DNA of 64,000 bases from Armatimonadota bacterium. GTDB lineage: Bacteria > Armatimonadota > Fimbriimonadia > Fimbriimonadales > Fimbriimonadaceae. The stretch spans positions 1 to 64,000 of the forward strand of contig WGMG01000007.1 in assembly GCA_016125185.1 (NCBI GenBank), given 5' to 3'. The notes under the pieces are model-generated. The model was not told the origin of the DNA. It worked only from the letters and a program-made list of their open reading frames with translations, and did no database searches. A program made the translations under genes and the position numbers. This document shows, piece by piece, positions 1 through 64,000 of this stretch; within the stretch, counting starts at the first letter, position 1, and the number at the start of each line of letters is the position of its first letter.

Positions 1-1
1 C

Positions 2-136
2 CTCCGAGCCGCCTGGGGCGCGATCCCGAGTTCTGCCAACTGGAACGAAGCCGCCGACCTTAACGGCGACGGCGTCATCGGCACCGCTGACTTCAATATC
101 ATGCGAGCCGACTGGGGCGGAATAGGCGACAGCTAA
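2..136 (+). CDS. C-terminal end of a dockerin-type secreted protein (5' truncated by the window)
   Basis: Only the last 44 codons are present, open from base 2 to the TAA at 134-136. They contain a calcium-loop element, DLNGDGVIGTADF, followed by an N/R/DW helix (NIMRADWG), which is the signature of a type I dockerin repeat. An upstream NWNEAADLNG context is typical of such repeats at the C-terminus of large secreted proteins in Planctomycetes, Verrucomicrobia and Armatimonadota. In those groups the domain need not mean a cellulosome. The bulk of the protein, and so its function, lies outside the window. A strong terminator follows immediately, so this is the last gene of its transcript. Confidence 0.7.
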   Translation, partial: LRAAWGAIPSSANWNEAADLNGDGVIGTADFNIMRADWGGIGDS

Positions 137-157
137 AAGCCACCTCCCTCACCGACA

Positions 158-201
158 AATTCAGGCTCTTCGACTTCGGTCGAAGAGCCTGAATTGCTTT
201 T
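158..201 (+). terminator. Rho-independent terminator after the dockerin gene
   Basis: A perfect 17-bp inverted repeat (158-174 with 179-195) closes on a TTCG tetraloop and is followed by GCTTTT. The stem starts 22 bases after the stop codon. The UUCG loop and length make this a very stable hairpin. Confidence 0.85.
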
Positions 202-304
202 AGAAGCACAGTGGTGAGTATTTTATCAATTCAAGTAACATTTTATAGTTACAGATGAAATGCGATTTTTCGTGCCGTTTTCAAAAGGCACAAAAACCTG
301 CAAG

Positions 305-320
305 CGGGACTAAAGTCCCG
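305..320. repeat. Short palindrome CGGGACT-AA-AGTCCCG, REP-like or operator-like
   Basis: Two 7-bp arms (305-311 and 314-320) surround AA in the otherwise gene-poor stretch 202-467. The core GGGACTAAAGTCCC equals the core of the mycobacterial DosR box, but similar short GGGACT/AGTCCC palindromes also occur as dispersed REP-like elements in other bacteria. No second copy was noticed in the window. Apart from this and a weak GTGCC/GGCAC hairpin at 272-291, the stretch holds nothing recognisable. Confidence 0.4.
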
Positions 321-381
321 GAAGAAAATTATAAGATTAGGTTCAAAATCTGCCGTTCCCAACGCCCCATCATAAATACTC

Positions 382-411
382 TTGAGCCATTTTGTGCCAT
401 TTTGATATAGT
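382..411 (+). promoter_or_regulatory. Possible sigma-70-type promoter upstream of the S53 protease
   Basis: TTGAGC (382-387) and TATAGT (406-411) are separated by 18 bp. This would place transcription start near 418, reading into the short ORF at 468 and the S53 protease gene. It is a pattern match only. Confidence 0.3.
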
Positions 412-467
412 CAACAACCTTTCGAATTTGGTTGCGAGGTTATTATCATGGTGAGGCAGTTTTGATC

Positions 468-623
468 ATGAGCGATTTGTCAACCGGATCGCCCGTGCTC
501 AAGGTTCTAGCAACGGTGGAGAACGCCTCACGGGGCTCAGCCGACCTCTCGCCCGGCGACAACCAAATCCAAGGTGGCTACCTCAAGAAGAAACTACGAG
601 GGCGGCCAAATGCTTCCACATAG
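468..623 (+). CDS. Short hypothetical ORF before the protease gene
   Basis: An open frame of 51 codons begins MSDLSTGSPVLKV and ends 12 bases before the protease ATG at 636. It has a basic C-terminus (KKKLRGRP) and no signal peptide. I recognise no family. The frame also stays open upstream to 432. Its position just ahead of the protease, sharing the same putative promoter, is the only argument for it; it may be chance. Confidence 0.25.
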   Translation: MSDLSTGSPVLKVLATVENASRGSADLSPGDNQIQGGYLKKKLRGRPNAST

Positions 624-635
624 GAAGTGATTCAA

Positions 636-2345
636 ATGACTAAAAGACCCATACTCAAAAAATCATCGCTAACCCTAGTTGGCCCGTTTGCCCTCGCGAT
701 TGCGGCCAATGCCAGCCCCCAAACCACAACGAAGCTCGTTCCGTTGCCGGATTCGGTCTTGCCCGTCCTATCCCAGAGCTTCCCCCTGCTGACCAAAGCC
801 CCTGTGGCCAGTTCGAATCTGATCGAAGTGTCCATCAGCCTCAAGCCGAGAGATGAGTACGGCCTCCAGGCATATGCCGATGCCGTCAGCGATCCAAAGT
901 CGGCCATCTACCGCCACTTCATCTCCCCTCAGGAAGTCGGCATCCGCTACGGCGCGTCGGCCAAGGACATCTTGGCCGTCAAGCAATTCCTGACCGGAGG
1001 CGGTCTTACCATCACCCACGTCGGCGCTAACAACATCACCATCGCCGCAACCGGTACGCAGACCCAAGTCGAAGCACTCTTCAACACCACGATCAGCAAC
1101 TTCCAAGTTACTGAAGACACCGGCACGATTTCGTACCGAGCCAATGTGACCCCGCTGAACGTTCCGTCCACGTTGGTCAGCAAGATTCAAAGCGTCGATG
1201 GCGTCGAAAGTTACACTCGCCCCCAAATGCGTGGCACCACCCTTGCGCCCAGCATGACGCGAACTCTCTACGGACTCGCCTCAATGTTCTCGGCCGGTTG
1301 GACCGGCTCCGGGCGAACCGTCGGCATCTCGAGTTGGGACGGCTTTAGCCTCAACAACGGCAACCTGTTCATCTCTCGCTATGGCCTGCCGACCCCATCC
1401 GGCGGCGCGATGTCCAACGTGAGCGTCGTCCATGTCGGTACCGGAAGCCAAAACAACACTGCGCAAGGTGAAGGCGATCTAGACTTCCAGATGATCCTCG
1501 CGGCCGCGCCCTTGGCCAACATCGTCATCTACGATGGCACGGGCGGAAATCTGACCACCGTTCTCTCCACTGAAGCCTCGTCGAACACAGCGGACATCAT
1601 CACAGAAAGCTATGGCTGGAGCATTTCGGCTAGTACGGCTGCCACGGCACACACCCAGCACCTGTCCATGACTGCCTCCGGCATCACTTACATGGCGGCG
1701 TCCGGCGACGCGGGAACGACTCTTGGCCCATACGACTACCCGGACTATGATCCTGAAGTGCTGAGCGTGGGCGGAACCATCGCCACGACCGATGCGTCTG
1801 GCAACCGAACGAGCGAAACTACGTGGGGCAAGTCCGGTACCAATGGCGGCGGTGGCGGCTGGTGTACTTCCTCCGGCGCAAACGGCTCGTCGTTCAACGT
1901 GCATCCTAGCTGGCAGGTTGGTACGGGCGTTCCTTCGTCGTCGACCGTCAATAAGCGGCTGGTTCCCGACGTAGCCCTCCACGCCTCTGGTGCGAACGGC
2001 TTTAACAGCCCCTATGCCTACTATGCGTACTCCAGCAACACGCTGTACACGTTTAGCGGTACCAGCGCGGCGTCGCCGACCTTCGCGGCCGGTCTCGCGG
2101 CCTGCGAACAGCGACTGTACGCAGCTCGCGGAACGGCAAGACTTGGACGCATCCAAGACTTCATCTACGCGCAGAACGGTCGATCCGACGTGTGGTACGA
2201 CATCACGACCGGAGCGAGCATTGGCAAGTTGCCAAGCAGTGGCGGTGGTTCTTTGAACAGAAAGACCGCTAACCCGACCGCGGGTTGGGACTTCTGCACC
2301 GGTTGGGGCGCAGTCAACTTCAACGCATTCTACGGAACGTTGTAA
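636..2345 (+). CDS. Secreted serine-carboxyl peptidase, family S53 (sedolisin/kumamolisin-like)
   Basis: A secreted acid protease of the sedolisin family. From the start used here, the first ~28 residues form a signal peptide (MTKRPILKKSS, then a hydrophobic run ending ANASPQ). Residues ~55-200 match the pro-kumamolisin activation domain, which is cut off on maturation, and ~215 to the end are the catalytic domain. The catalytic Glu and Asp are in GEGDLDFQM (about residues 279 and 283), and the Ser is in SGTSAASP (about residue 476). The length (~569 residues) is normal for a prepro-enzyme. The ATG at 636 is preferred to the in-frame GTG at 627 because AGGAAGTG at 623-629 is well spaced only for the ATG. 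A terminator follows at 2370. Confidence 0.9.
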   Translation: MTKRPILKKSSLTLVGPFALAIAANASPQTTTKLVPLPDSVLPVLSQSFPLLTKAPVASSNLIEVSISLKPRDEYGLQAYADAVSDPKSAIYRHFISPQEVGIRYGASAKDILAVKQFLTGGGLTITHVGANNITIAATGTQTQVEALFNTTISNFQVTEDTGTISYRANVTPLNVPSTLVSKIQSVDGVESYTRPQMRGTTLAPSMTRTLYGLASMFSAGWTGSGRTVGISSWDGFSLNNGNLFISRYGLPTPSGGAMSNVSVVHVGTGSQNNTAQGEGDLDFQMILAAAPLANIVIYDGTGGNLTTVLSTEASSNTADIITESYGWSISASTAATAHTQHLSMTASGITYMAASGDAGTTLGPYDYPDYDPEVLSVGGTIATTDASGNRTSETTWGKSGTNGGGGGWCTSSGANGSSFNVHPSWQVGTGVPSSSTVNKRLVPDVALHASGANGFNSPYAYYAYSSNTLYTFSGTSAASPTFAAGLAACEQRLYAARGTARLGRIQDFIYAQNGRSDVWYDITTGASIGKLPSSGGGSLNRKTANPTAGWDFCTGWGAVNFNAFYGTL

Positions 2346-2369
2346 GAGTCAATCGAAGATCGGATCAAG

Positions 2370-2402
2370 GTCGTCCCTGGCGCATAAGCCGGGGACGACT
2401 AT
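2370..2402 (+). terminator. Terminator after the S53 protease
   Basis: A 12-bp stem (2370-2381 with 2388-2399, one T-G pair) with loop GCATAA is followed by TATTGTTTTG, 25 bases after the protease stop. Confidence 0.75.
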
Positions 2403-2467
2403 TGTTTTGCCAACAGCACGAATACCCGGCACGATTTGTGCGTCATAATCAGGAAGAGAAAAAGCGA

Positions 2468-2779
2468 ATGTTCGCTTCGTTGCCATTCATCCTCTTATTG
2501 ATCCTTCAGGGCTTTGCACGACAAGACTGTGCAGAGTTGCTGTCGTGTCACCAGGATTTGGCGAACATTCCGGTTCAGGCTCGAAACCTCAAGGCTTTCG
2601 ACGACCTCTTCGCATCGCTTTCTTTTGCGTCATTTGACCACAAGAACGCGGGCGAAGTATCGCTGAACGTCCCTAGTCGGGACGAAGCGCAAAAGACCCC
2701 CGTTTTCATAGAAGGCAACGCCCAAATTCGCGACGGATTCCTCGAAATCCGCCGATCCAGAGACGGACCCGCAAGCTAA
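2468..2779 (+). CDS. Small secreted protein of unknown function
   Basis: A 103-residue frame starting MFASLPFILLLILQGFARQD, a convincing signal peptide, followed by a mature part with two close cysteines (QDCAELLSC). The start is supported by AGGAAGAG 9 bases upstream (2451-2458). The frame is open further upstream, into the end of the protease gene, but that part overlaps a terminator and is not credible. The C-terminal half is charged and carries no motif I recognise. It is followed after 60 bases by secA. It could be an envelope protein; no function is assigned. Confidence 0.5.
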   Translation: MFASLPFILLLILQGFARQDCAELLSCHQDLANIPVQARNLKAFDDLFASLSFASFDHKNAGEVSLNVPSRDEAQKTPVFIEGNAQIRDGFLEIRRSRDGPAS

Positions 2780-2839
2780 TCGACTCCGATTCTTGCCCCT
2801 TGTGCGCCTGCGTGCGCCACGTCCACCTCTTATAAACCC

Positions 2840-5800
2840 ATGCTAGAACTCCTAAGAAAGCTCTTCGATACGTCGAAGAGAGACATTGAAACGATTCAAC
2901 CGCTCGTCGACAAGATCAGTGCCTTTGAGGCCAATATCGAGAATCTTTCCGACGAAGAACTCAAAGACAAGTGCTACGCTCTCCGCCATCGAGCCCGAGG
3001 CGGCGAGAAAGGCGAAGAACTGACGGTCGAAACCTTCGCCTGTGTCCGCGAAGTCAGCAAGCGAACCCTCGGTATGCGCCACTTCGACGTCCAGTTGGTC
3101 GGTGGCCTGGTCCTCCACCACGGACGAATCGCCGAAATGAAGACCGGTGAAGGTAAGACGCTTGTCGCTGCCGCCCCGCTCGTCCTTAACGCCCTCGGCG
3201 GCCGAGGCGCCCACCTTGTTACGGTCAACGACTACCTCGCCCGTCGTGACGCGGTCTGGATGGGTCCGATCTATCACTTCTTCGGCCTGTCCGTTGGCAT
3301 CATTCAAGGTCAGAGCGAAGAGAACGACGAATTGGGAGGTAGTTATCGCTACGAGCCGGGTGCCGATATCGTGGGCGATCCTCGCTATCTGAATCTGGTC
3401 CCCTGTAGCCGACGAGACGCCTACTCCTGCGACATCACCTACGGCACCAACCACGAATTCGGCTTCGACTACCTTCGCGACAACATGGCGTTCAGCGAAG
3501 AAGACCTCGTGATGAGCGAGCTCCACTACGCCATCATCGACGAAGTCGACTCGATCTTGATCGACGAAGCGCGAACTCCGCACATCATCTCTGGTCCCTC
3601 GATGGAAGACGTTTCGACCTATAAGACCATCGATGGCTTGGTGAAGCAACTGACGCCCGAAGAGCACTGGACCGCCGATAAGAAAAACCACAGTGCAACC
3701 CTGACCGAAGAGGGCATGGACAGGCTGGAAGAGATGCTCGGTATCGACAACATCGCCGCCGACGTCAAGCTCCTCCACTACATCAACGCGTCGGTCAAGG
3801 CCCACGGCCTCTTCACCCGCGACATCGACTACGTCGTCCGAAGCGGAGAAGTCGTGATTGTCGACGAGAACACGGGACGAATGATGTTCGGTCGCCGCTT
3901 CAGCGATGGTCTGCACCAAGCCCTGGAAGCGAAGGAAGGTGTTCGCGTTCAAAACGAAAGCCAGACGGTTGCGACCATCACGTTCCAGAACCTTTTCCGA
4001 CTTTACGAAAAGCTGGCCGGTATGACCGGTACGGCCAAGACCGAGGAAGACGAGTTTCGAAAGATTTACGGCCTCGACGTCGTCAGCGTTCCGACACACC
4101 GACCGAAGCAGCGCGAAGACCACGGCGACAGCATCTACAAGACGCACGAAGCCAAATTCCGCGCGATCGGTTACGAAATCCTTCGACTCTACACGAAGCA
4201 ACAGCCGGTCCTCGTGGGTACACGGTCGATCGAAATGTCCGAAATCGTCTCCAACCGACTGGAAGCCGACATGCTTCAGAAGTTGGTGATCACCAAGCGG
4301 CTGCAGAGCATGAACGAGGTGACGAAGGAGCTGAAGGGCGACCAAGCAAAGGATGCCCGCCGCTTCTACGAGATGAACCTTGCCGAGCTCAACATGAGCG
4401 AGGTTGCCATGCTCCTCGGTCAGATGGGTCTGCCGACCTCGATTACCGACGCCAACTGGACCGACTGGTGCCTGAAGGAGTGGGGACTGGAAGAGTCCAA
4501 CCGTGAGTTCCTATTGGAAGCTCTGAAGCATGGCATCCCGCACAACATTTTGAACGCGAAGTTCCACGAGCAAGAAGCGGTCATCATTGCCGAAGCTGGC
4601 CGAAAGGGCGCCGTCACCATTGCTACCAACATGGCTGGCCGTGGCGTTGACATCCTTCTTGGTGGCCGCGTCGAAGACGATCTCGTCCGCATGGCCCGCG
4701 ATCAGGTCGCAGTCGCTCACGACGGCGTCGACGAGTACGGCGAAACCTTCAAGAGCTACCGACGTGGTGGTCACGAGCGCGCCGCACCGCCGCTTCCGCT
4801 GAGCGACCAAGAGCGACGCGAGCAGGCAGAGATCGTCCGAGCCCTCGGCGGTCTGTTTATTCTTGGTACGGAACGACACGAGTCGCGACGAATCGACAAC
4901 CAGCTTCGTGGACGATCGGGACGTCAAGGCGACCCCGGCGAATCGAAGTTCTATGTCTCGCTCGAAGACCAGCTTTGGAAGATCTTCAACCCGAACATGC
5001 TGGAGAATCCGATGCTGAAGGCCTGGCCCCCGATGGAAGAGGTGAACGCTAACTTCCTCAGTCGAATGATCCAGAAGACGCAGGAGCGAATCGAGAACCA
5101 CTACTTCGAGGCTCGAAAGAACGTTCTTGAGTACGACGACGTTCTGAACGCTCAACGCGAACACATCTACGGCCTTCGCCGCGAAGTTCTGTTGGGTAAA
5201 GACGTTCGCGAAGAGCTCCTCAACTACGTTGACGAGGTGGTTGCCGACATCTGCGACAACGCTTGGATGATCGAGGAGAACGGCGACCGAGTGTTCGACC
5301 ACTCCGTTCTGTTCGAAGACCTTAACGAAATCTTCCCGCTGGTGGATTACGCCACGATCGCCGACCTCGAAAAGCACGAGCCAGGCGAGCCTGTGATTTC
5401 CTTTGTCCAGGACATCGCCCGAAAGGCATACGACGAAAAGGTCGAGCAGGCGGGCGAGGCGATGCCGGAAGCCGAGCGGTTCGTGATGCTCCGCGCGGTC
5501 AACGACAAGTGGATGGAGCACCTCCAGTTGATCGAATACATCCGCGAAGGTATCGGTCTGCGGGGGTACGGCCAGGTCGATCCGCTGGTCGCGTACAAGA
5601 AGGAGACCTACGACACCTTCCAATCGACGCTCAAGAACATTCGCGAGCACGCCTCGAAGATGATCTTCCACGTACGAGTCCAGGCTCAGCGTGAGGACGA
5701 AGAACTGGCCCAGGCGTTGACCGACGCTTTTCCGGATGGCGACACACCGAAGGAAGCCAGCAAAGCCGAACCGGGCTCTCTCCCGTTCCCAGGCAACGTC

Positions 5801-5902
5801 GATCCCAAGAAGGTCGGACGAAACGACACCTGCCCGTGCGGCAGTGGTCTCAAGTTCAAGTCTTGCCACTACTCCGTCCTGCGCCAACAGGGCGTCATCT
5901 AA
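2840..5902 (+). CDS. secA: Protein translocase ATPase SecA
   Basis: Motor of the Sec translocase; it pushes unfolded preproteins through SecYEG using ATP at the inner membrane. Walker A is MKTGEGKT (~residue 100), the DEAD-type Walker B region is IIDEVDSILIDEARTP (~232), and motif VI is in RRIDNQLRGRSGRQGD. The C-terminus has the zinc-binding SEC-C tail, CPCGSGLKFKSCH. At 1020 residues it is ~120 longer than E. coli SecA. Two insertions explain this: ~25 residues in NBD1 after GIIQGQSEEN, and ~80 residues at about 474-560 in NBD2, between the VGTRSIE and GIPHNILNAKFHE motifs. These are additional to the usual variable segment before GTERHESRRIDNQLRG. Confidence 0.97.
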   Translation: MLELLRKLFDTSKRDIETIQPLVDKISAFEANIENLSDEELKDKCYALRHRARGGEKGEELTVETFACVREVSKRTLGMRHFDVQLVGGLVLHHGRIAEMKTGEGKTLVAAAPLVLNALGGRGAHLVTVNDYLARRDAVWMGPIYHFFGLSVGIIQGQSEENDELGGSYRYEPGADIVGDPRYLNLVPCSRRDAYSCDITYGTNHEFGFDYLRDNMAFSEEDLVMSELHYAIIDEVDSILIDEARTPHIISGPSMEDVSTYKTIDGLVKQLTPEEHWTADKKNHSATLTEEGMDRLEEMLGIDNIAADVKLLHYINASVKAHGLFTRDIDYVVRSGEVVIVDENTGRMMFGRRFSDGLHQALEAKEGVRVQNESQTVATITFQNLFRLYEKLAGMTGTAKTEEDEFRKIYGLDVVSVPTHRPKQREDHGDSIYKTHEAKFRAIGYEILRLYTKQQPVLVGTRSIEMSEIVSNRLEADMLQKLVITKRLQSMNEVTKELKGDQAKDARRFYEMNLAELNMSEVAMLLGQMGLPTSITDANWTDWCLKEWGLEESNREFLLEALKHGIPHNILNAKFHEQEAVIIAEAGRKGAVTIATNMAGRGVDILLGGRVEDDLVRMARDQVAVAHDGVDEYGETFKSYRRGGHERAAPPLPLSDQERREQAEIVRALGGLFILGTERHESRRIDNQLRGRSGRQGDPGESKFYVSLEDQLWKIFNPNMLENPMLKAWPPMEEVNANFLSRMIQKTQERIENHYFEARKNVLEYDDVLNAQREHIYGLRREVLLGKDVREELLNYVDEVVADICDNAWMIEENGDRVFDHSVLFEDLNEIFPLVDYATIADLEKHEPGEPVISFVQDIARKAYDEKVEQAGEAMPEAERFVMLRAVNDKWMEHLQLIEYIREGIGLRGYGQVDPLVAYKKETYDTFQSTLKNIREHASKMIFHVRVQAQREDEELAQALTDAFPDGDTPKEASKAEPGSLPFPGNVDPKKVGRNDTCPCGSGLKFKSCHYSVLRQQGVI

Positions 5903-5928
5903 TCTAGCCATTGCGATAGAATGTCAGG

Positions 5929-8016
5929 GTGCACTTTGCGCTCCTGGCATTCTCAATGGCGACGATGAACCCCTCGCACGACTGGCTCCTCGGCCATCAC
6001 TCTCCTTCCGTCAGCGTCGATATGGCCGACCAGACGATCAGCCTTTCCAACGGCTTGATCTCTCGTTCATGGCTGAAGGATTCGGGCGCTTGCTTCAGCT
6101 TCCTGGAACAGACACGTAAGAACGAATTCCTCCGGGCCGTCAAGCCAGAGGCGACAGTTACCCTGGGTGGAAATCGGTACGACATCGGTGGACTGAGCGG
6201 TACACCCGACCAAGCCTATATCGACCTCGGACTTTTGTCAAGGGCTTCTCCGGCTCCCGGCAGTTTTCAACTCGCTTCGTACAAAGTCATGCCGTACGAG
6301 CCGCTGATCAGCGACCCTCACTCGCCAACGGGCAAGGGCATCTCGTTCGAGTACCGAAACGCCGCAGTTCCGGGCATCATCGTGACCGTTCGTTATCAGA
6401 TGCCGACTTCAGTGCCGGTGGTCTCAAAGTGGATCGAAATAAAGAATGATCGTTCGGTTCCGGTCACGCTCAACCACTTTCAAAACGAGGTCTTGGCGGC
6501 GGTGGAAGGCGAATCGAACGTCGATCCAAGTCCGAATTGGCGATTGCCGAACATGTTCGTGACGAGCGACTATACGTTTGGCGGCATGAGCACCTACAGC
6601 CAAATGAAAGGCGTGCATTGGGTGGACGATCCGACCTACACCACGCAGGTTAACTACGATCTGAAAACCCCCTGCCTGCTCGTAGGTGAACCCCAACTTG
6701 GACCCGACATCGACATTGCCGCTGGCCAGACGTTCAAGTCGTATCGAGTCCACGAGCTTCTTTACGACTCCACGGACCGCGAGCGAAACGGGCTAGCGGT
6801 GCGAAAGCTGTATCGAACCCTTGCGCCCTGGAGTCAGGATAACCCGCTGATGCTCCATCTGACGAGCACCGATCCGGCCACCGTCCATACCGCCATCGAT
6901 CAGGCGGCGGCATGCGGATTCGAGATGATCATCTTGAGCTTTGGAAGTGGTGTGAATATGGAGACCACGAATCCGGCTGAGATTCAGAAGTTTAAGGAGT
7001 TCGCCGACTACGCCCACTCGAAAGGCTTACGGCTCGGCGGCTACTCACTCCTGGCCAGCCGCCGAATCGACGACGAGAACGACGTCATCAACCCCAAGAC
7101 CGGAAAGACGGGCGGTGCCATCTTCGGTAACTCCCCCTGCCTCCTCAGCCAGTGGGGCATCGACTACTTCCATCGCATCCAAAACTTCCTCACGAAAACC
7201 GGCTTCGACCTACTGGAGCATGACGGAAGCTATCCGGGCGATCTTTGCGCCTCAACGAGCCACCCCGGGCATAAGGGGCTGGACGACTCGCAGTACAAGC
7301 AGTGGCTCGAAATTACCGATTTCTACCAATGGTGCCGCTCGAAGAACATCTATTTGAATGTTCCCGACAACTACTTCTTATCGGGATCCAACAAAACGGG
7401 CATGGGATACCGCGAGACGAATTGGTCGTTGCCCCGGGCTCTGCAGCACGTTCACTGTCGTCAGAATCTGTACGATGGAACCTGGGAAAAGACGCCGAGT
7501 ATGGGTTGGACCTTCGTGCCATTGGTGCAGTACCAGGGCGGGGGTGCGGCGGCCACGATTGAGCCTCTGAAGGAGCATTTGGCGGACTATGAGATGCACT
7601 TAGCGAATAACCTCGGCTATGGAGCCCAGGCTTGCTATCGCGGCCCAAGGCTTTACGACTCGCCCGAGACCGAAGCGATGGTGAAGAAGTGGGTTGGCTG
7701 GTTCAAAAAGTACCGCGAGGTGCTGGAGTCAGACGTGATTCATCTCCGTCGTTGCGATGGTCGATCATGGGATGGAATTCTCCACGCCAACCCGACGGGC
7801 TCGCATGAGAAGGGCATGCTGGTGCTTTACAATTCTACCAATAAGCCCATCCATGAAGAGATAGAGGTTCCCATTTACTACACGGGGTTGCTTGACCAGG
7901 TGGTTCTAGCCGAACACGATGGAAAGCCGCAAAAGATCAAAGTCTCTCGCGGCTTTACAATTCCTGTAACCATCAATATCCCGGCAAAAGGAATGACTTG
8001 GTTTACCTTGCGATAA
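5929..8016 (+). CDS. Glycoside hydrolase, alpha-galactosidase-like (GH36/GH27-type TIM barrel)
   Basis: A 695-residue protein with an N-terminal beta-rich half (to ~290) and a (beta/alpha)8-type catalytic half, the layout of clan GH-D enzymes. The catalytic half has FEMIILSFGSG near strand 2, then GFDLLEHDGSYPGD (~residue 425), where an Asp would be the nucleophile. RETNWSLPR and the region around it are candidates for the acid/base. The start is uncertain: GTG at 5929, or ATG at 5956 or 5965. No clear signal peptide is seen, so an intracellular site is possible. It starts 26 bases after secA but is functionally unrelated. The substrate is not predictable beyond an alpha-linked sugar. Confidence 0.7.
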   Translation: MHFALLAFSMATMNPSHDWLLGHHSPSVSVDMADQTISLSNGLISRSWLKDSGACFSFLEQTRKNEFLRAVKPEATVTLGGNRYDIGGLSGTPDQAYIDLGLLSRASPAPGSFQLASYKVMPYEPLISDPHSPTGKGISFEYRNAAVPGIIVTVRYQMPTSVPVVSKWIEIKNDRSVPVTLNHFQNEVLAAVEGESNVDPSPNWRLPNMFVTSDYTFGGMSTYSQMKGVHWVDDPTYTTQVNYDLKTPCLLVGEPQLGPDIDIAAGQTFKSYRVHELLYDSTDRERNGLAVRKLYRTLAPWSQDNPLMLHLTSTDPATVHTAIDQAAACGFEMIILSFGSGVNMETTNPAEIQKFKEFADYAHSKGLRLGGYSLLASRRIDDENDVINPKTGKTGGAIFGNSPCLLSQWGIDYFHRIQNFLTKTGFDLLEHDGSYPGDLCASTSHPGHKGLDDSQYKQWLEITDFYQWCRSKNIYLNVPDNYFLSGSNKTGMGYRETNWSLPRALQHVHCRQNLYDGTWEKTPSMGWTFVPLVQYQGGGAAATIEPLKEHLADYEMHLANNLGYGAQACYRGPRLYDSPETEAMVKKWVGWFKKYREVLESDVIHLRRCDGRSWDGILHANPTGSHEKGMLVLYNSTNKPIHEEIEVPIYYTGLLDQVVLAEHDGKPQKIKVSRGFTIPVTINIPAKGMTWFTLR

Positions 8017-8019
8017 GCG

Positions 8020-8580
8020 TTACTTGTTCCAGCGAGCAACGGCCTCGGCAAATCGAGCACCGAACTTCTTCGATGTATTCAAATCGGCTTCGCCCGGAGT
8101 GACCTCGGGAGAATCGTTGTCGCTCTGCACACCGAGTCCGACGGAGAATCCGTTGCGATTGGTGACGCCATCGTTCTTCAGGGCCTTTGAGACCCAGTTC
8201 ATTCCGTGCTGGGAGGCAAGCGTCACAAAGTAGTAGAGGGTAAGACCTTTATCGCCATAATTTGAACCTGAATTTGAGAATCCAGCGGCGAGCTTGTCCT
8301 GCCAAGCGCCACTGACCCAGCGAGAAACGGTCGAGTCGGCAAAGGTCTTGAATGGTCCCGACGGTCCGCCCATGTAAGTTGGAGATCCGAAGATAATTCC
8401 CTCCGATGCGTCGAGGGCATCCCATCCGGATGCAAAACCGTCGAGAGGCTCATCCACTTTGGTGACGTCAAGCAAGTGAACGGTGGTCCCAGCGACGGAT
8501 TCGACTCCTGCCGCAACCGCTTCGGCAACCTTCTTGGTGTGTCCGTATCCGCTGTGGAAGGCAATGGTAATGTTGCTCAT
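8020..8580 (-). CDS. Flavodoxin/NADPH-dependent FMN reductase family protein (WrbA-like)
   Basis: A 186-residue flavodoxin-fold protein. The phosphate-binding loop for FMN is HSGYGHTKKVAEAV near the N-terminus. The second FMN loop contains GSPTYMGGPSGPFKTF, and the third region GFSNSGSNYGDK. This pattern fits NAD(P)H:quinone oxidoreductases of the WrbA type, though the protein is shorter than some. It likely reduces quinones by two electrons. It is convergent with the GH36-like gene, with a 3-base gap, and divergent from tRNA-Tyr. Confidence 0.85.
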   Translation of the reverse strand: MSNITIAFHSGYGHTKKVAEAVAAGVESVAGTTVHLLDVTKVDEPLDGFASGWDALDASEGIIFGSPTYMGGPSGPFKTFADSTVSRWVSGAWQDKLAAGFSNSGSNYGDKGLTLYYFVTLASQHGMNWVSKALKNDGVTNRNGFSVGLGVQSDNDSPEVTPGEADLNTSKKFGARFAEAVARWNK

Positions 8581-8633
8581 GTATCTGTTTCTACTTGGTT
8601 CTTGCTTGATGAAGATGTATCGCAGAATACAGA

Positions 8634-8642
8634 TGGTATAAT
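8634..8642 (+). promoter_or_regulatory. Extended -10 promoter element of tRNA-Tyr
   Basis: TGGTATAAT (TGn plus a consensus TATAAT at 8637-8642) lies 14 bases before the tRNA 5' end. No good -35 was found, consistent with an extended -10 promoter. Confidence 0.65.
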
Positions 8643-8656
8643 TTTCATTCCCGCGT

Positions 8657-8742
8657 GGTGAGTTGCCCGAGTGGCCAATGGGAACAGACTGTAAATCTGT
8701 CGGCGAGAGCCTACGTAGGTTCGAATCCTACACTCACCACCA
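8657..8742 (+). tRNA. tRNA-Tyr (anticodon GTA), CCA encoded
   Basis: The acceptor arms GGTGAGT (8657-8663) and ACTCACC (8732-8738) pair. The anticodon stem ACAGA/TCTGT closes on the loop CTGTAAA, giving anticodon GTA. A long variable arm (class II) and a T-arm with TTCGAAT are present. CCA is encoded at 8740-8742. Confidence 0.96.
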
Positions 8743-8825
8743 TTCTCGCTCCAATCGAAGCCTTCAGATTGGCATTTGTCCCTTTGGACCGATAGCTACG
8801 AGGTCAAGCAAAGTATCCTAAGCCA

Positions 8826-9800
8826 ATGACCACCCGGAAGTACTGGATGTGGACCGGACCGTCGAAATCGGCATCCGAAAAGGACCTGAAGGACAAGTAC
8901 CAAAAGATTCGCGCTCACGGGATTACGGGCATCTTTCTGGAGCACGAACTGCCGGACGCCGAATGCCACGCCATCAAGGAAGCCGGGCTTGAGCTCCACG
9001 CATGGATGTGGACGGTCAATCGCGGCGATCAGTGGATTCACGATAATCATCCAGAGTGGTATCAGGTCAGTCGGTCGGGCAAGAGCTGCTTCGATCAACC
9101 GCCTTATGTGGCCTACTACAAATGGGTTTGCCCATCGATCCCTGCGGTGGTGGACTACATCGTGGGTCAAGCGCACGACCGAGCCAAGAACCCGCTAGTG
9201 GACGGGGTTCATCTCGACTACGTGCGCTACCCCGACGTCATTCTGCCGCGAGGGCTTTGGAGCAAGTACAACCTCGACCAGACCGAAGAGCTTCCCGACT
9301 ACGACTTTTGCTACTCGGACGCGAGCCGGAAGGCATTCCAGGAGCGATATGGGTACGACCCGAAGACTTTGGATCGGCCTGACATCGACCAGCGTTGGCT
9401 TCACTTCCGATACGACAACGTCACCAATCTCGTCACCAAGGTCGTGCAAAGCGTCCACGCTGAGAAGAAGGTCGTGACGGCCGCCGTGTTCCCGACTCCC
9501 TCGCTCGCACGCAAGATTTGCCGGCAGGATTGGGACAAATGGCCCCTCGATGCCGTTTGCCCGATGACCTACAACAAGTTCTATGAGCAGGAAGTTGATT
9601 GGATCGGCGATTGCGTTCGCGAGAATATCGACGCGGTGACCTTTCCGGTTTACGCGGGCCTGTATCTGCCGGATTTCAAAGCTGGCGACCTGGAAAAGGC
9701 CGTAAAGGTCGCCCATCACCGTGGGGCGATGGGCGTTTCGTTATTCGGGTCACCAAGCGACGCTCAGTGGGAAGAGTTCGAGCGGGCTATCGCAGGCTAG
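8826..9800 (+). CDS. GHL10 / DUF187-type glycosyl hydrolase-like protein
   Basis: A 324-residue single-domain protein without a signal peptide. The N-terminus (KYWMWTGP, then GITGIFLEHEL) and the core motif VDGVHLDYVRYPD match the glycosyl hydrolase-like 10 family, whose TIM-barrel members bind or cleave polysaccharides. The Asp/Tyr/Arg cluster in that motif is the conserved active-site feature. Most family members are secreted; this one lacks a visible export signal. It ends 17 bases before the converging anti-sigma gene. The substrate cannot be inferred. Confidence 0.8.
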   Translation: MTTRKYWMWTGPSKSASEKDLKDKYQKIRAHGITGIFLEHELPDAECHAIKEAGLELHAWMWTVNRGDQWIHDNHPEWYQVSRSGKSCFDQPPYVAYYKWVCPSIPAVVDYIVGQAHDRAKNPLVDGVHLDYVRYPDVILPRGLWSKYNLDQTEELPDYDFCYSDASRKAFQERYGYDPKTLDRPDIDQRWLHFRYDNVTNLVTKVVQSVHAEKKVVTAAVFPTPSLARKICRQDWDKWPLDAVCPMTYNKFYEQEVDWIGDCVRENIDAVTFPVYAGLYLPDFKAGDLEKAVKVAHHRGAMGVSLFGSPSDAQWEEFERAIAG

Positions 9801-9817
9801 AACCCAGTCGATTGATT

Positions 9818-11239
9818 CTACATATCGAAAAGTTTCTGCAGCGTCATTTCGGCCAGGCGCTTGCGGAGGCTTTTCGCCCTGGCATGGTCGCCTAGCTTGT
9901 CGTAGCACGTTGCCGCAGCTTCGAGCGGATTCGAATAATTGGTCTTGGGGATCATCTGATATTTGACAGAGACATCGAATTGGTTTTCGAAGCAGATAGC
10001 GGCATCGCGGTAGTCACCTTGGCCCATGAAGACGTGCCCACGGATGTTCCAGAAGCGATCGGCGACGAATTCGACGGGGACCTGGAGGGCGAATGCGGGC
10101 ATAAACTCCGGGAACGACCATTGAGACTCGTGCAGTCCAACAGGCACCATCGCTGTAGCGGTATCGGCGGTAGATCGTCCAAACATCGGTCGAAGCTGGA
10201 ACTTAATATCCACCGAATTTGGCCGTGAAATCTGCTTATCAGTTGGGATGAATAAGTAGGCGACAATCTCATAATCACCAACCTTATTGTCCTTTCGTCT
10301 GCCGTAATTGGACATGACAAAGGATGTTCCGACTTGGTATCCATTCTGTTTGCTCGATGGCACCCAACCTGGTTTGCTTGTGCTCTTTAGGCCAAGCATG
10401 ACCCACAGTTCGCCGTTCCGGCCCAAAACGCCGTCAAAGACCAATGGCTTTTCATCTGACACGGGCACTTGTCCATAGTGGTCAAGGGTCTTTTGGCGAT
10501 CCGCCTCAATGTCAATAATCGGCTTGGCTGGATTGGGATCGAAGTTGGGAGACGGACTTGGCAAGTCGTAGAAGTATTCCTGTCGAATTTCGAATCGATC
10601 GTGGGGAGTTGGACCAACGGTCCGTATAAGGAGAGGCAAATCCGAATCCTTCGATACTGTGACGACAGTTCCATGCTGAGCATTGGCCCCCTTGCTGACT
10701 AGCTCATAGGCTTCGATGCCTCGGTAGGGTTTGGCCGTACGCTTCTGGAACGAATTAAGCGACCGAAGGAACCGCATCGCATGGTCCATCGGATTCTCAA
10801 ACGAACTGCTCCGGTACTTGGAGTCAATTTTTGTCTGGATGATGTAGGGAAGTTGGCGAAAGTCATCGTATTCTTCGACTCCATCGATCGTGGATGTGAG
10901 TTGCCTGGACTTGGGAATCCCGCTCACCATTTGGACTTTTCCGTCGAAGTAAGTGGTTTCGCTAGAGGAAATCCACTTCGCTTGCTTTGAACTCTTGGTC
11001 GACGTAACCTGTCGCCAGTAATGTGCATTTTGGAAGGCAACCAGAATCCTTTCACTGGCGGCGGCGCTGGCCTGCCGAGGAACAAAAATAATGGCAAGCG
11101 CGATGGTGGCACCGACGCCAGTGAGCGAAAGGGGCTTCCAAAGGGCCATTCTGTGACGTCTTTGTGGCAAAGGGCCAGTGTAGTGGCCCAGCCCATCGGC
11201 GTAATGGGATAGTAGTTCATCCGCTTTCTGATCGTTCAT
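9818..11239 (-). CDS. Probable anti-sigma factor: membrane protein with a large extracytoplasmic part
   Basis: A 473-residue protein starting MNDQKADELLSHYADGLG, a short cytoplasmic segment typical of anti-sigma factors. One membrane segment follows at ~40-57 (SLTGVGATIALAIIFVP). The rest is predicted outside the cytoplasm. The C-terminal ~60 residues (GHVFMGQGDYRDAAICFENQF and after) look like one or two TPR-type hairpins. The ATG at 11239 overlaps the sigma-factor stop as ATGA, so the two are translationally coupled. No classical zinc anti-sigma HxxxCxxC motif is seen. The pairing with the ECF factor is the main reason for the call. Confidence 0.6.
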   Translation of the reverse strand: MNDQKADELLSHYADGLGHYTGPLPQRRHRMALWKPLSLTGVGATIALAIIFVPRQASAAASERILVAFQNAHYWRQVTSTKSSKQAKWISSSETTYFDGKVQMVSGIPKSRQLTSTIDGVEEYDDFRQLPYIIQTKIDSKYRSSSFENPMDHAMRFLRSLNSFQKRTAKPYRGIEAYELVSKGANAQHGTVVTVSKDSDLPLLIRTVGPTPHDRFEIRQEYFYDLPSPSPNFDPNPAKPIIDIEADRQKTLDHYGQVPVSDEKPLVFDGVLGRNGELWVMLGLKSTSKPGWVPSSKQNGYQVGTSFVMSNYGRRKDNKVGDYEIVAYLFIPTDKQISRPNSVDIKFQLRPMFGRSTADTATAMVPVGLHESQWSFPEFMPAFALQVPVEFVADRFWNIRGHVFMGQGDYRDAAICFENQFDVSVKYQMIPKTNYSNPLEAAATCYDKLGDHARAKSLRKRLAEMTLQKLFDM

Positions 11240-11721
11240 TCTTCTTCTCCGTGCATGTCGTTCCATTCGCTCACGAAGGACTTGCGGGCGCGCTGGAGCA
11301 GGCTGTCGACGGCCTCGGATGTGAGGCTCATGACGGACCCGATTTCGGCGCTCGAAAATCCGTTGACGTACTTCAAGATTAGGGCCTCGCGATGGTTGTC
11401 GGTGAGTCTCTCCAGGGCGCGATGGACGTCAATTGACTGGTCGAATGCGGGTAGGAACACCCCCGCGTCGACCATCGTAGGATGGTCGGCCCTTCGGTGA
11501 AAGTCGGCGACCTTCCGTCGAGCCATGCCGATCATATAGGGGCGAAGTTCGGCGGCCAGCATCCTTTTGGGGGTGTGCTGGACAACTTCTATTGCGATAT
11601 CCTCGGCGTCCTCCTTGCTTCCCGTGCGGGCCAAAGCGTAGCGATAGACGTCGTCGATGAAGCCGTACGGGTCGACAACCTCTGACTTGGCTTGGGCAAA
11701 ATACCGGCGAATGGAAATCAT
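11236..11721 (-). CDS. ECF-type RNA polymerase sigma factor
   Basis: A 161-residue sigma-70 family protein with only regions 2 and 4. Region 2 is DDVYRYALARTGSKEDAEDIA with the downstream YMIGMARRKVADFHRR. Region 4 is LERLTDNHREALILKYVNGFSSAEIG, a helix-turn-helix that recognises the -35. It is immediately upstream of, and overlaps, its probable anti-sigma partner, so its activity is probably released by an envelope signal. Codons and length are ordinary for the class. The regulon is unknown. Confidence 0.88.
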   Translation of the reverse strand: MISIRRYFAQAKSEVVDPYGFIDDVYRYALARTGSKEDAEDIAIEVVQHTPKRMLAAELRPYMIGMARRKVADFHRRADHPTMVDAGVFLPAFDQSIDVHRALERLTDNHREALILKYVNGFSSAEIGSVMSLTSEAVDSLLQRARKSFVSEWNDMHGEEE

Positions 11722-11778
11722 GCTTCAACGAAGGATTCGTTTCAGCGTATCAAAAACCATCGCGAGATGGGGGCTTTC

Positions 11779-12705
11779 TTACACCGGAAGGCGGCCAACG
11801 TGGGTGCCTTCTTCGCTGGTGTCGAGAATCCAGTAGCGGGCGTCGAGCCCGGCGGTCTTGTAGGCGTCCTTCATCGCGCGACCGATGCGGTCGAATCCAT
11901 CTCGGGTGAAGGCGATGATGCCCGGCCCAGCGCCGCTAAGGCAGACGCATAGTGCGCCCGCATCGAGGGCGGCCTGTTTGACACCTATGGCCCCCGGGAT
12001 GTCCTTCAGCCGGAACGGCTCGTGAATGCGGTCATTCATCGCGCTCTTGAGGAGTTCGTCATTTCCGGCGCGGAACGCTTCGGCGACGAGCATCGCGCGG
12101 CCAATGTTGTAGATGGCATCAGGCTTGGAGTAGGAGTCCGGCAGAGCCTTTCGCGCGTCGGCCGTCAAATATTTGAAGTCGGGAACGCACACGACGACCT
12201 TCATCTTCGTGTGGGGCACCTTTTGGGTAAGCACCCCTTCGCCATCGGGGACGACGATCACGAATCCACCAAGAAGGGCCGGTGCGACGTTGTCGCCGTG
12301 CCCCTCGACCTCGACGGCCCGGCGAAGGGTCTCGTCGGGATCGATTTCGGCGGGGTCGGTCCCCTTGGCGTGGGCCGCGTAAGCCTGGGCAAACATGATT
12401 CCGGCCAGCGTGGCGGTTGAGCTTGAACCGAGTCCGCTAGCACAGGGGACGGCGTTATGGACCTTGAAAAGGATGCCCGCGGGCATGGCGAGTCCGAGTC
12501 GCTGGACCTCGGCGGCAAATGTGGTGGCGATGAGGTTGGTGTCGTCGGTGGCGAGAACGCCGACACCTTCGCCATCGATGGAAACGGTGATTACTTCGCC
12601 CTGAAGGTGCATCTCGAAGGAGTTCCAGAGATCGAGGGCCAGGCCCATGCAGTCGAAGCCCGGGCCGAGGTTGGCGGTGGTGGCGGGGATTCGAATGCGG
12701 ATCAT
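11779..12705 (-). CDS. thrB: Homoserine kinase
   Basis: Phosphorylates L-homoserine with ATP in threonine synthesis. A 308-residue GHMP kinase: N-terminal substrate motif RIPATTANLGPGFDCMG, ATP-binding glycine loop PCASGLGSSSTA (~residue 90), and a C-terminal GHMP motif CVCLSGAGPGI. The ATG overlaps the stop of thrC by four bases (ATGA), so it is coupled to it. Length and motifs are normal. Confidence 0.95.
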   Translation of the reverse strand: MIRIRIPATTANLGPGFDCMGLALDLWNSFEMHLQGEVITVSIDGEGVGVLATDDTNLIATTFAAEVQRLGLAMPAGILFKVHNAVPCASGLGSSSTATLAGIMFAQAYAAHAKGTDPAEIDPDETLRRAVEVEGHGDNVAPALLGGFVIVVPDGEGVLTQKVPHTKMKVVVCVPDFKYLTADARKALPDSYSKPDAIYNIGRAMLVAEAFRAGNDELLKSAMNDRIHEPFRLKDIPGAIGVKQAALDAGALCVCLSGAGPGIIAFTRDGFDRIGRAMKDAYKTAGLDARYWILDTSEEGTHVGRLPV

Positions 12706-13745
12706 CGTGCCACCTCGACCAGAGCTTCGATGTCATTAGGAATTCGGATCAGGTGGGTTTCCTGTTCGAAGACCGAGTCGGGGTCCTTGAGGCCGTTGCC
12801 AGTCAGAACGCACACGACCTGCTTGCCTTTGAATTCGTCGGGGTGGTCTGCATATGTCTTTTTGAGCCCAGCGATTCCAGCGGCCGAAGATGGCTCGCAG
12901 AAGACGCCTTCGAGCCTAGAGACGAGGCGATACGCGTCGAAAATCTCTTCGTCGGACGCGGCGAGAAGGATGCCGTTCGACTCCCGGATGGCGGCGAGCG
13001 CCTGGTCGCCGCGAGCTGGCTTGCCGATGCGAATGGCGGTTGCCTTCGTTTCTGGCTTTTCGACCGGATGCCCGAGGACCAGCGGGGCGGCACCGGCGGC
13101 TTGGGTACCCAGCAGGCGCGGACGTGGGCCGCCGCGCTCGGTAAAGCCAAGCCAGTAAGCGGAAATATTTCCGGCGTTGCCGACGGGCAAGCTAAGCCAA
13201 TCGGGTACGCGGCCGAGTTGGTCCTCGACCTCCCATGCGGCGGTCTTCTGGCCCTCCAAGCGGGCCGGATTGACACTATTAACCACCGCGATCGGGATTC
13301 GACTTTCGAGTTCGCGAACAAGATTGAGCGCGTCGTCGAACGAGCCATCGATGGCGACCACGGTCGCGCCGTAAGCGATGGCTCCTGCGAGCTTGCCAAG
13401 GGCGATTTTGCCGTCGGGGATAATGACCAAACACTTCATGCCGGCACGGGCCGCGTAGGCTGCTGCCGAGGCGGCCGTATTCCCAGTAGATGCACAAACC
13501 ACCGCTTTGGCCCCTTGGGCCTGAGCATGGGTTATAGCCGTCGTCATTCCTCGATCTTTGAACGAGCCAGTCGGGTTAAGACCTTCGTACTTCAGAAAGA
13601 TTTCTGCACCTGGGCAGATCGCTTCCGCCAGCTTGGGAGCCGGGATAAGAGGAGTGTTCCCTTCATGCAGGCTGACGGGGCGATCGACACCGTCGATGTT
13701 GAGGGAGGGACCGTAGCGGTGGATAAGGCCTTGCCAATAACTCAT
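12702..13745 (-). CDS. thrC: Threonine synthase
   Basis: PLP enzyme that converts O-phosphohomoserine to L-threonine. A 347-residue member of the short type: substrate loop LHEGNTPLIPAPKLAE, PLP lysine in NPTGSFKDRGM (~residue 61), and the phosphate-binding stretch SLPVGNAGNISAYW. It makes the substrate chain with the overlapping thrB. An AraC-family gene lies only 6 bases upstream on the same strand, so thrC-thrB may be read from the promoter of that regulator. No homoserine dehydrogenase gene is in the window. Confidence 0.95.
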   Translation of the reverse strand: MSYWQGLIHRYGPSLNIDGVDRPVSLHEGNTPLIPAPKLAEAICPGAEIFLKYEGLNPTGSFKDRGMTTAITHAQAQGAKAVVCASTGNTAASAAAYAARAGMKCLVIIPDGKIALGKLAGAIAYGATVVAIDGSFDDALNLVRELESRIPIAVVNSVNPARLEGQKTAAWEVEDQLGRVPDWLSLPVGNAGNISAYWLGFTERGGPRPRLLGTQAAGAAPLVLGHPVEKPETKATAIRIGKPARGDQALAAIRESNGILLAASDEEIFDAYRLVSRLEGVFCEPSSAAGIAGLKKTYADHPDEFKGKQVVCVLTGNGLKDPDSVFEQETHLIRIPNDIEALVEVAR

Positions 13746-13751
13746 GAACTT

Positions 13752-14603
13752 CTACTTCACGGAGGTGCGGAACTCGTTTGGAGTCATGCCCGCAATCTGC
13801 CGAAATCTCTTGCTGAAGTGAAATTCGTCGCTGAATCCCAATGCCTCCGCGACTTCGCGGTTGCTGACCTGTGGTGAATATCGAATCATCTGCTTGGCGG
13901 CTTCGACCTTGCGCTCGTTTCGGTAGCGCATCGGCGACTGGTTCGCGTGGGCTTGGAACCGCTTTCGGAATGCCTCGTAACTGGAGCCGAGGTCCTTGGC
14001 GACACGTTCAAGGTCGATGTTGCCCTTGAGGTCGTAGCTGAGAAGACCTTTGGCGCGGTTCAGCCAATCGTCGTTCTGCTTCTGCACGAAGCCTTCGCCG
14101 AGGGCGACTTCGCTGAGGAATTGAACCAGCGAGGTCATGGCTTGAATCTGCTTGGCTTGCGATTTGAGTTCGGCAAACTGCTCGATCCACAGGAGAAGCC
14201 AGGAGCTTTTAGCGTCGATCTGCTCGCCCAGGTGCCTGATCGGGTGTTCGGGGTCAAGCAGGCCGCTAGTGAACCAGGGTGAGAAAAGCGGACCGTCGAA
14301 GGCCACGTAGATTTCGTCCCAAATCTGATCCTTTTGGGGGCCGTACCAGTGAGCAACACCAGGAAAGACGAGGATTGCGTCGCCCCGCTTGAGCGGCGTC
14401 TTTTTGCCCTTCGCGTCCTTGTAGACGCCTTCGCCTCTGGTGACGAGAACGAGGGCGGCTCCATCGAAGACGCGGGCCTTGCCGGATCGGTTCACCCCGT
14501 GCCCGAAAAGGTGCAGTCCAGCCAGCAGAATGGACCCGACTTCGGTCTGAACCGGCGAGGTGATGAGGCGGTGGTGGCGGTGCATACTTCCCATTTCAGA
14601 CAT
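13752..14603 (-). CDS. AraC-family transcriptional regulator with N-terminal cupin
   Basis: About 283 residues from the ATG at 14603. An N-terminal AraC-type ligand cupin (VETXGSILLAGLHLFGHG-like stretch, then TRGEGVYKDAKGK and a DAILVFPGVAHWYGP turn) is followed by two C-terminal HTH motifs, the last being NREVAEALGFSDEFHFSKRFRQ. Other starts are possible: TTG 14615, GTG 14612, ATG 14594 or 14585. It is head-to-head with a PhyH dioxygenase gene (start ~14631), a pairing that suggests it controls that gene. It is also 6 bases ahead of thrC. In this family ligands are often sugars; here it is unknown. Confidence 0.85.
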   Translation of the reverse strand: MSEMGSMHRHHRLITSPVQTEVGSILLAGLHLFGHGVNRSGKARVFDGAALVLVTRGEGVYKDAKGKKTPLKRGDAILVFPGVAHWYGPQKDQIWDEIYVAFDGPLFSPWFTSGLLDPEHPIRHLGEQIDAKSSWLLLWIEQFAELKSQAKQIQAMTSLVQFLSEVALGEGFVQKQNDDWLNRAKGLLSYDLKGNIDLERVAKDLGSSYEAFRKRFQAHANQSPMRYRNERKVEAAKQMIRYSPQVSNREVAEALGFSDEFHFSKRFRQIAGMTPNEFRTSVK

Positions 14604-14630
14604 TAGATTCACCAATTTGACTATTCAATT

Positions 14631-15488
14631 ATGAGCACATTTGCACACAAAATAGACCAAATGACGGACATTCGAACCCTTCCAGACCTTTCGACCCCCT
14701 ACGATTTGGGGAGCGAGCAAGTGGCTTCATACCGCAAAAATGGCCATGTGCTCCTGCGCGGAGTAGCGAGCCCCCAAGAAGTACAGGTTTACCGAGATTT
14801 GATCACAAAATCAACTCAAGAACTGGCGAAAACGTACAAGCCGATGGCCGAGCGGGATACCTACGGGAAGGCCTTCATTCAGAACATGAACCTGTGGGTG
14901 AACGACGAAGCGGTGCGCCGATTTTCGTTGTCTCGAAGATTTGCGAAAATTGCCGCGGACCTGATGGGAGTCGAAGGTGTGCGGGTGTATCACGACCAAG
15001 CTTTGTACAAGGAACCGGGCGGTGGACACACTCCTTGGCACCAAGATCAACAATATTGGCCGCTCGATGGGGTGAAGTGTGTGACGCTTTGGATGCCGCT
15101 GGTGGACGTGACGGCCGAGATGGGGACGATGCGGTTTGCCGACGGATCGCAGGAACTGGGATATCTCGGCGCACTCAACATTTCGGACGACTCGGAAGCG
15201 CAGTTGGAAGACCTGATTCGGGAGAAGGGCTATCCAGTTTCGGCGGCGGGCGACATGTCGGCGGGTGATGCGACATTCCACGACGGATGGTGCATCCATG
15301 GCGCGCCGGGCAATAGTTCGACCGACCAGACCCGGGAAGTCATGACGATCATCTATCTGGAGGATGGGGCGCGAATTTCCGAGCCGGACAGTCCGCAGCG
15401 CCAGTTGGACCTGGAGACTTGGTTCCCGGGGCGAAAACCCGGTGACTTTGCGGCAAGTGATCTAAATCCGCTGGTTTACCGTCGCTAA
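14631..15488 (+). CDS. Phytanoyl-CoA dioxygenase (PhyH) family Fe(II)/2-oxoglutarate oxygenase
   Basis: A 285-residue cupin-fold oxygenase. The iron ligands are visible: HTPWHQDQQYWPL supplies the His-x-Asp pair (~residue 130), and DATFHDGWCIHGAPGNSS the distal His. A 2-oxoglutarate-binding Arg would be in the NSSTDQTREVM region. The start could be ATG 14631 or 14661; a TTGACT just before 14631 would fit a -35 if the second is used. Bacterial PhyH proteins hydroxylate many small molecules, so the substrate is open. Regulation by the divergent AraC protein is likely. Confidence 0.88.
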   Translation: MSTFAHKIDQMTDIRTLPDLSTPYDLGSEQVASYRKNGHVLLRGVASPQEVQVYRDLITKSTQELAKTYKPMAERDTYGKAFIQNMNLWVNDEAVRRFSLSRRFAKIAADLMGVEGVRVYHDQALYKEPGGGHTPWHQDQQYWPLDGVKCVTLWMPLVDVTAEMGTMRFADGSQELGYLGALNISDDSEAQLEDLIREKGYPVSAAGDMSAGDATFHDGWCIHGAPGNSSTDQTREVMTIIYLEDGARISEPDSPQRQLDLETWFPGRKPGDFAASDLNPLVYRR

Positions 15489-15504
15489 CACCGCGCAGGG
15501 CAAA

Positions 15505-15512
15505 GGTATAAT
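15505..15512 (+). promoter_or_regulatory. -10 element of tRNA-Thr
   Basis: GGTATAAT with a consensus TATAAT at 15507-15512, 13 bases before the tRNA. The run GGTATAATTTT is the same as that before tRNA-Tyr. Confidence 0.6.
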
Positions 15513-15525
15513 TTTGTCTTCGCGA

Positions 15526-15600
15526 GCCTCTGTAGCTCAGAGGTAGAGCACTTCTTTGGTAAAGAAGAGGTCACGGGTTCGATTCTCGTCAGAGGCTCCA
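15526..15600 (+). tRNA. tRNA-Thr (anticodon GGT), CCA encoded
   Basis: The acceptor arms GCCTCTG and CAGAGGC pair (15526-15532 with 15590-15596). The anticodon stem CTTCT/AGAAG has the loop TTGGTAA, giving GGT. The T-loop is TTCGATT, and CCA is encoded at 15598-15600. Confidence 0.96.
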
Positions 15601-15671
15601 GTTTTCAAGTTCAATTCCGTTCGGTTGTCGAGCGGACTCCCTTTCCGGTCTACAATGTGGATGTTGGCGCT

Positions 15672-15956
15672 ATGCAAAACCCTTGGGTTACATTGGGGAT
15701 GGGCGTTTCGGCGGCTTTGTTGTCAACTCTTTACTGCATACTCTCCATCAATCGACCTTTGTCGCGGTTAGGAATCTTCATCTACGCTGTCTGCCTTGTT
15801 GCGGCTCTTGTGGTCGCTTGGGATGGTTACCTAGTTGCCAAAGCGACGATGCACCAAGGCATGAGGGCAGAACACATGGCCCTCGCCCTTCCCATGGTCG
15901 GTCGCCTCTTGGTGAAGCGGTATGGATTGAAGGCAGTGCCTCAAGCCGAAGCATAA
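15672..15956 (+). CDS. Small two-span membrane protein, unknown
   Basis: A 94-residue protein (MQNPWVTLGMGV...) with two hydrophobic segments, about residues 8-25 and 33-52, and a basic-to-neutral tail (LLVKRYGLKAVPQAEA). An in-frame GTG at 15657 would add five residues. The gene has no recognisable family and no partner nearby: it sits alone between tRNA-Thr and the desaturase. Its hydrophobic pattern and clean length support it being real; function unknown. Confidence 0.55.
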   Translation: MQNPWVTLGMGVSAALLSTLYCILSINRPLSRLGIFIYAVCLVAALVVAWDGYLVAKATMHQGMRAEHMALALPMVGRLLVKRYGLKAVPQAEA

Positions 15957-16336
15957 GGCAAGTTCAGGTTAAAGGACGACTGGCATGTCAGCATCTGACC
16001 GCGTTCCAAGCAGACGTAGAATGTTCTATCTAGGTTCCTGATTACGATCCTGGCTCGTCATTCTTTCGGGTAAAAGGGTGTGCCGATGATGCGTCAAGCC
16101 CGCCCCGCTCTCGGCGTGACTATTCCGACAGCATTTGTCCGGGACATTAAAATATGGACAGTCTTTCAGATAGGGCTCTTTTTGGGCGGCATTGTATGGC
16201 ATCCTAGAGGAGCGAGTTTTGCCATGCCTGGAAAATCCGTTTGCAGTCGAACCCAAAATCGAAGCGAAGCAGATTCGAGTCGTGGCATTTTCGAACTTGC
16301 CTTCGCCTGAAACCTCTTCAGGCCGTTACCAACCCC
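15957..16336. other. 380-base stretch without a supported gene
   Basis: Several short frames cross this stretch on both strands, but none has a domain, a signal peptide or a good ribosome site. I see no tRNA, long hairpin or repeat. It probably carries the promoter and leader of the desaturase gene. Confidence 0.5.
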
Positions 16337-17425
16337 ATGCTCCCTTCTTGCCCGCCGCGCCCCCAGTACCGTAAGGAACTCAAGGCCGTCATTCCTGCCA
16401 GCTACCTCAAGCCCGACAACTTGCATCTGCTATGGCTCTTGGCCCACATTGGTCTCTGTGCCGGGCTTTTGATCCTCCTAAAATGGAACAGCTCTTGGTG
16501 GCTCGTGCCGGGTGTGTCGCTCCTGATTGGGCACAGCTTTGGGTGCATGGGATTCATCGCCCACGAGATTTGTCACGGCGGAGCCATCCGAAATCGTCGA
16601 CTGCGGCACTTTTTGGCGGGGGTGGCATTTTCGCCATTCGCCATCGGGCCCCTGCTGTGGAGCAAGTGGCATAACGCCGAGCATCATGGCCATACCCAGG
16701 ACGCCGACCTCGACCCGGATCGACTTTTCCTGCTGGACGAGTACAAAAACAAGCCGGTCCTCAAGTGGCTCTACCGCCGTTCGATTCTCCTGCGCAACCT
16801 GCTGATTTTCGGGTTTTACTGCCTGATGATGTCCGAGCAAAACCTCTCGGCGATGATGCGGTACGTCCGCGATCCAAAGCTGAAGGCGAAGGACCGGCTG
16901 GCAATCCTCTTCCAATTCTTGGTTCCGAAACTACTCTGGATTGTAGGGACGGCGCTGATGGGTTGGCCCGTGTTGGTTTTCGGCTACATCGTTCCTCTCC
17001 TGATTGCCAATTTTATGGTGATTTCCTACATTTCAACGAACCACTTTCTCAACCCATTGGTCGATGACGGCGACGTTTTGGCCTCCTCGCTTTCCGTAAC
17101 CCTGCCGAAATGGCTAGCTTGGCTCGACACGATGCACAGCCACTTTGGCGCTCATGTGGCCCACCACCTCTTCCCCCAGGCACCGTCGCGGCACGCCCGG
17201 AAGATCGAAAGGCAGATCATGGCGCTCTGGCCGGACCGGTACCACGTAATGCCTTTCAATGAGGCATTGAAACTGCTCTGGAACACCCCTTGGATTTACG
17301 ATGAGGACGGAATGAGCCTCGTCGATCCACACAAACAAGTGACGGTTCCAACCCTTGGCCACGGCTTGGATCAGCAGCAGCCTCCAGCCAGAAAAGGTTC
17401 AAAAAGGGTAAAGTGTAAGGGTTAA
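16337..17425 (+). CDS. Membrane fatty-acid desaturase
   Basis: An integral-membrane di-iron enzyme that introduces a double bond into acyl chains. About 362 residues from the ATG at 16337; the frame is open upstream but that part has no family character. The three histidine boxes are present: HEICHGG (~residue 77), HNAEHHGHT (~113) and HVAHHLFP (~273). Hydrophobic pairs before the first box and between the second and third give the usual four spans. The tail is basic (KGSKRVKCKG). It stands alone. The position of the double bond cannot be told. Confidence 0.9.
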   Translation: MLPSCPPRPQYRKELKAVIPASYLKPDNLHLLWLLAHIGLCAGLLILLKWNSSWWLVPGVSLLIGHSFGCMGFIAHEICHGGAIRNRRLRHFLAGVAFSPFAIGPLLWSKWHNAEHHGHTQDADLDPDRLFLLDEYKNKPVLKWLYRRSILLRNLLIFGFYCLMMSEQNLSAMMRYVRDPKLKAKDRLAILFQFLVPKLLWIVGTALMGWPVLVFGYIVPLLIANFMVISYISTNHFLNPLVDDGDVLASSLSVTLPKWLAWLDTMHSHFGAHVAHHLFPQAPSRHARKIERQIMALWPDRYHVMPFNEALKLLWNTPWIYDEDGMSLVDPHKQVTVPTLGHGLDQQQPPARKGSKRVKCKG

Positions 17426-17541
17426 GTACTAAAGGTTTCAGTTTCCGTTAAGTTTTTGCCATATTGGCCAGTTCTAATCGACGACTCTCTCCCTTCAGAT
17501 CTGAACAATGACATAACGGAAGCCCAATGGGCTGAAACATC

Positions 17542-17829
17542 ATGGCTACTAAAACCCTCTTTGTTGGCAACCTGCCATACAGCATCAGCGAGAACGAACT
17601 TCTCGAGCATTTCGCCAAATTCTCTCCGAGCAACGCCAGAATCATCGCCCAGCGAGGATTCGGCTTTATCGACGTCGATGCCGACCAAATGACCGAAGCG
17701 ATCAACGAGACCAACATGAAGGATCTCGGCGGTCGAACCATCGCCGTCAACGAAGCCCAGCCTCGGTCCTCCGGTGGCGGTGGCGGCGGACGTTCGTCGG
17801 GCAATGGCTACGGCCGCGGCCGTCGGTAA
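17542..17829 (+). CDS. RRM-type glycine-rich RNA-binding protein
   Basis: A 95-residue protein with one RNA recognition motif: RNP2 is LFVGNL (residues 5-10) and RNP1 is RGFGFIDV (~39-46). A glycine/arginine-rich tail (SSGGGGGGRSSGNGYGRGRR) follows. Similar small RRM proteins in bacteria, such as the cyanobacterial Rbp family, act as RNA chaperones and are often cold-induced. RNP1 has a shortened beta2-beta3 region compared with typical RRMs. A small hairpin AGCCC-AAT-GGGCT (17522-17534) lies just before the start and may cover the ribosome site. A strong terminator follows, so it is monocistronic. Confidence 0.9.
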   Translation: MATKTLFVGNLPYSISENELLEHFAKFSPSNARIIAQRGFGFIDVDADQMTEAINETNMKDLGGRTIAVNEAQPRSSGGGGGGRSSGNGYGRGRR

Positions 17830-17847
17830 TTCCTTTTTAGAATTCAA

Positions 17848-17882
17848 GGGTCCTGCCAGTTTAGTGGCAGGACCCTTTTCTA
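17848..17882 (+). terminator. Terminator of the RRM gene
   Basis: An 11-bp perfect stem (17848-17858 with 17865-17875) is followed by TTTTCTATTT, starting 19 bases after the stop. Confidence 0.9.
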
Positions 17883-18053
17883 TTTATTCGACGGGATAGG
17901 CTCGTCATGGGGCACCTCCATCGCTGGCGCCCATTTTTGATGGATTTGACGAATTTAGCCATATGAGTACCAATTTCGTCATTTTGAGCATGCCCCGCTT
18001 TGGCTTCATCGGCAAAAATTTAAGGGTCAGGTCTCCTTTGTTATGAGGTTTTC

Positions 18054-19451
18054 ATGCCGCTAGCCCCTTCCCTTGACAAGCCAACCGAGTCGTTTTCACG
18101 CTGTTGTGGTGGGCACCGGGGCACCTTTAGCGGTCTTCATCTCCTTCAATCCGGTCCAAATGCAGACTGCCGAATTCCCAACATCGACAAGACGCTCGAT
18201 CTTCACGTCGCGATGATCGGAATCGACCACCGCTCGGCGCGCGAACAGTTCCAGGAAGGCATCGGAATTCAACCGCACCTCATTCCTCAGCTTTTGGTAA
18301 AGGCGAAGGAAGAGGGGTTTAGCGACTGCGTTTTTCTCTCGACTTGTAACCGAGTTGAGATGTACTTCGCCGGAAAAGCCGCCCCCGAAGCGGTCGATTT
18401 TTTCTCGCGGAGCCTCGGAGTTGACGTCGATGACCTCGCCCCTCACCTCTTTATGCGAGGGAGCGCCTGCGCGGCGTGCCACCTGTTCCGAGTCGCATCA
18501 GGGCTTGAGTCGGCGCTCTTGGGTGAGACCGAAATCGTCGGCCAGATCAAGGAAAGCTGGCGAGTAGCGCGAGAAGCGGGCATGGTTGGCGCGAAGATGG
18601 AACTGCTTTTCCAGCGGGCTCTGGAGGCCAGCAAGCGGGTCCGCACGGAGACAGAGATTTCGAGAAATCTGACCTCTACGGCCTCGATCGCGGTTCGCGA
18701 TGCGGCGAAGCGATTTGGCGCTCGGGAGTGTCAGTTCGTCGTAGTTGGCGCCGGGCAGATTGCCACGCGGATCGCCAAAGAGCTTTCGGCCGTGGGCGCG
18801 GCCAACGTGCAGGTTTTGAGCCGCAATGTGGAGCGAGCGAACCCTGTCGCGGCGCTCTGCGGCGGCAAGGTTTCACCGCTTTCGGATTTGAATGATGTTA
18901 TGGAGACGGCCGACGTCGTTTTCACTGCCCTGGCCATCGCTGAACCGATTTTGACGATCGACGACCTGACGGATCTAGCCGCGAAAAGACAAGGGCGATC
19001 TCTGGTGGTCGTGGACTTCGGAGTCCCTTCCAATGTCGAACTGGGTTCCATGCCGAGTGGCGTCGAGGCGATTTCGTTGGACGAGTTGACGGCAGCGGCT
19101 TCGCAGGGCACGGAGTCACGGCTGGCGGCGGTGCCAGTAGCCACCGGGATCATCGAGCAAGAGGTCCAGCGATTCTCGGGCTCGATCAAGGAGCGGTATG
19201 CCGCGCCGACGATCGCAGCGCTGATGCGCAAGCACGATCAGATTCGCCGGTCGAACCTGGACTGGGTCGAGAGCCGACTACAGCACCTGCCGGAAAAAGA
19301 CCTGAAGGTGATCGAGGATTTCGCACGACGCATGATGCTTGGATTTTTGGAGGCGCCGCTGGAGGGGCTGAAGACCGAGCAAGCGGTGATTGACCACGTT
19401 GACGTGGTCGAAAAGCTTTATGATTTGACCTCGGGGGATGATCATCTCTAG
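18054..19451 (+). CDS. hemA: Glutamyl-tRNA reductase
   Basis: First step of the C5 route: reduces glutamyl-tRNA to glutamate-1-semialdehyde with NADPH. The nucleophilic Cys is in STCNRVEMYF (codon 18345-18347). SALLGETEIVGQIKES and the NADPH fold VVGAGQIATRIAKEL are in order, with a C-terminal dimerisation helix. The start is a problem. The ATG at 18054 has a GAGG five bases upstream but gives ~48 extra residues containing three Cys. The ATG at 18213 has no ribosome site and would cut off DLHVA, which aligns with the first beta-strand of the family. The family usually has its Cys near residue 50. First gene of a nine-gene haem operon; it overlaps hemC. Confidence 0.92.
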   Translation: MPLAPSLDKPTESFSRCCGGHRGTFSGLHLLQSGPNADCRIPNIDKTLDLHVAMIGIDHRSAREQFQEGIGIQPHLIPQLLVKAKEEGFSDCVFLSTCNRVEMYFAGKAAPEAVDFFSRSLGVDVDDLAPHLFMRGSACAACHLFRVASGLESALLGETEIVGQIKESWRVAREAGMVGAKMELLFQRALEASKRVRTETEISRNLTSTASIAVRDAAKRFGARECQFVVVGAGQIATRIAKELSAVGAANVQVLSRNVERANPVAALCGGKVSPLSDLNDVMETADVVFTALAIAEPILTIDDLTDLAAKRQGRSLVVVDFGVPSNVELGSMPSGVEAISLDELTAAASQGTESRLAAVPVATGIIEQEVQRFSGSIKERYAAPTIAALMRKHDQIRRSNLDWVESRLQHLPEKDLKVIEDFARRMMLGFLEAPLEGLKTEQAVIDHVDVVEKLYDLTSGDDHL

Positions 19452-20376
19452 GATTCGGCTAGGAACCCGTGGAAGCCGCCTCGCCCTAGCCCAAGCCGAG
19501 TCCGTTCGCGCGCAGCTTCTTGCCCTGCAACCGGATGCCGAGGTCGAAATCACGGTCGTCAAGACCAGCGGTGACCTGGGGAAACGGGAGCGACTTGGGG
19601 CGTTTGTTGGCGAGATTCAGGATGCCTTGCTGGAGGGCCGAGTCGACGTCGGCCTGCACTGTCTGAAGGATTTGCCGACGCGACCCGTACCTGGTCTTCG
19701 TCTGTCGGCTTACCTCGAACGGGAAGATCCACGCGATACGCTGATCAGCCGTGGACATACGATTGCAAGCCTACCGGAGGGTGCAGTGGTCGGGACCGGG
19801 AGCTTGCGGCGAACATCGCAGCTGGCGGCCATCCGGTCCGATTTGGTCTTCAGGCCGCTGGTCGGGAACGTCGACACGCGCATGCGAAAATTGATGAGCG
19901 GCGAGTACGACGCGATCATCTTGGCGGTCGCTGGGCTGATTCGCCTTGATCTGATGGCCAACTGGCATAACGGCGACTATCGGGAGCTTCAGGTTTTGCC
20001 GTTGAGCCCGGAGGAAATGCTTCCGTCGGCGGGGCAGGCAGTCTTGGTTTTGGAAACGCGGGAAGGCGACGTCGAGGCCCACGAATGGGTCAGAGGTCTG
20101 GACCACGCTCCATCGCGCGTTTCGGCCATTGCTGAGCGCGCCTTTTTGAACGCGTTTGGCGGCGGTTGTTCGTTGCCAGTGGCGTCGTTGGCTCAGCCGG
20201 TCGAAAGCGGGTATTCGTTTAGCGGTTTGGTGTCTAGCCCAGACGGCCAAGACTCAATACGGGCCGAGTTCGTGGCTTCGGAAGCGACATTGGCCGATGA
20301 AGCCCGGCAGATGGCTGAGGCCATGATCCTGAAAGGCGCTTTGTCGCTGTTCGAGCCTCGGAGCGGAGTGCTATGA
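19438..20376 (+). CDS. hemC: Hydroxymethylbilane synthase (porphobilinogen deaminase)
   Basis: Joins four porphobilinogen molecules into hydroxymethylbilane. A 312-residue protein: N-terminal RLGTRGSRLALAQAE, VVKTSGD, the HCLKDLPTR substrate region, LRRTSQL, and the cofactor-binding Cys in FGGGCSLPVAS (~residue 243), to which the dipyrromethane attaches. It starts 14 bases inside the end of hemA and overlaps hemD by four bases. Confidence 0.97.
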   Translation: MIISRIRLGTRGSRLALAQAESVRAQLLALQPDAEVEITVVKTSGDLGKRERLGAFVGEIQDALLEGRVDVGLHCLKDLPTRPVPGLRLSAYLEREDPRDTLISRGHTIASLPEGAVVGTGSLRRTSQLAAIRSDLVFRPLVGNVDTRMRKLMSGEYDAIILAVAGLIRLDLMANWHNGDYRELQVLPLSPEEMLPSAGQAVLVLETREGDVEAHEWVRGLDHAPSRVSAIAERAFLNAFGGGCSLPVASLAQPVESGYSFSGLVSSPDGQDSIRAEFVASEATLADEARQMAEAMILKGALSLFEPRSGVL

Positions 20377-21143
20377 AGCCGCTCGCAGGCAAGCTAATTC
20401 TGATCACGCGGCCGAAAGGTCAGGCTGGGTTGCTGAATGCTCCTTTGCAGGAACTGGGGGCCGAGGTTTTCTCGATGCCGGCGATCGAGATTGCCCCGTT
20501 GGAAGATACCTCGAAGCTTGATACAGCGCTTAGCCAGTTAGAAACCTACGACTGGGTGGTGCTAACGAGTGTGAACGGTGTGGCGTCGGTTCGGGATCGG
20601 ATGGTGACGTTGGGGATCGATCAGTCCAAGCTTTCGTCACGGCGGCTAGCAGTGATTGGCCCGGCTACGGCGGCGGCGCTGGAGAACGACTTTCGTGCGC
20701 CAGACGCGATGCCGGAACAGTACGTTTCGGAGAGCATCATGGAGGTTTTGGGCGATGTAAAGGGCAAGCGATTCTTGTTGGCCCGGGCCGACCTGGCGCG
20801 GCGAGAACTGCCGGACATGTTGCGAGCCGAGGGAGCGATCGTGGACGAAGTAAACGCATACCGGATCGTGCGGGCGTCGGAAGAGACCGTCTTGCCGGAT
20901 CGGTCGCCTGACTACATCACCCTGACCAGCGCGGCGGCGGCGCGAAATACTATTGACACTCTGAAGGAAAAAGGCCACGCAGATTGGCTCCGCAGCGCCA
21001 ACCTGGCCTGCATTGGACCGATTACCGAATCCGCCGTTCGCGAAGCAGGCTTTGAACCCGCCGTGATTGCCCACGAGTTCACCATTCCCGGGTTAGTCGA
21101 GGCGATCGTCGAGCATGCGCAGGGAGGCGTCGTCCATGTCTGA
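20373..21143 (+). CDS. hemD: Uroporphyrinogen-III synthase
   Basis: Closes hydroxymethylbilane and inverts ring D. A 256-residue, poorly conserved two-lobed protein: N-terminal GKLILITRPKGQAG, the YDWVVLTSVNGV segment typical of the family, VIGPATAAAL, and PDYITLTSAAAARN in the second lobe. Its position between hemC and hemB, with an ATGA overlap with hemC, settles the call. Confidence 0.93.
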   Translation: MKPLAGKLILITRPKGQAGLLNAPLQELGAEVFSMPAIEIAPLEDTSKLDTALSQLETYDWVVLTSVNGVASVRDRMVTLGIDQSKLSSRRLAVIGPATAAALENDFRAPDAMPEQYVSESIMEVLGDVKGKRFLLARADLARRELPDMLRAEGAIVDEVNAYRIVRASEETVLPDRSPDYITLTSAAAARNTIDTLKEKGHADWLRSANLACIGPITESAVREAGFEPAVIAHEFTIPGLVEAIVEHAQGGVVHV

Positions 21144-22104
21144 TCGTCTGCGGCGGCTTCGCCGAACTCCGGGCTTGCGAACCATGTTTCAGGAGACGAG
21201 GCTTCGCCCCTCCGACCTGATCTATCCGATTTTCGTGAGCGAGAAAGCGACGGAGCCAGAGCCGATCGAGTCGATGCCGGGACAGTTCCGACTGCCGCTT
21301 TCTCACGTTGCAAACGCCGCCAAACAGGCCACCGAGGCCGGGATCGGCGCGATATTGATCTTTGGTTTGCCCGGCTCGAAAGACGAATCCGCTAGCGAAT
21401 CACGGCGACGCGACGGGATCGTGCAGAACGCGATCCGTGCCTCGAAGGACGCCAAACCGGATTTGACGGTCATCACCGACGTATGCGTGTGTGCGTACAC
21501 GCCGCACGGACATTGCGGAATCGTGCGCGATGGCGACGTCGTGAACGACGAATCGCTGGAGCTTTTGGCCGAAATGGCTGTTTCTCACGCCGAGGCCGGA
21601 GCCGATATGGTCGGTCCGAGCTCGATGATGGACCACCAGGTGTATGCCCTCCGCGAAGGGTTGGACGATGCGGGCTTCGATCAAACCGCGATCCTGGCTT
21701 ACTCGGCGAAATTCGCTTCAGCGTTTTACGGGCCTTTCCGAGACGCGGCCGATTCGGCTCCGTCACACGGAGACCGCGCTAGCTACCAGCACGATCCGGC
21801 GAACATCCGCCACGCCCAGCGAGAGCTGCTGGCCGATGTAGACGAAGGAGCCGATGTGCTGATGGTCAAGCCTGGACTCGCGTATCTAGATGTGGTTCGC
21901 TTGGCTCGCGAGACGACCGATCTGCCGATCGCGGTTTACAACGTGAGCGGCGAATACAGCATGGTGAAGGCCGCCGCCGAGCGCGGCTGGATCGATGAAC
22001 GCAGAATTGTTTTGGAGTCCTTACTCGCTTTTCGACGGGCGGGCGCGGACCTGATTATCACGTACCACGCATTAGATGGAGCAAAATGGCTGAACGACAA
22101 CTGA
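21136..22104 (+). CDS. hemB: Porphobilinogen synthase (delta-aminolevulinate dehydratase)
   Basis: Condenses two ALA molecules. About 322 residues from the ATG at 21136, chosen because GGAGGCG at 21122-21128 is well placed for it; an in-frame ATG at 21115 is not. Zinc-type active site: the three Cys of DVCVCAYTPHGHCG are all present, so a zinc enzyme. Catalytic lysines lie in YSAKFASAFYGPFRDA and LMVKPGLAYLDV. It overlaps the end of hemD by eight bases. Confidence 0.97.
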   Translation: MSDRLRRLRRTPGLRTMFQETRLRPSDLIYPIFVSEKATEPEPIESMPGQFRLPLSHVANAAKQATEAGIGAILIFGLPGSKDESASESRRRDGIVQNAIRASKDAKPDLTVITDVCVCAYTPHGHCGIVRDGDVVNDESLELLAEMAVSHAEAGADMVGPSSMMDHQVYALREGLDDAGFDQTAILAYSAKFASAFYGPFRDAADSAPSHGDRASYQHDPANIRHAQRELLADVDEGADVLMVKPGLAYLDVVRLARETTDLPIAVYNVSGEYSMVKAAAERGWIDERRIVLESLLAFRRAGADLIITYHALDGAKWLNDN

Positions 22105-22757
22105 ATCTTTACACCACCTATTCCTTTACGCAGGCTTATTTCAGCTTGAACGAAGCGGACCAAAAGGCTTTGCGAAAGCGCATCGTCGACGAGGTTTCCG
22201 GTGCCGCCGAGGCAACGTTCCTCTATTCCATCTTCCCGACTCGGCCTGACTCCGATTTCCTCATTTGGTCGGCCTGGGGAGCCGACGAAGAGTCTTCCAC
22301 CCACGTGGCATTCGAAAAGATGGGGACGGTGGTTCAGGGCTTGCGAACCTACATTCAGCCGATGCAAACGCTGTGGGGCTTCACCCGCGTCTCAATGTAT
22401 GCGCGCGGCAAGAGCGAGCAGGATATGGATCCGTACGATGCTGAGCGGTCGATGTACTTCATTGCCTACCCGTTCGCCAAAACGAAGGAGTGGTACTTGA
22501 TGAGCATGGATGCGCGGCAGGGCCAAATGAACGAGCACATGAAGCTGGGCAAGCAGTACCCGGAGATCAAGCAGTTGCTTCTGTACTCCTTCGGCTTGCA
22601 GGATCACGAGTTTGTGGTTGCCTACGAAACGAACATTCTGCCGAAGTTCTCGGACTTGGTGCGCGACCTGCGAAGTACCGAGGCTCGACGCCACACAGCC
22701 ATGGATGCGCCGATCATCGTTGGCATGTACCAGACTCCTGAAGCATTCGTTCGATAA
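22086..22757 (+). CDS. hemQ: Coproheme decarboxylase HemQ/ChdC (chlorite dismutase family)
   Basis: Last step of the coproporphyrin-dependent route: removes two carboxyl groups from coproheme, via a peroxide-driven tyrosyl radical, to make haem b. A 223-residue protein of the chlorite dismutase fold; the stretch SMYFIAYPFAKTKEWYLM holds the expected catalytic Tyr and Lys, and MNEHMKLGKQYP the proximal His. The Arg of true chlorite dismutases is not evident. It overlaps hemB by 19 bases and touches hemL. Its presence decides which haem branch this organism uses. Confidence 0.93.
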   Translation: MAERQLNLYTTYSFTQAYFSLNEADQKALRKRIVDEVSGAAEATFLYSIFPTRPDSDFLIWSAWGADEESSTHVAFEKMGTVVQGLRTYIQPMQTLWGFTRVSMYARGKSEQDMDPYDAERSMYFIAYPFAKTKEWYLMSMDARQGQMNEHMKLGKQYPEIKQLLLYSFGLQDHEFVVAYETNILPKFSDLVRDLRSTEARRHTAMDAPIIVGMYQTPEAFVR

Positions 22758-24052
22758 TGTCAGTCTACGAATCTGAGCGGTCGAATTCGCTGTACGAGCA
22801 AGCCTGCGGCTTGATGCCGGGCGGAGTCAATAGCCCCGTCCGAGCGTTTCGCGCCGTGGGCGGAACTCCGGTGTATTTCGAGCGGGGCGAAGGTTGTCGT
22901 CTGTATGACGTCGATGGCAACGCCTATATCGACTATGTATCGTCGTGGGGCGCGATCATCGCAGGCCACGCGAACACGGATATTAACCGCTCGATCGCCG
23001 ATGCGGCCGCGAATGGGACGAGTTTCGGCGCGCCGCACGCGGGTGAAATTCGACTGGCGAGCGAGGTCATCGACCGAATGCCGGCGGTCGAACGGGTTCG
23101 ATTTGTGAACTCGGGTACCGAGGCCGCACTAGCGGTGGTTCGGTTGGTTCGGGCCGCGACTGGGCGGACGAAGATCGTCAAATTCGAAGGGAATTACCAC
23201 GGCGCGATCGACCCTCTGCTTTCCAAGGCTGGTTCCGGGATCGCGACATTTGGTTTGCCCGATAGCGCGGGTGTACCCAAGGAGGCGGCGAGCGGAACCC
23301 TGACCGCGACTTATAACGACCTGACCGGAGTCGAGACAATTTTTGGCTCGAATCCGGGTGAGATTGCCGCCGTCATCGTCGAACCGGTGGCGGGCAACAT
23401 GGGCTTGGTGCCGCCCGAGCCGGGTTTTCTGGAAGGACTGCGACGACTTTGCGATCAGCATGGCGCGCTCTTGGTGCTCGACGAAGTGATGACTGGTTTT
23501 CGAGTGGCGCGCGGCGGCGCATCTGAACGCTATGGCGTTCGACCTGACCTAGTCATGATGGGTAAGGTCATTGGCGGTGGTCTGCCGGTCGGCGCTTACG
23601 GCGGCCGAAAGGATTTGATGGAGATGGTCGCGCCCCTCGGGCCGATGTACCAGGCGGGAACGCTTTCGGGAAATCCGCTAGCCATGGCGGCCGGTTTGGC
23701 GGCATTAGAGCATCTGACGCCAGGCGTTTATGAACAACTGGAGCAGATGGGCAGTCGGCTCGAGACTGGCCTGAACGGCATCTTTAGTGAGCGCGGAGTG
23801 CCCGCCCAGGTTCAGCGAATCGGTTCGATGATTTCGGTGTTCCTCACGGCTTCGCCGGTGCGCAATTTCGGCGAAGCGGGCACGACGGATAAGGCGCTTT
23901 TCGGAAAGCTGTTCCACGCACTCTTGCGCCGTGGTGTCTATCTTCCGCCGAGCGCGCTAGAGGCTTGGTTCCTTAATTCGGCGCACGGTGAGCAAGACAT
24001 CGACCAAACCCTCGACGCTGTTCGTGATGCGCTGGCCGAGGTGACGGACTGA
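22757..24052 (+). CDS. hemL: Glutamate-1-semialdehyde 2,1-aminomutase
   Basis: Turns glutamate-1-semialdehyde into 5-aminolevulinate; the second C5 step. A 431-residue class III PLP aminotransferase: PGGVNSPVRAF at the N-terminus, GTEAALAVVRLVRAATGR, the PLP Asp motif LLVLDEVMTGFRVA, and the Schiff-base lysine in MMGKVIGGGLPVGAYGG. It shares its first base with the hemQ stop (TAATG). Its tail overlaps the probable start of hemE. Confidence 0.97.
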   Translation: MSVYESERSNSLYEQACGLMPGGVNSPVRAFRAVGGTPVYFERGEGCRLYDVDGNAYIDYVSSWGAIIAGHANTDINRSIADAAANGTSFGAPHAGEIRLASEVIDRMPAVERVRFVNSGTEAALAVVRLVRAATGRTKIVKFEGNYHGAIDPLLSKAGSGIATFGLPDSAGVPKEAASGTLTATYNDLTGVETIFGSNPGEIAAVIVEPVAGNMGLVPPEPGFLEGLRRLCDQHGALLVLDEVMTGFRVARGGASERYGVRPDLVMMGKVIGGGLPVGAYGGRKDLMEMVAPLGPMYQAGTLSGNPLAMAAGLAALEHLTPGVYEQLEQMGSRLETGLNGIFSERGVPAQVQRIGSMISVFLTASPVRNFGEAGTTDKALFGKLFHALLRRGVYLPPSALEAWFLNSAHGEQDIDQTLDAVRDALAEVTD

Positions 24053-25065
24053 AAGATAGTCTCTTTCTGCAAGCCTGTAGAGGCGAGCAGACCGAACGCC
24101 CGCCGATCTGGCTGATGCGCCAGGCCGGGCGGTACCTCCCTGAATATCGTGAGCTTCGAAAGGGCATGACGATGCTGGAGGCCGTCAGCAACCCGGACGT
24201 GGCGGTCGAGGCGACCCTGCAACCGATCCGGCGGTTCGGCTTCGATGCCGCAATTCTGTTTTCCGACCTAACCGTGCCCTTCACGCCGATGGGCGCGCCG
24301 TTCGAAATCAAGGAGGGTGTAGGGCCGGTGGTCGAGAATCCGATGCGGTCGAGCGCCGATTTTGAGCGTCTCTCATTGTTCGATCCGAATGACGGACTGC
24401 CGTTCGTGATGGAAACGATTCGGCGACTGAAGCAGGAGCTTCCGGTTCCGCTGATTGGATTCACAGGCGCGCCGTTCACGCTTGCTTCGTACCTCATCGA
24501 GGGCGGACCATCCCGGGATTTGAAGCGGACGAAGGCGATGATGCTCGGCGAGCCCAAACTGTGGGCGCGGTTAATGGAGCTTCTCGCCGAGGTCGTGGCG
24601 CGATACCTGACCGCGCAGATCGAAGCCGGGGCCGATGCGGTCCAGCTCTTCGACTCTTGGGTTGGCAATCTTTCGCCGGAGGCGTATCGAAGACATTTGT
24701 TGCCGTACATGCCTACCATTTTCGAGCGGATTTCGGGTGCGCCGGTCATCCACTTTGGCACGGGCAATCCGCTTTTGCTGCCAGTCATGCGAGAAGCTGG
24801 TGGAACGGTTATCGGCGTCGATTTTCGAACGACCCTGAGCCAGGCGGCGCAGATGGTGCCGGGCGTACCCTTGCAGGGCAACTTCGACCCGGCATTGCTC
24901 TTTTCCAACCCCGACACAATCCGCCGCGAGGCATCGGCAATCGTCGCCGAAGGTCGCTCGCTCCCAGGGCACATTTTCAATCTTGGCCACGGCATTCTGC
25001 CGGAGACGCCGCTTGGGCATGTCGAAGCGCTGGTGGAGACCGTGAAGGAGTGGAAGGATGCCTAA
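24049..25065 (+). CDS. hemE: Uroporphyrinogen decarboxylase, probably with a CTG start
   Basis: Removes four acetate carboxyls to make coproporphyrinogen III. Family motifs: MRQAGRYLPEYR, FSDLTVPFTPMG, GFTGAPFTLASYL, FDSWVGNLSPEAY, GHGILPETP. The first in-frame ATG is at 24115, but the 22 codons before it, from CTG 24049, read KDSLFLQACRGEQTERPPIWL, which aligns residue for residue with the conserved N-terminus of the family. No in-frame ATG, GTG or TTG exists there. CTG at 24049 overlaps the hemL TGA as CTGA, and GAGGTGACGG at 24038-24047 can act as ribosome site. The product is 338 residues, the normal size. Confidence 0.93.
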   Translation: MKDSLFLQACRGEQTERPPIWLMRQAGRYLPEYRELRKGMTMLEAVSNPDVAVEATLQPIRRFGFDAAILFSDLTVPFTPMGAPFEIKEGVGPVVENPMRSSADFERLSLFDPNDGLPFVMETIRRLKQELPVPLIGFTGAPFTLASYLIEGGPSRDLKRTKAMMLGEPKLWARLMELLAEVVARYLTAQIEAGADAVQLFDSWVGNLSPEAYRRHLLPYMPTIFERISGAPVIHFGTGNPLLLPVMREAGGTVIGVDFRTTLSQAAQMVPGVPLQGNFDPALLFSNPDTIRREASAIVAEGRSLPGHIFNLGHGILPETPLGHVEALVETVKEWKDA

Positions 25066-26362
25066 GTCGATCGCAATCGTTGGCGGAGGCATTTCGGGGC
25101 TGGTCACGGCCTACGATTTGGAACGCCTAACCAATTGTGAGATCGACCTATACGAGGCAACCGACCGGCTTGGCGGAAAGATTCAGACGAGCCGCATCGG
25201 CGAATTTCTGGTGGAAGAGGGTCCTGACTGCTTCTTCAGTCGCAAGCCAGGTGTCAACGAGTTTGTTTCGGAGATTGGGCTCGACGACGACGTGATTCGG
25301 CCGATCCAGAAGGAATTTATGATGCTCATCGGCGGAAATCTCCACCGAATTCCCGGTGGGCTCGTGACCCTGACGTATTCGAAACCGGATGCAATTGATG
25401 AGGCGACCTTCCTCAGCCCTGAAGCAAAATCCAGAGTCATGAAAGAAGCCGAACAGCCGATGGGAACAGGGGCCGATGAGTCCATTCGATCGTTCTTCAA
25501 TCGGCGATTTGGTCGTGAGTTTACGAGTCTGGTGGTGGAACCCCTCTTGGCCGGGACCCACGGGGGTGATCCAGACTGTCTCAGCATGGCCGCCCTCTAT
25601 CCCGGCTATTTCAATCTGGAGAGGCAGCACGGCTCATTAGCTGCGGGCATGCCAACTCCCGCCGCAGGCTCAGAAACATCCAAGCCGTCGTTCCTCTCGT
25701 TCCGGGGCGGCATGCAGACTTTGGTGGATGGCGTCGCCAAGAAACTCGAACGGACGAGAGTTCACTTGGGCACTGCCACTGACTTCGAGCAGCTTTCCAA
25801 CGACTTTGTCGTCCTCGCGATTCCGGCGGCAAACGCCTCGAATTTGATTGGAAAAAGGATGCCCGAAGCGGGCCGGGCCCTCCAAAGAATTCCGCATCGT
25901 TCCAGCGCCATTGTGACTTTGGCCTATGACCGAGACCAAATCGGACATGCTCTCGATGGAACCGGATTCCTGGTCCCGCCGGACGAGCCATGCCGGGTTT
26001 CGGGCGCAACGTGGAGCAGTCAAAAATGGGAGGGCCGGGCCCCCGAGGGGTCGGTGCTGATGCGCGTGTTTATGAAGTCGGGTCTCGATGCCGATGACGA
26101 CACCTTGGCCATGAGCGGGCTTGCCGAAATTGCATCCCTTCTCGACATCAAAGGCGAGCCAAAGCTAAAAATGGTCACCCGGTGGACCAATGCGCTTCCT
26201 CAATACGAAGTCGGTCACCTCGACCGAATCTCGGCGATTGAGGCCGAACTGGCGGCGACGCCGAACATCATTTTGACCGGAACGAGCTTCCGGGGCGTTG
26301 GCATTCCCGACTGCATTTCGCAGGGACGGAAAGCCGCAAAGACAATCGCGGAAAGACTATGA
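25058..26362 (+). CDS. hemY: Coproporphyrinogen III / protoporphyrinogen oxidase (HemY-type, FAD)
   Basis: FAD oxidase that takes six electrons from the porphyrinogen. A 434-residue protein: dinucleotide-binding IAIVGGGISGLVTAYDLE with the DLYEATDRLGGKI continuation, VEEGPDCFFSRKP, and a C-terminal FAD motif ILTGTSFRGVGIPDCI. In an operon with hemQ, proteins of this type (CgoX) act on coproporphyrinogen III rather than protoporphyrinogen IX; that assignment is from context. It overlaps hemE by eight bases and hemH by four. Confidence 0.93.
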   Translation: MPKSIAIVGGGISGLVTAYDLERLTNCEIDLYEATDRLGGKIQTSRIGEFLVEEGPDCFFSRKPGVNEFVSEIGLDDDVIRPIQKEFMMLIGGNLHRIPGGLVTLTYSKPDAIDEATFLSPEAKSRVMKEAEQPMGTGADESIRSFFNRRFGREFTSLVVEPLLAGTHGGDPDCLSMAALYPGYFNLERQHGSLAAGMPTPAAGSETSKPSFLSFRGGMQTLVDGVAKKLERTRVHLGTATDFEQLSNDFVVLAIPAANASNLIGKRMPEAGRALQRIPHRSSAIVTLAYDRDQIGHALDGTGFLVPPDEPCRVSGATWSSQKWEGRAPEGSVLMRVFMKSGLDADDDTLAMSGLAEIASLLDIKGEPKLKMVTRWTNALPQYEVGHLDRISAIEAELAATPNIILTGTSFRGVGIPDCISQGRKAAKTIAERL

Positions 26363-27279
26363 GCGAACAACCTTCCAACCTTGGACTTTTGGTGATGCAC
26401 TACGGCACGCCGGCGACGATCGACGACGTTTTGCCCTACTACACGCATATTCGCCGTGGCCGGCCGCCCACCCAAGAACTACTCGACGACTTGGTGGGAC
26501 GGTATCAGGCGATCGGAGGTCCGTCGCCGCTGACCGAAATCTCGCAACGTCAAGCCGAACTGATTCAGGCTGGACTGCGCCAATTCGGCGTTGAGGCTAA
26601 GCTTTACGTCGGGACCAAGCATACGACTCCGTTTGTCGCCGAGGCCGTCCAGCAGATGGCGGCGGACGGCATCGACCACGCGGTTGGCGTGATCCTCGCC
26701 CCACATTTTTCCTCCTTCAGCGTCGCAGCCTATCGAAAGTACGCGACCGAAGCCCGCGACGAGAGCCGACCCACAATGGGTCTCGAAGTCCTTGAGCGAT
26801 GGGGCACGATGCCCGAACTCATTCAGGCTCTGGCCGACCGAGTGAAAGCCGCGGTTGGTGAGTGGAATTTGGACGAAACTCTCGTGATCTTCTCGGCCCA
26901 CTCTTTGCCAGAAAAGATTATGGCGAGCGGCGACCCCTACAAAAGCGAACTTCTTGAGACCAGCCAATTGGTGGCCGAAGCATGCGGCCTTCCGCATTGG
27001 ACGTTCGCGTTCCAGAGCGCGAGCCAGACCGGCGAACCCTGGCTCGGCCCGGACATTCTCGAAGTGATCGAGGCCGAGGCGTCGGGCTATCGCAATATCG
27101 TGGCCTGCACGGTCGGATTTGTGTCGGACCACTTGGAGGTTCTCTACGATCTGGGCATCGAAGCGCGCGACAAGTGCGCCGAGGTCGGCGTGAACTTCCG
27201 AAGGGCCGAGACGCTGAACGCGGATGAGAAGGTGATGACCGGGCTTGCGGGGCTGGCGGCGAAGCTGTATCCCCAGTAG
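26359..27279 (+). CDS. hemH: Ferrochelatase (probably coproporphyrin ferrochelatase)
   Basis: Inserts Fe(II) into the porphyrin ring. A 306-residue protein: LGLLVMHYGTPATIDDVLPYY, GGPSPLTEISQRQ, the catalytic His in FSAHSLPEKI (~residue 183), and the acidic metal-path motif GFVSDHLEVLYD. No C-terminal Cys cluster is seen, so no iron-sulfur centre. Given hemQ, its product should be coproheme (CpfC role). Last gene of the haem operon; tRNA-Pro follows. Confidence 0.95.
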   Translation: MSEQPSNLGLLVMHYGTPATIDDVLPYYTHIRRGRPPTQELLDDLVGRYQAIGGPSPLTEISQRQAELIQAGLRQFGVEAKLYVGTKHTTPFVAEAVQQMAADGIDHAVGVILAPHFSSFSVAAYRKYATEARDESRPTMGLEVLERWGTMPELIQALADRVKAAVGEWNLDETLVIFSAHSLPEKIMASGDPYKSELLETSQLVAEACGLPHWTFAFQSASQTGEPWLGPDILEVIEAEASGYRNIVACTVGFVSDHLEVLYDLGIEARDKCAEVGVNFRRAETLNADEKVMTGLAGLAAKLYPQ

Positions 27280-27311
27280 TTTGGTCGTTTCTTTCGCATT
27301 TTGCGAGCGGG

Positions 27312-27317
27312 TATAGT
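27312..27317 (+). promoter_or_regulatory. Possible -10 element ahead of tRNA-Pro(CGG)
   Basis: GGGTATAGTATTT contains TATAGT at 27312-27317 in a GGTATA context like that before the other tRNAs, but 83 bases from the tRNA, so the transcript would have a long 5' leader. Confidence 0.35.
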
Positions 27318-27399
27318 ATTTAAGCCGCGAGTGGCCGTGGGTTTCCCGGACCTTCTGACCAAGCCGCTGTGGCGCGTACTGTCGGTCCTCGACATGTAT

Positions 27400-27476
<77 letters not shown>

Positions 27477-27508
27477 AACTCCTTTTCTGCCTGTAAACTG
27501 AAAGCGTC

Positions 27509-28036
27509 ATGGTCGTTTTGGCGATGCTTTTAGTGGGTCATCAGAAGGTCGATGTTCCTCCGATAGGGCATGTGGCCGGGTTCTTTGTTGGGGTCACCAC
27601 TAAGGAGCAATTTGAGCGAAGTCACGGCAAGGGCCTTGCCTTTACCGGTGGCCATCCGCACGGCGGGCGAACGTGGTACGATCCCGGGCTTCACATTCGG
27701 ATCAGTATTGATCCCTTTAACTACTCGGATAACGGTGCCGTCGTTGACGGTGTGGGAATCGAGTGGGTGGACGAAAAGGATCTCGAACCGCACGTTCCTC
27801 GAATTCACTTGAAGAAAAGTCAGTTGGGCATTCTCGCTAAGCTAAGGCGCGGAATGTCGACGCAAGAGGTCGAGAAGGCGCTTCACTTGAAGTTTGTTGG
27901 AGGCAAGGCAACTCAGAAGGGGCTGGTGAAGTATCGCCAAAGGCTCGTCAACTGGGATAAGGATCGGTACACAACCTGGACGATCAGCATCGGCGCAGAC
28001 AAACGGCTGACCGCATTTGACGTCTTGTCGGAGTAG
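27509..28036 (+). CDS. Hypothetical secreted or anchored protein
   Basis: A 175-residue protein with a short hydrophobic N-terminus (MVVLAMLLVG) that could be a signal peptide or anchor. The body has GHVAGFFVGVTTKEQFERSHGKG, a segment seen in proteins that monitor small conserved loops, and a C-terminal half RGMSTQEVEKALHLKF resembling a short helical 'SmpA/OmlA-like' turn. That resemblance is weak and I assign no family. It is isolated between tRNA-Pro and the pseudopilin gene. Confidence 0.55.
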   Translation: MVVLAMLLVGHQKVDVPPIGHVAGFFVGVTTKEQFERSHGKGLAFTGGHPHGGRTWYDPGLHIRISIDPFNYSDNGAVVDGVGIEWVDEKDLEPHVPRIHLKKSQLGILAKLRRGMSTQEVEKALHLKFVGGKATQKGLVKYRQRLVNWDKDRYTTWTISIGADKRLTAFDVLSE

Positions 28037-28190
28037 CGGAGACAGATAGATTTTTACGTTAACAACCTACGACTTTCTACTACATTTTGCGAATTTTGTT
28101 ATAAAAGCAATACAGTTTCAGCCTAAGTAGGTTCGCCAGACGAGGCGCGTCCCTTTACAATGGGAGAATTCTTAACCTTATCGAGCGACC

Positions 28191-29051
28191 ATGCATTCTT
28201 TGAAATCATCTCGTCACGGGTTCACGCTCATCGAGCTGCTCGTGGTCATTGCCATCATCGCGATTCTCGCGGCGATCCTATTCCCCGTCTTCGCCCAGGC
28301 TAAAGCAGCGGCCAAGCAAAGCGCCTGTTTGAGCAACACCCACCAGATCGGAACTGCGCTCTTGCTCTACATGAACGACGAATCTGATAACTATCCGCTC
28401 CTTTTGCCGAGAGTTGCGCCGGTTAACGGCGGTAGCAACTATACACTTTCGTATGATATGGCGATCATGCCGTATGTCAAAAATGCCGACATCTTTCGAT
28501 GCCCAGCCGACAGCGGCAGCTATCCGTCTTGGCTGACGAAGCCGAACTACTGGGACGGCAGCTACTATGGCAAGAACCTGAAGCGATCGTATGGTCTCAT
28601 CGGGAACATCACCACCGTCGAAGGAGGCGTTCGTGACACGAATACCGGCGTGGGCATCCACAGCGGCTACGACCCCTATCCGTTTAACAACCAAATCGGA
28701 TCGCGAAGCGGTACAGCAATGGACGAGCCAGCGAACACGTTGGTCTTGTTGGAGGACTGGCTGGATTCATCGAATTCGGACGATTCATGGATCGGGGAGC
28801 CCTACGGATCGATCTTCATGGACTGCGATATCCAGGAGATTCCAGGACGCAAGTATCCTCCCCAACAGCCGGCCGATAATCTGCCTCCAAACTGTCCGAA
28901 CACGCACGCTCCGGGAGGAGGTAGCCATACCAGCGGGCAGAATTACTGCTTCGGAGATGGGCACGCCAAACTCCTGAACTACTATCGAATTCGTGCGAAC
29001 GATTTCTGGTTATTTAAGGCAACGAAATCCTCGACGACATTCACACCGTAG
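28191..29051 (+). CDS. Prepilin-type (DUF1559-like) protein with H-x9-DG element
   Basis: A 286-residue protein with a type IV prepilin leader: short basic leader, then [20 protein letters not shown], where a prepilin peptidase cuts after the Gly and methylates the Phe. It then has [19 protein letters not shown] and a C-terminal [15 protein letters not shown], the H-x9-DG element. Such proteins are expanded in Armatimonadota and Planctomycetes, and their role (pseudopilus or surface protein) is not established. The 3' end is followed by a large hairpin. A TACAAT at 28156-28161 may be the -10. Confidence 0.9.
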
Positions 29052-29068
29052 TCATTTAGTTCGATCTA

Positions 29069-29110
29069 TAATAGGTGACTCGCTATTGATTAATAGTGAG
29101 TCACCTATTA
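29069..29110 (+). terminator. Large hairpin after the prepilin-type gene
   Basis: A 19-bp stem (29069-29087 with 29092-29110, one G-T pair) closes on GATT, 18 bases after the stop. No T-run follows, so it may act as a transcript-stabilising or bidirectional terminator hairpin. Confidence 0.6.
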
Positions 29111-29116
29111 GCATAT

Positions 29117-29311
29117 ATGATGCTAGCAATTTTACCGGGAATCAAGTCGGATGAAGTCACCATGCGGATTCAAAAATTCATCAGATTTGACTTAGATTTA
29201 GGGCCAATCTGGAACGATAAATGTGAAAATTACAACAACGCGCCATGTCTTGTTGTAGAAGCAGTGATCCCTGGATTTCTTCGTGTTAAGTATTTGGAAA
29301 CATCGTCGTAA
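29117..29311 (+). CDS. Short ORF, doubtful
   Basis: A 64-codon frame from ATG 29117 with a hydrophobic first turn (MMLAILPG) and a pair of Cys either side of NNAP. It starts directly behind the hairpin and lacks a clear ribosome site. I recognise no family. It may be noise in an AT-richer gap. Confidence 0.2.
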   Translation: MMLAILPGIKSDEVTMRIQKFIRFDLDLGPIWNDKCENYNNAPCLVVEAVIPGFLRVKYLETSS

Positions 29312-29374
29312 AATGGGTTCTCGTAGCATTCGTTAACTTTGGTTTTCGGTGTTGCGTTACTTTAGGTCAGAAAC

Positions 29375-30043
29375 ATGAATACTACGAGCTTTCGAGCAAT
29401 CTTCGTGGCTGCGACGGCTGGCGCTTTCGTTGCTAGCGCGCACGCGCAAATCGCCTACGATACCATGGACGCCTATCGGACTTTCGGCATCGGGACGGCG
29501 GGCTTTGGTACATCGACGGACGATATTGGTTGGGTCGCCAACAGCTTTACTTCGGCGCTGAACGGAACGATGACGACCATCGACATCGCGATCAACAACT
29601 ACTCGGGCACCACGTCGAAGAGTTTCAACATCAGCCTCTACACCTTCGACACCGGAACCAGCGGAATGGGCACCTTGCTCGACACCTGGACTGGCATGTC
29701 GGATCCCAACTCGTTCAACGGCACCACCGTCACTAACTCCCACCCCTATGTGTCTATCGATACCGAGGCCTCCAACATCCACCTGACGGCGGGGACTTCG
29801 TACTATCTCAAGGTGTGGTCCGACTGGTTCTCCTCGTCAAACAGTGGGACGATCGTTTGGAATGCGGGAACATCCGGTGCGCCGAACACCTACCGTATCA
29901 ACCACAGCTCGGGTTCGACCTACGGTCCAAGCTCGGCTGTTCCCGGTGCACTTCGAATCACGACGGTTCCCGAACCAGCTTCGATGGCCGGGTTAGCGGT
30001 TGGTGCCCTCGCCCTGCTTCGCCGACGTCGCTCGAAGAACTAG
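29375..30043 (+). CDS. PEP-CTERM sorting-domain protein
   Basis: A 222-residue secreted protein. The signal peptide ends around AHAQ (residue ~25). The middle is a beta-rich domain with many Ser/Thr/Gly (a 'choice-of-anchor' type). The C-terminus is the PEP-CTERM tripartite signal: VPEPAS, a hydrophobic span, then RRRRSKN. In the known system an exosortase cleaves this and the protein goes to the surface or matrix. No exosortase gene is in the window. AGGTCAGAA gives the ribosome site. Confidence 0.9.
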   Translation: MNTTSFRAIFVAATAGAFVASAHAQIAYDTMDAYRTFGIGTAGFGTSTDDIGWVANSFTSALNGTMTTIDIAINNYSGTTSKSFNISLYTFDTGTSGMGTLLDTWTGMSDPNSFNGTTVTNSHPYVSIDTEASNIHLTAGTSYYLKVWSDWFSSSNSGTIVWNAGTSGAPNTYRINHSSGSTYGPSSAVPGALRITTVPEPASMAGLAVGALALLRRRRSKN

Positions 30044-30314
30044 TCCGCCTTTTAGCTAGGCCAGAAATAGCCCTTCATGCCCTGGAGTTCGGTTTGCACG
30101 AAGCCGACTCCGGGGTTCCTCATTTTTGAGCACCCGCGAGCTCCGAAGGGATACAATGCTTTCATCGAAAGTAGGAAGAGCGCGCCGACGGAAGTCGGTC
30201 ACGTTTACAACATCCGACGCCGCCTGATGTAAAACGCGCTCCGAATACCGCGACGGACCTGAAAGAAATACTGGGATGAGACCAGGATTTATTTCAGAGG
30301 TGGTGGAAGCACTC

Positions 30315-31058
30315 ATGGAGCAGGCGGAGAAAGAGGCTCTGGCGAAGAATGTTCGCGCCCTCAGAGGTTTGCGCGGATGGACTATCCGCGAGTTGGCTTC
30401 GGAAGCCGACGTTTCCCCGAAGACGGTCGTCAATATAGAAAACGGTCAGGGCTGCTCGGCCAGAGTGGAAGAAAAGCTCGCCATGGCTCTGAGGACGATG
30501 CGGAGTCGCCTTCGTCAACCATTTATCGGAACCGAAGACTCGATCCTGTTCGTGCCTAGCGAGCAGGGACGCTGGTACTTTGGCTATTTCGAGGAGGCGG
30601 ACGCCTATCACACCCGTAAGACTCGAATGGGCGAAGTCTCTCCAAACAGTCGAGTTCGCGACGATCCCGACGGTATCCAGGACATTGAAGAAAGGTTTCG
30701 CTTGGGAACTACAAATCTGGCGAGAGTCTTTATCCATGTAAAAAGTGGATCGATGTCTACCGGGCGCTTTTCCCTTTGCTTTGCCGAGGTTTTTGGCGCA
30801 GGAGAGCAACCGGTCGACCCGGCCGGGCATACCTATCTCATCTATATGCTACGAGGGCGGTTGAAGATGACGGTTAAGGGACGGGAGTACGATCTTCAGT
30901 GTGGTGACTCGGTGGTCATGCATCTGATATCGCATATGACGGTGGTGCCGGTTGAGCCGATAACGAAGATTGACGAGGTTCCCACGTTCATGATGACAAG
31001 GCTTGCTATTCTGCCTGCCCTGCCCGACCGAGATGCCGCCAAGGGTTGCGACTCCTAG
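30315..31058 (+). CDS. XRE-family HTH regulator with C-terminal cupin
   Basis: About 247 residues from the ATG at 30315 (an ATG at 30276 would add 13). An N-terminal HTH_3 domain, AKNVRALRGLRGWTIRELASEADVSPKTVVNIENG, is followed by a ~100-residue linker, and a C-terminal cupin with HTYLIYMLRGRLKMTVKGREYDLQCGDSVVMH. This is the layout of small-molecule-sensing repressors such as the SutR/PuuR type. No adjacent gene points to its ligand. Confidence 0.85.
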   Translation: MEQAEKEALAKNVRALRGLRGWTIRELASEADVSPKTVVNIENGQGCSARVEEKLAMALRTMRSRLRQPFIGTEDSILFVPSEQGRWYFGYFEEADAYHTRKTRMGEVSPNSRVRDDPDGIQDIEERFRLGTTNLARVFIHVKSGSMSTGRFSLCFAEVFGAGEQPVDPAGHTYLIYMLRGRLKMTVKGREYDLQCGDSVVMHLISHMTVVPVEPITKIDEVPTFMMTRLAILPALPDRDAAKGCDS

Positions 31059-31175
31059 TTTCTCCAACACTTCTGGCCATTCGTTGCTTTCACAACAGAC
31101 CAAAGAAGGTGTCGGGGATTCGTCTTCTCAATTGAGAGTAAACAACAAGTGTCGCTTTGTCGACATTTGTTGAAA

Positions 31176-31571
31176 ATGAATAATCAATCGAATCGAACCA
31201 CAAGGGTTGGCTATTGGATTCTAACCGTTCTCTTTTCGCTCATGATGGCTCTGTCGGCGACGATGTACCTAACATCCGATGCGATGGTCCAGGCCTTTCG
31301 GCACCTTGGCTTCCCGACGTATTTCCGCGTGGAATTGGCGCTCGCAAAGTATGCCGGGGTCGCCGCCCTGTTAGCACCTGTACCTGATCGGGTTCGGGAA
31401 TGGGCCTATGCCGGATTTGGCATTACGCTGGCTTCCGCCGTGATCGCCCATTCGTCGGTCGATGGTCCCCAAGCGGCTGCAATGCCTGCCGTTTTCCTGA
31501 TTATTCTGTGCGCCTCCTACGTCTTGCGGGCGAAGTTGGCCCCGAGTAAGTCCGCTCTCGCCGAAGGCTGA
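31176..31571 (+). CDS. DoxX-like four-span membrane protein
   Basis: About 131 residues from the ATG at 31176 (a GTG at 31149 would add nine). Four hydrophobic segments (VGYWILTVLFSLMMALSATMY, a middle LAKYAGVAALLAPV, GFGITLASAVIAH and AVFLIILCASYVLRAK) with the DoxX_2 pattern LGFPTYFRVELALAKYAG. Members of this family are membrane proteins linked to redox or thiosulfate metabolism, but most have no known role. It converges on the NDH-2 gene, 10 bases away. Confidence 0.8.
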   Translation: MNNQSNRTTRVGYWILTVLFSLMMALSATMYLTSDAMVQAFRHLGFPTYFRVELALAKYAGVAALLAPVPDRVREWAYAGFGITLASAVIAHSSVDGPQAAAMPAVFLIILCASYVLRAKLAPSKSALAEG

Positions 31572-31581
31572 TGGATTGAAG

Positions 31582-32862
31582 TTATTGTCCAGCTTCGGTT
31601 GGGTGAACCTGGTCTCCCGGCGTGGTGATTAGCCGGACGCTTCCCCGTCCGGTAAGGTAGCTCCAAAACCATTCCAGCAGGACGAGAAACTTGTTTTTGA
31701 ATCCGATTAGCAGAAGGACATGGACTAAACCCCAGGCGAGCCAGGCGATAAAGCCTGAGAGCTTGAGCGAGCCGATGAGACAAATGGCGCGATTGCGACC
31801 GATGGTTGCCATCGTTCCCTTATCCTTGTAGGTAAACGGCATCGTTGGTTGACCTTCGCTTTGCCGAAGGATATTCCTCGCGGTTACCACTCCCATCTGC
31901 GTGGCCGACGACCCAAGGGCAGGAACCGCGACCCCCTTCGTATCCTTCAGCGACGCCATGTCGCCAATCACGAAAATTTCGGGATGGTCCTTCAGGCTCA
32001 GGTCGGGTTGAACGGGAACACGACCGGCGCGGTCCGTTTCCGAAGAAAGCATCTTGCCGAGCGGCGAGGCGGCAACGCCGGTGGCCCAAAGCGTGACCTT
32101 CGAAGGAATCCACTCTTCACCGACTCGAATCCGTCCGCTTTCAATGGCTATCACTGGACTCTTGGTGTGGACCTCAACCCCGAGGGCGGCAAGCTGGCGC
32201 TCGGCGCTGGCGGAAAGCTCGGGAGGATACATGCCAAGGATGCGATCCATGCCTTCGAAGAGCATGACGCGCGCCTTGCGGGTGTCGATCTCATGGAAGT
32301 CTTCAACTAATGCCTGCCGGGCAATTCCGGCGATTGCACCGGCGAGTTCCACGCCGGTGGGCCCTCCGCCTACGATGGCGAAGTTCACGGGCGTATGGTT
32401 GCCCGTGAGGAATGCCTCTCGTTCGGCCTCCTCAAACGCGGAAAGGATGCGCTTTCGAATTTCCGTCGCGTCCTCCACAGTTTTGAGACCCGGAGCGTCC
32501 TTCGCCCATTCGTCGTGGCCAAAGTATGAATGCCTGGCCCCGGCAGCAACGACCAAAAAGTCGTAATCGAGTTCAGCGCCGGATTCGAGCATGACCTTTC
32601 GGCCGACGGTATCGATACTCGTCACCGTTCCAAGCAGGACTTCGATGTTCTTGGCTTTGCGAAGGATGGATCGAAGGGGAACCGCGATCTGGTTTGGAGA
32701 AAGAACGGTGGTCGCCACCTGGTAGAGCAGGGGCTGAAACGTATGATGGTTTTTCCGGTCGATGAGGGTGACGTCGAGGTTTCGATTCGCCAGCGCCTTT
32801 GCTGTGTAGAGTCCACCAAAGCCGCCGCCGATGATCACGACACGCTGTCTGGCACTCATCAA
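31582..32862 (-). CDS. ndh: Type II NADH dehydrogenase (NDH-2)
   Basis: A non-proton-pumping NADH:quinone reductase, peripheral on the inner membrane. A 426-residue protein with FAD-binding VVIIGGGFGGLYTAKALA, the LLYQVAT motif common to NDH-2, the second GxGxxG for NADH in AIVGGGPTGVELAG, and PALGSSATQMG near the FAD. A hydrophobic C-terminal pair (FIAWLAWGLVHVLLLIGF onwards) anchors it. Length is normal. It indicates an aerobic respiratory chain, consistent with the haem operon. Confidence 0.93.
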   Translation of the reverse strand: MMSARQRVVIIGGGFGGLYTAKALANRNLDVTLIDRKNHHTFQPLLYQVATTVLSPNQIAVPLRSILRKAKNIEVLLGTVTSIDTVGRKVMLESGAELDYDFLVVAAGARHSYFGHDEWAKDAPGLKTVEDATEIRKRILSAFEEAEREAFLTGNHTPVNFAIVGGGPTGVELAGAIAGIARQALVEDFHEIDTRKARVMLFEGMDRILGMYPPELSASAERQLAALGVEVHTKSPVIAIESGRIRVGEEWIPSKVTLWATGVAASPLGKMLSSETDRAGRVPVQPDLSLKDHPEIFVIGDMASLKDTKGVAVPALGSSATQMGVVTARNILRQSEGQPTMPFTYKDKGTMATIGRNRAICLIGSLKLSGFIAWLAWGLVHVLLLIGFKNKFLVLLEWFWSYLTGRGSVRLITTPGDQVHPTEAGQ

Positions 32863-32902
32863 TTCTTTCTACGAGAGACCGTGGCGATCAAATTCGAATC
32901 TT

Positions 32903-32941
32903 AAAAAAGAATAAGCCACGCAAGCGCTGCGTGGCTTATTC
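32903..32941 (-). terminator. Terminator of the minus-strand PEP-CTERM gene
   Basis: A 14-bp stem (32909-32922 with 32928-32941), loop AGCGC, and on the minus strand a T-run (32903-32908). It is 20 bases downstream of the stop of the gene at 32962. Confidence 0.9.
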
Positions 32942-32961
32942 ACGAGAAAACCAGACCGTTC

Positions 32962-33567
32962 TTACTTTCGTCGTCGGCGAACGAGGGCGAGAGCACCCAG
33001 ACCGAGGACGGCAATGCTGGCCGGTTCTGGCACGGTGCTGACATTGGCCGAAGTCGCATAGTAAACCGATGGAACGGCGGAGTAAATGACCACATTATTC
33101 GACAGAGAATCGTTGTTTACCGCGGTAAGGTGCTGCCAATAGTTAATGCCCGAAGAGGTTGCACTGGTAACCGTCGAAGCTCCAGCGCCAATGCCGATTG
33201 AGACTTGGCCCTGCAGGACCCAAACCCACACATCGAAGGTGGCTGGATCGTTGACGTTCGAGAACTTCTGAATCAGTCCGTTATTCGCCGCCGTGCTGGT
33301 CATCAGAATGCCGGTCGTCGCTCCTGTCGGGGCAACCGCAGGAAGCAGGTTCCCGGTGTCCACTAACTGGGTTGTGGTGACTCCGTTCGTGTTGTGAAGG
33401 ACAGCCCAAAAGTCAGCGGAGGAACTGCCCATGGCTCCAATACCGACGTGCGTCGTCGGACTGCCATTTGGCCCAACCAAACTGAAATCCGAATTCTGGA
33501 TAAGGTTCGCGTTTGCGACCCCAAAGCATCCACCAAGAGAAAGAACAAGAATAGCCCGTAACTTCAT
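32962..33567 (-). CDS. PEP-CTERM sorting-domain protein
   Basis: A 201-residue secreted protein. The signal peptide ends at about ANA (residue ~20). The mature protein opens NLIQNSDFSLVGPNG, a 'choice-of-anchor'/carbohydrate-binding-like beta-sandwich opening. It ends VPEPAS, a hydrophobic span, then RRRRK, the PEP-CTERM signal. It differs from the other PEP-CTERM protein here in the mature part, so the two share only the sorting tail. Confidence 0.9.
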   Translation of the reverse strand: MKLRAILVLSLGGCFGVANANLIQNSDFSLVGPNGSPTTHVGIGAMGSSSADFWAVLHNTNGVTTTQLVDTGNLLPAVAPTGATTGILMTSTAANNGLIQKFSNVNDPATFDVWVWVLQGQVSIGIGAGASTVTSATSSGINYWQHLTAVNNDSLSNNVVIYSAVPSVYYATSANVSTVPEPASIAVLGLGALALVRRRRK

Positions 33568-33589
33568 CAGGAAAACCCCAACTACCGTA

Positions 33590-33595
33590 ATTATA
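33590..33595 (-). promoter_or_regulatory. -10 element of the minus-strand PEP-CTERM gene
   Basis: On the minus strand TATAAT, preceded by CCCTG, lies 23 bases ahead of the ATG at 33567. No convincing -35 was seen. Confidence 0.5.
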
Positions 33596-33643
33596 CAGGG
33601 ATAATATTGGCCTTTACTAGCCTATTTTTCTTGCCAAGTAGTC

Positions 33644-34612
33644 CTATTTGCGACTCTGACCGGCCTCAATCCTTTCTTGAACCAATGGCCATGCCGGAAT
33701 CCCGGTGGTTGCCCCGATTTCTTCGACGCAAAAGGCGCCAACCGCACAACCGGCTTCGAGGCATTGGGCGAAAGGCTTATCTGCAAGGTAAGCGTAGAGG
33801 AACCCGGCGATGGTGGCGTCGCCTGAGCCGGTCGTATCCACCACATGACTCTTGAAGCACGGTTGATAGGTGGAGTTGGTGGCGTCGAGGCCATAAAGGC
33901 CCGCCGCGCCTCGCTTCACGCAGACGGCCTTCGCTCCTGCCCTTGTGCACCAGAAGGCCAAGACTTCGACATCGCTTTGCACGCCCGGAAGCATCATATC
34001 GAGTTCGTCCTCGCTCGGTAGGAAGACGTCTACGAAAGGAAGAATGCGCTTGAGGAGAGAAGTCCAATTGACCTTGCTCTGCTTGGAGTCGGGATCCGGC
34101 AGGCTCATGTCGAGCGATGTGGTGAGGCCGTGCGCTTTGGCCCGGCGAAACAGAGACTCGAGTTCTTCGCCGCCGTTGGCGCTCATCGCCGCCATCAGCG
34201 GCGGATAGCCGAAATGGAGGTGCTTGGCTCCGATGAGGGCGCTCTCAGGCACATCGCTTGCCACAAACGAGTCGTTGCATCCAGGGCAATGCAGGAACGT
34301 GCGATCGCGTCCGGGTGGGCTGATGACGATGGTGTACGAGGTGTCGCCGGTCGGATCGATTTGGATGTGGTCGGTGAGGTCCTCGGCTCGCAAGAGGTCG
34401 AGAACAATCTTGCCGAAGGGATCATCGCCAACCTTTCCGACCAGGCGCACGGAAGCACCGAGCTTATGAAGCGAGACGCCGACGTTGGAAACGGCTCCGC
34501 CAGTGGTGAACTTGACCGGGCCGGCTTCGATGAGCACACCTGGCTGAATCTCCGTGCCGCTCGCAAGTGCAGGAAAGACGTCGAGGCAGAGGTGACCGGC
34601 AACGAGGATCAT
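33644..34612 (-). CDS. PfkB-family carbohydrate kinase
   Basis: A 322-residue ribokinase-fold kinase that phosphorylates a sugar or sugar acid. The N-terminus is ILVAGHLCLDVFP; the substrate region is TTGGAVSNVGVSLHKLGA; the second PfkB signature is DTTGSGDATIAGFLYA (~residue 260), which holds the catalytic Asp. It overlaps the upstream oxidoreductase gene by four bases, in a three-gene unit with an aldolase. The set (aldolase, oxidoreductase, kinase) fits catabolism of a polyol or sugar acid; the substrate is unknown. Confidence 0.88.
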   Translation of the reverse strand: MILVAGHLCLDVFPALASGTEIQPGVLIEAGPVKFTTGGAVSNVGVSLHKLGASVRLVGKVGDDPFGKIVLDLLRAEDLTDHIQIDPTGDTSYTIVISPPGRDRTFLHCPGCNDSFVASDVPESALIGAKHLHFGYPPLMAAMSANGGEELESLFRRAKAHGLTTSLDMSLPDPDSKQSKVNWTSLLKRILPFVDVFLPSEDELDMMLPGVQSDVEVLAFWCTRAGAKAVCVKRGAAGLYGLDATNSTYQPCFKSHVVDTTGSGDATIAGFLYAYLADKPFAQCLEAGCAVGAFCVEEIGATTGIPAWPLVQERIEAGQSRK

Positions 34613-35718
34613 GCGAGAGAAACAACGCTTGCTTCGCGTTGGGATTCGAGGGCGGCAGTGAAGAGACGGTGGCTTGCAAAGGCTTCTTCAGGAGTTGCGC
34701 ATCGGAACTTCGGTTCGTTGCCTCCCAGTTCATCGACGAACGAGGCCCACATCTGCAAAATGGCGTCGGGAAATCCGAATTCGAAGATGCCGCCAGTGAT
34801 AGCTGGGTACGCCGAAGCGTAGCCCAGGTCTTCCTCGCACCAAGCCTGCGGCTTGCCCGGTTGGTATGGCAAAGTGCGGAGAGTCTTCGGATGGCGAGTG
34901 GAGAATTCGACGCTGTTCTCGGTTCCGTAAATGCAGAGGTACCAAGTGTTGGTATCGCCGGGCGAGATTCGCTTGGTCTCCAGGACCATTGGAAAGCCTG
35001 CTTTGGCTCGGCAAGCTAGGATGGCATTGTCCCACGTCTCGCACGGTGCGGTGCCACCTTTGCCGTCAGGGCGAGTTTCGACGACCTTGGAAAGGAGGGC
35101 GCGGACGTCGGTCGGTTCGAAGCCGAAGCGGAGAGGGAGGTGCAAAACATGGAGGCCAAGGTCGCCCATGCATCCATACTCGCCGCAAGTGGCAACTCGC
35201 CGTTTCCAGTTGATCGGCTTGGTGGGATCGAGGTCGGAGCTGTGGCAGAATCCAGCGCGGACTTCGAGTATTCGACCGAACGCGTTATCGGCGACCATCT
35301 TGGCGATCCTCTGGGCGCCAGGAAAGAAGGGGAATTCGCTTGAGCATCGCACGAGGACGTTTGGGTTCTCCTGGATGCACTCCATGATGGTGTAAGCAGC
35401 CGCAAGATCGATACCAAAGGGTTTTTCGGCGAATAGGTGCTTGCCCGCGCGAATGGCGTCGCAGTAGATAGTTTGGTGGAGGTCGTGCGGCACGGCTACG
35501 TAGACCGCGTCGACGTCGGCTTGGGCGAGAAGCTCTCGATAGTCGGTGGTCGCAAAGGGTGTTTCGAACCACTCCATCGCCTGCGGATTCACGTCGGAGA
35601 CGGCGACGATTTCGGGTCGAGCCGTCATGCCGATCAGATGCTTCCACCGCGCTGCGGCGCTGGCGAATTCGCGGCCCATCAGACCGCAACCGATGATCCC
35701 AAATCGAATGGTCTTCAT
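34609..35718 (-). CDS. Gfo/Idh/MocA-family oxidoreductase
   Basis: About 369 residues from the ATG at 35718; the frame is open for 147 codons upstream but that part lies across the aldolase gene. The N-terminal Rossmann fold has RFGIIGCGLMGREFA and the cofactor motif AEKPFGIDL with its lysine (~residue 95). The C-terminal half is the family's beta domain, with CGEYGCMGDLGLHVLHLP in place of the usual GGG(A/V)L(L/I)D(I/L)G(I/V)H. It probably oxidises or reduces a sugar or inositol with NAD(P). Middle gene of the three-gene operon, with ATGA overlaps at both ends. Confidence 0.88.
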   Translation of the reverse strand: MKTIRFGIIGCGLMGREFASAAARWKHLIGMTARPEIVAVSDVNPQAMEWFETPFATTDYRELLAQADVDAVYVAVPHDLHQTIYCDAIRAGKHLFAEKPFGIDLAAAYTIMECIQENPNVLVRCSSEFPFFPGAQRIAKMVADNAFGRILEVRAGFCHSSDLDPTKPINWKRRVATCGEYGCMGDLGLHVLHLPLRFGFEPTDVRALLSKVVETRPDGKGGTAPCETWDNAILACRAKAGFPMVLETKRISPGDTNTWYLCIYGTENSVEFSTRHPKTLRTLPYQPGKPQAWCEEDLGYASAYPAITGGIFEFGFPDAILQMWASFVDELGGNEPKFRCATPEEAFASHRLFTAALESQREASVVSLA

Positions 35719-36542
35719 GACAGGAAGCCGAGCGCGGTCTCGGGTGTCGCGCCGTCGTGGACAATGCTCATCAGTGCGCGGGTCATGCCCGCGGGATTGC
35801 GGTGCTGAATGACGTTTCGGCCGTAAACGATGCCCATTGCGCCCTGCTCCATCAGGGCATGCGTTCGGCGAAGAATCTCCTCGTCGGGCACGCTTCCTCC
35901 ACCACGCACGAGGACGGGAACGCCGCAGGCGACTTCGACTACACGGTGGTATTCGGCCGCGTCGTCGGTCGGATCGGCCTTGATGATGTCCGCCCCAAGT
36001 TCGACGGCCTGGCGAACCAGGGGGAGGATTTTGTCGATGTCGCCATCGACCATGTAGCCGCCCGCCTTCTGGTTGTCCTGCATGACGAGAGGCTCGACCA
36101 TGAGCGGCATACCATAACGCGTGCAGACCGGTCTCAAGCGACAGACATTGGCCACGCATTGCTCATGGAGTTCGGGCTGATTGGGCAGAAGCAGGAGGTT
36201 GACGACGACACAAGCGGCGTCGAGGATGATCGCCTGCTCCACCGCATCCTCGATCAACTGGCTAAAGAGGCGGGTCGGCAATGAGTGTCCATAGACGTTG
36301 GCGGCGTCGGTGCGCAGCACCAGCGCGGGCTTGGCCCCAGAACGACCCTGTAAGAGCGGCGCGGTACCCGGTGGAAGCTGAATTGCATCCGGCTTAGCGT
36401 CCACCACCGTCTCGATCGCTTGCCGAATATCCTCGATCCCGGTTAGAAAGGTCCGCTCGTTGAAGAAGCCGTGGTCGATGGCGACATCGAAGCACTTTCC
36501 GTCCGATCCAAAGAGTCGGTTGAGCCGGGCCGTTTTGTTCAT
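35715..36542 (-). CDS. Class I (Schiff-base) aldolase of the DeoC/LacD family
   Basis: About 275 residues from the ATG at 36542; the longer frame upstream covers the divergent promoter. The N-terminus is RLFGSDGKCFDVAIDHGFF, and ~150-200 includes VEPLVMQDN. The Schiff-base lysine is probably in GADIIKADPTDD; VLVRGGGSVPDEEIL closes the barrel. This pattern fits the Fba/LsrF-type class I aldolases. It heads the operon with MocA and PfkB. The divergent lipoprotein gene starts 49 bases away, so the promoters share that gap. Confidence 0.82.
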   Translation of the reverse strand: MNKTARLNRLFGSDGKCFDVAIDHGFFNERTFLTGIEDIRQAIETVVDAKPDAIQLPPGTAPLLQGRSGAKPALVLRTDAANVYGHSLPTRLFSQLIEDAVEQAIILDAACVVVNLLLLPNQPELHEQCVANVCRLRPVCTRYGMPLMVEPLVMQDNQKAGGYMVDGDIDKILPLVRQAVELGADIIKADPTDDAAEYHRVVEVACGVPVLVRGGGSVPDEEILRRTHALMEQGAMGIVYGRNVIQHRNPAGMTRALMSIVHDGATPETALGFLS

Positions 36543-36591
36543 TGTGGTTGGATGGGAGGTTACCTGGCGGGGAATTTGGTAAGATTTCGCC

Positions 36592-37143
36592 ATGTATAAG
36601 ATCGTTTCTGTGGGGTGTATTTTTACCATCGCTTTGGCTTTGTGCGGCTGCTCGGGAGGCGATGATTCTAAGACCTCGACCTCAGTGGAAATTGGTGGAA
36701 TGAAGGTGAAGACCAGTGGCGATTCGAAGGACGCCAAAGTGACTTACGAAGGTGACAACGGCGAAAAGGTCACGTTGGACGCATCGAACAACGGATCGGT
36801 AACCATACAGGATAAGGACAGAAAAATGACGGCCGGACAGTCAGAAGTAACGGAAGCCGACCTTGGAGTGCCGCTTTATCCTGGTTCCACGCTGTCCGAA
36901 ATCGGCGATACCAAAATGGAAGTTCCGGAGGAGAAGGGAGCGATTTCGCTTCGCTACACTTCCGACGAGTCAAGCAAGGTTGTCGAATTCTACAAACCCA
37001 AGCTGACGGAAGCAAAGGAAATGGGATCGGGCGACACGATGATGCTGACCGGTAAAGTTGGCGACAAAGGGTCGTTCTCGATGACGCTCACTAAGCAGAA
37101 CGGTAAAACGCTGATTCGAATCGGAACCCAGTTTAAGAAGTAA
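36592..37143 (+). CDS. Lipoprotein, unknown function
   Basis: A 183-residue protein with a lipoprotein signal, ALALCGC, where the Cys after LCG would be lipidated (~residue 20). A Ser/Asp/Lys-rich, probably flexible part to ~95 is followed by a compact domain beginning LGVPLYPGSTL, a phrase common in secreted proteins with a short ~90-residue alpha/beta domain (SLRYTSDESSKVVEFYKPKL). I know no function. It is divergent from the aldolase operon. Confidence 0.75.
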   Translation: MYKIVSVGCIFTIALALCGCSGGDDSKTSTSVEIGGMKVKTSGDSKDAKVTYEGDNGEKVTLDASNNGSVTIQDKDRKMTAGQSEVTEADLGVPLYPGSTLSEIGDTKMEVPEEKGAISLRYTSDESSKVVEFYKPKLTEAKEMGSGDTMMLTGKVGDKGSFSMTLTKQNGKTLIRIGTQFKK

Positions 37144-37210
37144 GCTAGGCCTTTTGGGCCGCCCTGCCCAGGTTAGCCTTTGGCTGTCGTGGAAAGAGTT
37201 GGAGACGACT

Positions 37211-37636
37211 ATGAAACGATTGATCTTAGGTTTGGGTTTGATGTCGGTTGCGGCATTTTCCAATGCGGCTGGCTTCGTGGGAACATATTATGGCGACGCC
37301 TTTGTGACCGGTCTGAACGTGGTTAGCACGACGGGTGTGGTCAATGTCGAATGGCAGGGCTATGAGACGCCCTATCAGGCTAAAACGGCGTGGCGAGTCG
37401 TGATTTGGGATCCGCAGGTTAGTGCCCGAACGCCGGTTGTCAACGAGTGGTTCTATAATTCGCCACGCCCCCGATACTACTCCCATAACTATCAGGTGCC
37501 GTTTGGACACACGGTGCGCGTCGAACTGTATGCGGCTGGAAACCAGATGCCTCAAAGCTGGCCGCTGTCGCATAGCGTCATCACGTACTTTTCCGCAGCC
37601 GCTCTTCAACCGACGGTCTACTATCAGGCCGGATAA
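37211..37636 (+). CDS. Secreted protein A of a tandem paralogous pair, family unknown
   Basis: 141 residues from the ATG at 37211; the frame is open 19 codons upstream without a ribosome site. A clean signal peptide, MKRLILGLGLMSVAAFSNAAG, is followed by a ~120-residue beta-rich domain with many Trp and Tyr. It contains TGVVNVEWQGYETPY, RYYSHNYQVPFGHTVRVEL and WPLSHSVITYF. No Cys is present in the mature part and there is no PEP-CTERM or lipobox, so it should be free in the periplasm or medium. The next gene encodes a clear homologue. Confidence 0.8.
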   Translation: MKRLILGLGLMSVAAFSNAAGFVGTYYGDAFVTGLNVVSTTGVVNVEWQGYETPYQAKTAWRVVIWDPQVSARTPVVNEWFYNSPRPRYYSHNYQVPFGHTVRVELYAAGNQMPQSWPLSHSVITYFSAAALQPTVYYQAG

Positions 37637-37803
37637 GCCCTTCGCCCCAGGGGCTTGTTGGGAAACCGTCGGCGCTAGACCGAATCCTGTTATCAAAGTA
37701 TTAGAAACGATTTATTAAAAATGTGATTAATAATTAGATAACCAAGTTGTCGTAGGCTGGAGTACCGCCGGATCGAATGGTCGGCGGCTTTGGAAGGAAA
37801 CTA

Positions 37804-38202
37804 ATGAAAAAGACTCTCCTTGCTTTGGCAATCCTTGGCTCTGCGGCGTACGCGTCGGCTTGGAACGTCATCGGCTATTGGAATAGCGACGCCTTCGTTT
37901 CTGGAGGCAGCGTCACCAGCAACACCGGCTACGTCAACGTGACGTGGACGGGTTACGAGTCCCCCTACCTTGGTCGCACGCTTTGGAAAATCAAAGTGTG
38001 GGACTATGCCCTTAGCTACACCGTGCCCCAATATGTGGAAACATTCCAGGCCTACGGCTCTTCGACGACCTACTCTCGAAACTATCCGGTTTGGTCCGGT
38101 CATTCGGTACGGGTTGAACTTTGGGCTGAGGGGCACCAGTATCCCAACACGTCGCCGCTGGCCCATGACATCTGCACTTACATGTGGATTCAGCCGGGCT
38201 AG
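37804..38202 (+). CDS. Secreted protein B of the tandem paralogous pair, family unknown
   Basis: 132 residues from the ATG at 37804. The signal peptide is MKKTLLALAILGSAAYASAW. The mature domain repeats the pattern of protein A: DAFVSG, TGYVNVTWTGYESPY, YSRNYPVWSGHSVRVEL and SPLAHDICTYM line up along the whole length with only short gaps. GGAAACTA before the ATG serves as ribosome site. The 167 bases between the two genes are AT-rich and may hold a separate promoter. A hairpin follows at 38210. Confidence 0.8.
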   Translation: MKKTLLALAILGSAAYASAWNVIGYWNSDAFVSGGSVTSNTGYVNVTWTGYESPYLGRTLWKIKVWDYALSYTVPQYVETFQAYGSSTTYSRNYPVWSGHSVRVELWAEGHQYPNTSPLAHDICTYMWIQPG

Positions 38203-38209
38203 CCCAGGC

Positions 38210-38240
38210 AGGGCCGCCTCGACCCGAGTGGGGTGGCCCT
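38210..38240 (+). terminator. Hairpin after the tandem pair
   Basis: An 11-bp stem with two G-T pairs (38210-38220 with 38230-38240), eight bases after the stop. No T-run follows, so it is a weak terminator call. A second small stem (38257-38263 with 38270-38276) sits just before the next start codon. Confidence 0.45.
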
Positions 38241-38279
38241 TAGTCGAAGAAAAGGACCCCAGCGTACAGGCTGGGGCCG

Positions 38280-39566
38280 ATGATATTCTTTAACTCGATG
38301 AATTCCTGCACCGCGGCCGAGGCCGTCCAAGCCATCTCTTCTGGGAATCGGGTTTACATTCACAGTATCGCGGCGGCCCCACGGGCATTGATTCAGGCGA
38401 TGGTCGAACGAGCCAACGAGTTGCGGGGCGTCGAAATCGTCCACCTGCATACCGAAGGGAGTGCGCCATATGCGGAGCCGCAGTACCAAGACAGTTTTCG
38501 CGTCAATGCACTTTTCATCGCCGCCAATACACGCAAGGCCGTACAGGAAGGCCGGGCGGACTACATTCCGGTTTTCCTGAGCGAAGTTCCAGCCCTTTTC
38601 CAGCAGGGCGTTTTACCAATCGATGTTGCCCTCATTCAAGTTTCACCTCCAGATCGTCACGGTTTCTGCTCGCTAGGCGTCTCCGTTGACGCCACTAGGA
38701 GTGCTGTGCTCTGCGCCAAGCACGTGATCGCCCAAGTGAACAAGCACATGCCCCGGACCCATGGCGACGGGCTCATTCACATCGACAACCTGCACGCCTT
38801 TGTGGAGTACGACGAGCCTCTGCCCGAGATTCACCCGCCCGAGCCGACGGCCATCGAGCTCGAAATCGGGCGGCATTGTGCCGAACTGGTCGAAGATGGA
38901 GCGACGCTTCAAATGGGCATCGGCTCGATTCCTAATGCGGTACTAGCAAGCCTGACGCACCATAAGGACCTCGGTGTGCATACCGAGATGTTTTCCGACG
39001 GATTGATCGACTTAGTCGAAAGCGGGGTGGTGAACGGGAGCCGAAAACGCATTCATCCCGGCAAAATCGTCGCTGGTTTCGTGTTGGGCTCGAAGCGAAT
39101 CTACGACTTCATCGACGATAACCCGCTCGTAGCGATGCTCGATATCGCCTATACAAACGATTCTGCGGTCATCCGCCGAAACCCCAAGGTTGCCGCCATT
39201 AACAGCGCGATCGAGGTAGACATCACCGGCCAGGTCTGTGCCGACTCGATTGGAACAAAGCTGTATTCCGGCGTCGGTGGGCAGATGGATTTTATGCGTG
39301 GCGCGGCGCAATCCGAGGGCGGAAAGCCGATCATCGCTTTGCCATCAACGACCAAGAAGGGTGTCTCTCGCATCGTTTCGACCCTGAAGCCCGGCGCAGG
39401 TGTGGTGACGACGCGGGCGCACGTGCATTACGTCGTCACCGAGTTCGGTGCCGTCAATCTCCATGGCAAAAACCTCCGACAGCGCGCCGAGGCATTGATC
39501 GGAATTGCACACCCGGACCATCGCGAACGGCTGGCACGAGAAGCCCACGAGCTGTTCAACTATTAA
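38280..39566 (+). CDS. Acetyl-CoA hydrolase / 4-hydroxybutyrate CoA-transferase family
   Basis: A 428-residue family I CoA-transferase-type protein that moves CoA between acetate and another acid, or hydrolyses acyl-CoA. The catalytic Glu is in LGVHTEMFSDGLIDLVESG (~residue 240), preceded by LQMGIGSIPNAVL. SIGTKLYSGVGGQMDFMRGA is the C-terminal glycine loop. An in-frame ATG at 38298 is also a possible start. It converges with, and overlaps, the SRPBCC gene by 11 bases. It is consistent with acetate or butyrate handling under energy limitation, but this is inference. Confidence 0.88.
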   Translation: MIFFNSMNSCTAAEAVQAISSGNRVYIHSIAAAPRALIQAMVERANELRGVEIVHLHTEGSAPYAEPQYQDSFRVNALFIAANTRKAVQEGRADYIPVFLSEVPALFQQGVLPIDVALIQVSPPDRHGFCSLGVSVDATRSAVLCAKHVIAQVNKHMPRTHGDGLIHIDNLHAFVEYDEPLPEIHPPEPTAIELEIGRHCAELVEDGATLQMGIGSIPNAVLASLTHHKDLGVHTEMFSDGLIDLVESGVVNGSRKRIHPGKIVAGFVLGSKRIYDFIDDNPLVAMLDIAYTNDSAVIRRNPKVAAINSAIEVDITGQVCADSIGTKLYSGVGGQMDFMRGAAQSEGGKPIIALPSTTKKGVSRIVSTLKPGAGVVTTRAHVHYVVTEFGAVNLHGKNLRQRAEALIGIAHPDHRERLAREAHELFNY

Positions 39567-40182
39567 AGCGACGTTCAGCCAGACGTTTCACTTCGCGTAG
39601 CATCTTCCATACCATGATGTAGTGAATGGGGTCAAATACGGTGGCGTGAAAGAAACGAGCGAGCCAACTGAGAGATGGGCGCCAAGTCCCCCGCGCGATG
39701 AATCGGCAAGTCTTCAAATCAACTTGCTCGACGATAAACGCCCATGTGCCTTCCGAATTCTTGGCTACCATGTGATGCCACGGGCGTACCTCGACGATTT
39801 CCATAGCGGCGATGGGACCAAATCGCTCGGTTGGCGCCATTAAGAGCTTCTGACCGGCTTCGCGATTCTTCCACTCTGGCCGCAATGATTCGACTTTAGG
39901 CATCCGAGCGCCAACCAAGTTTTCCAACCATCGATAGCTGTAGAACCCGGCTCGATCCTGCCCAATTTGAGTGATCCAGGGCCAAAGTTGCTCGGCAGGT
40001 ACCCGAATGGTAATCGCCCGGGAGCCGCTTGGCATGGCACCGGGCACTTCGTCATCGCCGGGCCACTTCCTCCTTTTGTCGTCGGGCGTAAGCCCTCGAA
40101 AGAGGAAGAAGGGCCTCATTATGAGCGCCAGAATCGGCATCGCCAACAGAATCCCTACGATGCTGACCAAGAGCCGGAACAT
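39556..40182 (-). CDS. SRPBCC-fold protein with an N-terminal membrane segment
   Basis: A 208-residue protein. Residues ~3-30 (RLLVSIVGILLAMPILALIM) are a membrane anchor. The rest has the pattern of START/polyketide-cyclase-like proteins: RVPAEQLWPWITQIGQDRAGFYSY, AMEIVEVRPWHHMV, and a C-terminal long helix HYIMVWKMLREVKRLAE. It starts three bases after the stop of the HemG-like gene and so is probably co-transcribed with it. The ligand is unknown. Confidence 0.75.
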   Translation of the reverse strand: MFRLLVSIVGILLAMPILALIMRPFFLFRGLTPDDKRRKWPGDDEVPGAMPSGSRAITIRVPAEQLWPWITQIGQDRAGFYSYRWLENLVGARMPKVESLRPEWKNREAGQKLLMAPTERFGPIAAMEIVEVRPWHHMVAKNSEGTWAFIVEQVDLKTCRFIARGTWRPSLSWLARFFHATVFDPIHYIMVWKMLREVKRLAERRFNS

Positions 40183-40185
40183 GGA

Positions 40186-40746
40186 TTACGTTGTAGCCTT
40201 TGCGAGGTTAAAAGATTCCTGAAGGAACCCCTCAAGAAAGACTTCGAGCCCTTCCCAGTCGGTGTATTCATGGTCATGCGACGTGTCGGTATCGCCGCCT
40301 TCCTTCTTAGCGATGGACTTCATGATCATCCGCTTGAACCAATCGTATTCGATGTACTTCAGCGCACCCTCAACTGGCCGCGTCTTGGTCGGCTCCCATC
40401 CGGTTTCTGCGAGGAACCGCTTGATGCACTTTTGCACTTCTTCCTGATGCTCACGGTCCTTATGGACGGCAGTGAGGCTCACGGAGAGGAAGACCGACGG
40501 CTTCTTGGTAAGCTGATCGAGGTGATGCTTGATGAAATGAGCCAGCGGCCGTTGGTGAAAACCCTGGTGAAGCGAACCCGCAAGAACAAAAGCGTCGTAC
40601 TTAGTCAGGTCTAGGTTTTCTCGAACGTCTGCGCTATCCACCACGTCGACGACGTGGTCTTGCGACCGAATGTAACCACCCATCCGTTGAGCGATGGTCC
40701 GTGTATGACCTTCAGTTGTGCCGTAAACAAAGAGGATGTTTGCCAT
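40186..40746 (-). CDS. HemG-like flavodoxin (menaquinone-dependent protoporphyrinogen dehydrogenase type)
   Basis: 186 residues from the ATG at 40746 (MANILFVYGTTEGHTRTIA, an FMN phosphate loop). The long-chain flavodoxin layout of E. coli HemG is visible: AGSLHQGFHQRPLAHFI, SVSLTAVHKDREHQ, GALKYIEYDWFKRMIMKSIAKKEGG-type insert, and EYTDWEGLEVF near the end. HemG oxidises protoporphyrinogen IX by passing electrons to quinones. This genome already has a HemY/CgoX in a coproporphyrin-dependent operon, so this protein may do something else, such as quinone-linked redox under low oxygen. Related 'flavodoxin domain' proteins are common in stress clusters. Confidence 0.8.
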   Translation of the reverse strand: MANILFVYGTTEGHTRTIAQRMGGYIRSQDHVVDVVDSADVRENLDLTKYDAFVLAGSLHQGFHQRPLAHFIKHHLDQLTKKPSVFLSVSLTAVHKDREHQEEVQKCIKRFLAETGWEPTKTRPVEGALKYIEYDWFKRMIMKSIAKKEGGDTDTSHDHEYTDWEGLEVFLEGFLQESFNLAKATT

Positions 40747-40827
40747 GTCATCAGGGTACGTCGGGGAGACGTTTCGAACCAGCCAGACCTTTCGTGTCCA
40801 AGGAAAGGACGACGGGCGCAAATGGAA

Positions 40828-40850
40828 ACGGACGGCATAATGCCGTCCGT
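40828..40850 (-). terminator. Hairpin terminating the SDR gene
   Basis: A perfect 10-bp stem (40828-40837 with 40841-40850) with loop TAA, 28 bases past the SDR stop on the minus strand. The T-run is weak. Confidence 0.6.
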
Positions 40851-40878
40851 TAGCCCCATATACACTAAGGAAGAAAAA

Positions 40879-41655
40879 CTAGCGGGCCGTATAGCCTCCG
40901 TCGATTACGAGTTCGGTGCCGGTCACGAATTTGGATTCATCCGATGCCAAGTAAAGGACGCCGTACGCGATATCGTCGGGCTCTCCAACATGGCCAAGAG
41001 GGTGCAGGGCATCCACCATCTTCCGTCCCTCGGCGACGTCTCCCATCGATTTGACGTAGTTCTCGACCATCGGCGTCCAAATGAATCCAGGGTGGACCGA
41101 ATTGACGCGAATACCTTTCGACGCATAGATAAGGGCATCGGTCTTGCTCATCATTCGCACCGCGCCCTTGGACGCGTGATAGGGTGGAACATCAGGGGCG
41201 CTGACAAGGCCGTAGATGGACGAAAGGTTGATGATGCTTCCCTTGCCGTTCTTCATCATGAACGGGAGAGCGTGTTTGGTGCAGTAGAAGACGCCGTTCA
41301 CATTGATGTCCATCAGATGATCCCATTCTTCGGAGGAGACCTCGTGAGTCGGCTTATTGACACCGGAGATACCGGCGTTGTTGACGAGAATAGAAATCTT
41401 GCCGAAGTGAGCGGCAATCTCTTCCATCGTGGCTTTGACGTTGGCCTCGTCGGCCACGTTGAGGTGCCAGTATTGGGCACTCCCGCCAAGGCGGATGATT
41501 TCTTCGACTAAGTGTCGCCCGTCGGTGTCGAGTACGTCGGTGACAGCTACTGCTGCGCCGTGGGCGGCCAAAAGCTTCGCGCACGCATGCCCGATGCCGA
41601 GGGCGGCACCCGTGACGACGGCTACCTCTCCCCGGACTCTTCCATTTTCGATCAT
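40879..41655 (-). CDS. Short-chain dehydrogenase/reductase (classical SDR)
   Basis: A 258-residue Rossmann-fold NAD(P) oxidoreductase. The cofactor motif is TGAALGIGHACAKL (residues ~15-28); NNAGISG (~90); catalytic Ser in INLSSIYG and Tyr/Lys in YHASKGAV (~160). It matches the glucose-dehydrogenase / 3-oxoacyl-ACP reductase-like group, for which the substrate cannot be read from sequence. It follows ppsA on the same strand after 24 bases with AAAAGGAGAAC as ribosome site, so it is the third gene of that unit. Confidence 0.92.
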   Translation of the reverse strand: MIENGRVRGEVAVVTGAALGIGHACAKLLAAHGAAVAVTDVLDTDGRHLVEEIIRLGGSAQYWHLNVADEANVKATMEEIAAHFGKISILVNNAGISGVNKPTHEVSSEEWDHLMDINVNGVFYCTKHALPFMMKNGKGSIINLSSIYGLVSAPDVPPYHASKGAVRMMSKTDALIYASKGIRVNSVHPGFIWTPMVENYVKSMGDVAEGRKMVDALHPLGHVGEPDDIAYGVLYLASDESKFVTGTELVIDGGYTAR

Positions 41656-41679
41656 TGATGTTCTCCTTTTTGTTTGGTT

Positions 41680-44097
41680 CTACGCGAGTTGGCGCGAAAG
41701 GGCACGCTCGGCCCTGGCGATGACAGGAATCGTTGCCAGGATCGAGTCAGGATTGAGTGAAATCGAGTCGATTCCTAACTCGACAAGCCACGCGGCAAAG
41801 TCAGGGAAATCCGATGGGGCTTGACCACAGATTCCGATCGGTCGGCCGTTGCGATGAGCCGCCGAAATCGCTTCGGCGATCATTCGCTTCACGGCGGGAT
41901 CGCGTTCATCGAACAAGTGGGCGACGGACGTCGAGTCACGATCGAGGCCGAGGATGAGCTGAGTGAGATCGTTTGAGCCGATCGAGTATCCGTCGAAGAT
42001 CTTCAGAAATCGGTCGGCGTCCAGCACGTTCGAAGGAATCTCACACATGCCGTAGACTTCCAAGTCGCTTTGACCCTGATGAAGGCCGTGAGCCTCCATC
42101 GTCGCGACGACGAGTTCCGCTTCGTGAGTCGTCCGGCAGAATGGGATCATGACCTTGAGATTCGTGAGGCCGAATTCTTCCCGAACACGCTTTAGGGCTT
42201 GGCACTCCAACTCGAACCCGTCGGCATAGCGAGGGTCGTAATATCGGCTTGCGCCCCGGAATCCCAGCATCGGGTTTTCTTCCTTTGGCTCGAACTCCGA
42301 ACCGCCGACAAGCTTGGCGTATTCGTTGGTTTTGAAGTCGCTCGTACGGACGATAACGGGTTTGGGATAGAAGGCCGCGGCAATCGTACCGATGCCTTCG
42401 CTTAGTCGCTCGATGAAGAAGTCGCGGGGATTCTGCCCATTCAGGCGACGCGAAATGTCTCGGATCGCTGATTGATCCTTCAAGTTGGGATACTTCACCA
42501 GAGCCATCGGATGGATGCCAATTGAATTGGCGACGATGAACTCCATGCGAGCTAGCCCCACGCCGTCGTTTGGCAGCGACGAAAGAGAGAAAGCCTTGTC
42601 CGGTTCCCCCACGTTCATCATGATCTTAGTGTGGAGTTTGGGCATTGCACCAGCCGGTACTTCATCGATGGAGAACTGAACCGCGCCTTCGTACACGTAC
42701 CCTACGGAGCCTTCCGCGCACGACACGGTGACTCGGTCGATGTCCTTGAGGAGTTTGGTAGCGTTGCCGGTACCCACGACGCACGGGATGCCGATTTCTC
42801 GGGAGACGATGGCGGCGTGAGACGTGCGCCCCCCTTGATCCGTAACGATAGCGGAGACTTGCTTCATCACCGGCTCCCAGTCTGGGTCGGTCGAGGCCGC
42901 GACGAGAACATCCCGTGGCTGGACCTTGGCGAGGTCGGCTGGGCTTTGGATCACCCGAACCATGCCGCCATCAATGCGGTTACCGACCGCTTGACCCGAC
43001 AAGAGCGGGCGCGATCGGCGCTTCCCAATGTGGTACAGACTTAATTTGGGTTGTTGGACTACCGAGTGAACAGTTTCAGGTCGAGCTTGGAGGATGTACA
43101 GCTTGCCGTCGATGCCGTCCTTCGCCCATTCGATATCCATCGGCTGAGGGTGCCCATACAGCTTAGAGTAGTACTGTTCAATGAGTGCCCCCCAGGTCGC
43201 CAACGTCACGACTTCTTGATCGCTGAGACAAAACGCAGATCGGTCTTCTTTCGGAACCGCAACCTGACGAATTCCGTCGCGAGAACTGTTAAAGACTAGT
43301 TTCGCCTCCTTGGAGCCTAGGCGGCGGGAGACAATCGGCCTCGTCAGCGGTGTGAGAGTGGGTTTGAAGACGGTCCAGCTATCGGGATTGACATTCCCTT
43401 GAACGATCATCTCGCCTAGGCCATACGAGCCCTCGATGACGACGGCATTTCGGAAGCCGCTTTCGGGATCGAGGGTGAACATCACGCCTGAGCACCCGAG
43501 ATCGGACCGAACCATCGGCTGAACGCCCACCGAAAGCGAGACCTTGAGGTGGTCGATTCCATTTCGAGATCGATAATCGATGGCTCGATCGGTGAATAAC
43601 GAAGCGAAGCATTCGTGGATGGCTCTGAGCAGTGCGTCTTTCCCTTTCACGTTGAGAAAAGTGCTATGTTGGCCGGCGAACGACATGCCGGCAAGGTCTT
43701 CGGCTGTCGCCGAGGACCGAACGGCTACTTCGACTTCCGCCTTTTGGTGGCTGCAAAACTGCTCGTAAGCCGCTTCGGCGGCAAAGCGAACCGTAGGTGG
43801 CAGCGGCGTTTTCAGGACCGCCTCTCGTGCACGCTCGCTCCAAAAAGCGAGGCTTTCGACGTCGGCAAAGTTGATCTTCTCCAGGATCTTCGCCAATTTG
43901 AATCGCAGATTGCCCCGATTCAATAGCTCATCATAGGAATCCGTAGTGAGGACGAATCCGCAAACCGTTTTGACCCCGAACTGACTCAGATTCTTACAGA
44001 GTTCGCCGAGTGAGGCGTTCTTGCCGCCGACCTTGGCAATGTCGGTAAGGGCGATGTCGGCGATATCTTTGACAAAGCGGTTGGGCATGGCGATCAC
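41680..44097 (-). CDS. ppsA: Phosphoenolpyruvate synthase
   Basis: Makes PEP from pyruvate and ATP (AMP and phosphate out); gluconeogenesis. An 805-residue three-domain protein: N-terminal ATP-grasp pyruvate-binding part (VGGKNASLGELCKNL, VAVRSSATAEDLAGMSFAGQ), the swivelling phospho-His domain with GGRTSHAAIVSREIGIP, and a PEP/pyruvate barrel with VIVRTSDFKTNEYAKLVGG and MCEIPSNV. Starts are GTG 44097, which overlaps a small upstream ORF as GTGA, or ATG 44088. It lies in the region with Hsp20, the HTH-PAS regulators and the HemG-like protein, and a shared 9-bp motif precedes the unit. Confidence 0.95.
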   Translation of the reverse strand: MIAMPNRFVKDIADIALTDIAKVGGKNASLGELCKNLSQFGVKTVCGFVLTTDSYDELLNRGNLRFKLAKILEKINFADVESLAFWSERAREAVLKTPLPPTVRFAAEAAYEQFCSHQKAEVEVAVRSSATAEDLAGMSFAGQHSTFLNVKGKDALLRAIHECFASLFTDRAIDYRSRNGIDHLKVSLSVGVQPMVRSDLGCSGVMFTLDPESGFRNAVVIEGSYGLGEMIVQGNVNPDSWTVFKPTLTPLTRPIVSRRLGSKEAKLVFNSSRDGIRQVAVPKEDRSAFCLSDQEVVTLATWGALIEQYYSKLYGHPQPMDIEWAKDGIDGKLYILQARPETVHSVVQQPKLSLYHIGKRRSRPLLSGQAVGNRIDGGMVRVIQSPADLAKVQPRDVLVAASTDPDWEPVMKQVSAIVTDQGGRTSHAAIVSREIGIPCVVGTGNATKLLKDIDRVTVSCAEGSVGYVYEGAVQFSIDEVPAGAMPKLHTKIMMNVGEPDKAFSLSSLPNDGVGLARMEFIVANSIGIHPMALVKYPNLKDQSAIRDISRRLNGQNPRDFFIERLSEGIGTIAAAFYPKPVIVRTSDFKTNEYAKLVGGSEFEPKEENPMLGFRGASRYYDPRYADGFELECQALKRVREEFGLTNLKVMIPFCRTTHEAELVVATMEAHGLHQGQSDLEVYGMCEIPSNVLDADRFLKIFDGYSIGSNDLTQLILGLDRDSTSVAHLFDERDPAVKRMIAEAISAAHRNGRPIGICGQAPSDFPDFAAWLVELGIDSISLNPDSILATIPVIARAERALSRQLA

Positions 44098-44285
44098 ATC
44101 GGTTGGTCCGGGTTGCTTCGGCGGCTGTCATCGTCAGCCCCGCCGGGCTTGAACCGCTGAATGTCTGATTGATCTGAGTGGTGCGGCTTACCGCGAAACA
44201 TCTTCTTCCGGAACGCGACAAAATCGTGCATACGCTCGTTCTTTTTGTCCTTGCGTTGTCCCGCCTTTTTTCGTTCGTGTGACAT
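44094..44285 (-). CDS. Small basic protein directly ahead of ppsA
   Basis: A 63-residue frame (MSHERKKAGQRKDKKNERM...) with a lysine/arginine-rich N-terminus and a polar tail (GGADDDSRRSNPDQP). GAGGG before its ATG is a plausible ribosome site, and its TGA overlaps the GTG of ppsA. I know no family. The overlap supports translation; lack of a fold signal argues for caution. Confidence 0.45.
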   Translation of the reverse strand: MSHERKKAGQRKDKKNERMHDFVAFRKKMFRGKPHHSDQSDIQRFKPGGADDDSRRSNPDQPM

Positions 44286-44318
44286 GCCCTCAGTGTGGAG
44301 CGGGGCGCGATTAGCGAC

Positions 44319-44327
44319 AAGTCGTAC
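44319..44327. promoter_or_regulatory. Copy 1 of a shared 9-bp motif, upstream of the ppsA unit
   Basis: AAGTCGTAC on the plus strand (GTACGACTT towards ppsA), 34 bases before the small-ORF start. An identical copy is at 45095-45103, upstream of the HTH-PAS and Hsp20 genes. Confidence 0.35.
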
Positions 44328-44356
44328 TTTTCACGTAATACAAAAGGACGACAGCC

Positions 44357-45001
44357 TTAAAGAAGGCTTACGGCCCGGACGATGCAGAGGATCGCGACGT
44401 CGGACTCGGTCGGTAACGACGAGAGCGTGGCCGCAACCGAGAATTCTTTGCCCGAGCGGTGAAGCGCCATCGTCGCCAAGTGCTCGCCCATCTTCTTCTT
44501 TCCCGGTTGGGAAAGGTACGCCTCTCGATGAGAATCGTGGATCATGCGGTAACGCTCAGGAATAAGCGTCTTGATCGGTTGACCCAGGAGGTCGTTTCGT
44601 TCATATCCAAACAGGGCCGCGGCCGAATCATTGAGGTTTTCGATGATTCCATTAGAGTTGACGATAAACATGGCATCGGCGGCGACTTCGAGTAGGTCTC
44701 GATAGAAATTCGACTCGTTGTGATAGTCGCCAGCGTCGATACGAAGCCTTTCGGAGAGCTTCTCGTTTTCTTCCTTCAAGGCGGCCATCGCCTTTTCGCT
44801 CTCTTCCTTCATCACGATCGCGACGATTTCCGTGCGACTGTAAGGGCCGATTTTGACTCTGACCCTTCCCCAATATGTGCTGACGGTGGCTTCGCTGATC
44901 CCGAGTTTATTCGCGATGGCCGTATCGATAAGTCCCTGCGCCGCGAGATCAATTAGTTGCCTTTCTCGTTCGGATAGAGAGGGGTGTTCCTTGCGATCCA
45001 T
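44357..45001 (-). CDS. LuxR-type HTH followed by a PAS domain, regulator 1
   Basis: 214 residues from the ATG at 45001; the open frame upstream crosses the divergent promoter. Residues ~8-65 are a LuxR/GerE HTH: LSERERQLIDLAAQGLIDTAIANKLGISEATVSTYWGRVRVKIG. A coiled coil (EESEKAMAALKEENEKLSERLR, ~70-95) and a PAS domain (EVAADAMFIVNSNGIIENLNDSAAALFGYERNDLLG) follow. Normally LuxR HTHs are C-terminal and the sensor is N-terminal; here the order is reversed. It is divergent from the Hsp20 unit. A paralogue with the same order is at 45937. The ligand in the PAS is unknown. Confidence 0.85.
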   Translation of the reverse strand: MDRKEHPSLSERERQLIDLAAQGLIDTAIANKLGISEATVSTYWGRVRVKIGPYSRTEIVAIVMKEESEKAMAALKEENEKLSERLRIDAGDYHNESNFYRDLLEVAADAMFIVNSNGIIENLNDSAAALFGYERNDLLGQPIKTLIPERYRMIHDSHREAYLSQPGKKKMGEHLATMALHRSGKEFSVAATLSSLPTESDVAILCIVRAVSLL

Positions 45002-45093
45002 GGATAATCGGGCCTGCCTTTGTGGTTTCGAACGTGAGCACCTGTGCAAGATCAAAAACGCTGGTTGCTCGTCGTTCCAAAGTTTGACATAAA

Positions 45094-45120
45094 AAAGTCG
45101 TACAGAGAAAGCCCGACTTT
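45094..45120. promoter_or_regulatory. Candidate operator between regulator 1 and the Hsp20 unit
   Basis: A 7-bp inverted repeat AAAGTCG / CGACTTT (45094-45100 with 45114-45120, 13-bp spacer) contains copy 2 of the AAGTCGTAC motif (45095-45103). It sits in the 166-bp gap between divergent genes. A TTGACA at 45084-45089 just ahead may be a -35 for the plus strand, but no -10 at the usual spacing was seen. Confidence 0.4.
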
Positions 45121-45167
45121 GCAGGTGGCGATTCCTGGACCAGAATTCACGATAAGGCAGGCGAAAC

Positions 45168-45392
45168 GTGAGTGAAGACGAACCAACCATTCGACAAGTG
45201 AGTTCGCGTCGAGAAAAGGATGCGGCCACAAGCCTTCCTGGCAAAGCGCTCTACCGTGGGTTTCTCAATCGAGACCGTCAGACGGTCTTTTGGTTGCCCG
45301 ACGGCTCCTACGTAGAAATCATGGTTGATCGCGATGTCGTTGGAATGGTGAGTATTTACGCACCCGACGCCTTCCCAGAAAATGGAGGCTAA
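45168..45392 (+). CDS. Small protein co-transcribed with hsp20
   Basis: A 74-residue protein with a GTG start (AAGGCAGG ribosome site at 45153-45160). It has a polar N-terminus and a compact C-terminal half, YRGFLNRDRQTVFWLPDGSYVEIMVDRDVVGMVSIYAPDAFP, of alternating hydrophobics that suggests a small beta-fold. It ends three bases before the hsp20 ATG. I recognise no family. The spacing implies it serves the same stress response. Confidence 0.6.
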   Translation: MSEDEPTIRQVSSRREKDAATSLPGKALYRGFLNRDRQTVFWLPDGSYVEIMVDRDVVGMVSIYAPDAFPENGG

Positions 45393-45395
45393 TCA

Positions 45396-45812
45396 ATGTC
45401 AAATCTTTTGAATCAATCTCCGATTTGGGCGACCGAGCGATTCGGGAACCTCTTCGACGACCTATTTGAAAAGTCGAGTTTTCTCGCGGGATGGCACCCG
45501 GCCGTCGACGTGAAGAAGACCGAAACGGACTACATCTTTACGATCGAAGCGCCCGGTGTCAATAAGGAGGATATTAACGTGGAACTCCACGGTGAAATCC
45601 TCACCATCTCGGGGAAACGCGTCGAAGAAAAGGAAGAGCAGAACGAAACCTATCTTCGCCGAGAGCGAAGCATGGGAACCTTCAACCGCTCTTTCCGGCT
45701 GGACGACGCTATCAAGGCCGATCAGATTCACGCTGAGTATCGTGATGGAATCTTAACCATCAAGGTGCCCAAACGCGACCATAGCGAACCTCAGCGAATC
45801 GCCATTCGATAG
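45396..45812 (+). CDS. Small heat-shock protein, Hsp20/alpha-crystallin family
   Basis: An ATP-independent holdase that binds unfolding proteins. A 138-residue protein with a short N-terminal arm, the alpha-crystallin domain from DVKKTETDYIFTIEAPGVNKEDINVELHGEILTISGKR onwards, a VEEKEEQNETYLRRERSMGTFNRSF loop and the conserved YRDGILTIKVPK strand. The C-terminal tail is short and includes an I-x-I-like end (RIAIR). It follows the small ORF directly and ends in a good terminator. Confidence 0.95.
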   Translation: MSNLLNQSPIWATERFGNLFDDLFEKSSFLAGWHPAVDVKKTETDYIFTIEAPGVNKEDINVELHGEILTISGKRVEEKEEQNETYLRRERSMGTFNRSFRLDDAIKADQIHAEYRDGILTIKVPKRDHSEPQRIAIR

Positions 45813-45834
45813 ACTTTCCTTCTCTCTCTGTCCG

Positions 45835-45863
45835 AACGGTGGGCTGTCTAGCCCACCGTTTTT
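45835..45863 (+). terminator. Terminator of the hsp20 unit
   Basis: An 11-bp perfect stem (45835-45845 with 45850-45860), loop GTCT, then TTTTT-rich sequence, 22 bases after the stop. Confidence 0.9.
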
Positions 45864-45874
45864 GCATTTTTGAT

Positions 45875-45904
45875 CATTTTGTCCTCTATTTTCTGGACAA
45901 AATG
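45875..45904. promoter_or_regulatory. Perfect 10-bp inverted repeat, probable operator of regulator 2
   Basis: CATTTTGTCC (45875-45884) and GGACAAAATG (45895-45904) are exact inverse complements around a 10-bp AT-rich spacer. The right arm overlaps a possible -35, TGGACA (45894-45899), with TATTTA at 45916-45921 after 16 bp. It lies 32 bases before the ATG of the HTH-PAS gene at 45937, so a repressor bound here could block its own promoter. Confidence 0.55.
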
Positions 45905-45936
45905 GGCCGATGTGATATTTACTTTAGGTAGCAGAC

Positions 45937-46578
45937 ATGGCCCTCAGTCTCACCAATCGGCAAGGGAAGATACTTGCACTCCTGCATTCCGGCTTTACGA
46001 CCCGCGATGTTGTGATTCGTCTGAAGATCAGTGATTCGATCCTCCAAAAGGAGTGGCGAGCCATCCGAACCCATGTCCAAATCTCCATTCCGGAGACTAC
46101 CGACGACTACCGAACCGTCGCGATGTTTGAGCGCGTCGAAAGGATGGATCTCGAAGCGGAAAGCTGTGCCGCCGAGGCTCGGCTTCGGGCTCTGATGGAT
46201 ATCTCGCCCGAAGCCGTGCTAGTCATTAACGGACGAACGGGAGTTATCACCAAAGCCAATAACCGGGCATTTATCCTCCTCGGTTACAGTCCGCGGGAGT
46301 TGCTGCATAAGACGATGGAGATGCTGGTTGACCCCGATCTGCGCTCAAAGCATGCAGCCCTTCGCAACGGATTCCTCAACAGTGTTCGCAAGCGCGAGCT
46401 TGGTTTCCACCCGCCCATTTATGCGCTGACCAAAGATGGTCGCTATATCGAACTGGATATTGCCCTTACGACGACGAATGCCACCGATGATGTGATGGTG
46501 GTTTGCCGTGAGGTCGTGGCCGACGAAGAGTCGGTACACGGTATCAACTACGAACTCGATTCGTCGTTTGGACGCTAG
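45937..46578 (+). CDS. HTH followed by a PAS domain, regulator 2 (paralogue of 44357-45001)
   Basis: A 213-residue protein. The first ~55 residues (LTNRQGKILALLHSGFTTRDVVIRLKISDSILQKEWRAIR) match the LuxR HTH register of regulator 1 but with a less typical recognition helix. After a short helical linker comes a PAS domain, ALMDISPEAVLVINGRTGVITKANNRAFILLGYSPRELL, to ~190, and an acidic tail. It lies on the other side of the hsp20 unit from regulator 1. The two may act together or sense different cues. It converges with and overlaps the PNPOx gene by four bases. Confidence 0.75.
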   Translation: MALSLTNRQGKILALLHSGFTTRDVVIRLKISDSILQKEWRAIRTHVQISIPETTDDYRTVAMFERVERMDLEAESCAAEARLRALMDISPEAVLVINGRTGVITKANNRAFILLGYSPRELLHKTMEMLVDPDLRSKHAALRNGFLNSVRKRELGFHPPIYALTKDGRYIELDIALTTTNATDDVMVVCREVVADEESVHGINYELDSSFGR

Positions 46579-47027
46579 GGCTCGCGTTCGAACCGTCCCG
46601 TCATTTCGTCAATCTTGATTTGGTAGACGATGTCGATCTGCGTCTGATCGTCAGCGCGCCCAGGCGTTACATCGCGTGGACTTCTCGAACCTTGAAGCTC
46701 CTCGATCTGGGGGCTGAGGTGGTCGATCAGCTTGGTCATGGCCTGAACCCTTTCCGGTCCCTTCAGCTCTTGGAACTGCCCCCAAAGGATCACGCTCTTC
46801 CAGTTGGCGATGTTTGCGATCTCCTCGACCTGCACACAGGCCCTGGGATTTTGGCGAAGCATGTCGATTTTGCGTCCTGCCTTCGTTTGTCCATAAATTC
46901 GATCCTCGTCGAAGACGTAGCTGATCGGCACAATGTACAGATGTCCATCATGCTCGCACCCGAGATGGGCAAAGCTATGGTCCGCGAGCAATTCCCGCAT
47001 TTCTTGGGGATCGAGGGTTCCTACCAT
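46575..47027 (-). CDS. Pyridoxamine 5'-phosphate oxidase-like flavin-binding protein (NimA-like)
   Basis: A 150-residue split-barrel protein. The opening MRELLADHSFAHLGCEHDGHLYIVPISYVFDEDRIYGQTKAGRKIDMLRQNPRACV is the standard pattern of the PNPOx-like/NimA group, including the YVFDEDRIYGQT strand and the basic residues that bind FMN. It is too short for true pyridoxamine oxidase. Proteins of this kind bind FMN, F420 or haem and are often in low-oxygen or nitro-stress regulons. Convergent with regulator 2. Confidence 0.83.
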   Translation of the reverse strand: MVGTLDPQEMRELLADHSFAHLGCEHDGHLYIVPISYVFDEDRIYGQTKAGRKIDMLRQNPRACVQVEEIANIANWKSVILWGQFQELKGPERVQAMTKLIDHLSPQIEELQGSRSPRDVTPGRADDQTQIDIVYQIKIDEMTGRFEREP

Positions 47028-47220
47028 CGTGAATTCTCCTGATTGATTGTCATGGATTTCTTCTTCGCCGAGTAGTCGGAGCTTTCTCTGTCAACCCTTT
47101 GATGGACAGCAGAATGGATAGGAGAAAGGTCTCGTTTGAGTTTCGTCTGAGCGTGCAAGAGGGAACTTGGCGAGGGAAGGGGCGTCGATTTACGCGGTAG
47201 AGTTGAATAAGTAAAGAACG

Positions 47221-48696
47221 ATGGCAGACCCAATCTTTATCGGCCGCGGAGCAAAGGACTCCGTCATTCTTCCCAAGTACTGCAATCGCCACGGGCTGAT
47301 CGCGGGCGCTACCGGCACCGGAAAAACGGTGACACTTCAGACCATAGCGGAATCGCTCGCACAAATTGGCGTGCCCGTTTTCATGGCCGATGTCAAGGGC
47401 GATTTGGCAGGAATCAGCCAGATCGGAGGCGGCAACGCCAAGATCGAGGAGCGCGCCAAGATGCTCAAAATCGATCCCCTGCATTACCAGTCCTCCTCGG
47501 TCACGTTCTGGGATGCGTTCGGCGAGCAAGGAACCCAGGTTCGCGCCACGGTCTCTGAGATGGGGCCGCTCCTTCTGAGCCGCATGCTCGATCTCAACGA
47601 TACACAGGAAGGTGTTCTCAACGTTGCGTTCAAAGTCGCCGACGACCAGGGTCTTCTCCTACTCGATTTGAAGGATCTGCGGTCGATGCTGAACTGGCTG
47701 GGCGAAAATGCCGACGCCGTTCGCAACCAATACGGCAATGTGTCACCTGCCTCGGTGGGCGCGATCCAACGTCAGTTGCTGGTCCTGGAAGAACAGGGCG
47801 GGGAGCAGTTCTTCGGCGAGCCGGCGCTGAACATTCAAGACTTTATTCAGCTCACACCGGATGGGCGCGGCATGGTGAACATCTTGGCCGCCGACCGACT
47901 GATGCAGAGCCCGAAGCTATACGCCACGTTCCTGCTGTGGATGCTGAGCGAACTGTTCGAGGTTCTGCCTGAGGCCGGCGACTTGGACAAACCCAAGCTC
48001 GTGTTCTTCTTCGACGAAGCCCACCTGCTGTTCACGGACGCACCGAAGGAGTTGCTCACCAAGATCGAGCAGGTGGTTCGCCTGATCCGCTCAAAAGGCG
48101 TTGGCATCTTCTTCTGCACCCAGCACCCACTCGATGTGCCGGACTCTGTCCTCAGCCAACTCAGTAACCGCGTTCAGCACGCCTTGCGCGCCTTCACGCC
48201 GCGCGATCAGAAGGCAGTAAAGACCGCCGCCGAAACCTTCCGCAAGAATCCTGACTTCGATACGGAAGAGGTTATCACCCAGCTTGGAATCGGCGAAGCG
48301 CTCGTCAGTGTTCTGGATGAGAAAGGCACACCGACCATCGTGGATCGCGTCTTCATCAAGCCGCCGCTAAGTCGATTGGGGTCGATTTCGACCGATGAGC
48401 GAGGACGATGTCTTTCGGCCTCGATGATGGCGCCGAAGTACTCGCAGGCGATCGATCGGGAGAGCGCGTACGAAAAGCTGACGGCAAGAGCCCAGCAGAT
48501 CCAGGTGGAAGCCCAGCAAGCGCAGGCCGAAGAAGAGGCTCAGAAGGAGGCTCAACGACAACAGCGCCAGGCTCCGGCTCGACACTCGGATACGGTCGTC
48601 GAGGCGATGGTGAAGTCCGCCGCACGCGCCATGAGTTCCCAGCTTGGTCGGCAGCTTGTGAGAGGAGTCCTCGGTGGGCTCTTTGGTAGAAGATGA
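47221..48696 (+). CDS. HerA-like ATPase (DUF853 / YjgR family)
   Basis: A 491-residue P-loop ATPase of the FtsK/HerA group. Walker A is AGATGTGKT (~residue 31), Walker B is [12 protein letters not shown] (~260), followed by the sensor-like [37 protein letters not shown]. The C-terminus is a long, Gln/Ala/Glu-rich coil (~415-450) and a basic end (LGGLFGRR). The family's role is unknown; relatives move DNA. No nuclease partner (NurA) is adjacent. Confidence 0.9.
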
Positions 48697-48774
48697 TAGA
48701 GTGCCAGATGTAGGCTAAAGTACCGACGGGCGCACAGCCTCTTCCTCAGGGATACTGAAGGTGAGGGGCTGTTC

Positions 48775-50268
48775 ATGGTGGAATTAGACTCTGCGAAAAA
48801 AGGCGGGACGGTGGATGCCGGGCGAATAAGTCCAAAGCGTCGTCCGAAATATTGGCTTTGGCTGGCGATGATTGCGTCGATCGGCATAGCAGGGTGGTTT
48901 CTCGTTGACGGTCTCAACCGTTCGGTAGAAGTCTCGGCGGCGACCGCACAAGAAAAGCCGATAACCGGTTCCTTTACTGCCGAAGCTTTCGTGAGGGCGA
49001 AAACCTACAGTGTCGTGCCCGAGGTATCGGCTCGGGTCGGACGAATTTTGGTGTCTGAAGGGCAGCAAGTTCGAAAAGGCGAGGTCGTCGCCGAACTCGA
49101 TAAATCGGATGTCGACGAAGAAATCGCCAAAGCTGAAGCGGCCCGGGCGTCGGCACAATCCCAGGTTCGACAAGCCACAGCGGAGTGGAAACTCGCCGAC
49201 AGGGAATCCAAGGCGGCAATCGAGTCTGCTCAGGCCCGAGTCCATCAGGCAGAGACAGGACTACGGCGAGCCAAAGTCGGCGCTTTGCCGGAAGAAATCT
49301 CGCAAGCTAAGCATCGAGTCGAAGCGGCTCAGGTTGCCGTTGACGACGCCGAAAAAGCCTATCATCGGGCTTCGATACTTTATAAGCAAGGTGCCGTGGC
49401 CAAGGCCGTCTTCGATTCCGCGGAAGCTCGTTTGAAGGCAAGCCAATCGCAATTGGCCGAGGTTAAGGATGGTCTGATGCTGTTGGAACGTGGGCCCCGA
49501 AGTGAAGACATTGACATCGCCGAAGCAGGACTAAAAAGTGCGCAGGCCGAGCTAAAGTCGGTGGTGCAGTCGGCGGGACAAGTGTCGATACGGCACGATG
49601 CTGTTGACGCGGCGAACGCTCAATTGAGGCAAGTGGAGGCCGACCTAGCTCGGGTAAGACTTGCTCGGGGCAAGCTGACTCTGTATTCCCCGGCGACCGG
49701 AACCGTTACTCGCCGAAACCTGGAACCCGGCATGATGGCAGCGGCTGGGCAAGCCGTCGCGACCGTATCGACCCGCGAGGACATCCACATCGAAGCCGAG
49801 GTCGATACCGAAGACATCGCCAAGGTTTCGGTCGGCATGCCGGTGAAAGTGACTTCCGCGGCGTATCCATCGCAAGAATTCGACGGACGAGTCGAGTCCA
49901 TCATGGCCTCCGGCGAACTCAAGCCGGGGTCAGCGATTCGAACGCGTATCGTCCGCGTCAGAGTTTCTCTCGACGGCGGGTGGGATCGGTTCCGTCCCGA
50001 GATGGAGTTGGATGTTGAAGGTATCGCCACTCTGAGAAAGGTTCTCGTTGTGCCGAGCGATGCGCTTTTGTACGAAAACGGCGACGCCTACGTTTGGCGA
50101 ATCGAGAGACAAACGGCCTCGAAGCGCAAGGTCAAGGTCGGTTACGCATCGGCGACGGAATCCGAAATCGTCAAAGGACTGGCCGTCGGTGATTTGGTTG
50201 TGGTGAAAGGCAAAGACGAAGTGACCGTAGGAGCCAAGGTCCACCAGAGCGGCGAGCATGGCAAGTAG
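48775..50268 (+). CDS. Periplasmic adaptor (HlyD/MacA-type membrane fusion protein)
   Basis: A 497-residue protein with one membrane span near residues 27-45 (YWLWLAMIASIGIAGWFLVDG) and the standard adaptor order: lipoyl-type half (VVPEVSARVGRILVSEGQQVRKGEVVAELD), a long coiled-coil hairpin (~115-290), the other lipoyl half (LTLYSPATGTVTRRNLEPGMMAAAGQ), then beta-barrel and membrane-proximal parts. It overlaps the ATPase gene by 11 bases. It bridges an inner-membrane ABC pump to an outer-membrane factor, whose gene is not here. Confidence 0.9.
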   Translation: MVELDSAKKGGTVDAGRISPKRRPKYWLWLAMIASIGIAGWFLVDGLNRSVEVSAATAQEKPITGSFTAEAFVRAKTYSVVPEVSARVGRILVSEGQQVRKGEVVAELDKSDVDEEIAKAEAARASAQSQVRQATAEWKLADRESKAAIESAQARVHQAETGLRRAKVGALPEEISQAKHRVEAAQVAVDDAEKAYHRASILYKQGAVAKAVFDSAEARLKASQSQLAEVKDGLMLLERGPRSEDIDIAEAGLKSAQAELKSVVQSAGQVSIRHDAVDAANAQLRQVEADLARVRLARGKLTLYSPATGTVTRRNLEPGMMAAAGQAVATVSTREDIHIEAEVDTEDIAKVSVGMPVKVTSAAYPSQEFDGRVESIMASGELKPGSAIRTRIVRVRVSLDGGWDRFRPEMELDVEGIATLRKVLVVPSDALLYENGDAYVWRIERQTASKRKVKVGYASATESEIVKGLAVGDLVVVKGKDEVTVGAKVHQSGEHGK

Positions 50269-50974
50269 CCCCGAAAGGATCGTCGAACTCGACCACGTCT
50301 CCAAGGTCTATCCGATGGGGGAGGTGCAGGTGACGGCCCTCTCTGATGCCAGCTTATCGGTTGCCGCGGGAGAATTTGTGGTGATCCTCGGTCCCAGCGG
50401 TTGCGGCAAAAGCACGATGATGAATATCATCGGCGGGCTGGACTCTCCAACTTCCGGCGTGGTGAAAGTGGCGGGAGAGGACATCACCCTATACACAGAA
50501 GTCGAACTGACAAACTATCGTCGCAACCGCGTCGGCTTCATCTTTCAGTTCTTTAATCTGGTGACGACGCTTACAGTTCGAGAGAATGTTCAACTGGTGG
50601 CGGAGATGAGCCGCCATCCACGCGACGTCGATGAGGTTATCGAGGCCGTTGGGCTCGCTGATCGCGCGAGTCACTTCCCTTCAGAACTCAGCGGAGGACA
50701 GCAGCAGCGCACGGCCATTGCGAGGGCGCTGGTGAAAAATGCCCCTCTGCTGCTTTGCGATGAACCGACAGGCGAACTGGACTCCGAAACCGGGCGCTTG
50801 GTTTTGGCCCTGTTACACCAGATCACCCACGACCATGGCCAGACCGTGATGATGGTGACGCACAACGCGACGATTTCGAGAATTGCCGACCGAATCCTAA
50901 GGCTCCGCAACGGACGAATTGTTGCTGACGAGACAAACCCTGACCCCATTTCGCCGGATCAGTTGGAATGGTAG
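50258..50974 (+). CDS. ABC transporter ATP-binding protein (MacB/LolD-type)
   Basis: A 238-residue ATPase: Walker A GPSGCGKSTMMN (~46), Q-loop in FIFQFFNLVTTLTV, signature LSGGQQQRTAIARAL, Walker B LLLCDEPTGELD, H-loop in VMMVTHN. The TGELD sequence after Walker B is characteristic of the MacB/LolD class that powers mechanotransmission or lipoprotein release. It overlaps both the adaptor and the permease gene. Confidence 0.95.
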   Translation: MASSPERIVELDHVSKVYPMGEVQVTALSDASLSVAAGEFVVILGPSGCGKSTMMNIIGGLDSPTSGVVKVAGEDITLYTEVELTNYRRNRVGFIFQFFNLVTTLTVRENVQLVAEMSRHPRDVDEVIEAVGLADRASHFPSELSGGQQQRTAIARALVKNAPLLLCDEPTGELDSETGRLVLALLHQITHDHGQTVMMVTHNATISRIADRILRLRNGRIVADETNPDPISPDQLEW

Positions 50975-53385
50975 GTATGAGCATCCTCACCCGTAAACTC
51001 GTTCGGGATTGGATCGCTTCGGGCTGGCAATACATTGCCATTACCGTCACCGTCATGCTGGGGATTACGTTCTTCAACGCCGCCTATTCGGCCTACGTAA
51101 ACCTCGATTCATCGTACAGCGGATCATATAGGCAGCTTCGATTCGAGGACTTCGGGGTGTCTTTCAATGCCGCACCGCGTCGAGTGGCCGAGAGGATTCA
51201 AAAGGTTCCTGGCGTTGCTGCGGTCGAAGCCCGTTTGGTTGAGGACGTTGGTTTGGAGCTACCAAACAGAGGGAACCTGAAACTCGTCGGGCGGCTGATC
51301 TCTGTTCCAGTAGGACGGCCAGCCGCGGTCGACGACTTAAAACTTGTCGAAGGGCGAAAGCTCATCAAAGCAACGGCCCGAGAGATTCTGCTTGAAGCCG
51401 CCTTTGCTAAATACCACAAGCTCGTTCCCGGAGACTTCGTAGTGGCGGTTCGTGGCGCTAGCCGTGTCAAGCTCCAGGTGGCAGGAATTGTTCAGAGTCC
51501 GGAGTATCTGTACGTCGTTCGGAGCAAGCAGGAACTCATGGCGATGCCAAGCACCTTTGGCGTCATGTTTGTCTCCGAAGACGTCTTGGGGCCGCTCGTC
51601 GAAAAGTCTGGCGAAGTGGACGAAGTCAAGGTCCGCATCGCCAAGGACGCCGACCTAAAGGCAACGATGAGGCGGACCAAAGAAGCTCTGCACATCTATA
51701 AGCCCGAGGACCCGGTTTCGTACAAAGACCAACCCGGCTACCAAATGCTTCAGCAGGATCTATCGGGATTTCAAGCCTACGCCACCCTTTTCCCCGCCTT
51801 TTTCCTCGGTGTCGCCTTCCTTTCCGTGTACACGCTGATGATGCGGATGGTGAGCCAGCAACGAACCGCGATTGGTCTGCTGAGAAGTCTGGGTCTTTCC
51901 CGCTGGGAAGTCCTATGGCATTACCTCAGCGGCGCCTTGGTCCTTGGCGTCGTAGCAAGTCTCCTTGGAGACCTCGCCGGAATCTGGTTCGCCCAATGGA
52001 TATCCCATTTGTATATGAGGATGCTTCAGGTTCCATTTAAGGAGATCATTCCTCGTTACGATGTGCTTGGTGTAGGGCTCATCGTCGGGGTGGTGACTTG
52101 CGGATTGGCCGGAGTCTTTCCGTCACTGGCTGCGGCGAGGATTCGACCGGCTGAGGCAATGCGTCCAGAGATACCCACTTTCGGAGCTAGCTCGTTGATG
52201 CTCGATCGGCTCTTGCCTTCCGTTCGCCTGCTGTGGCGGATTCCGCTTCGAAACGTCTTTCGACAGCCGAAGCGGACGCTTTCAACGCTCTTCGGGATTG
52301 TTGCCGGGATGGCCCTGATGATGACGGCCAAGGGACTGCTTGATTCCAGCGAGACGGCGATGGACCAAATCGTTTCGGGTTCTTACCACTATGACCTACG
52401 TGTCGATTTCATCCGTTATCAGTCCAACGACGTGGTCGAGCGAGTGCGAAGCTGGCCCGGAGTTCGGTACGCCGAAGGGGCTCTTGAGCTTCCATTAGAG
52501 ATTCGTCACGGAACCAAGACCTACTCGGCTATGGTGTCCGGGCTTCCCGATGGCCAGCGGCTACGCAGTTTGGTTGATTTTGACGGACAGGCAATTTCGG
52601 TTCCGGTTGAGGGGGCGATCTTCGGTCCCACCCTCCGAAAAAGGCTGAACCTGGAGTTGGGCGACCAAGTCGACTTGTCATTGCCGGAACAACTGACTGC
52701 GGAAAAGTCTTCTCACCGAACCATTCGTGTAGCTGGGTTTAACGACGAAGCGATGGGCACGGTCATGTACTGCCGAAGAGACTCGGTGGAGCGTATGTTC
52801 CGTCGCGACCTAGAACTGCCACCCAATGCGATAACTGGAATCGCACTCGTGTGCGACCCATCTTATCAACAGGTTGTGAAGCAGCGACTGGAGAATCTAT
52901 CCGACGCCGGGTCGGTTCTGTCTCGCGCCGATATCTCCATTCTTGTTCACGACATGATGAAGACGATGCGCATCTTCGTTTGGATCATGGAAATCTTTGG
53001 CGTTTTCCTAGCATTTGCAGTGATCTTCAACATGGTGTCGATCAATGTTCTCGAGCGTTCGACCGAAGTGGCGACCCTTCGGACGATAGGGGTGAGCCGT
53101 AGCCAAATTAGTTGGCTGATTACGATTGAGAATTTGGCGGTAAGTCTGCTTGGCATGGCGATCGGGCTACCATTTGGGCGCTGGTTCGTTGGGGCATTCT
53201 GGCGGGCTTCGCAGAGCCCCGAGCAGGAAGACTTGTTCAGCTTCAAGATTGCCATCCACTCGTCAACCTACTTGTGGACTTGCATTGCTGTACTGGTCGT
53301 TGCAGTTGTTTCGACGGTCCCCTCTCTCCTCCGACTGAATCGAATGGATCTTGCCAAGTCGACCAAGGAGAGGGCCGCCGGATGA
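50968..53385 (+). CDS. ABC transporter permease, two FtsX-like repeats
   Basis: An 805-residue membrane protein. The N-terminal span WQYIAITVTVMLGITFFNAAY is followed by a ~210-residue periplasmic domain, then three spans (ATLFPAFFLGVAFLSVYTL..., LVLGVVASLLGDLAGIWFA, GLIVGVVTCGLAGVFPSLAAARIRPAEAMRP). The pattern then repeats: a span at ~425-445, a second periplasmic domain, and three more spans ending in LLRLNRMDLAKSTKERAAG. The IRPAEAMRP motif is the FtsX coupling helix. Duplicated FtsX permeases like this work with LolD-type ATPases. The exported substrate is unknown. Confidence 0.9.
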   Translation: MVGMSILTRKLVRDWIASGWQYIAITVTVMLGITFFNAAYSAYVNLDSSYSGSYRQLRFEDFGVSFNAAPRRVAERIQKVPGVAAVEARLVEDVGLELPNRGNLKLVGRLISVPVGRPAAVDDLKLVEGRKLIKATAREILLEAAFAKYHKLVPGDFVVAVRGASRVKLQVAGIVQSPEYLYVVRSKQELMAMPSTFGVMFVSEDVLGPLVEKSGEVDEVKVRIAKDADLKATMRRTKEALHIYKPEDPVSYKDQPGYQMLQQDLSGFQAYATLFPAFFLGVAFLSVYTLMMRMVSQQRTAIGLLRSLGLSRWEVLWHYLSGALVLGVVASLLGDLAGIWFAQWISHLYMRMLQVPFKEIIPRYDVLGVGLIVGVVTCGLAGVFPSLAAARIRPAEAMRPEIPTFGASSLMLDRLLPSVRLLWRIPLRNVFRQPKRTLSTLFGIVAGMALMMTAKGLLDSSETAMDQIVSGSYHYDLRVDFIRYQSNDVVERVRSWPGVRYAEGALELPLEIRHGTKTYSAMVSGLPDGQRLRSLVDFDGQAISVPVEGAIFGPTLRKRLNLELGDQVDLSLPEQLTAEKSSHRTIRVAGFNDEAMGTVMYCRRDSVERMFRRDLELPPNAITGIALVCDPSYQQVVKQRLENLSDAGSVLSRADISILVHDMMKTMRIFVWIMEIFGVFLAFAVIFNMVSINVLERSTEVATLRTIGVSRSQISWLITIENLAVSLLGMAIGLPFGRWFVGAFWRASQSPEQEDLFSFKIAIHSSTYLWTCIAVLVVAVVSTVPSLLRLNRMDLAKSTKERAAG

Positions 53386-53432
53386 ACCAACTCGAATTCG
53401 GATGTCGGCGAACAACGTACAATAGAAGGACT

Positions 53433-54404
53433 ATGTCAACTTTGGAGCGCGCCATCAAGGCTCATCCAAGAAACCCCGGAACGCCGCTAAACCTCGACCA
53501 TGTCGAGGGATTGACGGTTAACCGAAGCGCGGTGGAGCGCCGTGCCGCCACCCTTGGCGGGCGTCGAACCGTGAAGAAGGATTGGCAGGCGGCTTGGCTC
53601 CTGCAAGCCATTCGCTGTATCGACCTCACGACCCTGAGTGGCGACGACACGCCAGGCAATGTGCATCGACTTTGCGCCAAAGCTCGGCAACCGGTCCGTC
53701 AGGACCTTCTGGATGCCCTTGGCGTGTCGGGGATCACCACCGGAGCCGTATGTGTGTACCACCAATACGTTGAAGAGTGCGTCAAGAACCTCTCCGGGAC
53801 CGGAATCCCCGTTGCCGCCGTTTCGACCGGCTTCCCGGCTGGACTTTCACCGTTGCGCGAGCGCATCCACGAAATTCAGGCAAGCGTGGCGGCTGGCGCT
53901 CATGAAATCGACATCGTCATCACTCGCGCCCACGTGTTGCGCGGCGACTGGCAGGCGCTCTACGACGAGATGCAGATGTTTCGTGAGGCGTGCGGTGAAG
54001 CCCACGTGAAGGCGATTCTGGCGACCGGTGAACTTGGAACACTGACAAACGTTGCCAAGGCAAGCATGGTCTGCATGATGGCCGGAGCCGACTTCATCAA
54101 GACATCGACCGGCAAGGAGCCGGTCAACGCCACGATTCCCTATGGCTTGGTGATGGACCGCATGATCCGCGAGTACCACGCCGACACCGGCTACAAAGTC
54201 GGCTTCAAGCCGGCCGGAGGTATTCGAACCGCCAAGCAAGCTCTCGACTTCCTGATTCTGATGAAAGAGGAACTGGGCGACGAATGGCTCCAACCGAACC
54301 TGTTCCGACTAGGCGCGAGCACCCTACTTTCCGATATCGAGCGCCAACTCGAGCACTTCATCACCGGTCGATACTCGGCGTTCAACCGCCACCCGATGGC
54401 ATAA
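53433..54404 (+). CDS. deoC: Deoxyribose-phosphate aldolase
   Basis: Splits 2-deoxyribose 5-phosphate to acetaldehyde and glyceraldehyde 3-phosphate. 323 residues from the ATG at 53433, which follows AGAAGGA; the longer frame upstream lies inside the permease gene. CIDLTTLSGDDTPGNV, IDIVITRAHVLRGD, KAILATGELGTL and the Schiff-base lysine in ADFIKTSTGKEPV are in order, followed by GFKPAGGIRTAKQAL. About 80 residues longer at the N-terminus than E. coli DeoC; long forms are known in other bacteria. Four bases separate it from the aldehyde dehydrogenase, which could oxidise the acetaldehyde. Confidence 0.95.
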   Translation: MSTLERAIKAHPRNPGTPLNLDHVEGLTVNRSAVERRAATLGGRRTVKKDWQAAWLLQAIRCIDLTTLSGDDTPGNVHRLCAKARQPVRQDLLDALGVSGITTGAVCVYHQYVEECVKNLSGTGIPVAAVSTGFPAGLSPLRERIHEIQASVAAGAHEIDIVITRAHVLRGDWQALYDEMQMFREACGEAHVKAILATGELGTLTNVAKASMVCMMAGADFIKTSTGKEPVNATIPYGLVMDRMIREYHADTGYKVGFKPAGGIRTAKQALDFLILMKEELGDEWLQPNLFRLGASTLLSDIERQLEHFITGRYSAFNRHPMA

Positions 54405-54408
54405 CCCC

Positions 54409-56754
54409 ATGAGCAAAGTCGCAGAAATCTTAGCAACAATGGACTACGGTCCCGCGCCGGAAGCGGCGAACCTCGCCAACGAGTGGCTGGAGGCGCATGG
54501 ACGGAAGTTCGGTCTGTTCATCGACGGAAAATGGCGAAATGCCGATTCTCATTTCGACACTTTTTCGCCCAGTTCTGGCCAAAAGATCGCCCAAATTGGA
54601 CAAGCTTCGGCTTCCGATATCGACGCGGCGGTAAAAGCGGCGGCGAAAGCACAGAAGGCTTGGATGGAAATCGGGGCCACTGCCAGAGCCAAGTATTTGT
54701 ACGCGTTGGCACGCCAGGTGCAGAAACACTCCCGGCTTTTTGCGGTTTTGGAATCTTTGGACAATGGGAAACCGATCCGCGAGACCCGCGACATCGATAT
54801 CCCGCTCGTCGCTCGACACTTCTACTACCACGCGGGCTGGGCAAAGGTGATGGAGACCGAATTCCCCGACTACGAGCCGGTCGGCGTGTGCGGACAGATC
54901 ATCCCTTGGAACTTCCCGCTCCTGATGTTGTCGTGGAAGATTGCGCCCGCCTTGGCGATGGGCAATGCTGTCATCCTCAAACCAGCCGAGTTCACTTCAT
55001 TAACGGCCCTTCTTTTTGCCGAAATATGTGAGACGGTCGGACTGCCGAAGGGTGTGGTCAACATCGTGACCGGTGATGGAGAAGCAGGCGCGGCGATCGT
55101 CGAGCATCCGGGAATTCAGAAGATCGCCTTTACTGGCTCGACTGAAGTCGGCAAGATCATCCGACGTGCGACGGCGGCAACGGATAAGAAACTCTCACTT
55201 GAGTTGGGCGGCAAATCGCCTTTCATCGTATTCGAAGATGCCGATCTCGATTCGGTCGTCGAAGGCGTGGTCGATGCGATTTGGTTCAATCAGGGGCAGG
55301 TCTGTTGCGCCGGTTCGCGACTTCTGGTGCAAGAAGGCGTTGCCGAAAAGCTGTACGGCAAGATTCGACGTCGAATGGAGACGCTCCGCATCGGTGACCC
55401 GCTTGACAAGGCTGTCGATATTGGAGCTATTGTCGACAAGGTCCAACTTGACCGCATAGACAGTTTGGTCAAGGAAGGCGTGCAGGAAGGAGCCACGATC
55501 TATCAACCCGAATGCGCCTTCCCGGCAGGTGGATGGTTCTACCCACCGACCTTGTTGACGAATGTTGAACCCGCCAGCGCGGTCGCTCAGGTTGAAATCT
55601 TCGGCCCGGTCCTGGTCGCCATGACGTTCCGAACGCCAGCCGAAGCCGTCGCCTTAGCCAACAACACGGTGTACGGACTGGCCAGCTCGGTTTGGACTCA
55701 AAACCTCGATGTCGCCCACGATATCGCCGCTAAGGTGAAGGCAGGAACGGTGTGGATCAACTGCACCAACCAGTTCGACGCCAGCGCCGGATTCGGTGGC
55801 TACCGCGAAAGCGGTTATGGTCGAGAAGGTGGTCGCGAAGGTCTTTTTGAATATCTGAAGCCAAAGCTGGAGACGGTCAAACCGACTGCGATGCCAACTG
55901 TGAAGCCCCAAGAACGAACGAGCGGCATCGACAAGACGCACAAGCTCTACGTTGGCGGCAAACAAGCGCGACCTGATTCGGGCTATTCGCTGACCCTGCA
56001 AACGACCGAAGGTCCGGTCGAGATTGGACGGGGCAACCGCAAGGATATCCGCAATGCGGTCGAAGCCGCTGACGTTGCGTATCTGGCATGGTCGGCCGCC
56101 ACCGCCTTCAATCGGTCGCAGGTTCTGTATTACTTCGCCGAGAATTTTGAAGCAGCCAAGAGCCAGATCGTCGAAGCGCTAACGACGATGGGAGCCACAC
56201 CCAAGGCCGCCACCGCCGAATTCGAAGCGAGCCTGGACCGGATTCTCCATTACGCAGCTATGGCCGACAAGTTCGAGGCGGAAACCCATCAAGCCCCGTC
56301 GCGATCGCTGATCTACACTCGCAAGGAGGCGATTGGCCCGGTTGCCGTCGTCGCTCCCGCCGACTCCCCGTTGCTCGGCTTTCTTTCCGGCTGCCTGCCG
56401 CTCATCGCGATGGGCAACTCGGTGATTTCAGTCCCGAGCTACGCCAACCCGCTCCCCGCGCTGGAACTCTATCGCATCATCGAAGCGAGCGACTTTCCCG
56501 CCGGAGTCTGGAACATCATCACGGGCACGCCGGAGGAATTGGAAAAGACGTTGGCCGACCACGACGGAATCCAGGCCATCTGGCATTTCGGATCGAAGGA
56601 AGGCGGCGAAATGGCTCAGCGATCATCGGCTGGGAACCTCAAACAGACTTGGTGCCAACTTGGAAAGTCGTTGAACTGGAACGCGACGCCGTCGCGAGAG
56701 TTTTTGCGCCGAGCAACCCAGATCAAGAACGTCTGGGTGCCCTACGGCGCCTAA
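54409..56754 (+). CDS. Two-domain aldehyde dehydrogenase (ALDH16-like)
   Basis: 781 residues, much longer than the usual ~500. Residues ~20-500 form a complete ALDH: IIPWNFPLLMLSWKIAPALAMGN, FTGSTEVGKII, the Glu in LELGGKSPFIVFEDAD, and the Cys in FNQGQVCCAGSRL (~residue 300). From ~510 to the end a second ALDH-like part begins (HKLYVGGKQARPDSGYSLTL, GPVAVVAPADSPLLGFLSGCLP) and stops after the cofactor-binding half without its own catalytic Cys motif. This layout is like ALDH16, where the C-terminal part helps dimerisation. With deoC upstream, acetaldehyde is a likely substrate. Confidence 0.9.
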   Translation: MSKVAEILATMDYGPAPEAANLANEWLEAHGRKFGLFIDGKWRNADSHFDTFSPSSGQKIAQIGQASASDIDAAVKAAAKAQKAWMEIGATARAKYLYALARQVQKHSRLFAVLESLDNGKPIRETRDIDIPLVARHFYYHAGWAKVMETEFPDYEPVGVCGQIIPWNFPLLMLSWKIAPALAMGNAVILKPAEFTSLTALLFAEICETVGLPKGVVNIVTGDGEAGAAIVEHPGIQKIAFTGSTEVGKIIRRATAATDKKLSLELGGKSPFIVFEDADLDSVVEGVVDAIWFNQGQVCCAGSRLLVQEGVAEKLYGKIRRRMETLRIGDPLDKAVDIGAIVDKVQLDRIDSLVKEGVQEGATIYQPECAFPAGGWFYPPTLLTNVEPASAVAQVEIFGPVLVAMTFRTPAEAVALANNTVYGLASSVWTQNLDVAHDIAAKVKAGTVWINCTNQFDASAGFGGYRESGYGREGGREGLFEYLKPKLETVKPTAMPTVKPQERTSGIDKTHKLYVGGKQARPDSGYSLTLQTTEGPVEIGRGNRKDIRNAVEAADVAYLAWSAATAFNRSQVLYYFAENFEAAKSQIVEALTTMGATPKAATAEFEASLDRILHYAAMADKFEAETHQAPSRSLIYTRKEAIGPVAVVAPADSPLLGFLSGCLPLIAMGNSVISVPSYANPLPALELYRIIEASDFPAGVWNIITGTPEELEKTLADHDGIQAIWHFGSKEGGEMAQRSSAGNLKQTWCQLGKSLNWNATPSREFLRRATQIKNVWVPYGA

Positions 56755-57917
56755 GCCTTAGCCTTTGCCGTCAGGTAAAGGCTAAGCCCCACTCCGCTCA
56801 CGAGGGCCAGGCCGCCGCCGAAGACCAGCATCGCTTCGGGCGAGACTTTCGCCCAAATTGCACCGGCCAGCAGGTTACCAACGAGCGTCACCAATCCCAC
56901 GATGAAGTAGTGAGCGCCAATGAGCGTCCCCTTCGGAATCTCGACGCCCTGTTGAACCAAAAACGCCTTCGAGACGCCGTCGGTAGCGGCAACCGCAACT
57001 CCGTAGAGTGCGAATACTGGCACCATTCCCCAACCAAACGAACGCGACAAAAGCATGTAGCAGACCCCGAACAATGCCCATCCCACCAGCAGAACTCGAC
57101 CCGAGCCGATTTTGTCCGAAATGGACCCCAAGGGGGATGAACTGATGGCGTACGCCAAATTGAACAAGGCGTAAAGGAGCGTGACCTGATAGGGAGCCGC
57201 CCCGTTGGCCCCTGCGTACAAAAGTAAGTAGGTGTCGCTACTGTTGGCCAGCCCGAAAAGGGCGAGGACACCTAGCAGGATCCATATCCGTTTTGGGAGA
57301 TGAAGGTCAAATTTGAGTGCCGAGGTTGGCGACACCGCTTTGTGATGATCAGCGTCGCGAACCAAGAAGGTGATGGCCACCGCGATCAGGCCCGGAAAGG
57401 CGGTTAGCAGGAGAATCGTTCGTAACGCGTCCGGGAACCGCCAAACAATCGCGGCTCCGATCGACACGCCGCAAAAGGCCCCCGCGGTATCCATCATGCG
57501 ATGAAATCCGAACGCCCGTCCCGACTGCGCGGGTTCGACCGAGTCGGCGATCAGCGCGTCGCGAGACGACGTTCGAATGCCCTTTCCGACTCGGTCGGCA
57601 AGGCGACACACGAGCACAAACGGCCACGATGCCGCCAATCCGACCAGTGGCTTAGCTACTACACTAATGCCGTAACCCCACCGGATGTACGGGGTTCGGC
57701 GTCCCAAGCGGTCGCTTCGAATGCCTGACCAAAGCCGAAGAACCGCAATCACCAAACCGGCAAGTCCCTCGATCAGACCGAGGGTCCAACTCGGCGCTTT
57801 GAGGGTTCCCACGATGAAACGTGGCAAAATAGGATACGCCAGCTCGGAAGACACGTCCGCCCAAAAGCTGATCCATCCTAGCGTTCTCACGGTCGGGGGT
57901 ATCGCGCTTGCGGGCAT
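56751..57917 (-). CDS. Major facilitator superfamily transporter
   Basis: 388 residues from the ATG at 57917 (a GTG/other start at 57944 is possible but would overlap the divergent gene). Twelve hydrophobic segments in two halves are recognisable. The loop-2-3 motif is present as GIRSDRLGRRTPYIRWGYG, with LADRVGKGIRTSSRDALIAD on helix 4-5, a pattern common among bacterial exporters of unknown substrate. It converges with and touches the ALDH stop. Confidence 0.88.
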   Translation of the reverse strand: MPASAIPPTVRTLGWISFWADVSSELAYPILPRFIVGTLKAPSWTLGLIEGLAGLVIAVLRLWSGIRSDRLGRRTPYIRWGYGISVVAKPLVGLAASWPFVLVCRLADRVGKGIRTSSRDALIADSVEPAQSGRAFGFHRMMDTAGAFCGVSIGAAIVWRFPDALRTILLLTAFPGLIAVAITFLVRDADHHKAVSPTSALKFDLHLPKRIWILLGVLALFGLANSSDTYLLLYAGANGAAPYQVTLLYALFNLAYAISSSPLGSISDKIGSGRVLLVGWALFGVCYMLLSRSFGWGMVPVFALYGVAVAATDGVSKAFLVQQGVEIPKGTLIGAHYFIVGLVTLVGNLLAGAIWAKVSPEAMLVFGGGLALVSGVGLSLYLTAKAKA

Positions 57918-57924
57918 GTAACGA

Positions 57925-58665
57925 GTGTATCCAAGCGGCGGCAAGGCAGTTGGCGTGTACGTTCCAAACTATGTTCCCGAACCGGAAGAGATTCCCGGCA
58001 ACCTCACCAAGGAGCCGTACGCCCGGCGGGTTCAATATATCCGTCATGTTCTTTACAAATTCATCGGCTCAGTAGCAATGATCGTCGGCGTGGGCCTCTT
58101 AGTGCCGCGGAATCTTCCGGTTTGGCCGATCACGGGCTTCATGCTGATCGTCTTGCTCCTGGTCAGTGGAATTCGGACGGTCCTGCGGGGCACCAACCTG
58201 GAACCGAAGTTGACGACGTGGTGTCTGCCTATCGTGGTGGTGGCTGTGGCTGTCACGTCGCGTGCTTGGACTGCCGCCGCCTTTCCCGCGTGGTCCATCC
58301 TTGCAGGGATCGCTTGCTTCGGCATTTACGCCGCCATCTGCGGGCGTGACTTCAGCTTTGTCGGGGGATACGCCTTATCGATCATTGCTTCGAGCGTATT
58401 CATCGCAGGCGTGATGGTGGAGGAAGGGATGTCGAGTCAGCGAAGCACTGAGGCGCTGTTGTGGAATGCCTTTGGGTTGTTCTATTTGGTGTACGACCTG
58501 GCCGCCATGCTGTCGCGGCGAAAGCGGAACGAGAGTTGGGCATCGGTGGTCGATCTCTACCGCGATATCTTCAACTTCGTCGGCTATTTTCCGCGAGTGG
58601 TCATCCACTGGAATCGGCACCGAATTCTCAACGATTTGAATATAGAGAACCCTTTCCGAAGTTGA
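57925..58665 (+). CDS. Polytopic membrane protein, Bax-inhibitor-like tail
   Basis: A 246-residue protein with a ~45-residue cytoplasmic N-terminus rich in Pro (YVPNYVPEPEEIPGNL) and six hydrophobic segments. The C-terminal VDLYRDIFNFVGYFPRVV resembles the last helix of Bax inhibitor-1-like proteins (LYLDIxNLF). The remainder does not clearly match, so this is only a suggestion. The GTG at 57925 gives a gap of seven bases to the divergent MFS start; GTG 57955 would widen it. Function unknown. Confidence 0.6.
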   Translation: MYPSGGKAVGVYVPNYVPEPEEIPGNLTKEPYARRVQYIRHVLYKFIGSVAMIVGVGLLVPRNLPVWPITGFMLIVLLLVSGIRTVLRGTNLEPKLTTWCLPIVVVAVAVTSRAWTAAAFPAWSILAGIACFGIYAAICGRDFSFVGGYALSIIASSVFIAGVMVEEGMSSQRSTEALLWNAFGLFYLVYDLAAMLSRRKRNESWASVVDLYRDIFNFVGYFPRVVIHWNRHRILNDLNIENPFRS

Positions 58666-58753
58666 ACCTTATTACTAGAATTCTGTTGTATATTGCCGAA
58701 TTCGAAACGGAATGAGGCTAAATCCGTCATACTAAGCGGTAACGGATGCGCCT

Positions 58754-60436
58754 ATGAACGCACTATCTCTTTTCACTGCATTGGTGGCTTTGCACGGACC
58801 AGCCCACCAGAACAATCTTAGCATCGACGTGTATCGGGTCAACCCGAGCGGCCGAGTTCTGGTAAAGAATGGCGAATCTCTGACTGGCGAAGTCCAATTT
58901 CGAGCGATTGTTCAGACCGAACACCCAATTCAAGCCGTCGAATTCTACGTCGGCGACGACCTCCGCGAAAGCGACGGTAGTACGCCCTACGAGTTCAAAC
59001 TTGATACGTTGGCCGAAGAAGACGGCCCAATCAAGATTCGATTTAAGGCGTTTACGACCGAGGGCCAGAACACCGAAAAGGTGCTGACCCTGAAGGTGGA
59101 CAACGGGGTTTCGCTTGGTGCTGAAGCTCATATTAAGAAAGGCAACGAATTCTTCAGTAACGGTCAATACGACGAGGCCATCCGCGAAGGTCGAATCGCC
59201 CAGAAGGCGGATAAGGATTCGCTTGGCGCTCGACTTTTGCTGGCTCACGCCAACTTTGCCAAGGGCGTTCTCGATAAGGCGCAGAAGTTCGCCGAGGATG
59301 CTCTCGATCTCGATAAGAACAATCGAGAGGCCAAAGAAGTCATTATCTCGATCAAGGTCAAGCAGGCTTTCAATGCGGTTTCTCGCTCGGCCGATGACCG
59401 AAAGGATGTCTTAGAGTCGATCAAGAATGGCCTCAGTGAAGCTGTGACGCTCCGAACGACGCTCCTCAACGAGATCGTCGACAACAGTAAGGCTGACAAA
59501 ACCTCGCTTGAATACCTCGATGCCGCCATCCGTGCGCGCCGGTATTCCTTGGTTATCGAGGCTTTGGAACCGGTCCTGCGCGGCGACTTCAAGAACAACG
59601 ACCTGAACGATCGACTGGCTTTTGCCTACCTGATGACGAATCAGATTTCGAAAGCCGACGACCTGCTTCGCAGCGTCAAAAAGTTCGGCGAATTCGACGC
59701 TTATGGTTTTGCCCTCAGCGCGATTGTCGAAACCGCACGAGGCAACGACTCTGGTGCCGACGACCGAATCAAAGAAGCGCTGCTGAACACTCCAGACAGT
59801 CTGGGACTCAAAACCGCGCAGGCGTTCATCGCTCTCAAGCGCGATAACCCGCGAGCCTTGTCCGATGCGGCCTCTTCGCTGATTCGCGAGAACGACAGCC
59901 GACCCGAAACCTACTACTTCGCGGCTGCGCTCAGCAACCACCTGAAGAATATCGAAAAGGGTCGCCAGTACTTCGAAAAGGCTCTGGCCGCCGACGCTGC
60001 CGACCACGACATGTACATCGAGCAAGGTAACGAAGCAATTTCGCTCTCGCTCATGACCGGTGTCAGCTCGCGAGATCAAGACTTCCAACTCGAATACGCT
60101 CGTGTCATGTACGATCTGGCTCTCCAGTGCCGCGGCAACAGCGCCCAGGCGCTCTCCGGTGTGGCCATCAGCGCCCTCTTCCAGAAGAAGGGCGACGAAG
60201 CCCTCCGATACGCCGAAGCGGCCACTAAGGCGGCTCCGGACTACGCGGCGGCTTGGTACACCTACGCGGCGGCTCTTAGCTACAAGCGAATGGACGCCCG
60301 CGCCGCTCTGAAGAAGGCTCAAGATCTCGATCCTCGCAACCTCGAAGGTCGCTCGATGCCGGACTCAAATCTCGTGTTCAAGTACTTCAACACGACGGGC
60401 CGAACCCCGGTCCTTTCACCGCCCGCCAAGGGCTAA
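58754..60436 (+). CDS. TPR-repeat protein with an N-terminal Ig-like domain
   Basis: 560 residues. A short hydrophobic N-terminus (MNALSLFTALVALHG) may be a signal peptide. Residues ~20-115 form a beta-sandwich with LTGEVQFRAIVQTEHPIQAVEFYVGDDLRESDGSTPYEF, like the Ig-type domains in secreted proteins. The remainder is alpha-solenoid: AHIKKGNEFFSNGQYDEAIREGRIAQKADKDSLGAR, EAKEVIIS..., RQYFEKALAADAADHDMYIEQGN and ALRYAEAATKAAPDYAAAWYTYAAAL are TPR-type. Likely a periplasmic scaffold or assembly protein. A strong terminator follows. Confidence 0.85.
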   Translation: MNALSLFTALVALHGPAHQNNLSIDVYRVNPSGRVLVKNGESLTGEVQFRAIVQTEHPIQAVEFYVGDDLRESDGSTPYEFKLDTLAEEDGPIKIRFKAFTTEGQNTEKVLTLKVDNGVSLGAEAHIKKGNEFFSNGQYDEAIREGRIAQKADKDSLGARLLLAHANFAKGVLDKAQKFAEDALDLDKNNREAKEVIISIKVKQAFNAVSRSADDRKDVLESIKNGLSEAVTLRTTLLNEIVDNSKADKTSLEYLDAAIRARRYSLVIEALEPVLRGDFKNNDLNDRLAFAYLMTNQISKADDLLRSVKKFGEFDAYGFALSAIVETARGNDSGADDRIKEALLNTPDSLGLKTAQAFIALKRDNPRALSDAASSLIRENDSRPETYYFAAALSNHLKNIEKGRQYFEKALAADAADHDMYIEQGNEAISLSLMTGVSSRDQDFQLEYARVMYDLALQCRGNSAQALSGVAISALFQKKGDEALRYAEAATKAAPDYAAAWYTYAAALSYKRMDARAALKKAQDLDPRNLEGRSMPDSNLVFKYFNTTGRTPVLSPPAKG

Positions 60437-60444
60437 TTTCGCTT

Positions 60445-60473
60445 CCAAGGTCGGAGTAAGCCTCCGACCTTGG
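60445..60473 (+). terminator. Terminator of the TPR gene
   Basis: A 12-bp perfect stem (60445-60456 with 60462-60473), loop TAAGC, eight bases after the stop, followed by GTATCATTCTTATTCTT. Confidence 0.8.
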
Positions 60474-60492
60474 GTATCATTCTTATTCTTGT

Positions 60493-60569
60493 CGGGGCGT
60501 GGCGCAGTTTGGTAGCGCGTTTCCATGGGGTGGAAAAGGTCGCACGTTCGAATCGTGTCGCCCCGACCA
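60493..60569 (+). tRNA. tRNA-Pro (anticodon GGG), CCA encoded
   Basis: The acceptor arms CGGGGCG and CGCCCCG pair (60493-60499 with 60559-60565). The anticodon stem TTTCC/GGAAA has the loop ATGGGGT, giving GGG. The T-loop is TTCGAAT, and CCA is encoded at 60567-60569. It is the second Pro isoacceptor in the window. Confidence 0.95.
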
Positions 60570-60582
60570 AAATTCCCTCTCC

Positions 60583-61197
60583 ATGAAGGTAGTTTTTGAT
60601 ATCGGAAAGGTACTGGCTACCGCCCACATGGAGTGGATGGACGCCTTGGCCGCCAGTGGACTTGCGTATCAGTCCAGCCCTCTCGTCAGCAAAAAGCTTT
60701 ACGACCTGCCCGAGTACCTTCCTTATGAGGGCGGCCAGATATCGGAGGGGCGCTATCTGGAAGCCGTCTCCAAGGCATTCGGATTGGAAGGCATCGACGC
60801 CGCTCGCCATCTCCACCGGAGCATCATCGGAGCCGAGTATCCAGGCGTAGCCGCCATCGTCGATCAGCTCAACGCATCGGGGGTTCATACTGCCACGCTC
60901 AGCAACAACAATCCGATTCACTGGGAGTGGTTCACGAAGTCTGGAAAGTACCCCGCTATCGAAAGGATCAAATATCCCATCGCTAGCTTCCATTTGGGCT
61001 ATTTCAAGCCAGACCCCAAGATTTTCGCCGCGTTCTGCGACTATCTGGACTGGAGCCCCGCCGACATCGTATTCCTCGATGACAGCGCTGTGAACGTCGA
61101 AGCGGCCCAAACCGCCGGATGGACGGCCCACGTCATCACTGATGGCGAGCCGAAAGCCGATCAAATTCGGCGCATCCTCCACCTAAGCGATCGCTAG
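60583..61197 (+). CDS. HAD-superfamily hydrolase (subfamily IA-type phosphatase)
   Basis: 204 residues from the ATG at 60583; the open frame upstream runs through the tRNA. Motif I is VVFDIGKVL, with the nucleophilic Asp and a Gly where the second Asp often is, as in the YihX-type group. Motif II is TATLSNNNP, motif III a Lys in [11 protein letters not shown], and motif [15 protein letters not shown]. Probably a small-molecule phosphatase. It converges with the lhgO gene and overlaps its end by 15 bases. Confidence 0.87.
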
Positions 61198-62388
61198 GTT
61201 TCGTTTTTCAAACAGGCCGACGATTTCGTCGGCAATGGCCAAGCTCGCTGTCGCGGCCGGAGAAACCGCATTGATGACGTGAATTGCCTGGGCGTCTTCC
61301 TCAAAGACGAAGTCGTCCACCGGGCGACCGTCACGCGAAATCGCCTGAGCGCGAACGCCGGCCGGGGCCGCATGCAGGTGCTCCTCTCGAATTTCGGGCA
61401 CCAGCTTTTGTAGAGCCCGAACAAAGGCGGGCTTGCTGAAGGACCGGTGCATCTCACCGAGGCCCATGCGCCAATGCTTGGCCATCAGCTTCAGCAGACC
61501 CGGATAAGTGATCGATTCGAACAGTTCTCGAACATTGATTTCGCCGTTCGAATATCCCTCGCGAGCAAAGGCAAGCACTGCGTTGGGTCCGCACTCGACG
61601 CCACCCAAAACCATGCGGGTGAAGTGGACACCCAGGAAGGGGAAATTGGGGTCGGGGACCGGGTAGATCAGGTTCCGACACAGGGGCTCTGCTTCTGGAG
61701 TCAACTCGAAATACTCACCGCGGAAGGGAACGATTTGCACCTTGGGTCGATGCCCGGCGAGGATCGCGATCTGGTCCGAATAGAGACCTGCGCAGTTGAT
61801 CAGAAAGTCGACCGGCTGCTCGTTGTCGGTGGCGCCAACAAGAATCTGGCCGTGTCGCGTCTCAATGTGGCTCACCTCGAAGTTCAGCGACACGATGTTG
61901 CCTCGCTCCACAAGTTGGCACCGTAAGGCTTCACAGAAGCCAAGATAGTCCACGATGCCGGTTTCCGGTACATGGAGCGCGTCAACGCCGTTTACATGCG
62001 GCTCTAACTCCTTTAATTCTTCGACGGCGATGCGGCGGCATTGGACGCCGTTCTGGGTTCCCCGGTCGAGAATTTTCTCCAACGCGGGAATTTCGGTCTG
62101 ATCGGTTGCGACGATGACCTTGCCGCAGCGCTCAAATTTAACCTCGTGTTCCTCGCAGAAGGCTTCGAGCTGTCGCTTTCCTTCGCGACAGGTCATGGCC
62201 TTGATCGATCCCGGCTTGTAGTAAATCCCCGAATGGATGACACCCGAGTTACGACCTGTTTGATGCTCGGCCAGGCGAGATTCCTTTTCAAGAATAATGA
62301 CGCAACAATCGGGAAACTTCAGCGACAGTTTGTAGGCTACCGAAAGCCCAACGATTCCACCTCCGATGATCCCGACCGTGAACGGCAT
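61183..62388 (-). CDS. lhgO: L-2-hydroxyglutarate oxidase / FAD-dependent oxidoreductase
   Basis: 401 residues from the ATG at 62388; the longer frame crosses the epimerase gene. FAD-binding VGIIGGGIVGLSVAYKLS, the LAEHQTGRNSGVIHSGIYYKPGS block typical of LhgO, and CAGLYSDQIAILAGH. LhgO oxidises L-2-hydroxyglutarate to 2-oxoglutarate and passes electrons to quinone. The family assignment is good; a related FAD oxidase of the same group is the alternative. Its start touches the stop of the epimerase gene (TAATG), so the two are coupled. Confidence 0.88.
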   Translation of the reverse strand: MPFTVGIIGGGIVGLSVAYKLSLKFPDCCVIILEKESRLAEHQTGRNSGVIHSGIYYKPGSIKAMTCREGKRQLEAFCEEHEVKFERCGKVIVATDQTEIPALEKILDRGTQNGVQCRRIAVEELKELEPHVNGVDALHVPETGIVDYLGFCEALRCQLVERGNIVSLNFEVSHIETRHGQILVGATDNEQPVDFLINCAGLYSDQIAILAGHRPKVQIVPFRGEYFELTPEAEPLCRNLIYPVPDPNFPFLGVHFTRMVLGGVECGPNAVLAFAREGYSNGEINVRELFESITYPGLLKLMAKHWRMGLGEMHRSFSKPAFVRALQKLVPEIREEHLHAAPAGVRAQAISRDGRPVDDFVFEEDAQAIHVINAVSPAATASLAIADEIVGLFEKRNLAIA

Positions 62389-63923
62389 TAGCGGTGGTGG
62401 ACGACCGCCTGCTCGTAGGATTCCTCGACAAGAGCCCGCATCCGGCGTGAATCCGTCTGGAGGCCGTGGTGCAAAGCTTCCTCGCTGAGGAACTTCACAT
62501 TGCTGTACTGGGTGGCGGTGTAGTCGGTGACCTTGCCTTTCTCGAAGGCCTCGATGACCTGGCGGATGCCCATCTGCACCGTCCATTCCGGCTTATAGCC
62601 CAGGCGATTTCGAATCTTGGAAAAGTCGACGCGGTAGTTCCGGCGGTCGCCGTCTGAATTGGATATCAGCAGTTCCGCGGTGGGCACCATGCGCTGAATC
62701 ATGCGACCAACGTCGCCTAGCGTCATATTGCCTGAATCACTGCCCACATTGAAAACTTCTCCGCCGACGACATCGAGTGTCGAGTCGAGGGCCAGCGCAA
62801 TGGCGAGTGAGGCGTCATCGACATGAACGAACGGCCGCCACTGGTCGTCACCGAACACCGTGATCTTGCCATCAACGATCGCTTTGGCCGTAAGCAGGTT
62901 CACGACAAGGTCGAACCGCGTGCGCCCACTAAGGCCATAAACGGTACCAAATCGAAGAATGGTTGGCCGGAATCGATCGTCGGCCATCTGAAGCAGAATC
63001 TTTTCGCACGCGATCTTGCTTCGGGCGTAGAGCGACACCGGGTTCAAGGCCGACTTCTCGTTCAGCACTTCGTCGCTTGCGCCATACACCGAGCAGGTGC
63101 TGGCAAAAATGAATTTCTGGATGCCAAACCCCTTGGCGCATTCCGCGATCATACGGGTTGCCATCAGGTTGACCTCGATTGTGAAGTCCTCGTCGAGCGC
63201 GCAAGCCGGGTCGCCGACGATGGCGCCAATATGAATCACCGCATCCATGCCATACATGGCTTCGACGATTTTGTCGATCTGGCGGAAGTCGGCCCGGACG
63301 ACTTCGAGATTGCGATGGCCGAGCAAGTGAGCAATCGGCTCTTCGCCGAACATGAAGCTGTCAACCAACCGAACTCGGTAGCCTCGGTCGAGGAGCTTGG
63401 CGAGCAGACCCGATCCGATATAACCGGCGCCGCCGATCACTACGACGTTTTTTGGCTTGTGGACGATGTCGAAGTGAGTGCCACGGAACGATGGCTCCAC
63501 CTGACTAAAGCCTCGCCAAGCCGCCATCCAGATTCTGGCCCCGGCCAAAAACAGGGCCGTCAAACCGGCACCGATGAGTAAACCGACACGGGGGAAAGGA
63601 AAGGCCGACTGGAACAGGAAACAGCACGCGGTAAAAGCGAGGTATGAAACGCCCACGGCTTGGCAAACGACCAGTGCCTTATAGCGTCCTTGATAGGCTC
63701 GGCTTCGGGTGTAGAAGCCAAAAAGATAAAACGTCGGAAGACTGATAATGTTGAGCAGAACGATCGACGCCAGATTCATGAGCACGAACGTCCCAAACGG
63801 CTCGGGCCGATAGCCCGAAGTCTTCTGAGCGCCATAGCTAATGAGCAAACCGAGCAACGCTGCGCAGTTCAACATGACTGCATCTGCGATCATACGCAGG
63901 AGAGCTTCCTTATTCAACTTCAT
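62388..63923 (-). CDS. Membrane-anchored nucleotide-sugar epimerase/dehydratase (FlaA1-type spans fused to a GalE-type SDR)
   Basis: 511 residues from the ATG at 63923 (AGGACT ahead; a TTG at 63944 is possible). The first ~150 residues have four hydrophobic spans (AVMLNCAALLGLLISYG, LASIVLLNIISLPTFYLFGFY, then GVSYLAFTACCFLFQ and VGLLIGAGLTALFLAGA), as in CapD/FlaA1/WbpM. The catalytic part is an extended SDR: NVVVIGGAGYIGSGLLAKL, STCSVYG, YARSKIACEK and FVHVDDASLAIALAL. The YxxxK and GxxGxxG sites are of the GalE kind, not the GxxGSIG form of FlaA1. It probably edits a nucleotide sugar for surface polysaccharide. Confidence 0.82.
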   Translation of the reverse strand: MKLNKEALLRMIADAVMLNCAALLGLLISYGAQKTSGYRPEPFGTFVLMNLASIVLLNIISLPTFYLFGFYTRSRAYQGRYKALVVCQAVGVSYLAFTACCFLFQSAFPFPRVGLLIGAGLTALFLAGARIWMAAWRGFSQVEPSFRGTHFDIVHKPKNVVVIGGAGYIGSGLLAKLLDRGYRVRLVDSFMFGEEPIAHLLGHRNLEVVRADFRQIDKIVEAMYGMDAVIHIGAIVGDPACALDEDFTIEVNLMATRMIAECAKGFGIQKFIFASTCSVYGASDEVLNEKSALNPVSLYARSKIACEKILLQMADDRFRPTILRFGTVYGLSGRTRFDLVVNLLTAKAIVDGKITVFGDDQWRPFVHVDDASLAIALALDSTLDVVGGEVFNVGSDSGNMTLGDVGRMIQRMVPTAELLISNSDGDRRNYRVDFSKIRNRLGYKPEWTVQMGIRQVIEAFEKGKVTDYTATQYSNVKFLSEEALHHGLQTDSRRMRALVEESYEQAVVHHR

Positions 63924-64000
63924 GTTTAGTCCTAAACCAAGCAAACCCAGAATTGCTCTGAAACGTAATTTTACCAGGATGGGGCTTTTCTGCCGACCGC

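Follow-up and report, generated by a model that had tools for sequence, protein, structure and literature searches.

Tandem genes in an Armatimonadota genome encode members of a rare exported-type protein family with a predicted jelly-roll fold

Results

Two tandem paralogs with signal-peptide-like N-termini

Two small genes lie in tandem on the plus strand at positions 37211-38202 of the window, by which we mean the whole 64,000-nucleotide stretch of Armatimonadota DNA that was analyzed. P1 (37211..37636) encodes 141 amino acids and P2 (37804..38202) encodes 132. The 167-base plus-strand spacer between them (37637..37803) is AT-richer than its surroundings (GC 0.485 and 0.46 in 200-base windows); the P2 promoter may be located within this spacer, in which a consensus search returned no promoter-like sites. 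Upstream of P1 are a DeoC/LacD-family aldolase gene on the minus strand (35715..36542) and a plus-strand lipoprotein gene (36592..37143), whose product has an LCGCSGG lipobox by eye and matches no Pfam family. An acetyl-CoA hydrolase/transferase gene (38280..39566, plus strand) follows P2. Shine-Dalgarno-like sequences are present 5' of P1 (GGAG), of P2 (GGAAGGA) and of two relatives described below.

The original prediction, made from the sequence without database searches, described the two products as homologous secreted proteins of no recognized family. Both open reading frames are present, and blastp produced a gap-free alignment of P1 and P2 that spans 127 residues at 43% identity (E = 2e-36). 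The mature parts aligned with a score of 252, whereas the best of 500 shuffles reached at most 65, so the similarity is far beyond chance. Inspected by eye, both N-termini consist of Lys/Arg and hydrophobic residues and end in A-x-A-like motifs (FSNA in P1, where the signal-peptide-like segment spans residues 1-19, and YASA in P2). The mature parts are about 122 and 113 residues long, which agrees with the predicted signal peptides and domain of ~120 residues. TG-VNV-W-GYE-PY, GH-VRVEL-A-G-Q and PL-H---TY do recur in both proteins, but the serine originally placed at the head of the third is out of register. Neither sequence has a PEP-CTERM sorting tail or a lipobox by eye, as had been stated; the accompanying claim that cysteine is absent fails for P2, which has a single cysteine in its mature part, within DICTYM.

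The family is not covered by the curated models searched

No match of P1 or P2 to Pfam or NCBIfam exceeded the cut-off, nor did searches of PHROGs and PDB sequences yield a significant match, and PADLOC returned 0 families at E ≤ 1 for the four family members described below. The absence of a recognized family is thereby confirmed for these collections. No carbohydrate-binding module (CBM) family matched in Pfam or NCBIfam, and neither GOLD nor PPC matched in Pfam; the PPC family was also not found in the source genome at E ≤ 0.001. Several low-scoring matches were rejected as chance. Fimbrial_K88 (Pfam, P2, E = 0.036) scored 13.9 bits where the cut-off is 26.2 and aligned to residues 1-41, half of which are signal peptide; the others were DUF1459 (E = 2.9), two PHROGs entries (E = 0.19 and 0.22) and the PDB sequence 5klh (E = 0.53). 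As far as sequence comparison reaches, the family is new only in lying outside every curated model searched.

Copies in the source genome and in other Armatimonadota

The original prediction noted only the pair and missed a third paralog in the same genome (4.52 Mb, 13 contigs), which encodes 192 amino acids and lies on contig C1 near 413 kb, flanked by genes for a nucleoside diphosphate kinase and an IS200-like transposase. The transposase gene (Y1 type; L018 7527-7979) is close to this copy and could bear on its placement. A fourth member, of 169 amino acids, is present as a single copy in one other Fimbriimonas genome (G009, hereafter the second species). All four members are single-domain open reading frames with no carbohydrate-active enzyme attached.

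A count of copies across Armatimonadota had been called for, and clear members (E < 1e-60 with a four-row profile) were found in 2 of 291 genomes of the phylum and 2 of 20 of the genus, four members in total, a figure that leaves out nine weak loci. Beyond the four members, the phylum search gave six matches in six other genomes at E ≤ 0.01 (0.0016 to 0.0088), and the genus search at E ≤ 0.1 gave one extra weak match each in the source genome (G000), G011 and G016. Forward open reading frames over the weak match were inspected at seven of the nine loci, a set that excludes L021 and L026, the latter being one of the six phylum matches. We rejected L022, L030 and L025 as members because their matches are of signal-peptide type (L022 and L030 also have PEP-CTERM tails), L027, L028 and L031 as unrelated frames, and L029 (E = 0.004) because the match falls in an enzyme. 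A 29-residue match with an inner stop in the source genome (L010, E = 0.55) was likewise dropped.

No relatives were found in viral contigs, in phages queried with P1 or in plasmids queried with P2. A first scan of genome contigs with short exact peptide patterns, which can miss divergent relatives, detected none; a second pattern scan recovered only one copy (CAMFIS010000005.1, an uncultured Fimbriimonas MAG), which we take to be that of the second species. The family does not appear in the titles of papers in the literature searched.

The four proteins share 37-51% identity in their mature parts across all six pairs. The original prediction took the duplication of P1 and P2 to be recent, which the codon comparison contradicts. 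Because identity at third codon positions is 38% and the NG86 estimates are dS 2.6 (saturated synonymous sites) and dN 0.58, the duplication is, to judge from the coding sequences, old and under purifying selection; dS was beyond computing in three of the six pairs. The best quartet tree joined P1 with P2 and the contig C1 copy with the G009 copy; neither of the two alternatives was rejected (AU 0.18 each), and the tree orders duplication and speciation only tentatively.

Conservation of the neighborhood

The aldolase and acetyl-CoA hydrolase genes are conserved flanks in the second species, where the lipoprotein gene also adjoins the P gene. The window reads aldolase (-), lipoprotein (+), P1 (+), P2 (+), hydrolase (+), and G009 has aldolase, P, lipoprotein and hydrolase, all in matching relative orientation; most likely, gene order or copy number changed between these two loci. 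Since the flanking genes are the same in both species, at least one copy of this very rare family was most likely inherited vertically. Identity between the window and G009 is 75-79% for the aldolase, an oxidoreductase and the hydrolase, 61% for the product of 39556-40182, 56% for a kinase, 49% for P1, 45% for P2 and 33% for the lipoprotein. An exported protein encoded just beyond the hydrolase in G009 (L017 4246-4923, contig C5) has a PEP-CTERM-like tail by eye (VPEP...LLLRKRRD) and matches no Pfam family.

The lipoprotein and hydrolase genes are more widespread than the P genes. Relatives of the lipoprotein occur in 12 of 20 genus genomes, with several copies in some, and its sequence matches point to a genus-level, uncharacterized envelope lipoprotein family. 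The hydrolase (E ≤ 1e-60) is present in 15 of the 20, including the source genome and the second species. Of the 13 further genomes that have the enzyme, 10 were examined upstream of it, and P, lipoprotein and aldolase genes were absent there in all ten. A P profile run at maximum sensitivity on 18 lipoprotein-match loci and these ten upstream stretches recovered only the known members (next best E = 1.2). No glycan-related gene was recognized among the seven neighbors scanned, which are mostly metabolic enzymes plus the lipoprotein.

Predicted fold

AlphaFold2 modeled both P1 (model m82bb0c3f69ad; mean pLDDT 75.6, pTM 0.72) and P2 (model m05ca77df30c7; mean pLDDT 80.0, pTM 0.76) with eight strands, most strand-bearing blocks having a pLDDT of about 84-93; the two models share one alignment with a depth of four rows and are therefore not independent. 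The same all-beta, jelly-roll-like sandwich is predicted for the mature parts of P1 and P2 and, together with the export-type signal peptides, fits the original description of a small secreted beta domain.

For both models the top VIA-align 2 match was the C-terminal part of a SEC14-like protein (P1, Z 8.9, rmsd 3.3, 106 residues aligned; P2, Z 9.7, rmsd 2.6, 98 aligned), a stretch that we take to be its GOLD domain. The GOLD domain of p24beta1 gave Z 8.0 for P1 (rmsd 3.0, 91 aligned) and 9.3 for P2 (rmsd 2.5, 92 aligned); sequence identity in the two top-ranked, SEC14-like rows is 7%. An alginate-binding CBM (P1, Z 7.3, rmsd 3.0, 112 aligned; P2, Z 7.7, rmsd 2.9, 109 aligned) and, for P2, CBM4-2 (Z 8.0, rmsd 2.6, 103 aligned) also matched, although CBM scores up to ~8 fall in the range that the tool calls common, top Z values of 7 to 8 being usual, by its own note, for models that match nothing clearly. 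Among the lower matches listed were p24, the ACBD3 GOLD domain, C1q, MAM/meprin, Pgp3, a viral capsid and several carbohydrate-binding modules. Foldseek matches in the PDB were weak: P1 had one at E ≤ 0.001 and P2 had none, its first 12 rows including CBM35, CBM61, CBM16 and CBM4 at E 0.005-0.012; a viral structure library gave weak matches, with one at E ≤ 0.001.

Judged against that range, the fold matches support a jelly-roll sandwich rather than any particular family. The fold does not name a function, because the jelly-roll is among the commonest beta folds, and TNF/C1q, viral capsids and protease-associated domains match as well. A carbohydrate-binding domain had been named among the known domains that the proteins might prove to contain; a CBM-like fold is suggested by the structural comparison, but no CBM family matches in sequence.

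GOLD, known as a eukaryotic domain of larger proteins such as SEC14-like proteins, p24 and ACBD3, is a small jelly-roll sandwich like the one predicted here and the best fold match of both models, but no sequence similarity to it was found, and P1 and P2 are stand-alone, bacterial and of exported type. They resemble the beta-sandwich CBMs (CBM4, 6, 16, 22, 35, 36 and 61) in predicted fold, size, conserved aromatics and export, yet have no Pfam CBM match and no attached enzyme. PPC and subtilase C-terminal jelly-roll domains have a fold of similar size to that predicted here (Z about 7); P1 and P2 differ from them in having neither an attached protease nor a Pfam PPC match.

A candidate binding face

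Several strands are amphipathic as judged by strand parity, most clearly strands 3, 6 and 7. In mature P1 numbering, two invariant residues, R84 and E86, occupy even positions of strand 7 together with an aromatic one at 88 (Y/W), and the odd positions of this strand are hydrophobic only. On strand 4, K/R at 43 and, in P2, K at 45 mark the outward side, so the invariant W47 would also point outward; the polar side of strand 3 carries N26 and Y32. Strands 4 and 7 are adjacent in one sheet in the canonical jelly-roll order, and the face of that sheet is used by several CBMs. From these outward, conserved residues and the adjacency of their strands in the canonical order, on which the argument is built in place of model coordinates, we infer a putative binding face comprising W47, R84, E86 and Y/W88 on one sheet.

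Discussion

The P family is real, conserved, rare, of exported type and built on a common predicted fold. Little work has been done on Armatimonadota, and in such genomes a large share of what is unexplained consists of small exported proteins that belong to no family. At present the P family counts among the many exported proteins that are restricted to one lineage and share a common fold, and it is a modest curiosity; were its binding role true, it would provide a new small lectin-like scaffold.

Among the extracellular roles originally suggested, binding is the most likely, to judge from the predicted fold. The signal peptide would carry P1 and P2 across the inner membrane, and the mature part would fold as a single eight-stranded jelly-roll beta-sandwich of the GOLD/CBM kind and serve on its own as a binding module, either periplasmic or at the cell surface. 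Contact would be made through the sheet face on which conserved aromatics and charged side chains lie (W47, R84, E86, Y/W88), and the ligand might be a polysaccharide, a guess from the fold class. We therefore read P1 and P2, tentatively and at slightly less than an even chance, as members of a rare, vertically inherited Fimbriimonas family whose products are exported and bind a ligand, perhaps a glycan, through a single jelly-roll domain. The more specific idea of a new family of free-standing jelly-roll lectins (or matrix subunits) confined to the genus, with a charged-aromatic face outside any curated CBM family, appears rather doubtful.

The sandwich could instead self-assemble into an extracellular fiber or matrix layer, with the paralogs as alternative subunits. 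The small size, the three paralogs in the source genome and the Tyr/Pro-rich C-terminal tails of two members are consistent with this, as is the presence of the recombinant Ena2A fiber among the listed P2 fold matches (Z 7.5, rmsd 2.8, 92 aligned) alongside C1q and capsid jelly-rolls. However, many unrelated jelly-rolls rank above Ena2A, P1 and P2 have short tails or none, and no assembly or anchoring gene was recognized beside them. Ena-type fibers are cross-linked via cysteines, and the single cysteine, in P2 only, leaves no conserved cysteines for such links; a structural subunit is an unlikely reading. Still a little less probable is that P1 and P2 serve as periplasmic partners of the neighboring lipoprotein, for example to maintain the envelope, and bind no glycan. 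Both kinds of gene occur together in both family-carrying species and both products are of exported type, but the lipoprotein is found in 12 of 20 genus genomes against 2 of 20 for clear P members, no P-like open reading frame was found at the loci of lipoprotein relatives, and gene order differs between the species.

We give very little credence to a bacteriocin-like toxin or protease inhibitor, the other function originally suggested. The proteins are small, exported and faster evolving than the three nearest enzymes (49 and 45% identity to the second species versus 75-79%), but the lipoprotein evolves fast as well (33%), PADLOC gave no match, and the seven neighbors scanned include no immunity-type partner and no gene for processing or dedicated export. 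A fibronectin type III (FN3) or Ig-like domain, FN3 having been named earlier as a possible known domain, is just as improbable. This reading was prompted by the W-x-V-x-V-W-D motif and by the sub-threshold L029 match (E = 0.004), which falls in a protein, presumably an alpha-L-rhamnosidase-like enzyme, with a YYWRVKVWD stretch resembling the P motif. It was dropped after profile comparison and inspection of the fold matches: FN3 (PF00041) matched none of the four members at E ≤ 10 in Pfam, an hhalign comparison with five FN3 domains from the source genome gave a probability of 0.1% over 9 columns with both profiles shallow, and the 50 matches listed per model are jelly-rolls with no FN3 domain named, an absence that by itself excludes nothing.

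Downstream of the pair, there is a hairpin at 38255-38290, terminator-like on the minus strand, immediately ahead of the ATG listed for the acetyl-CoA hydrolase gene (38280), the true start of which may be 38298.
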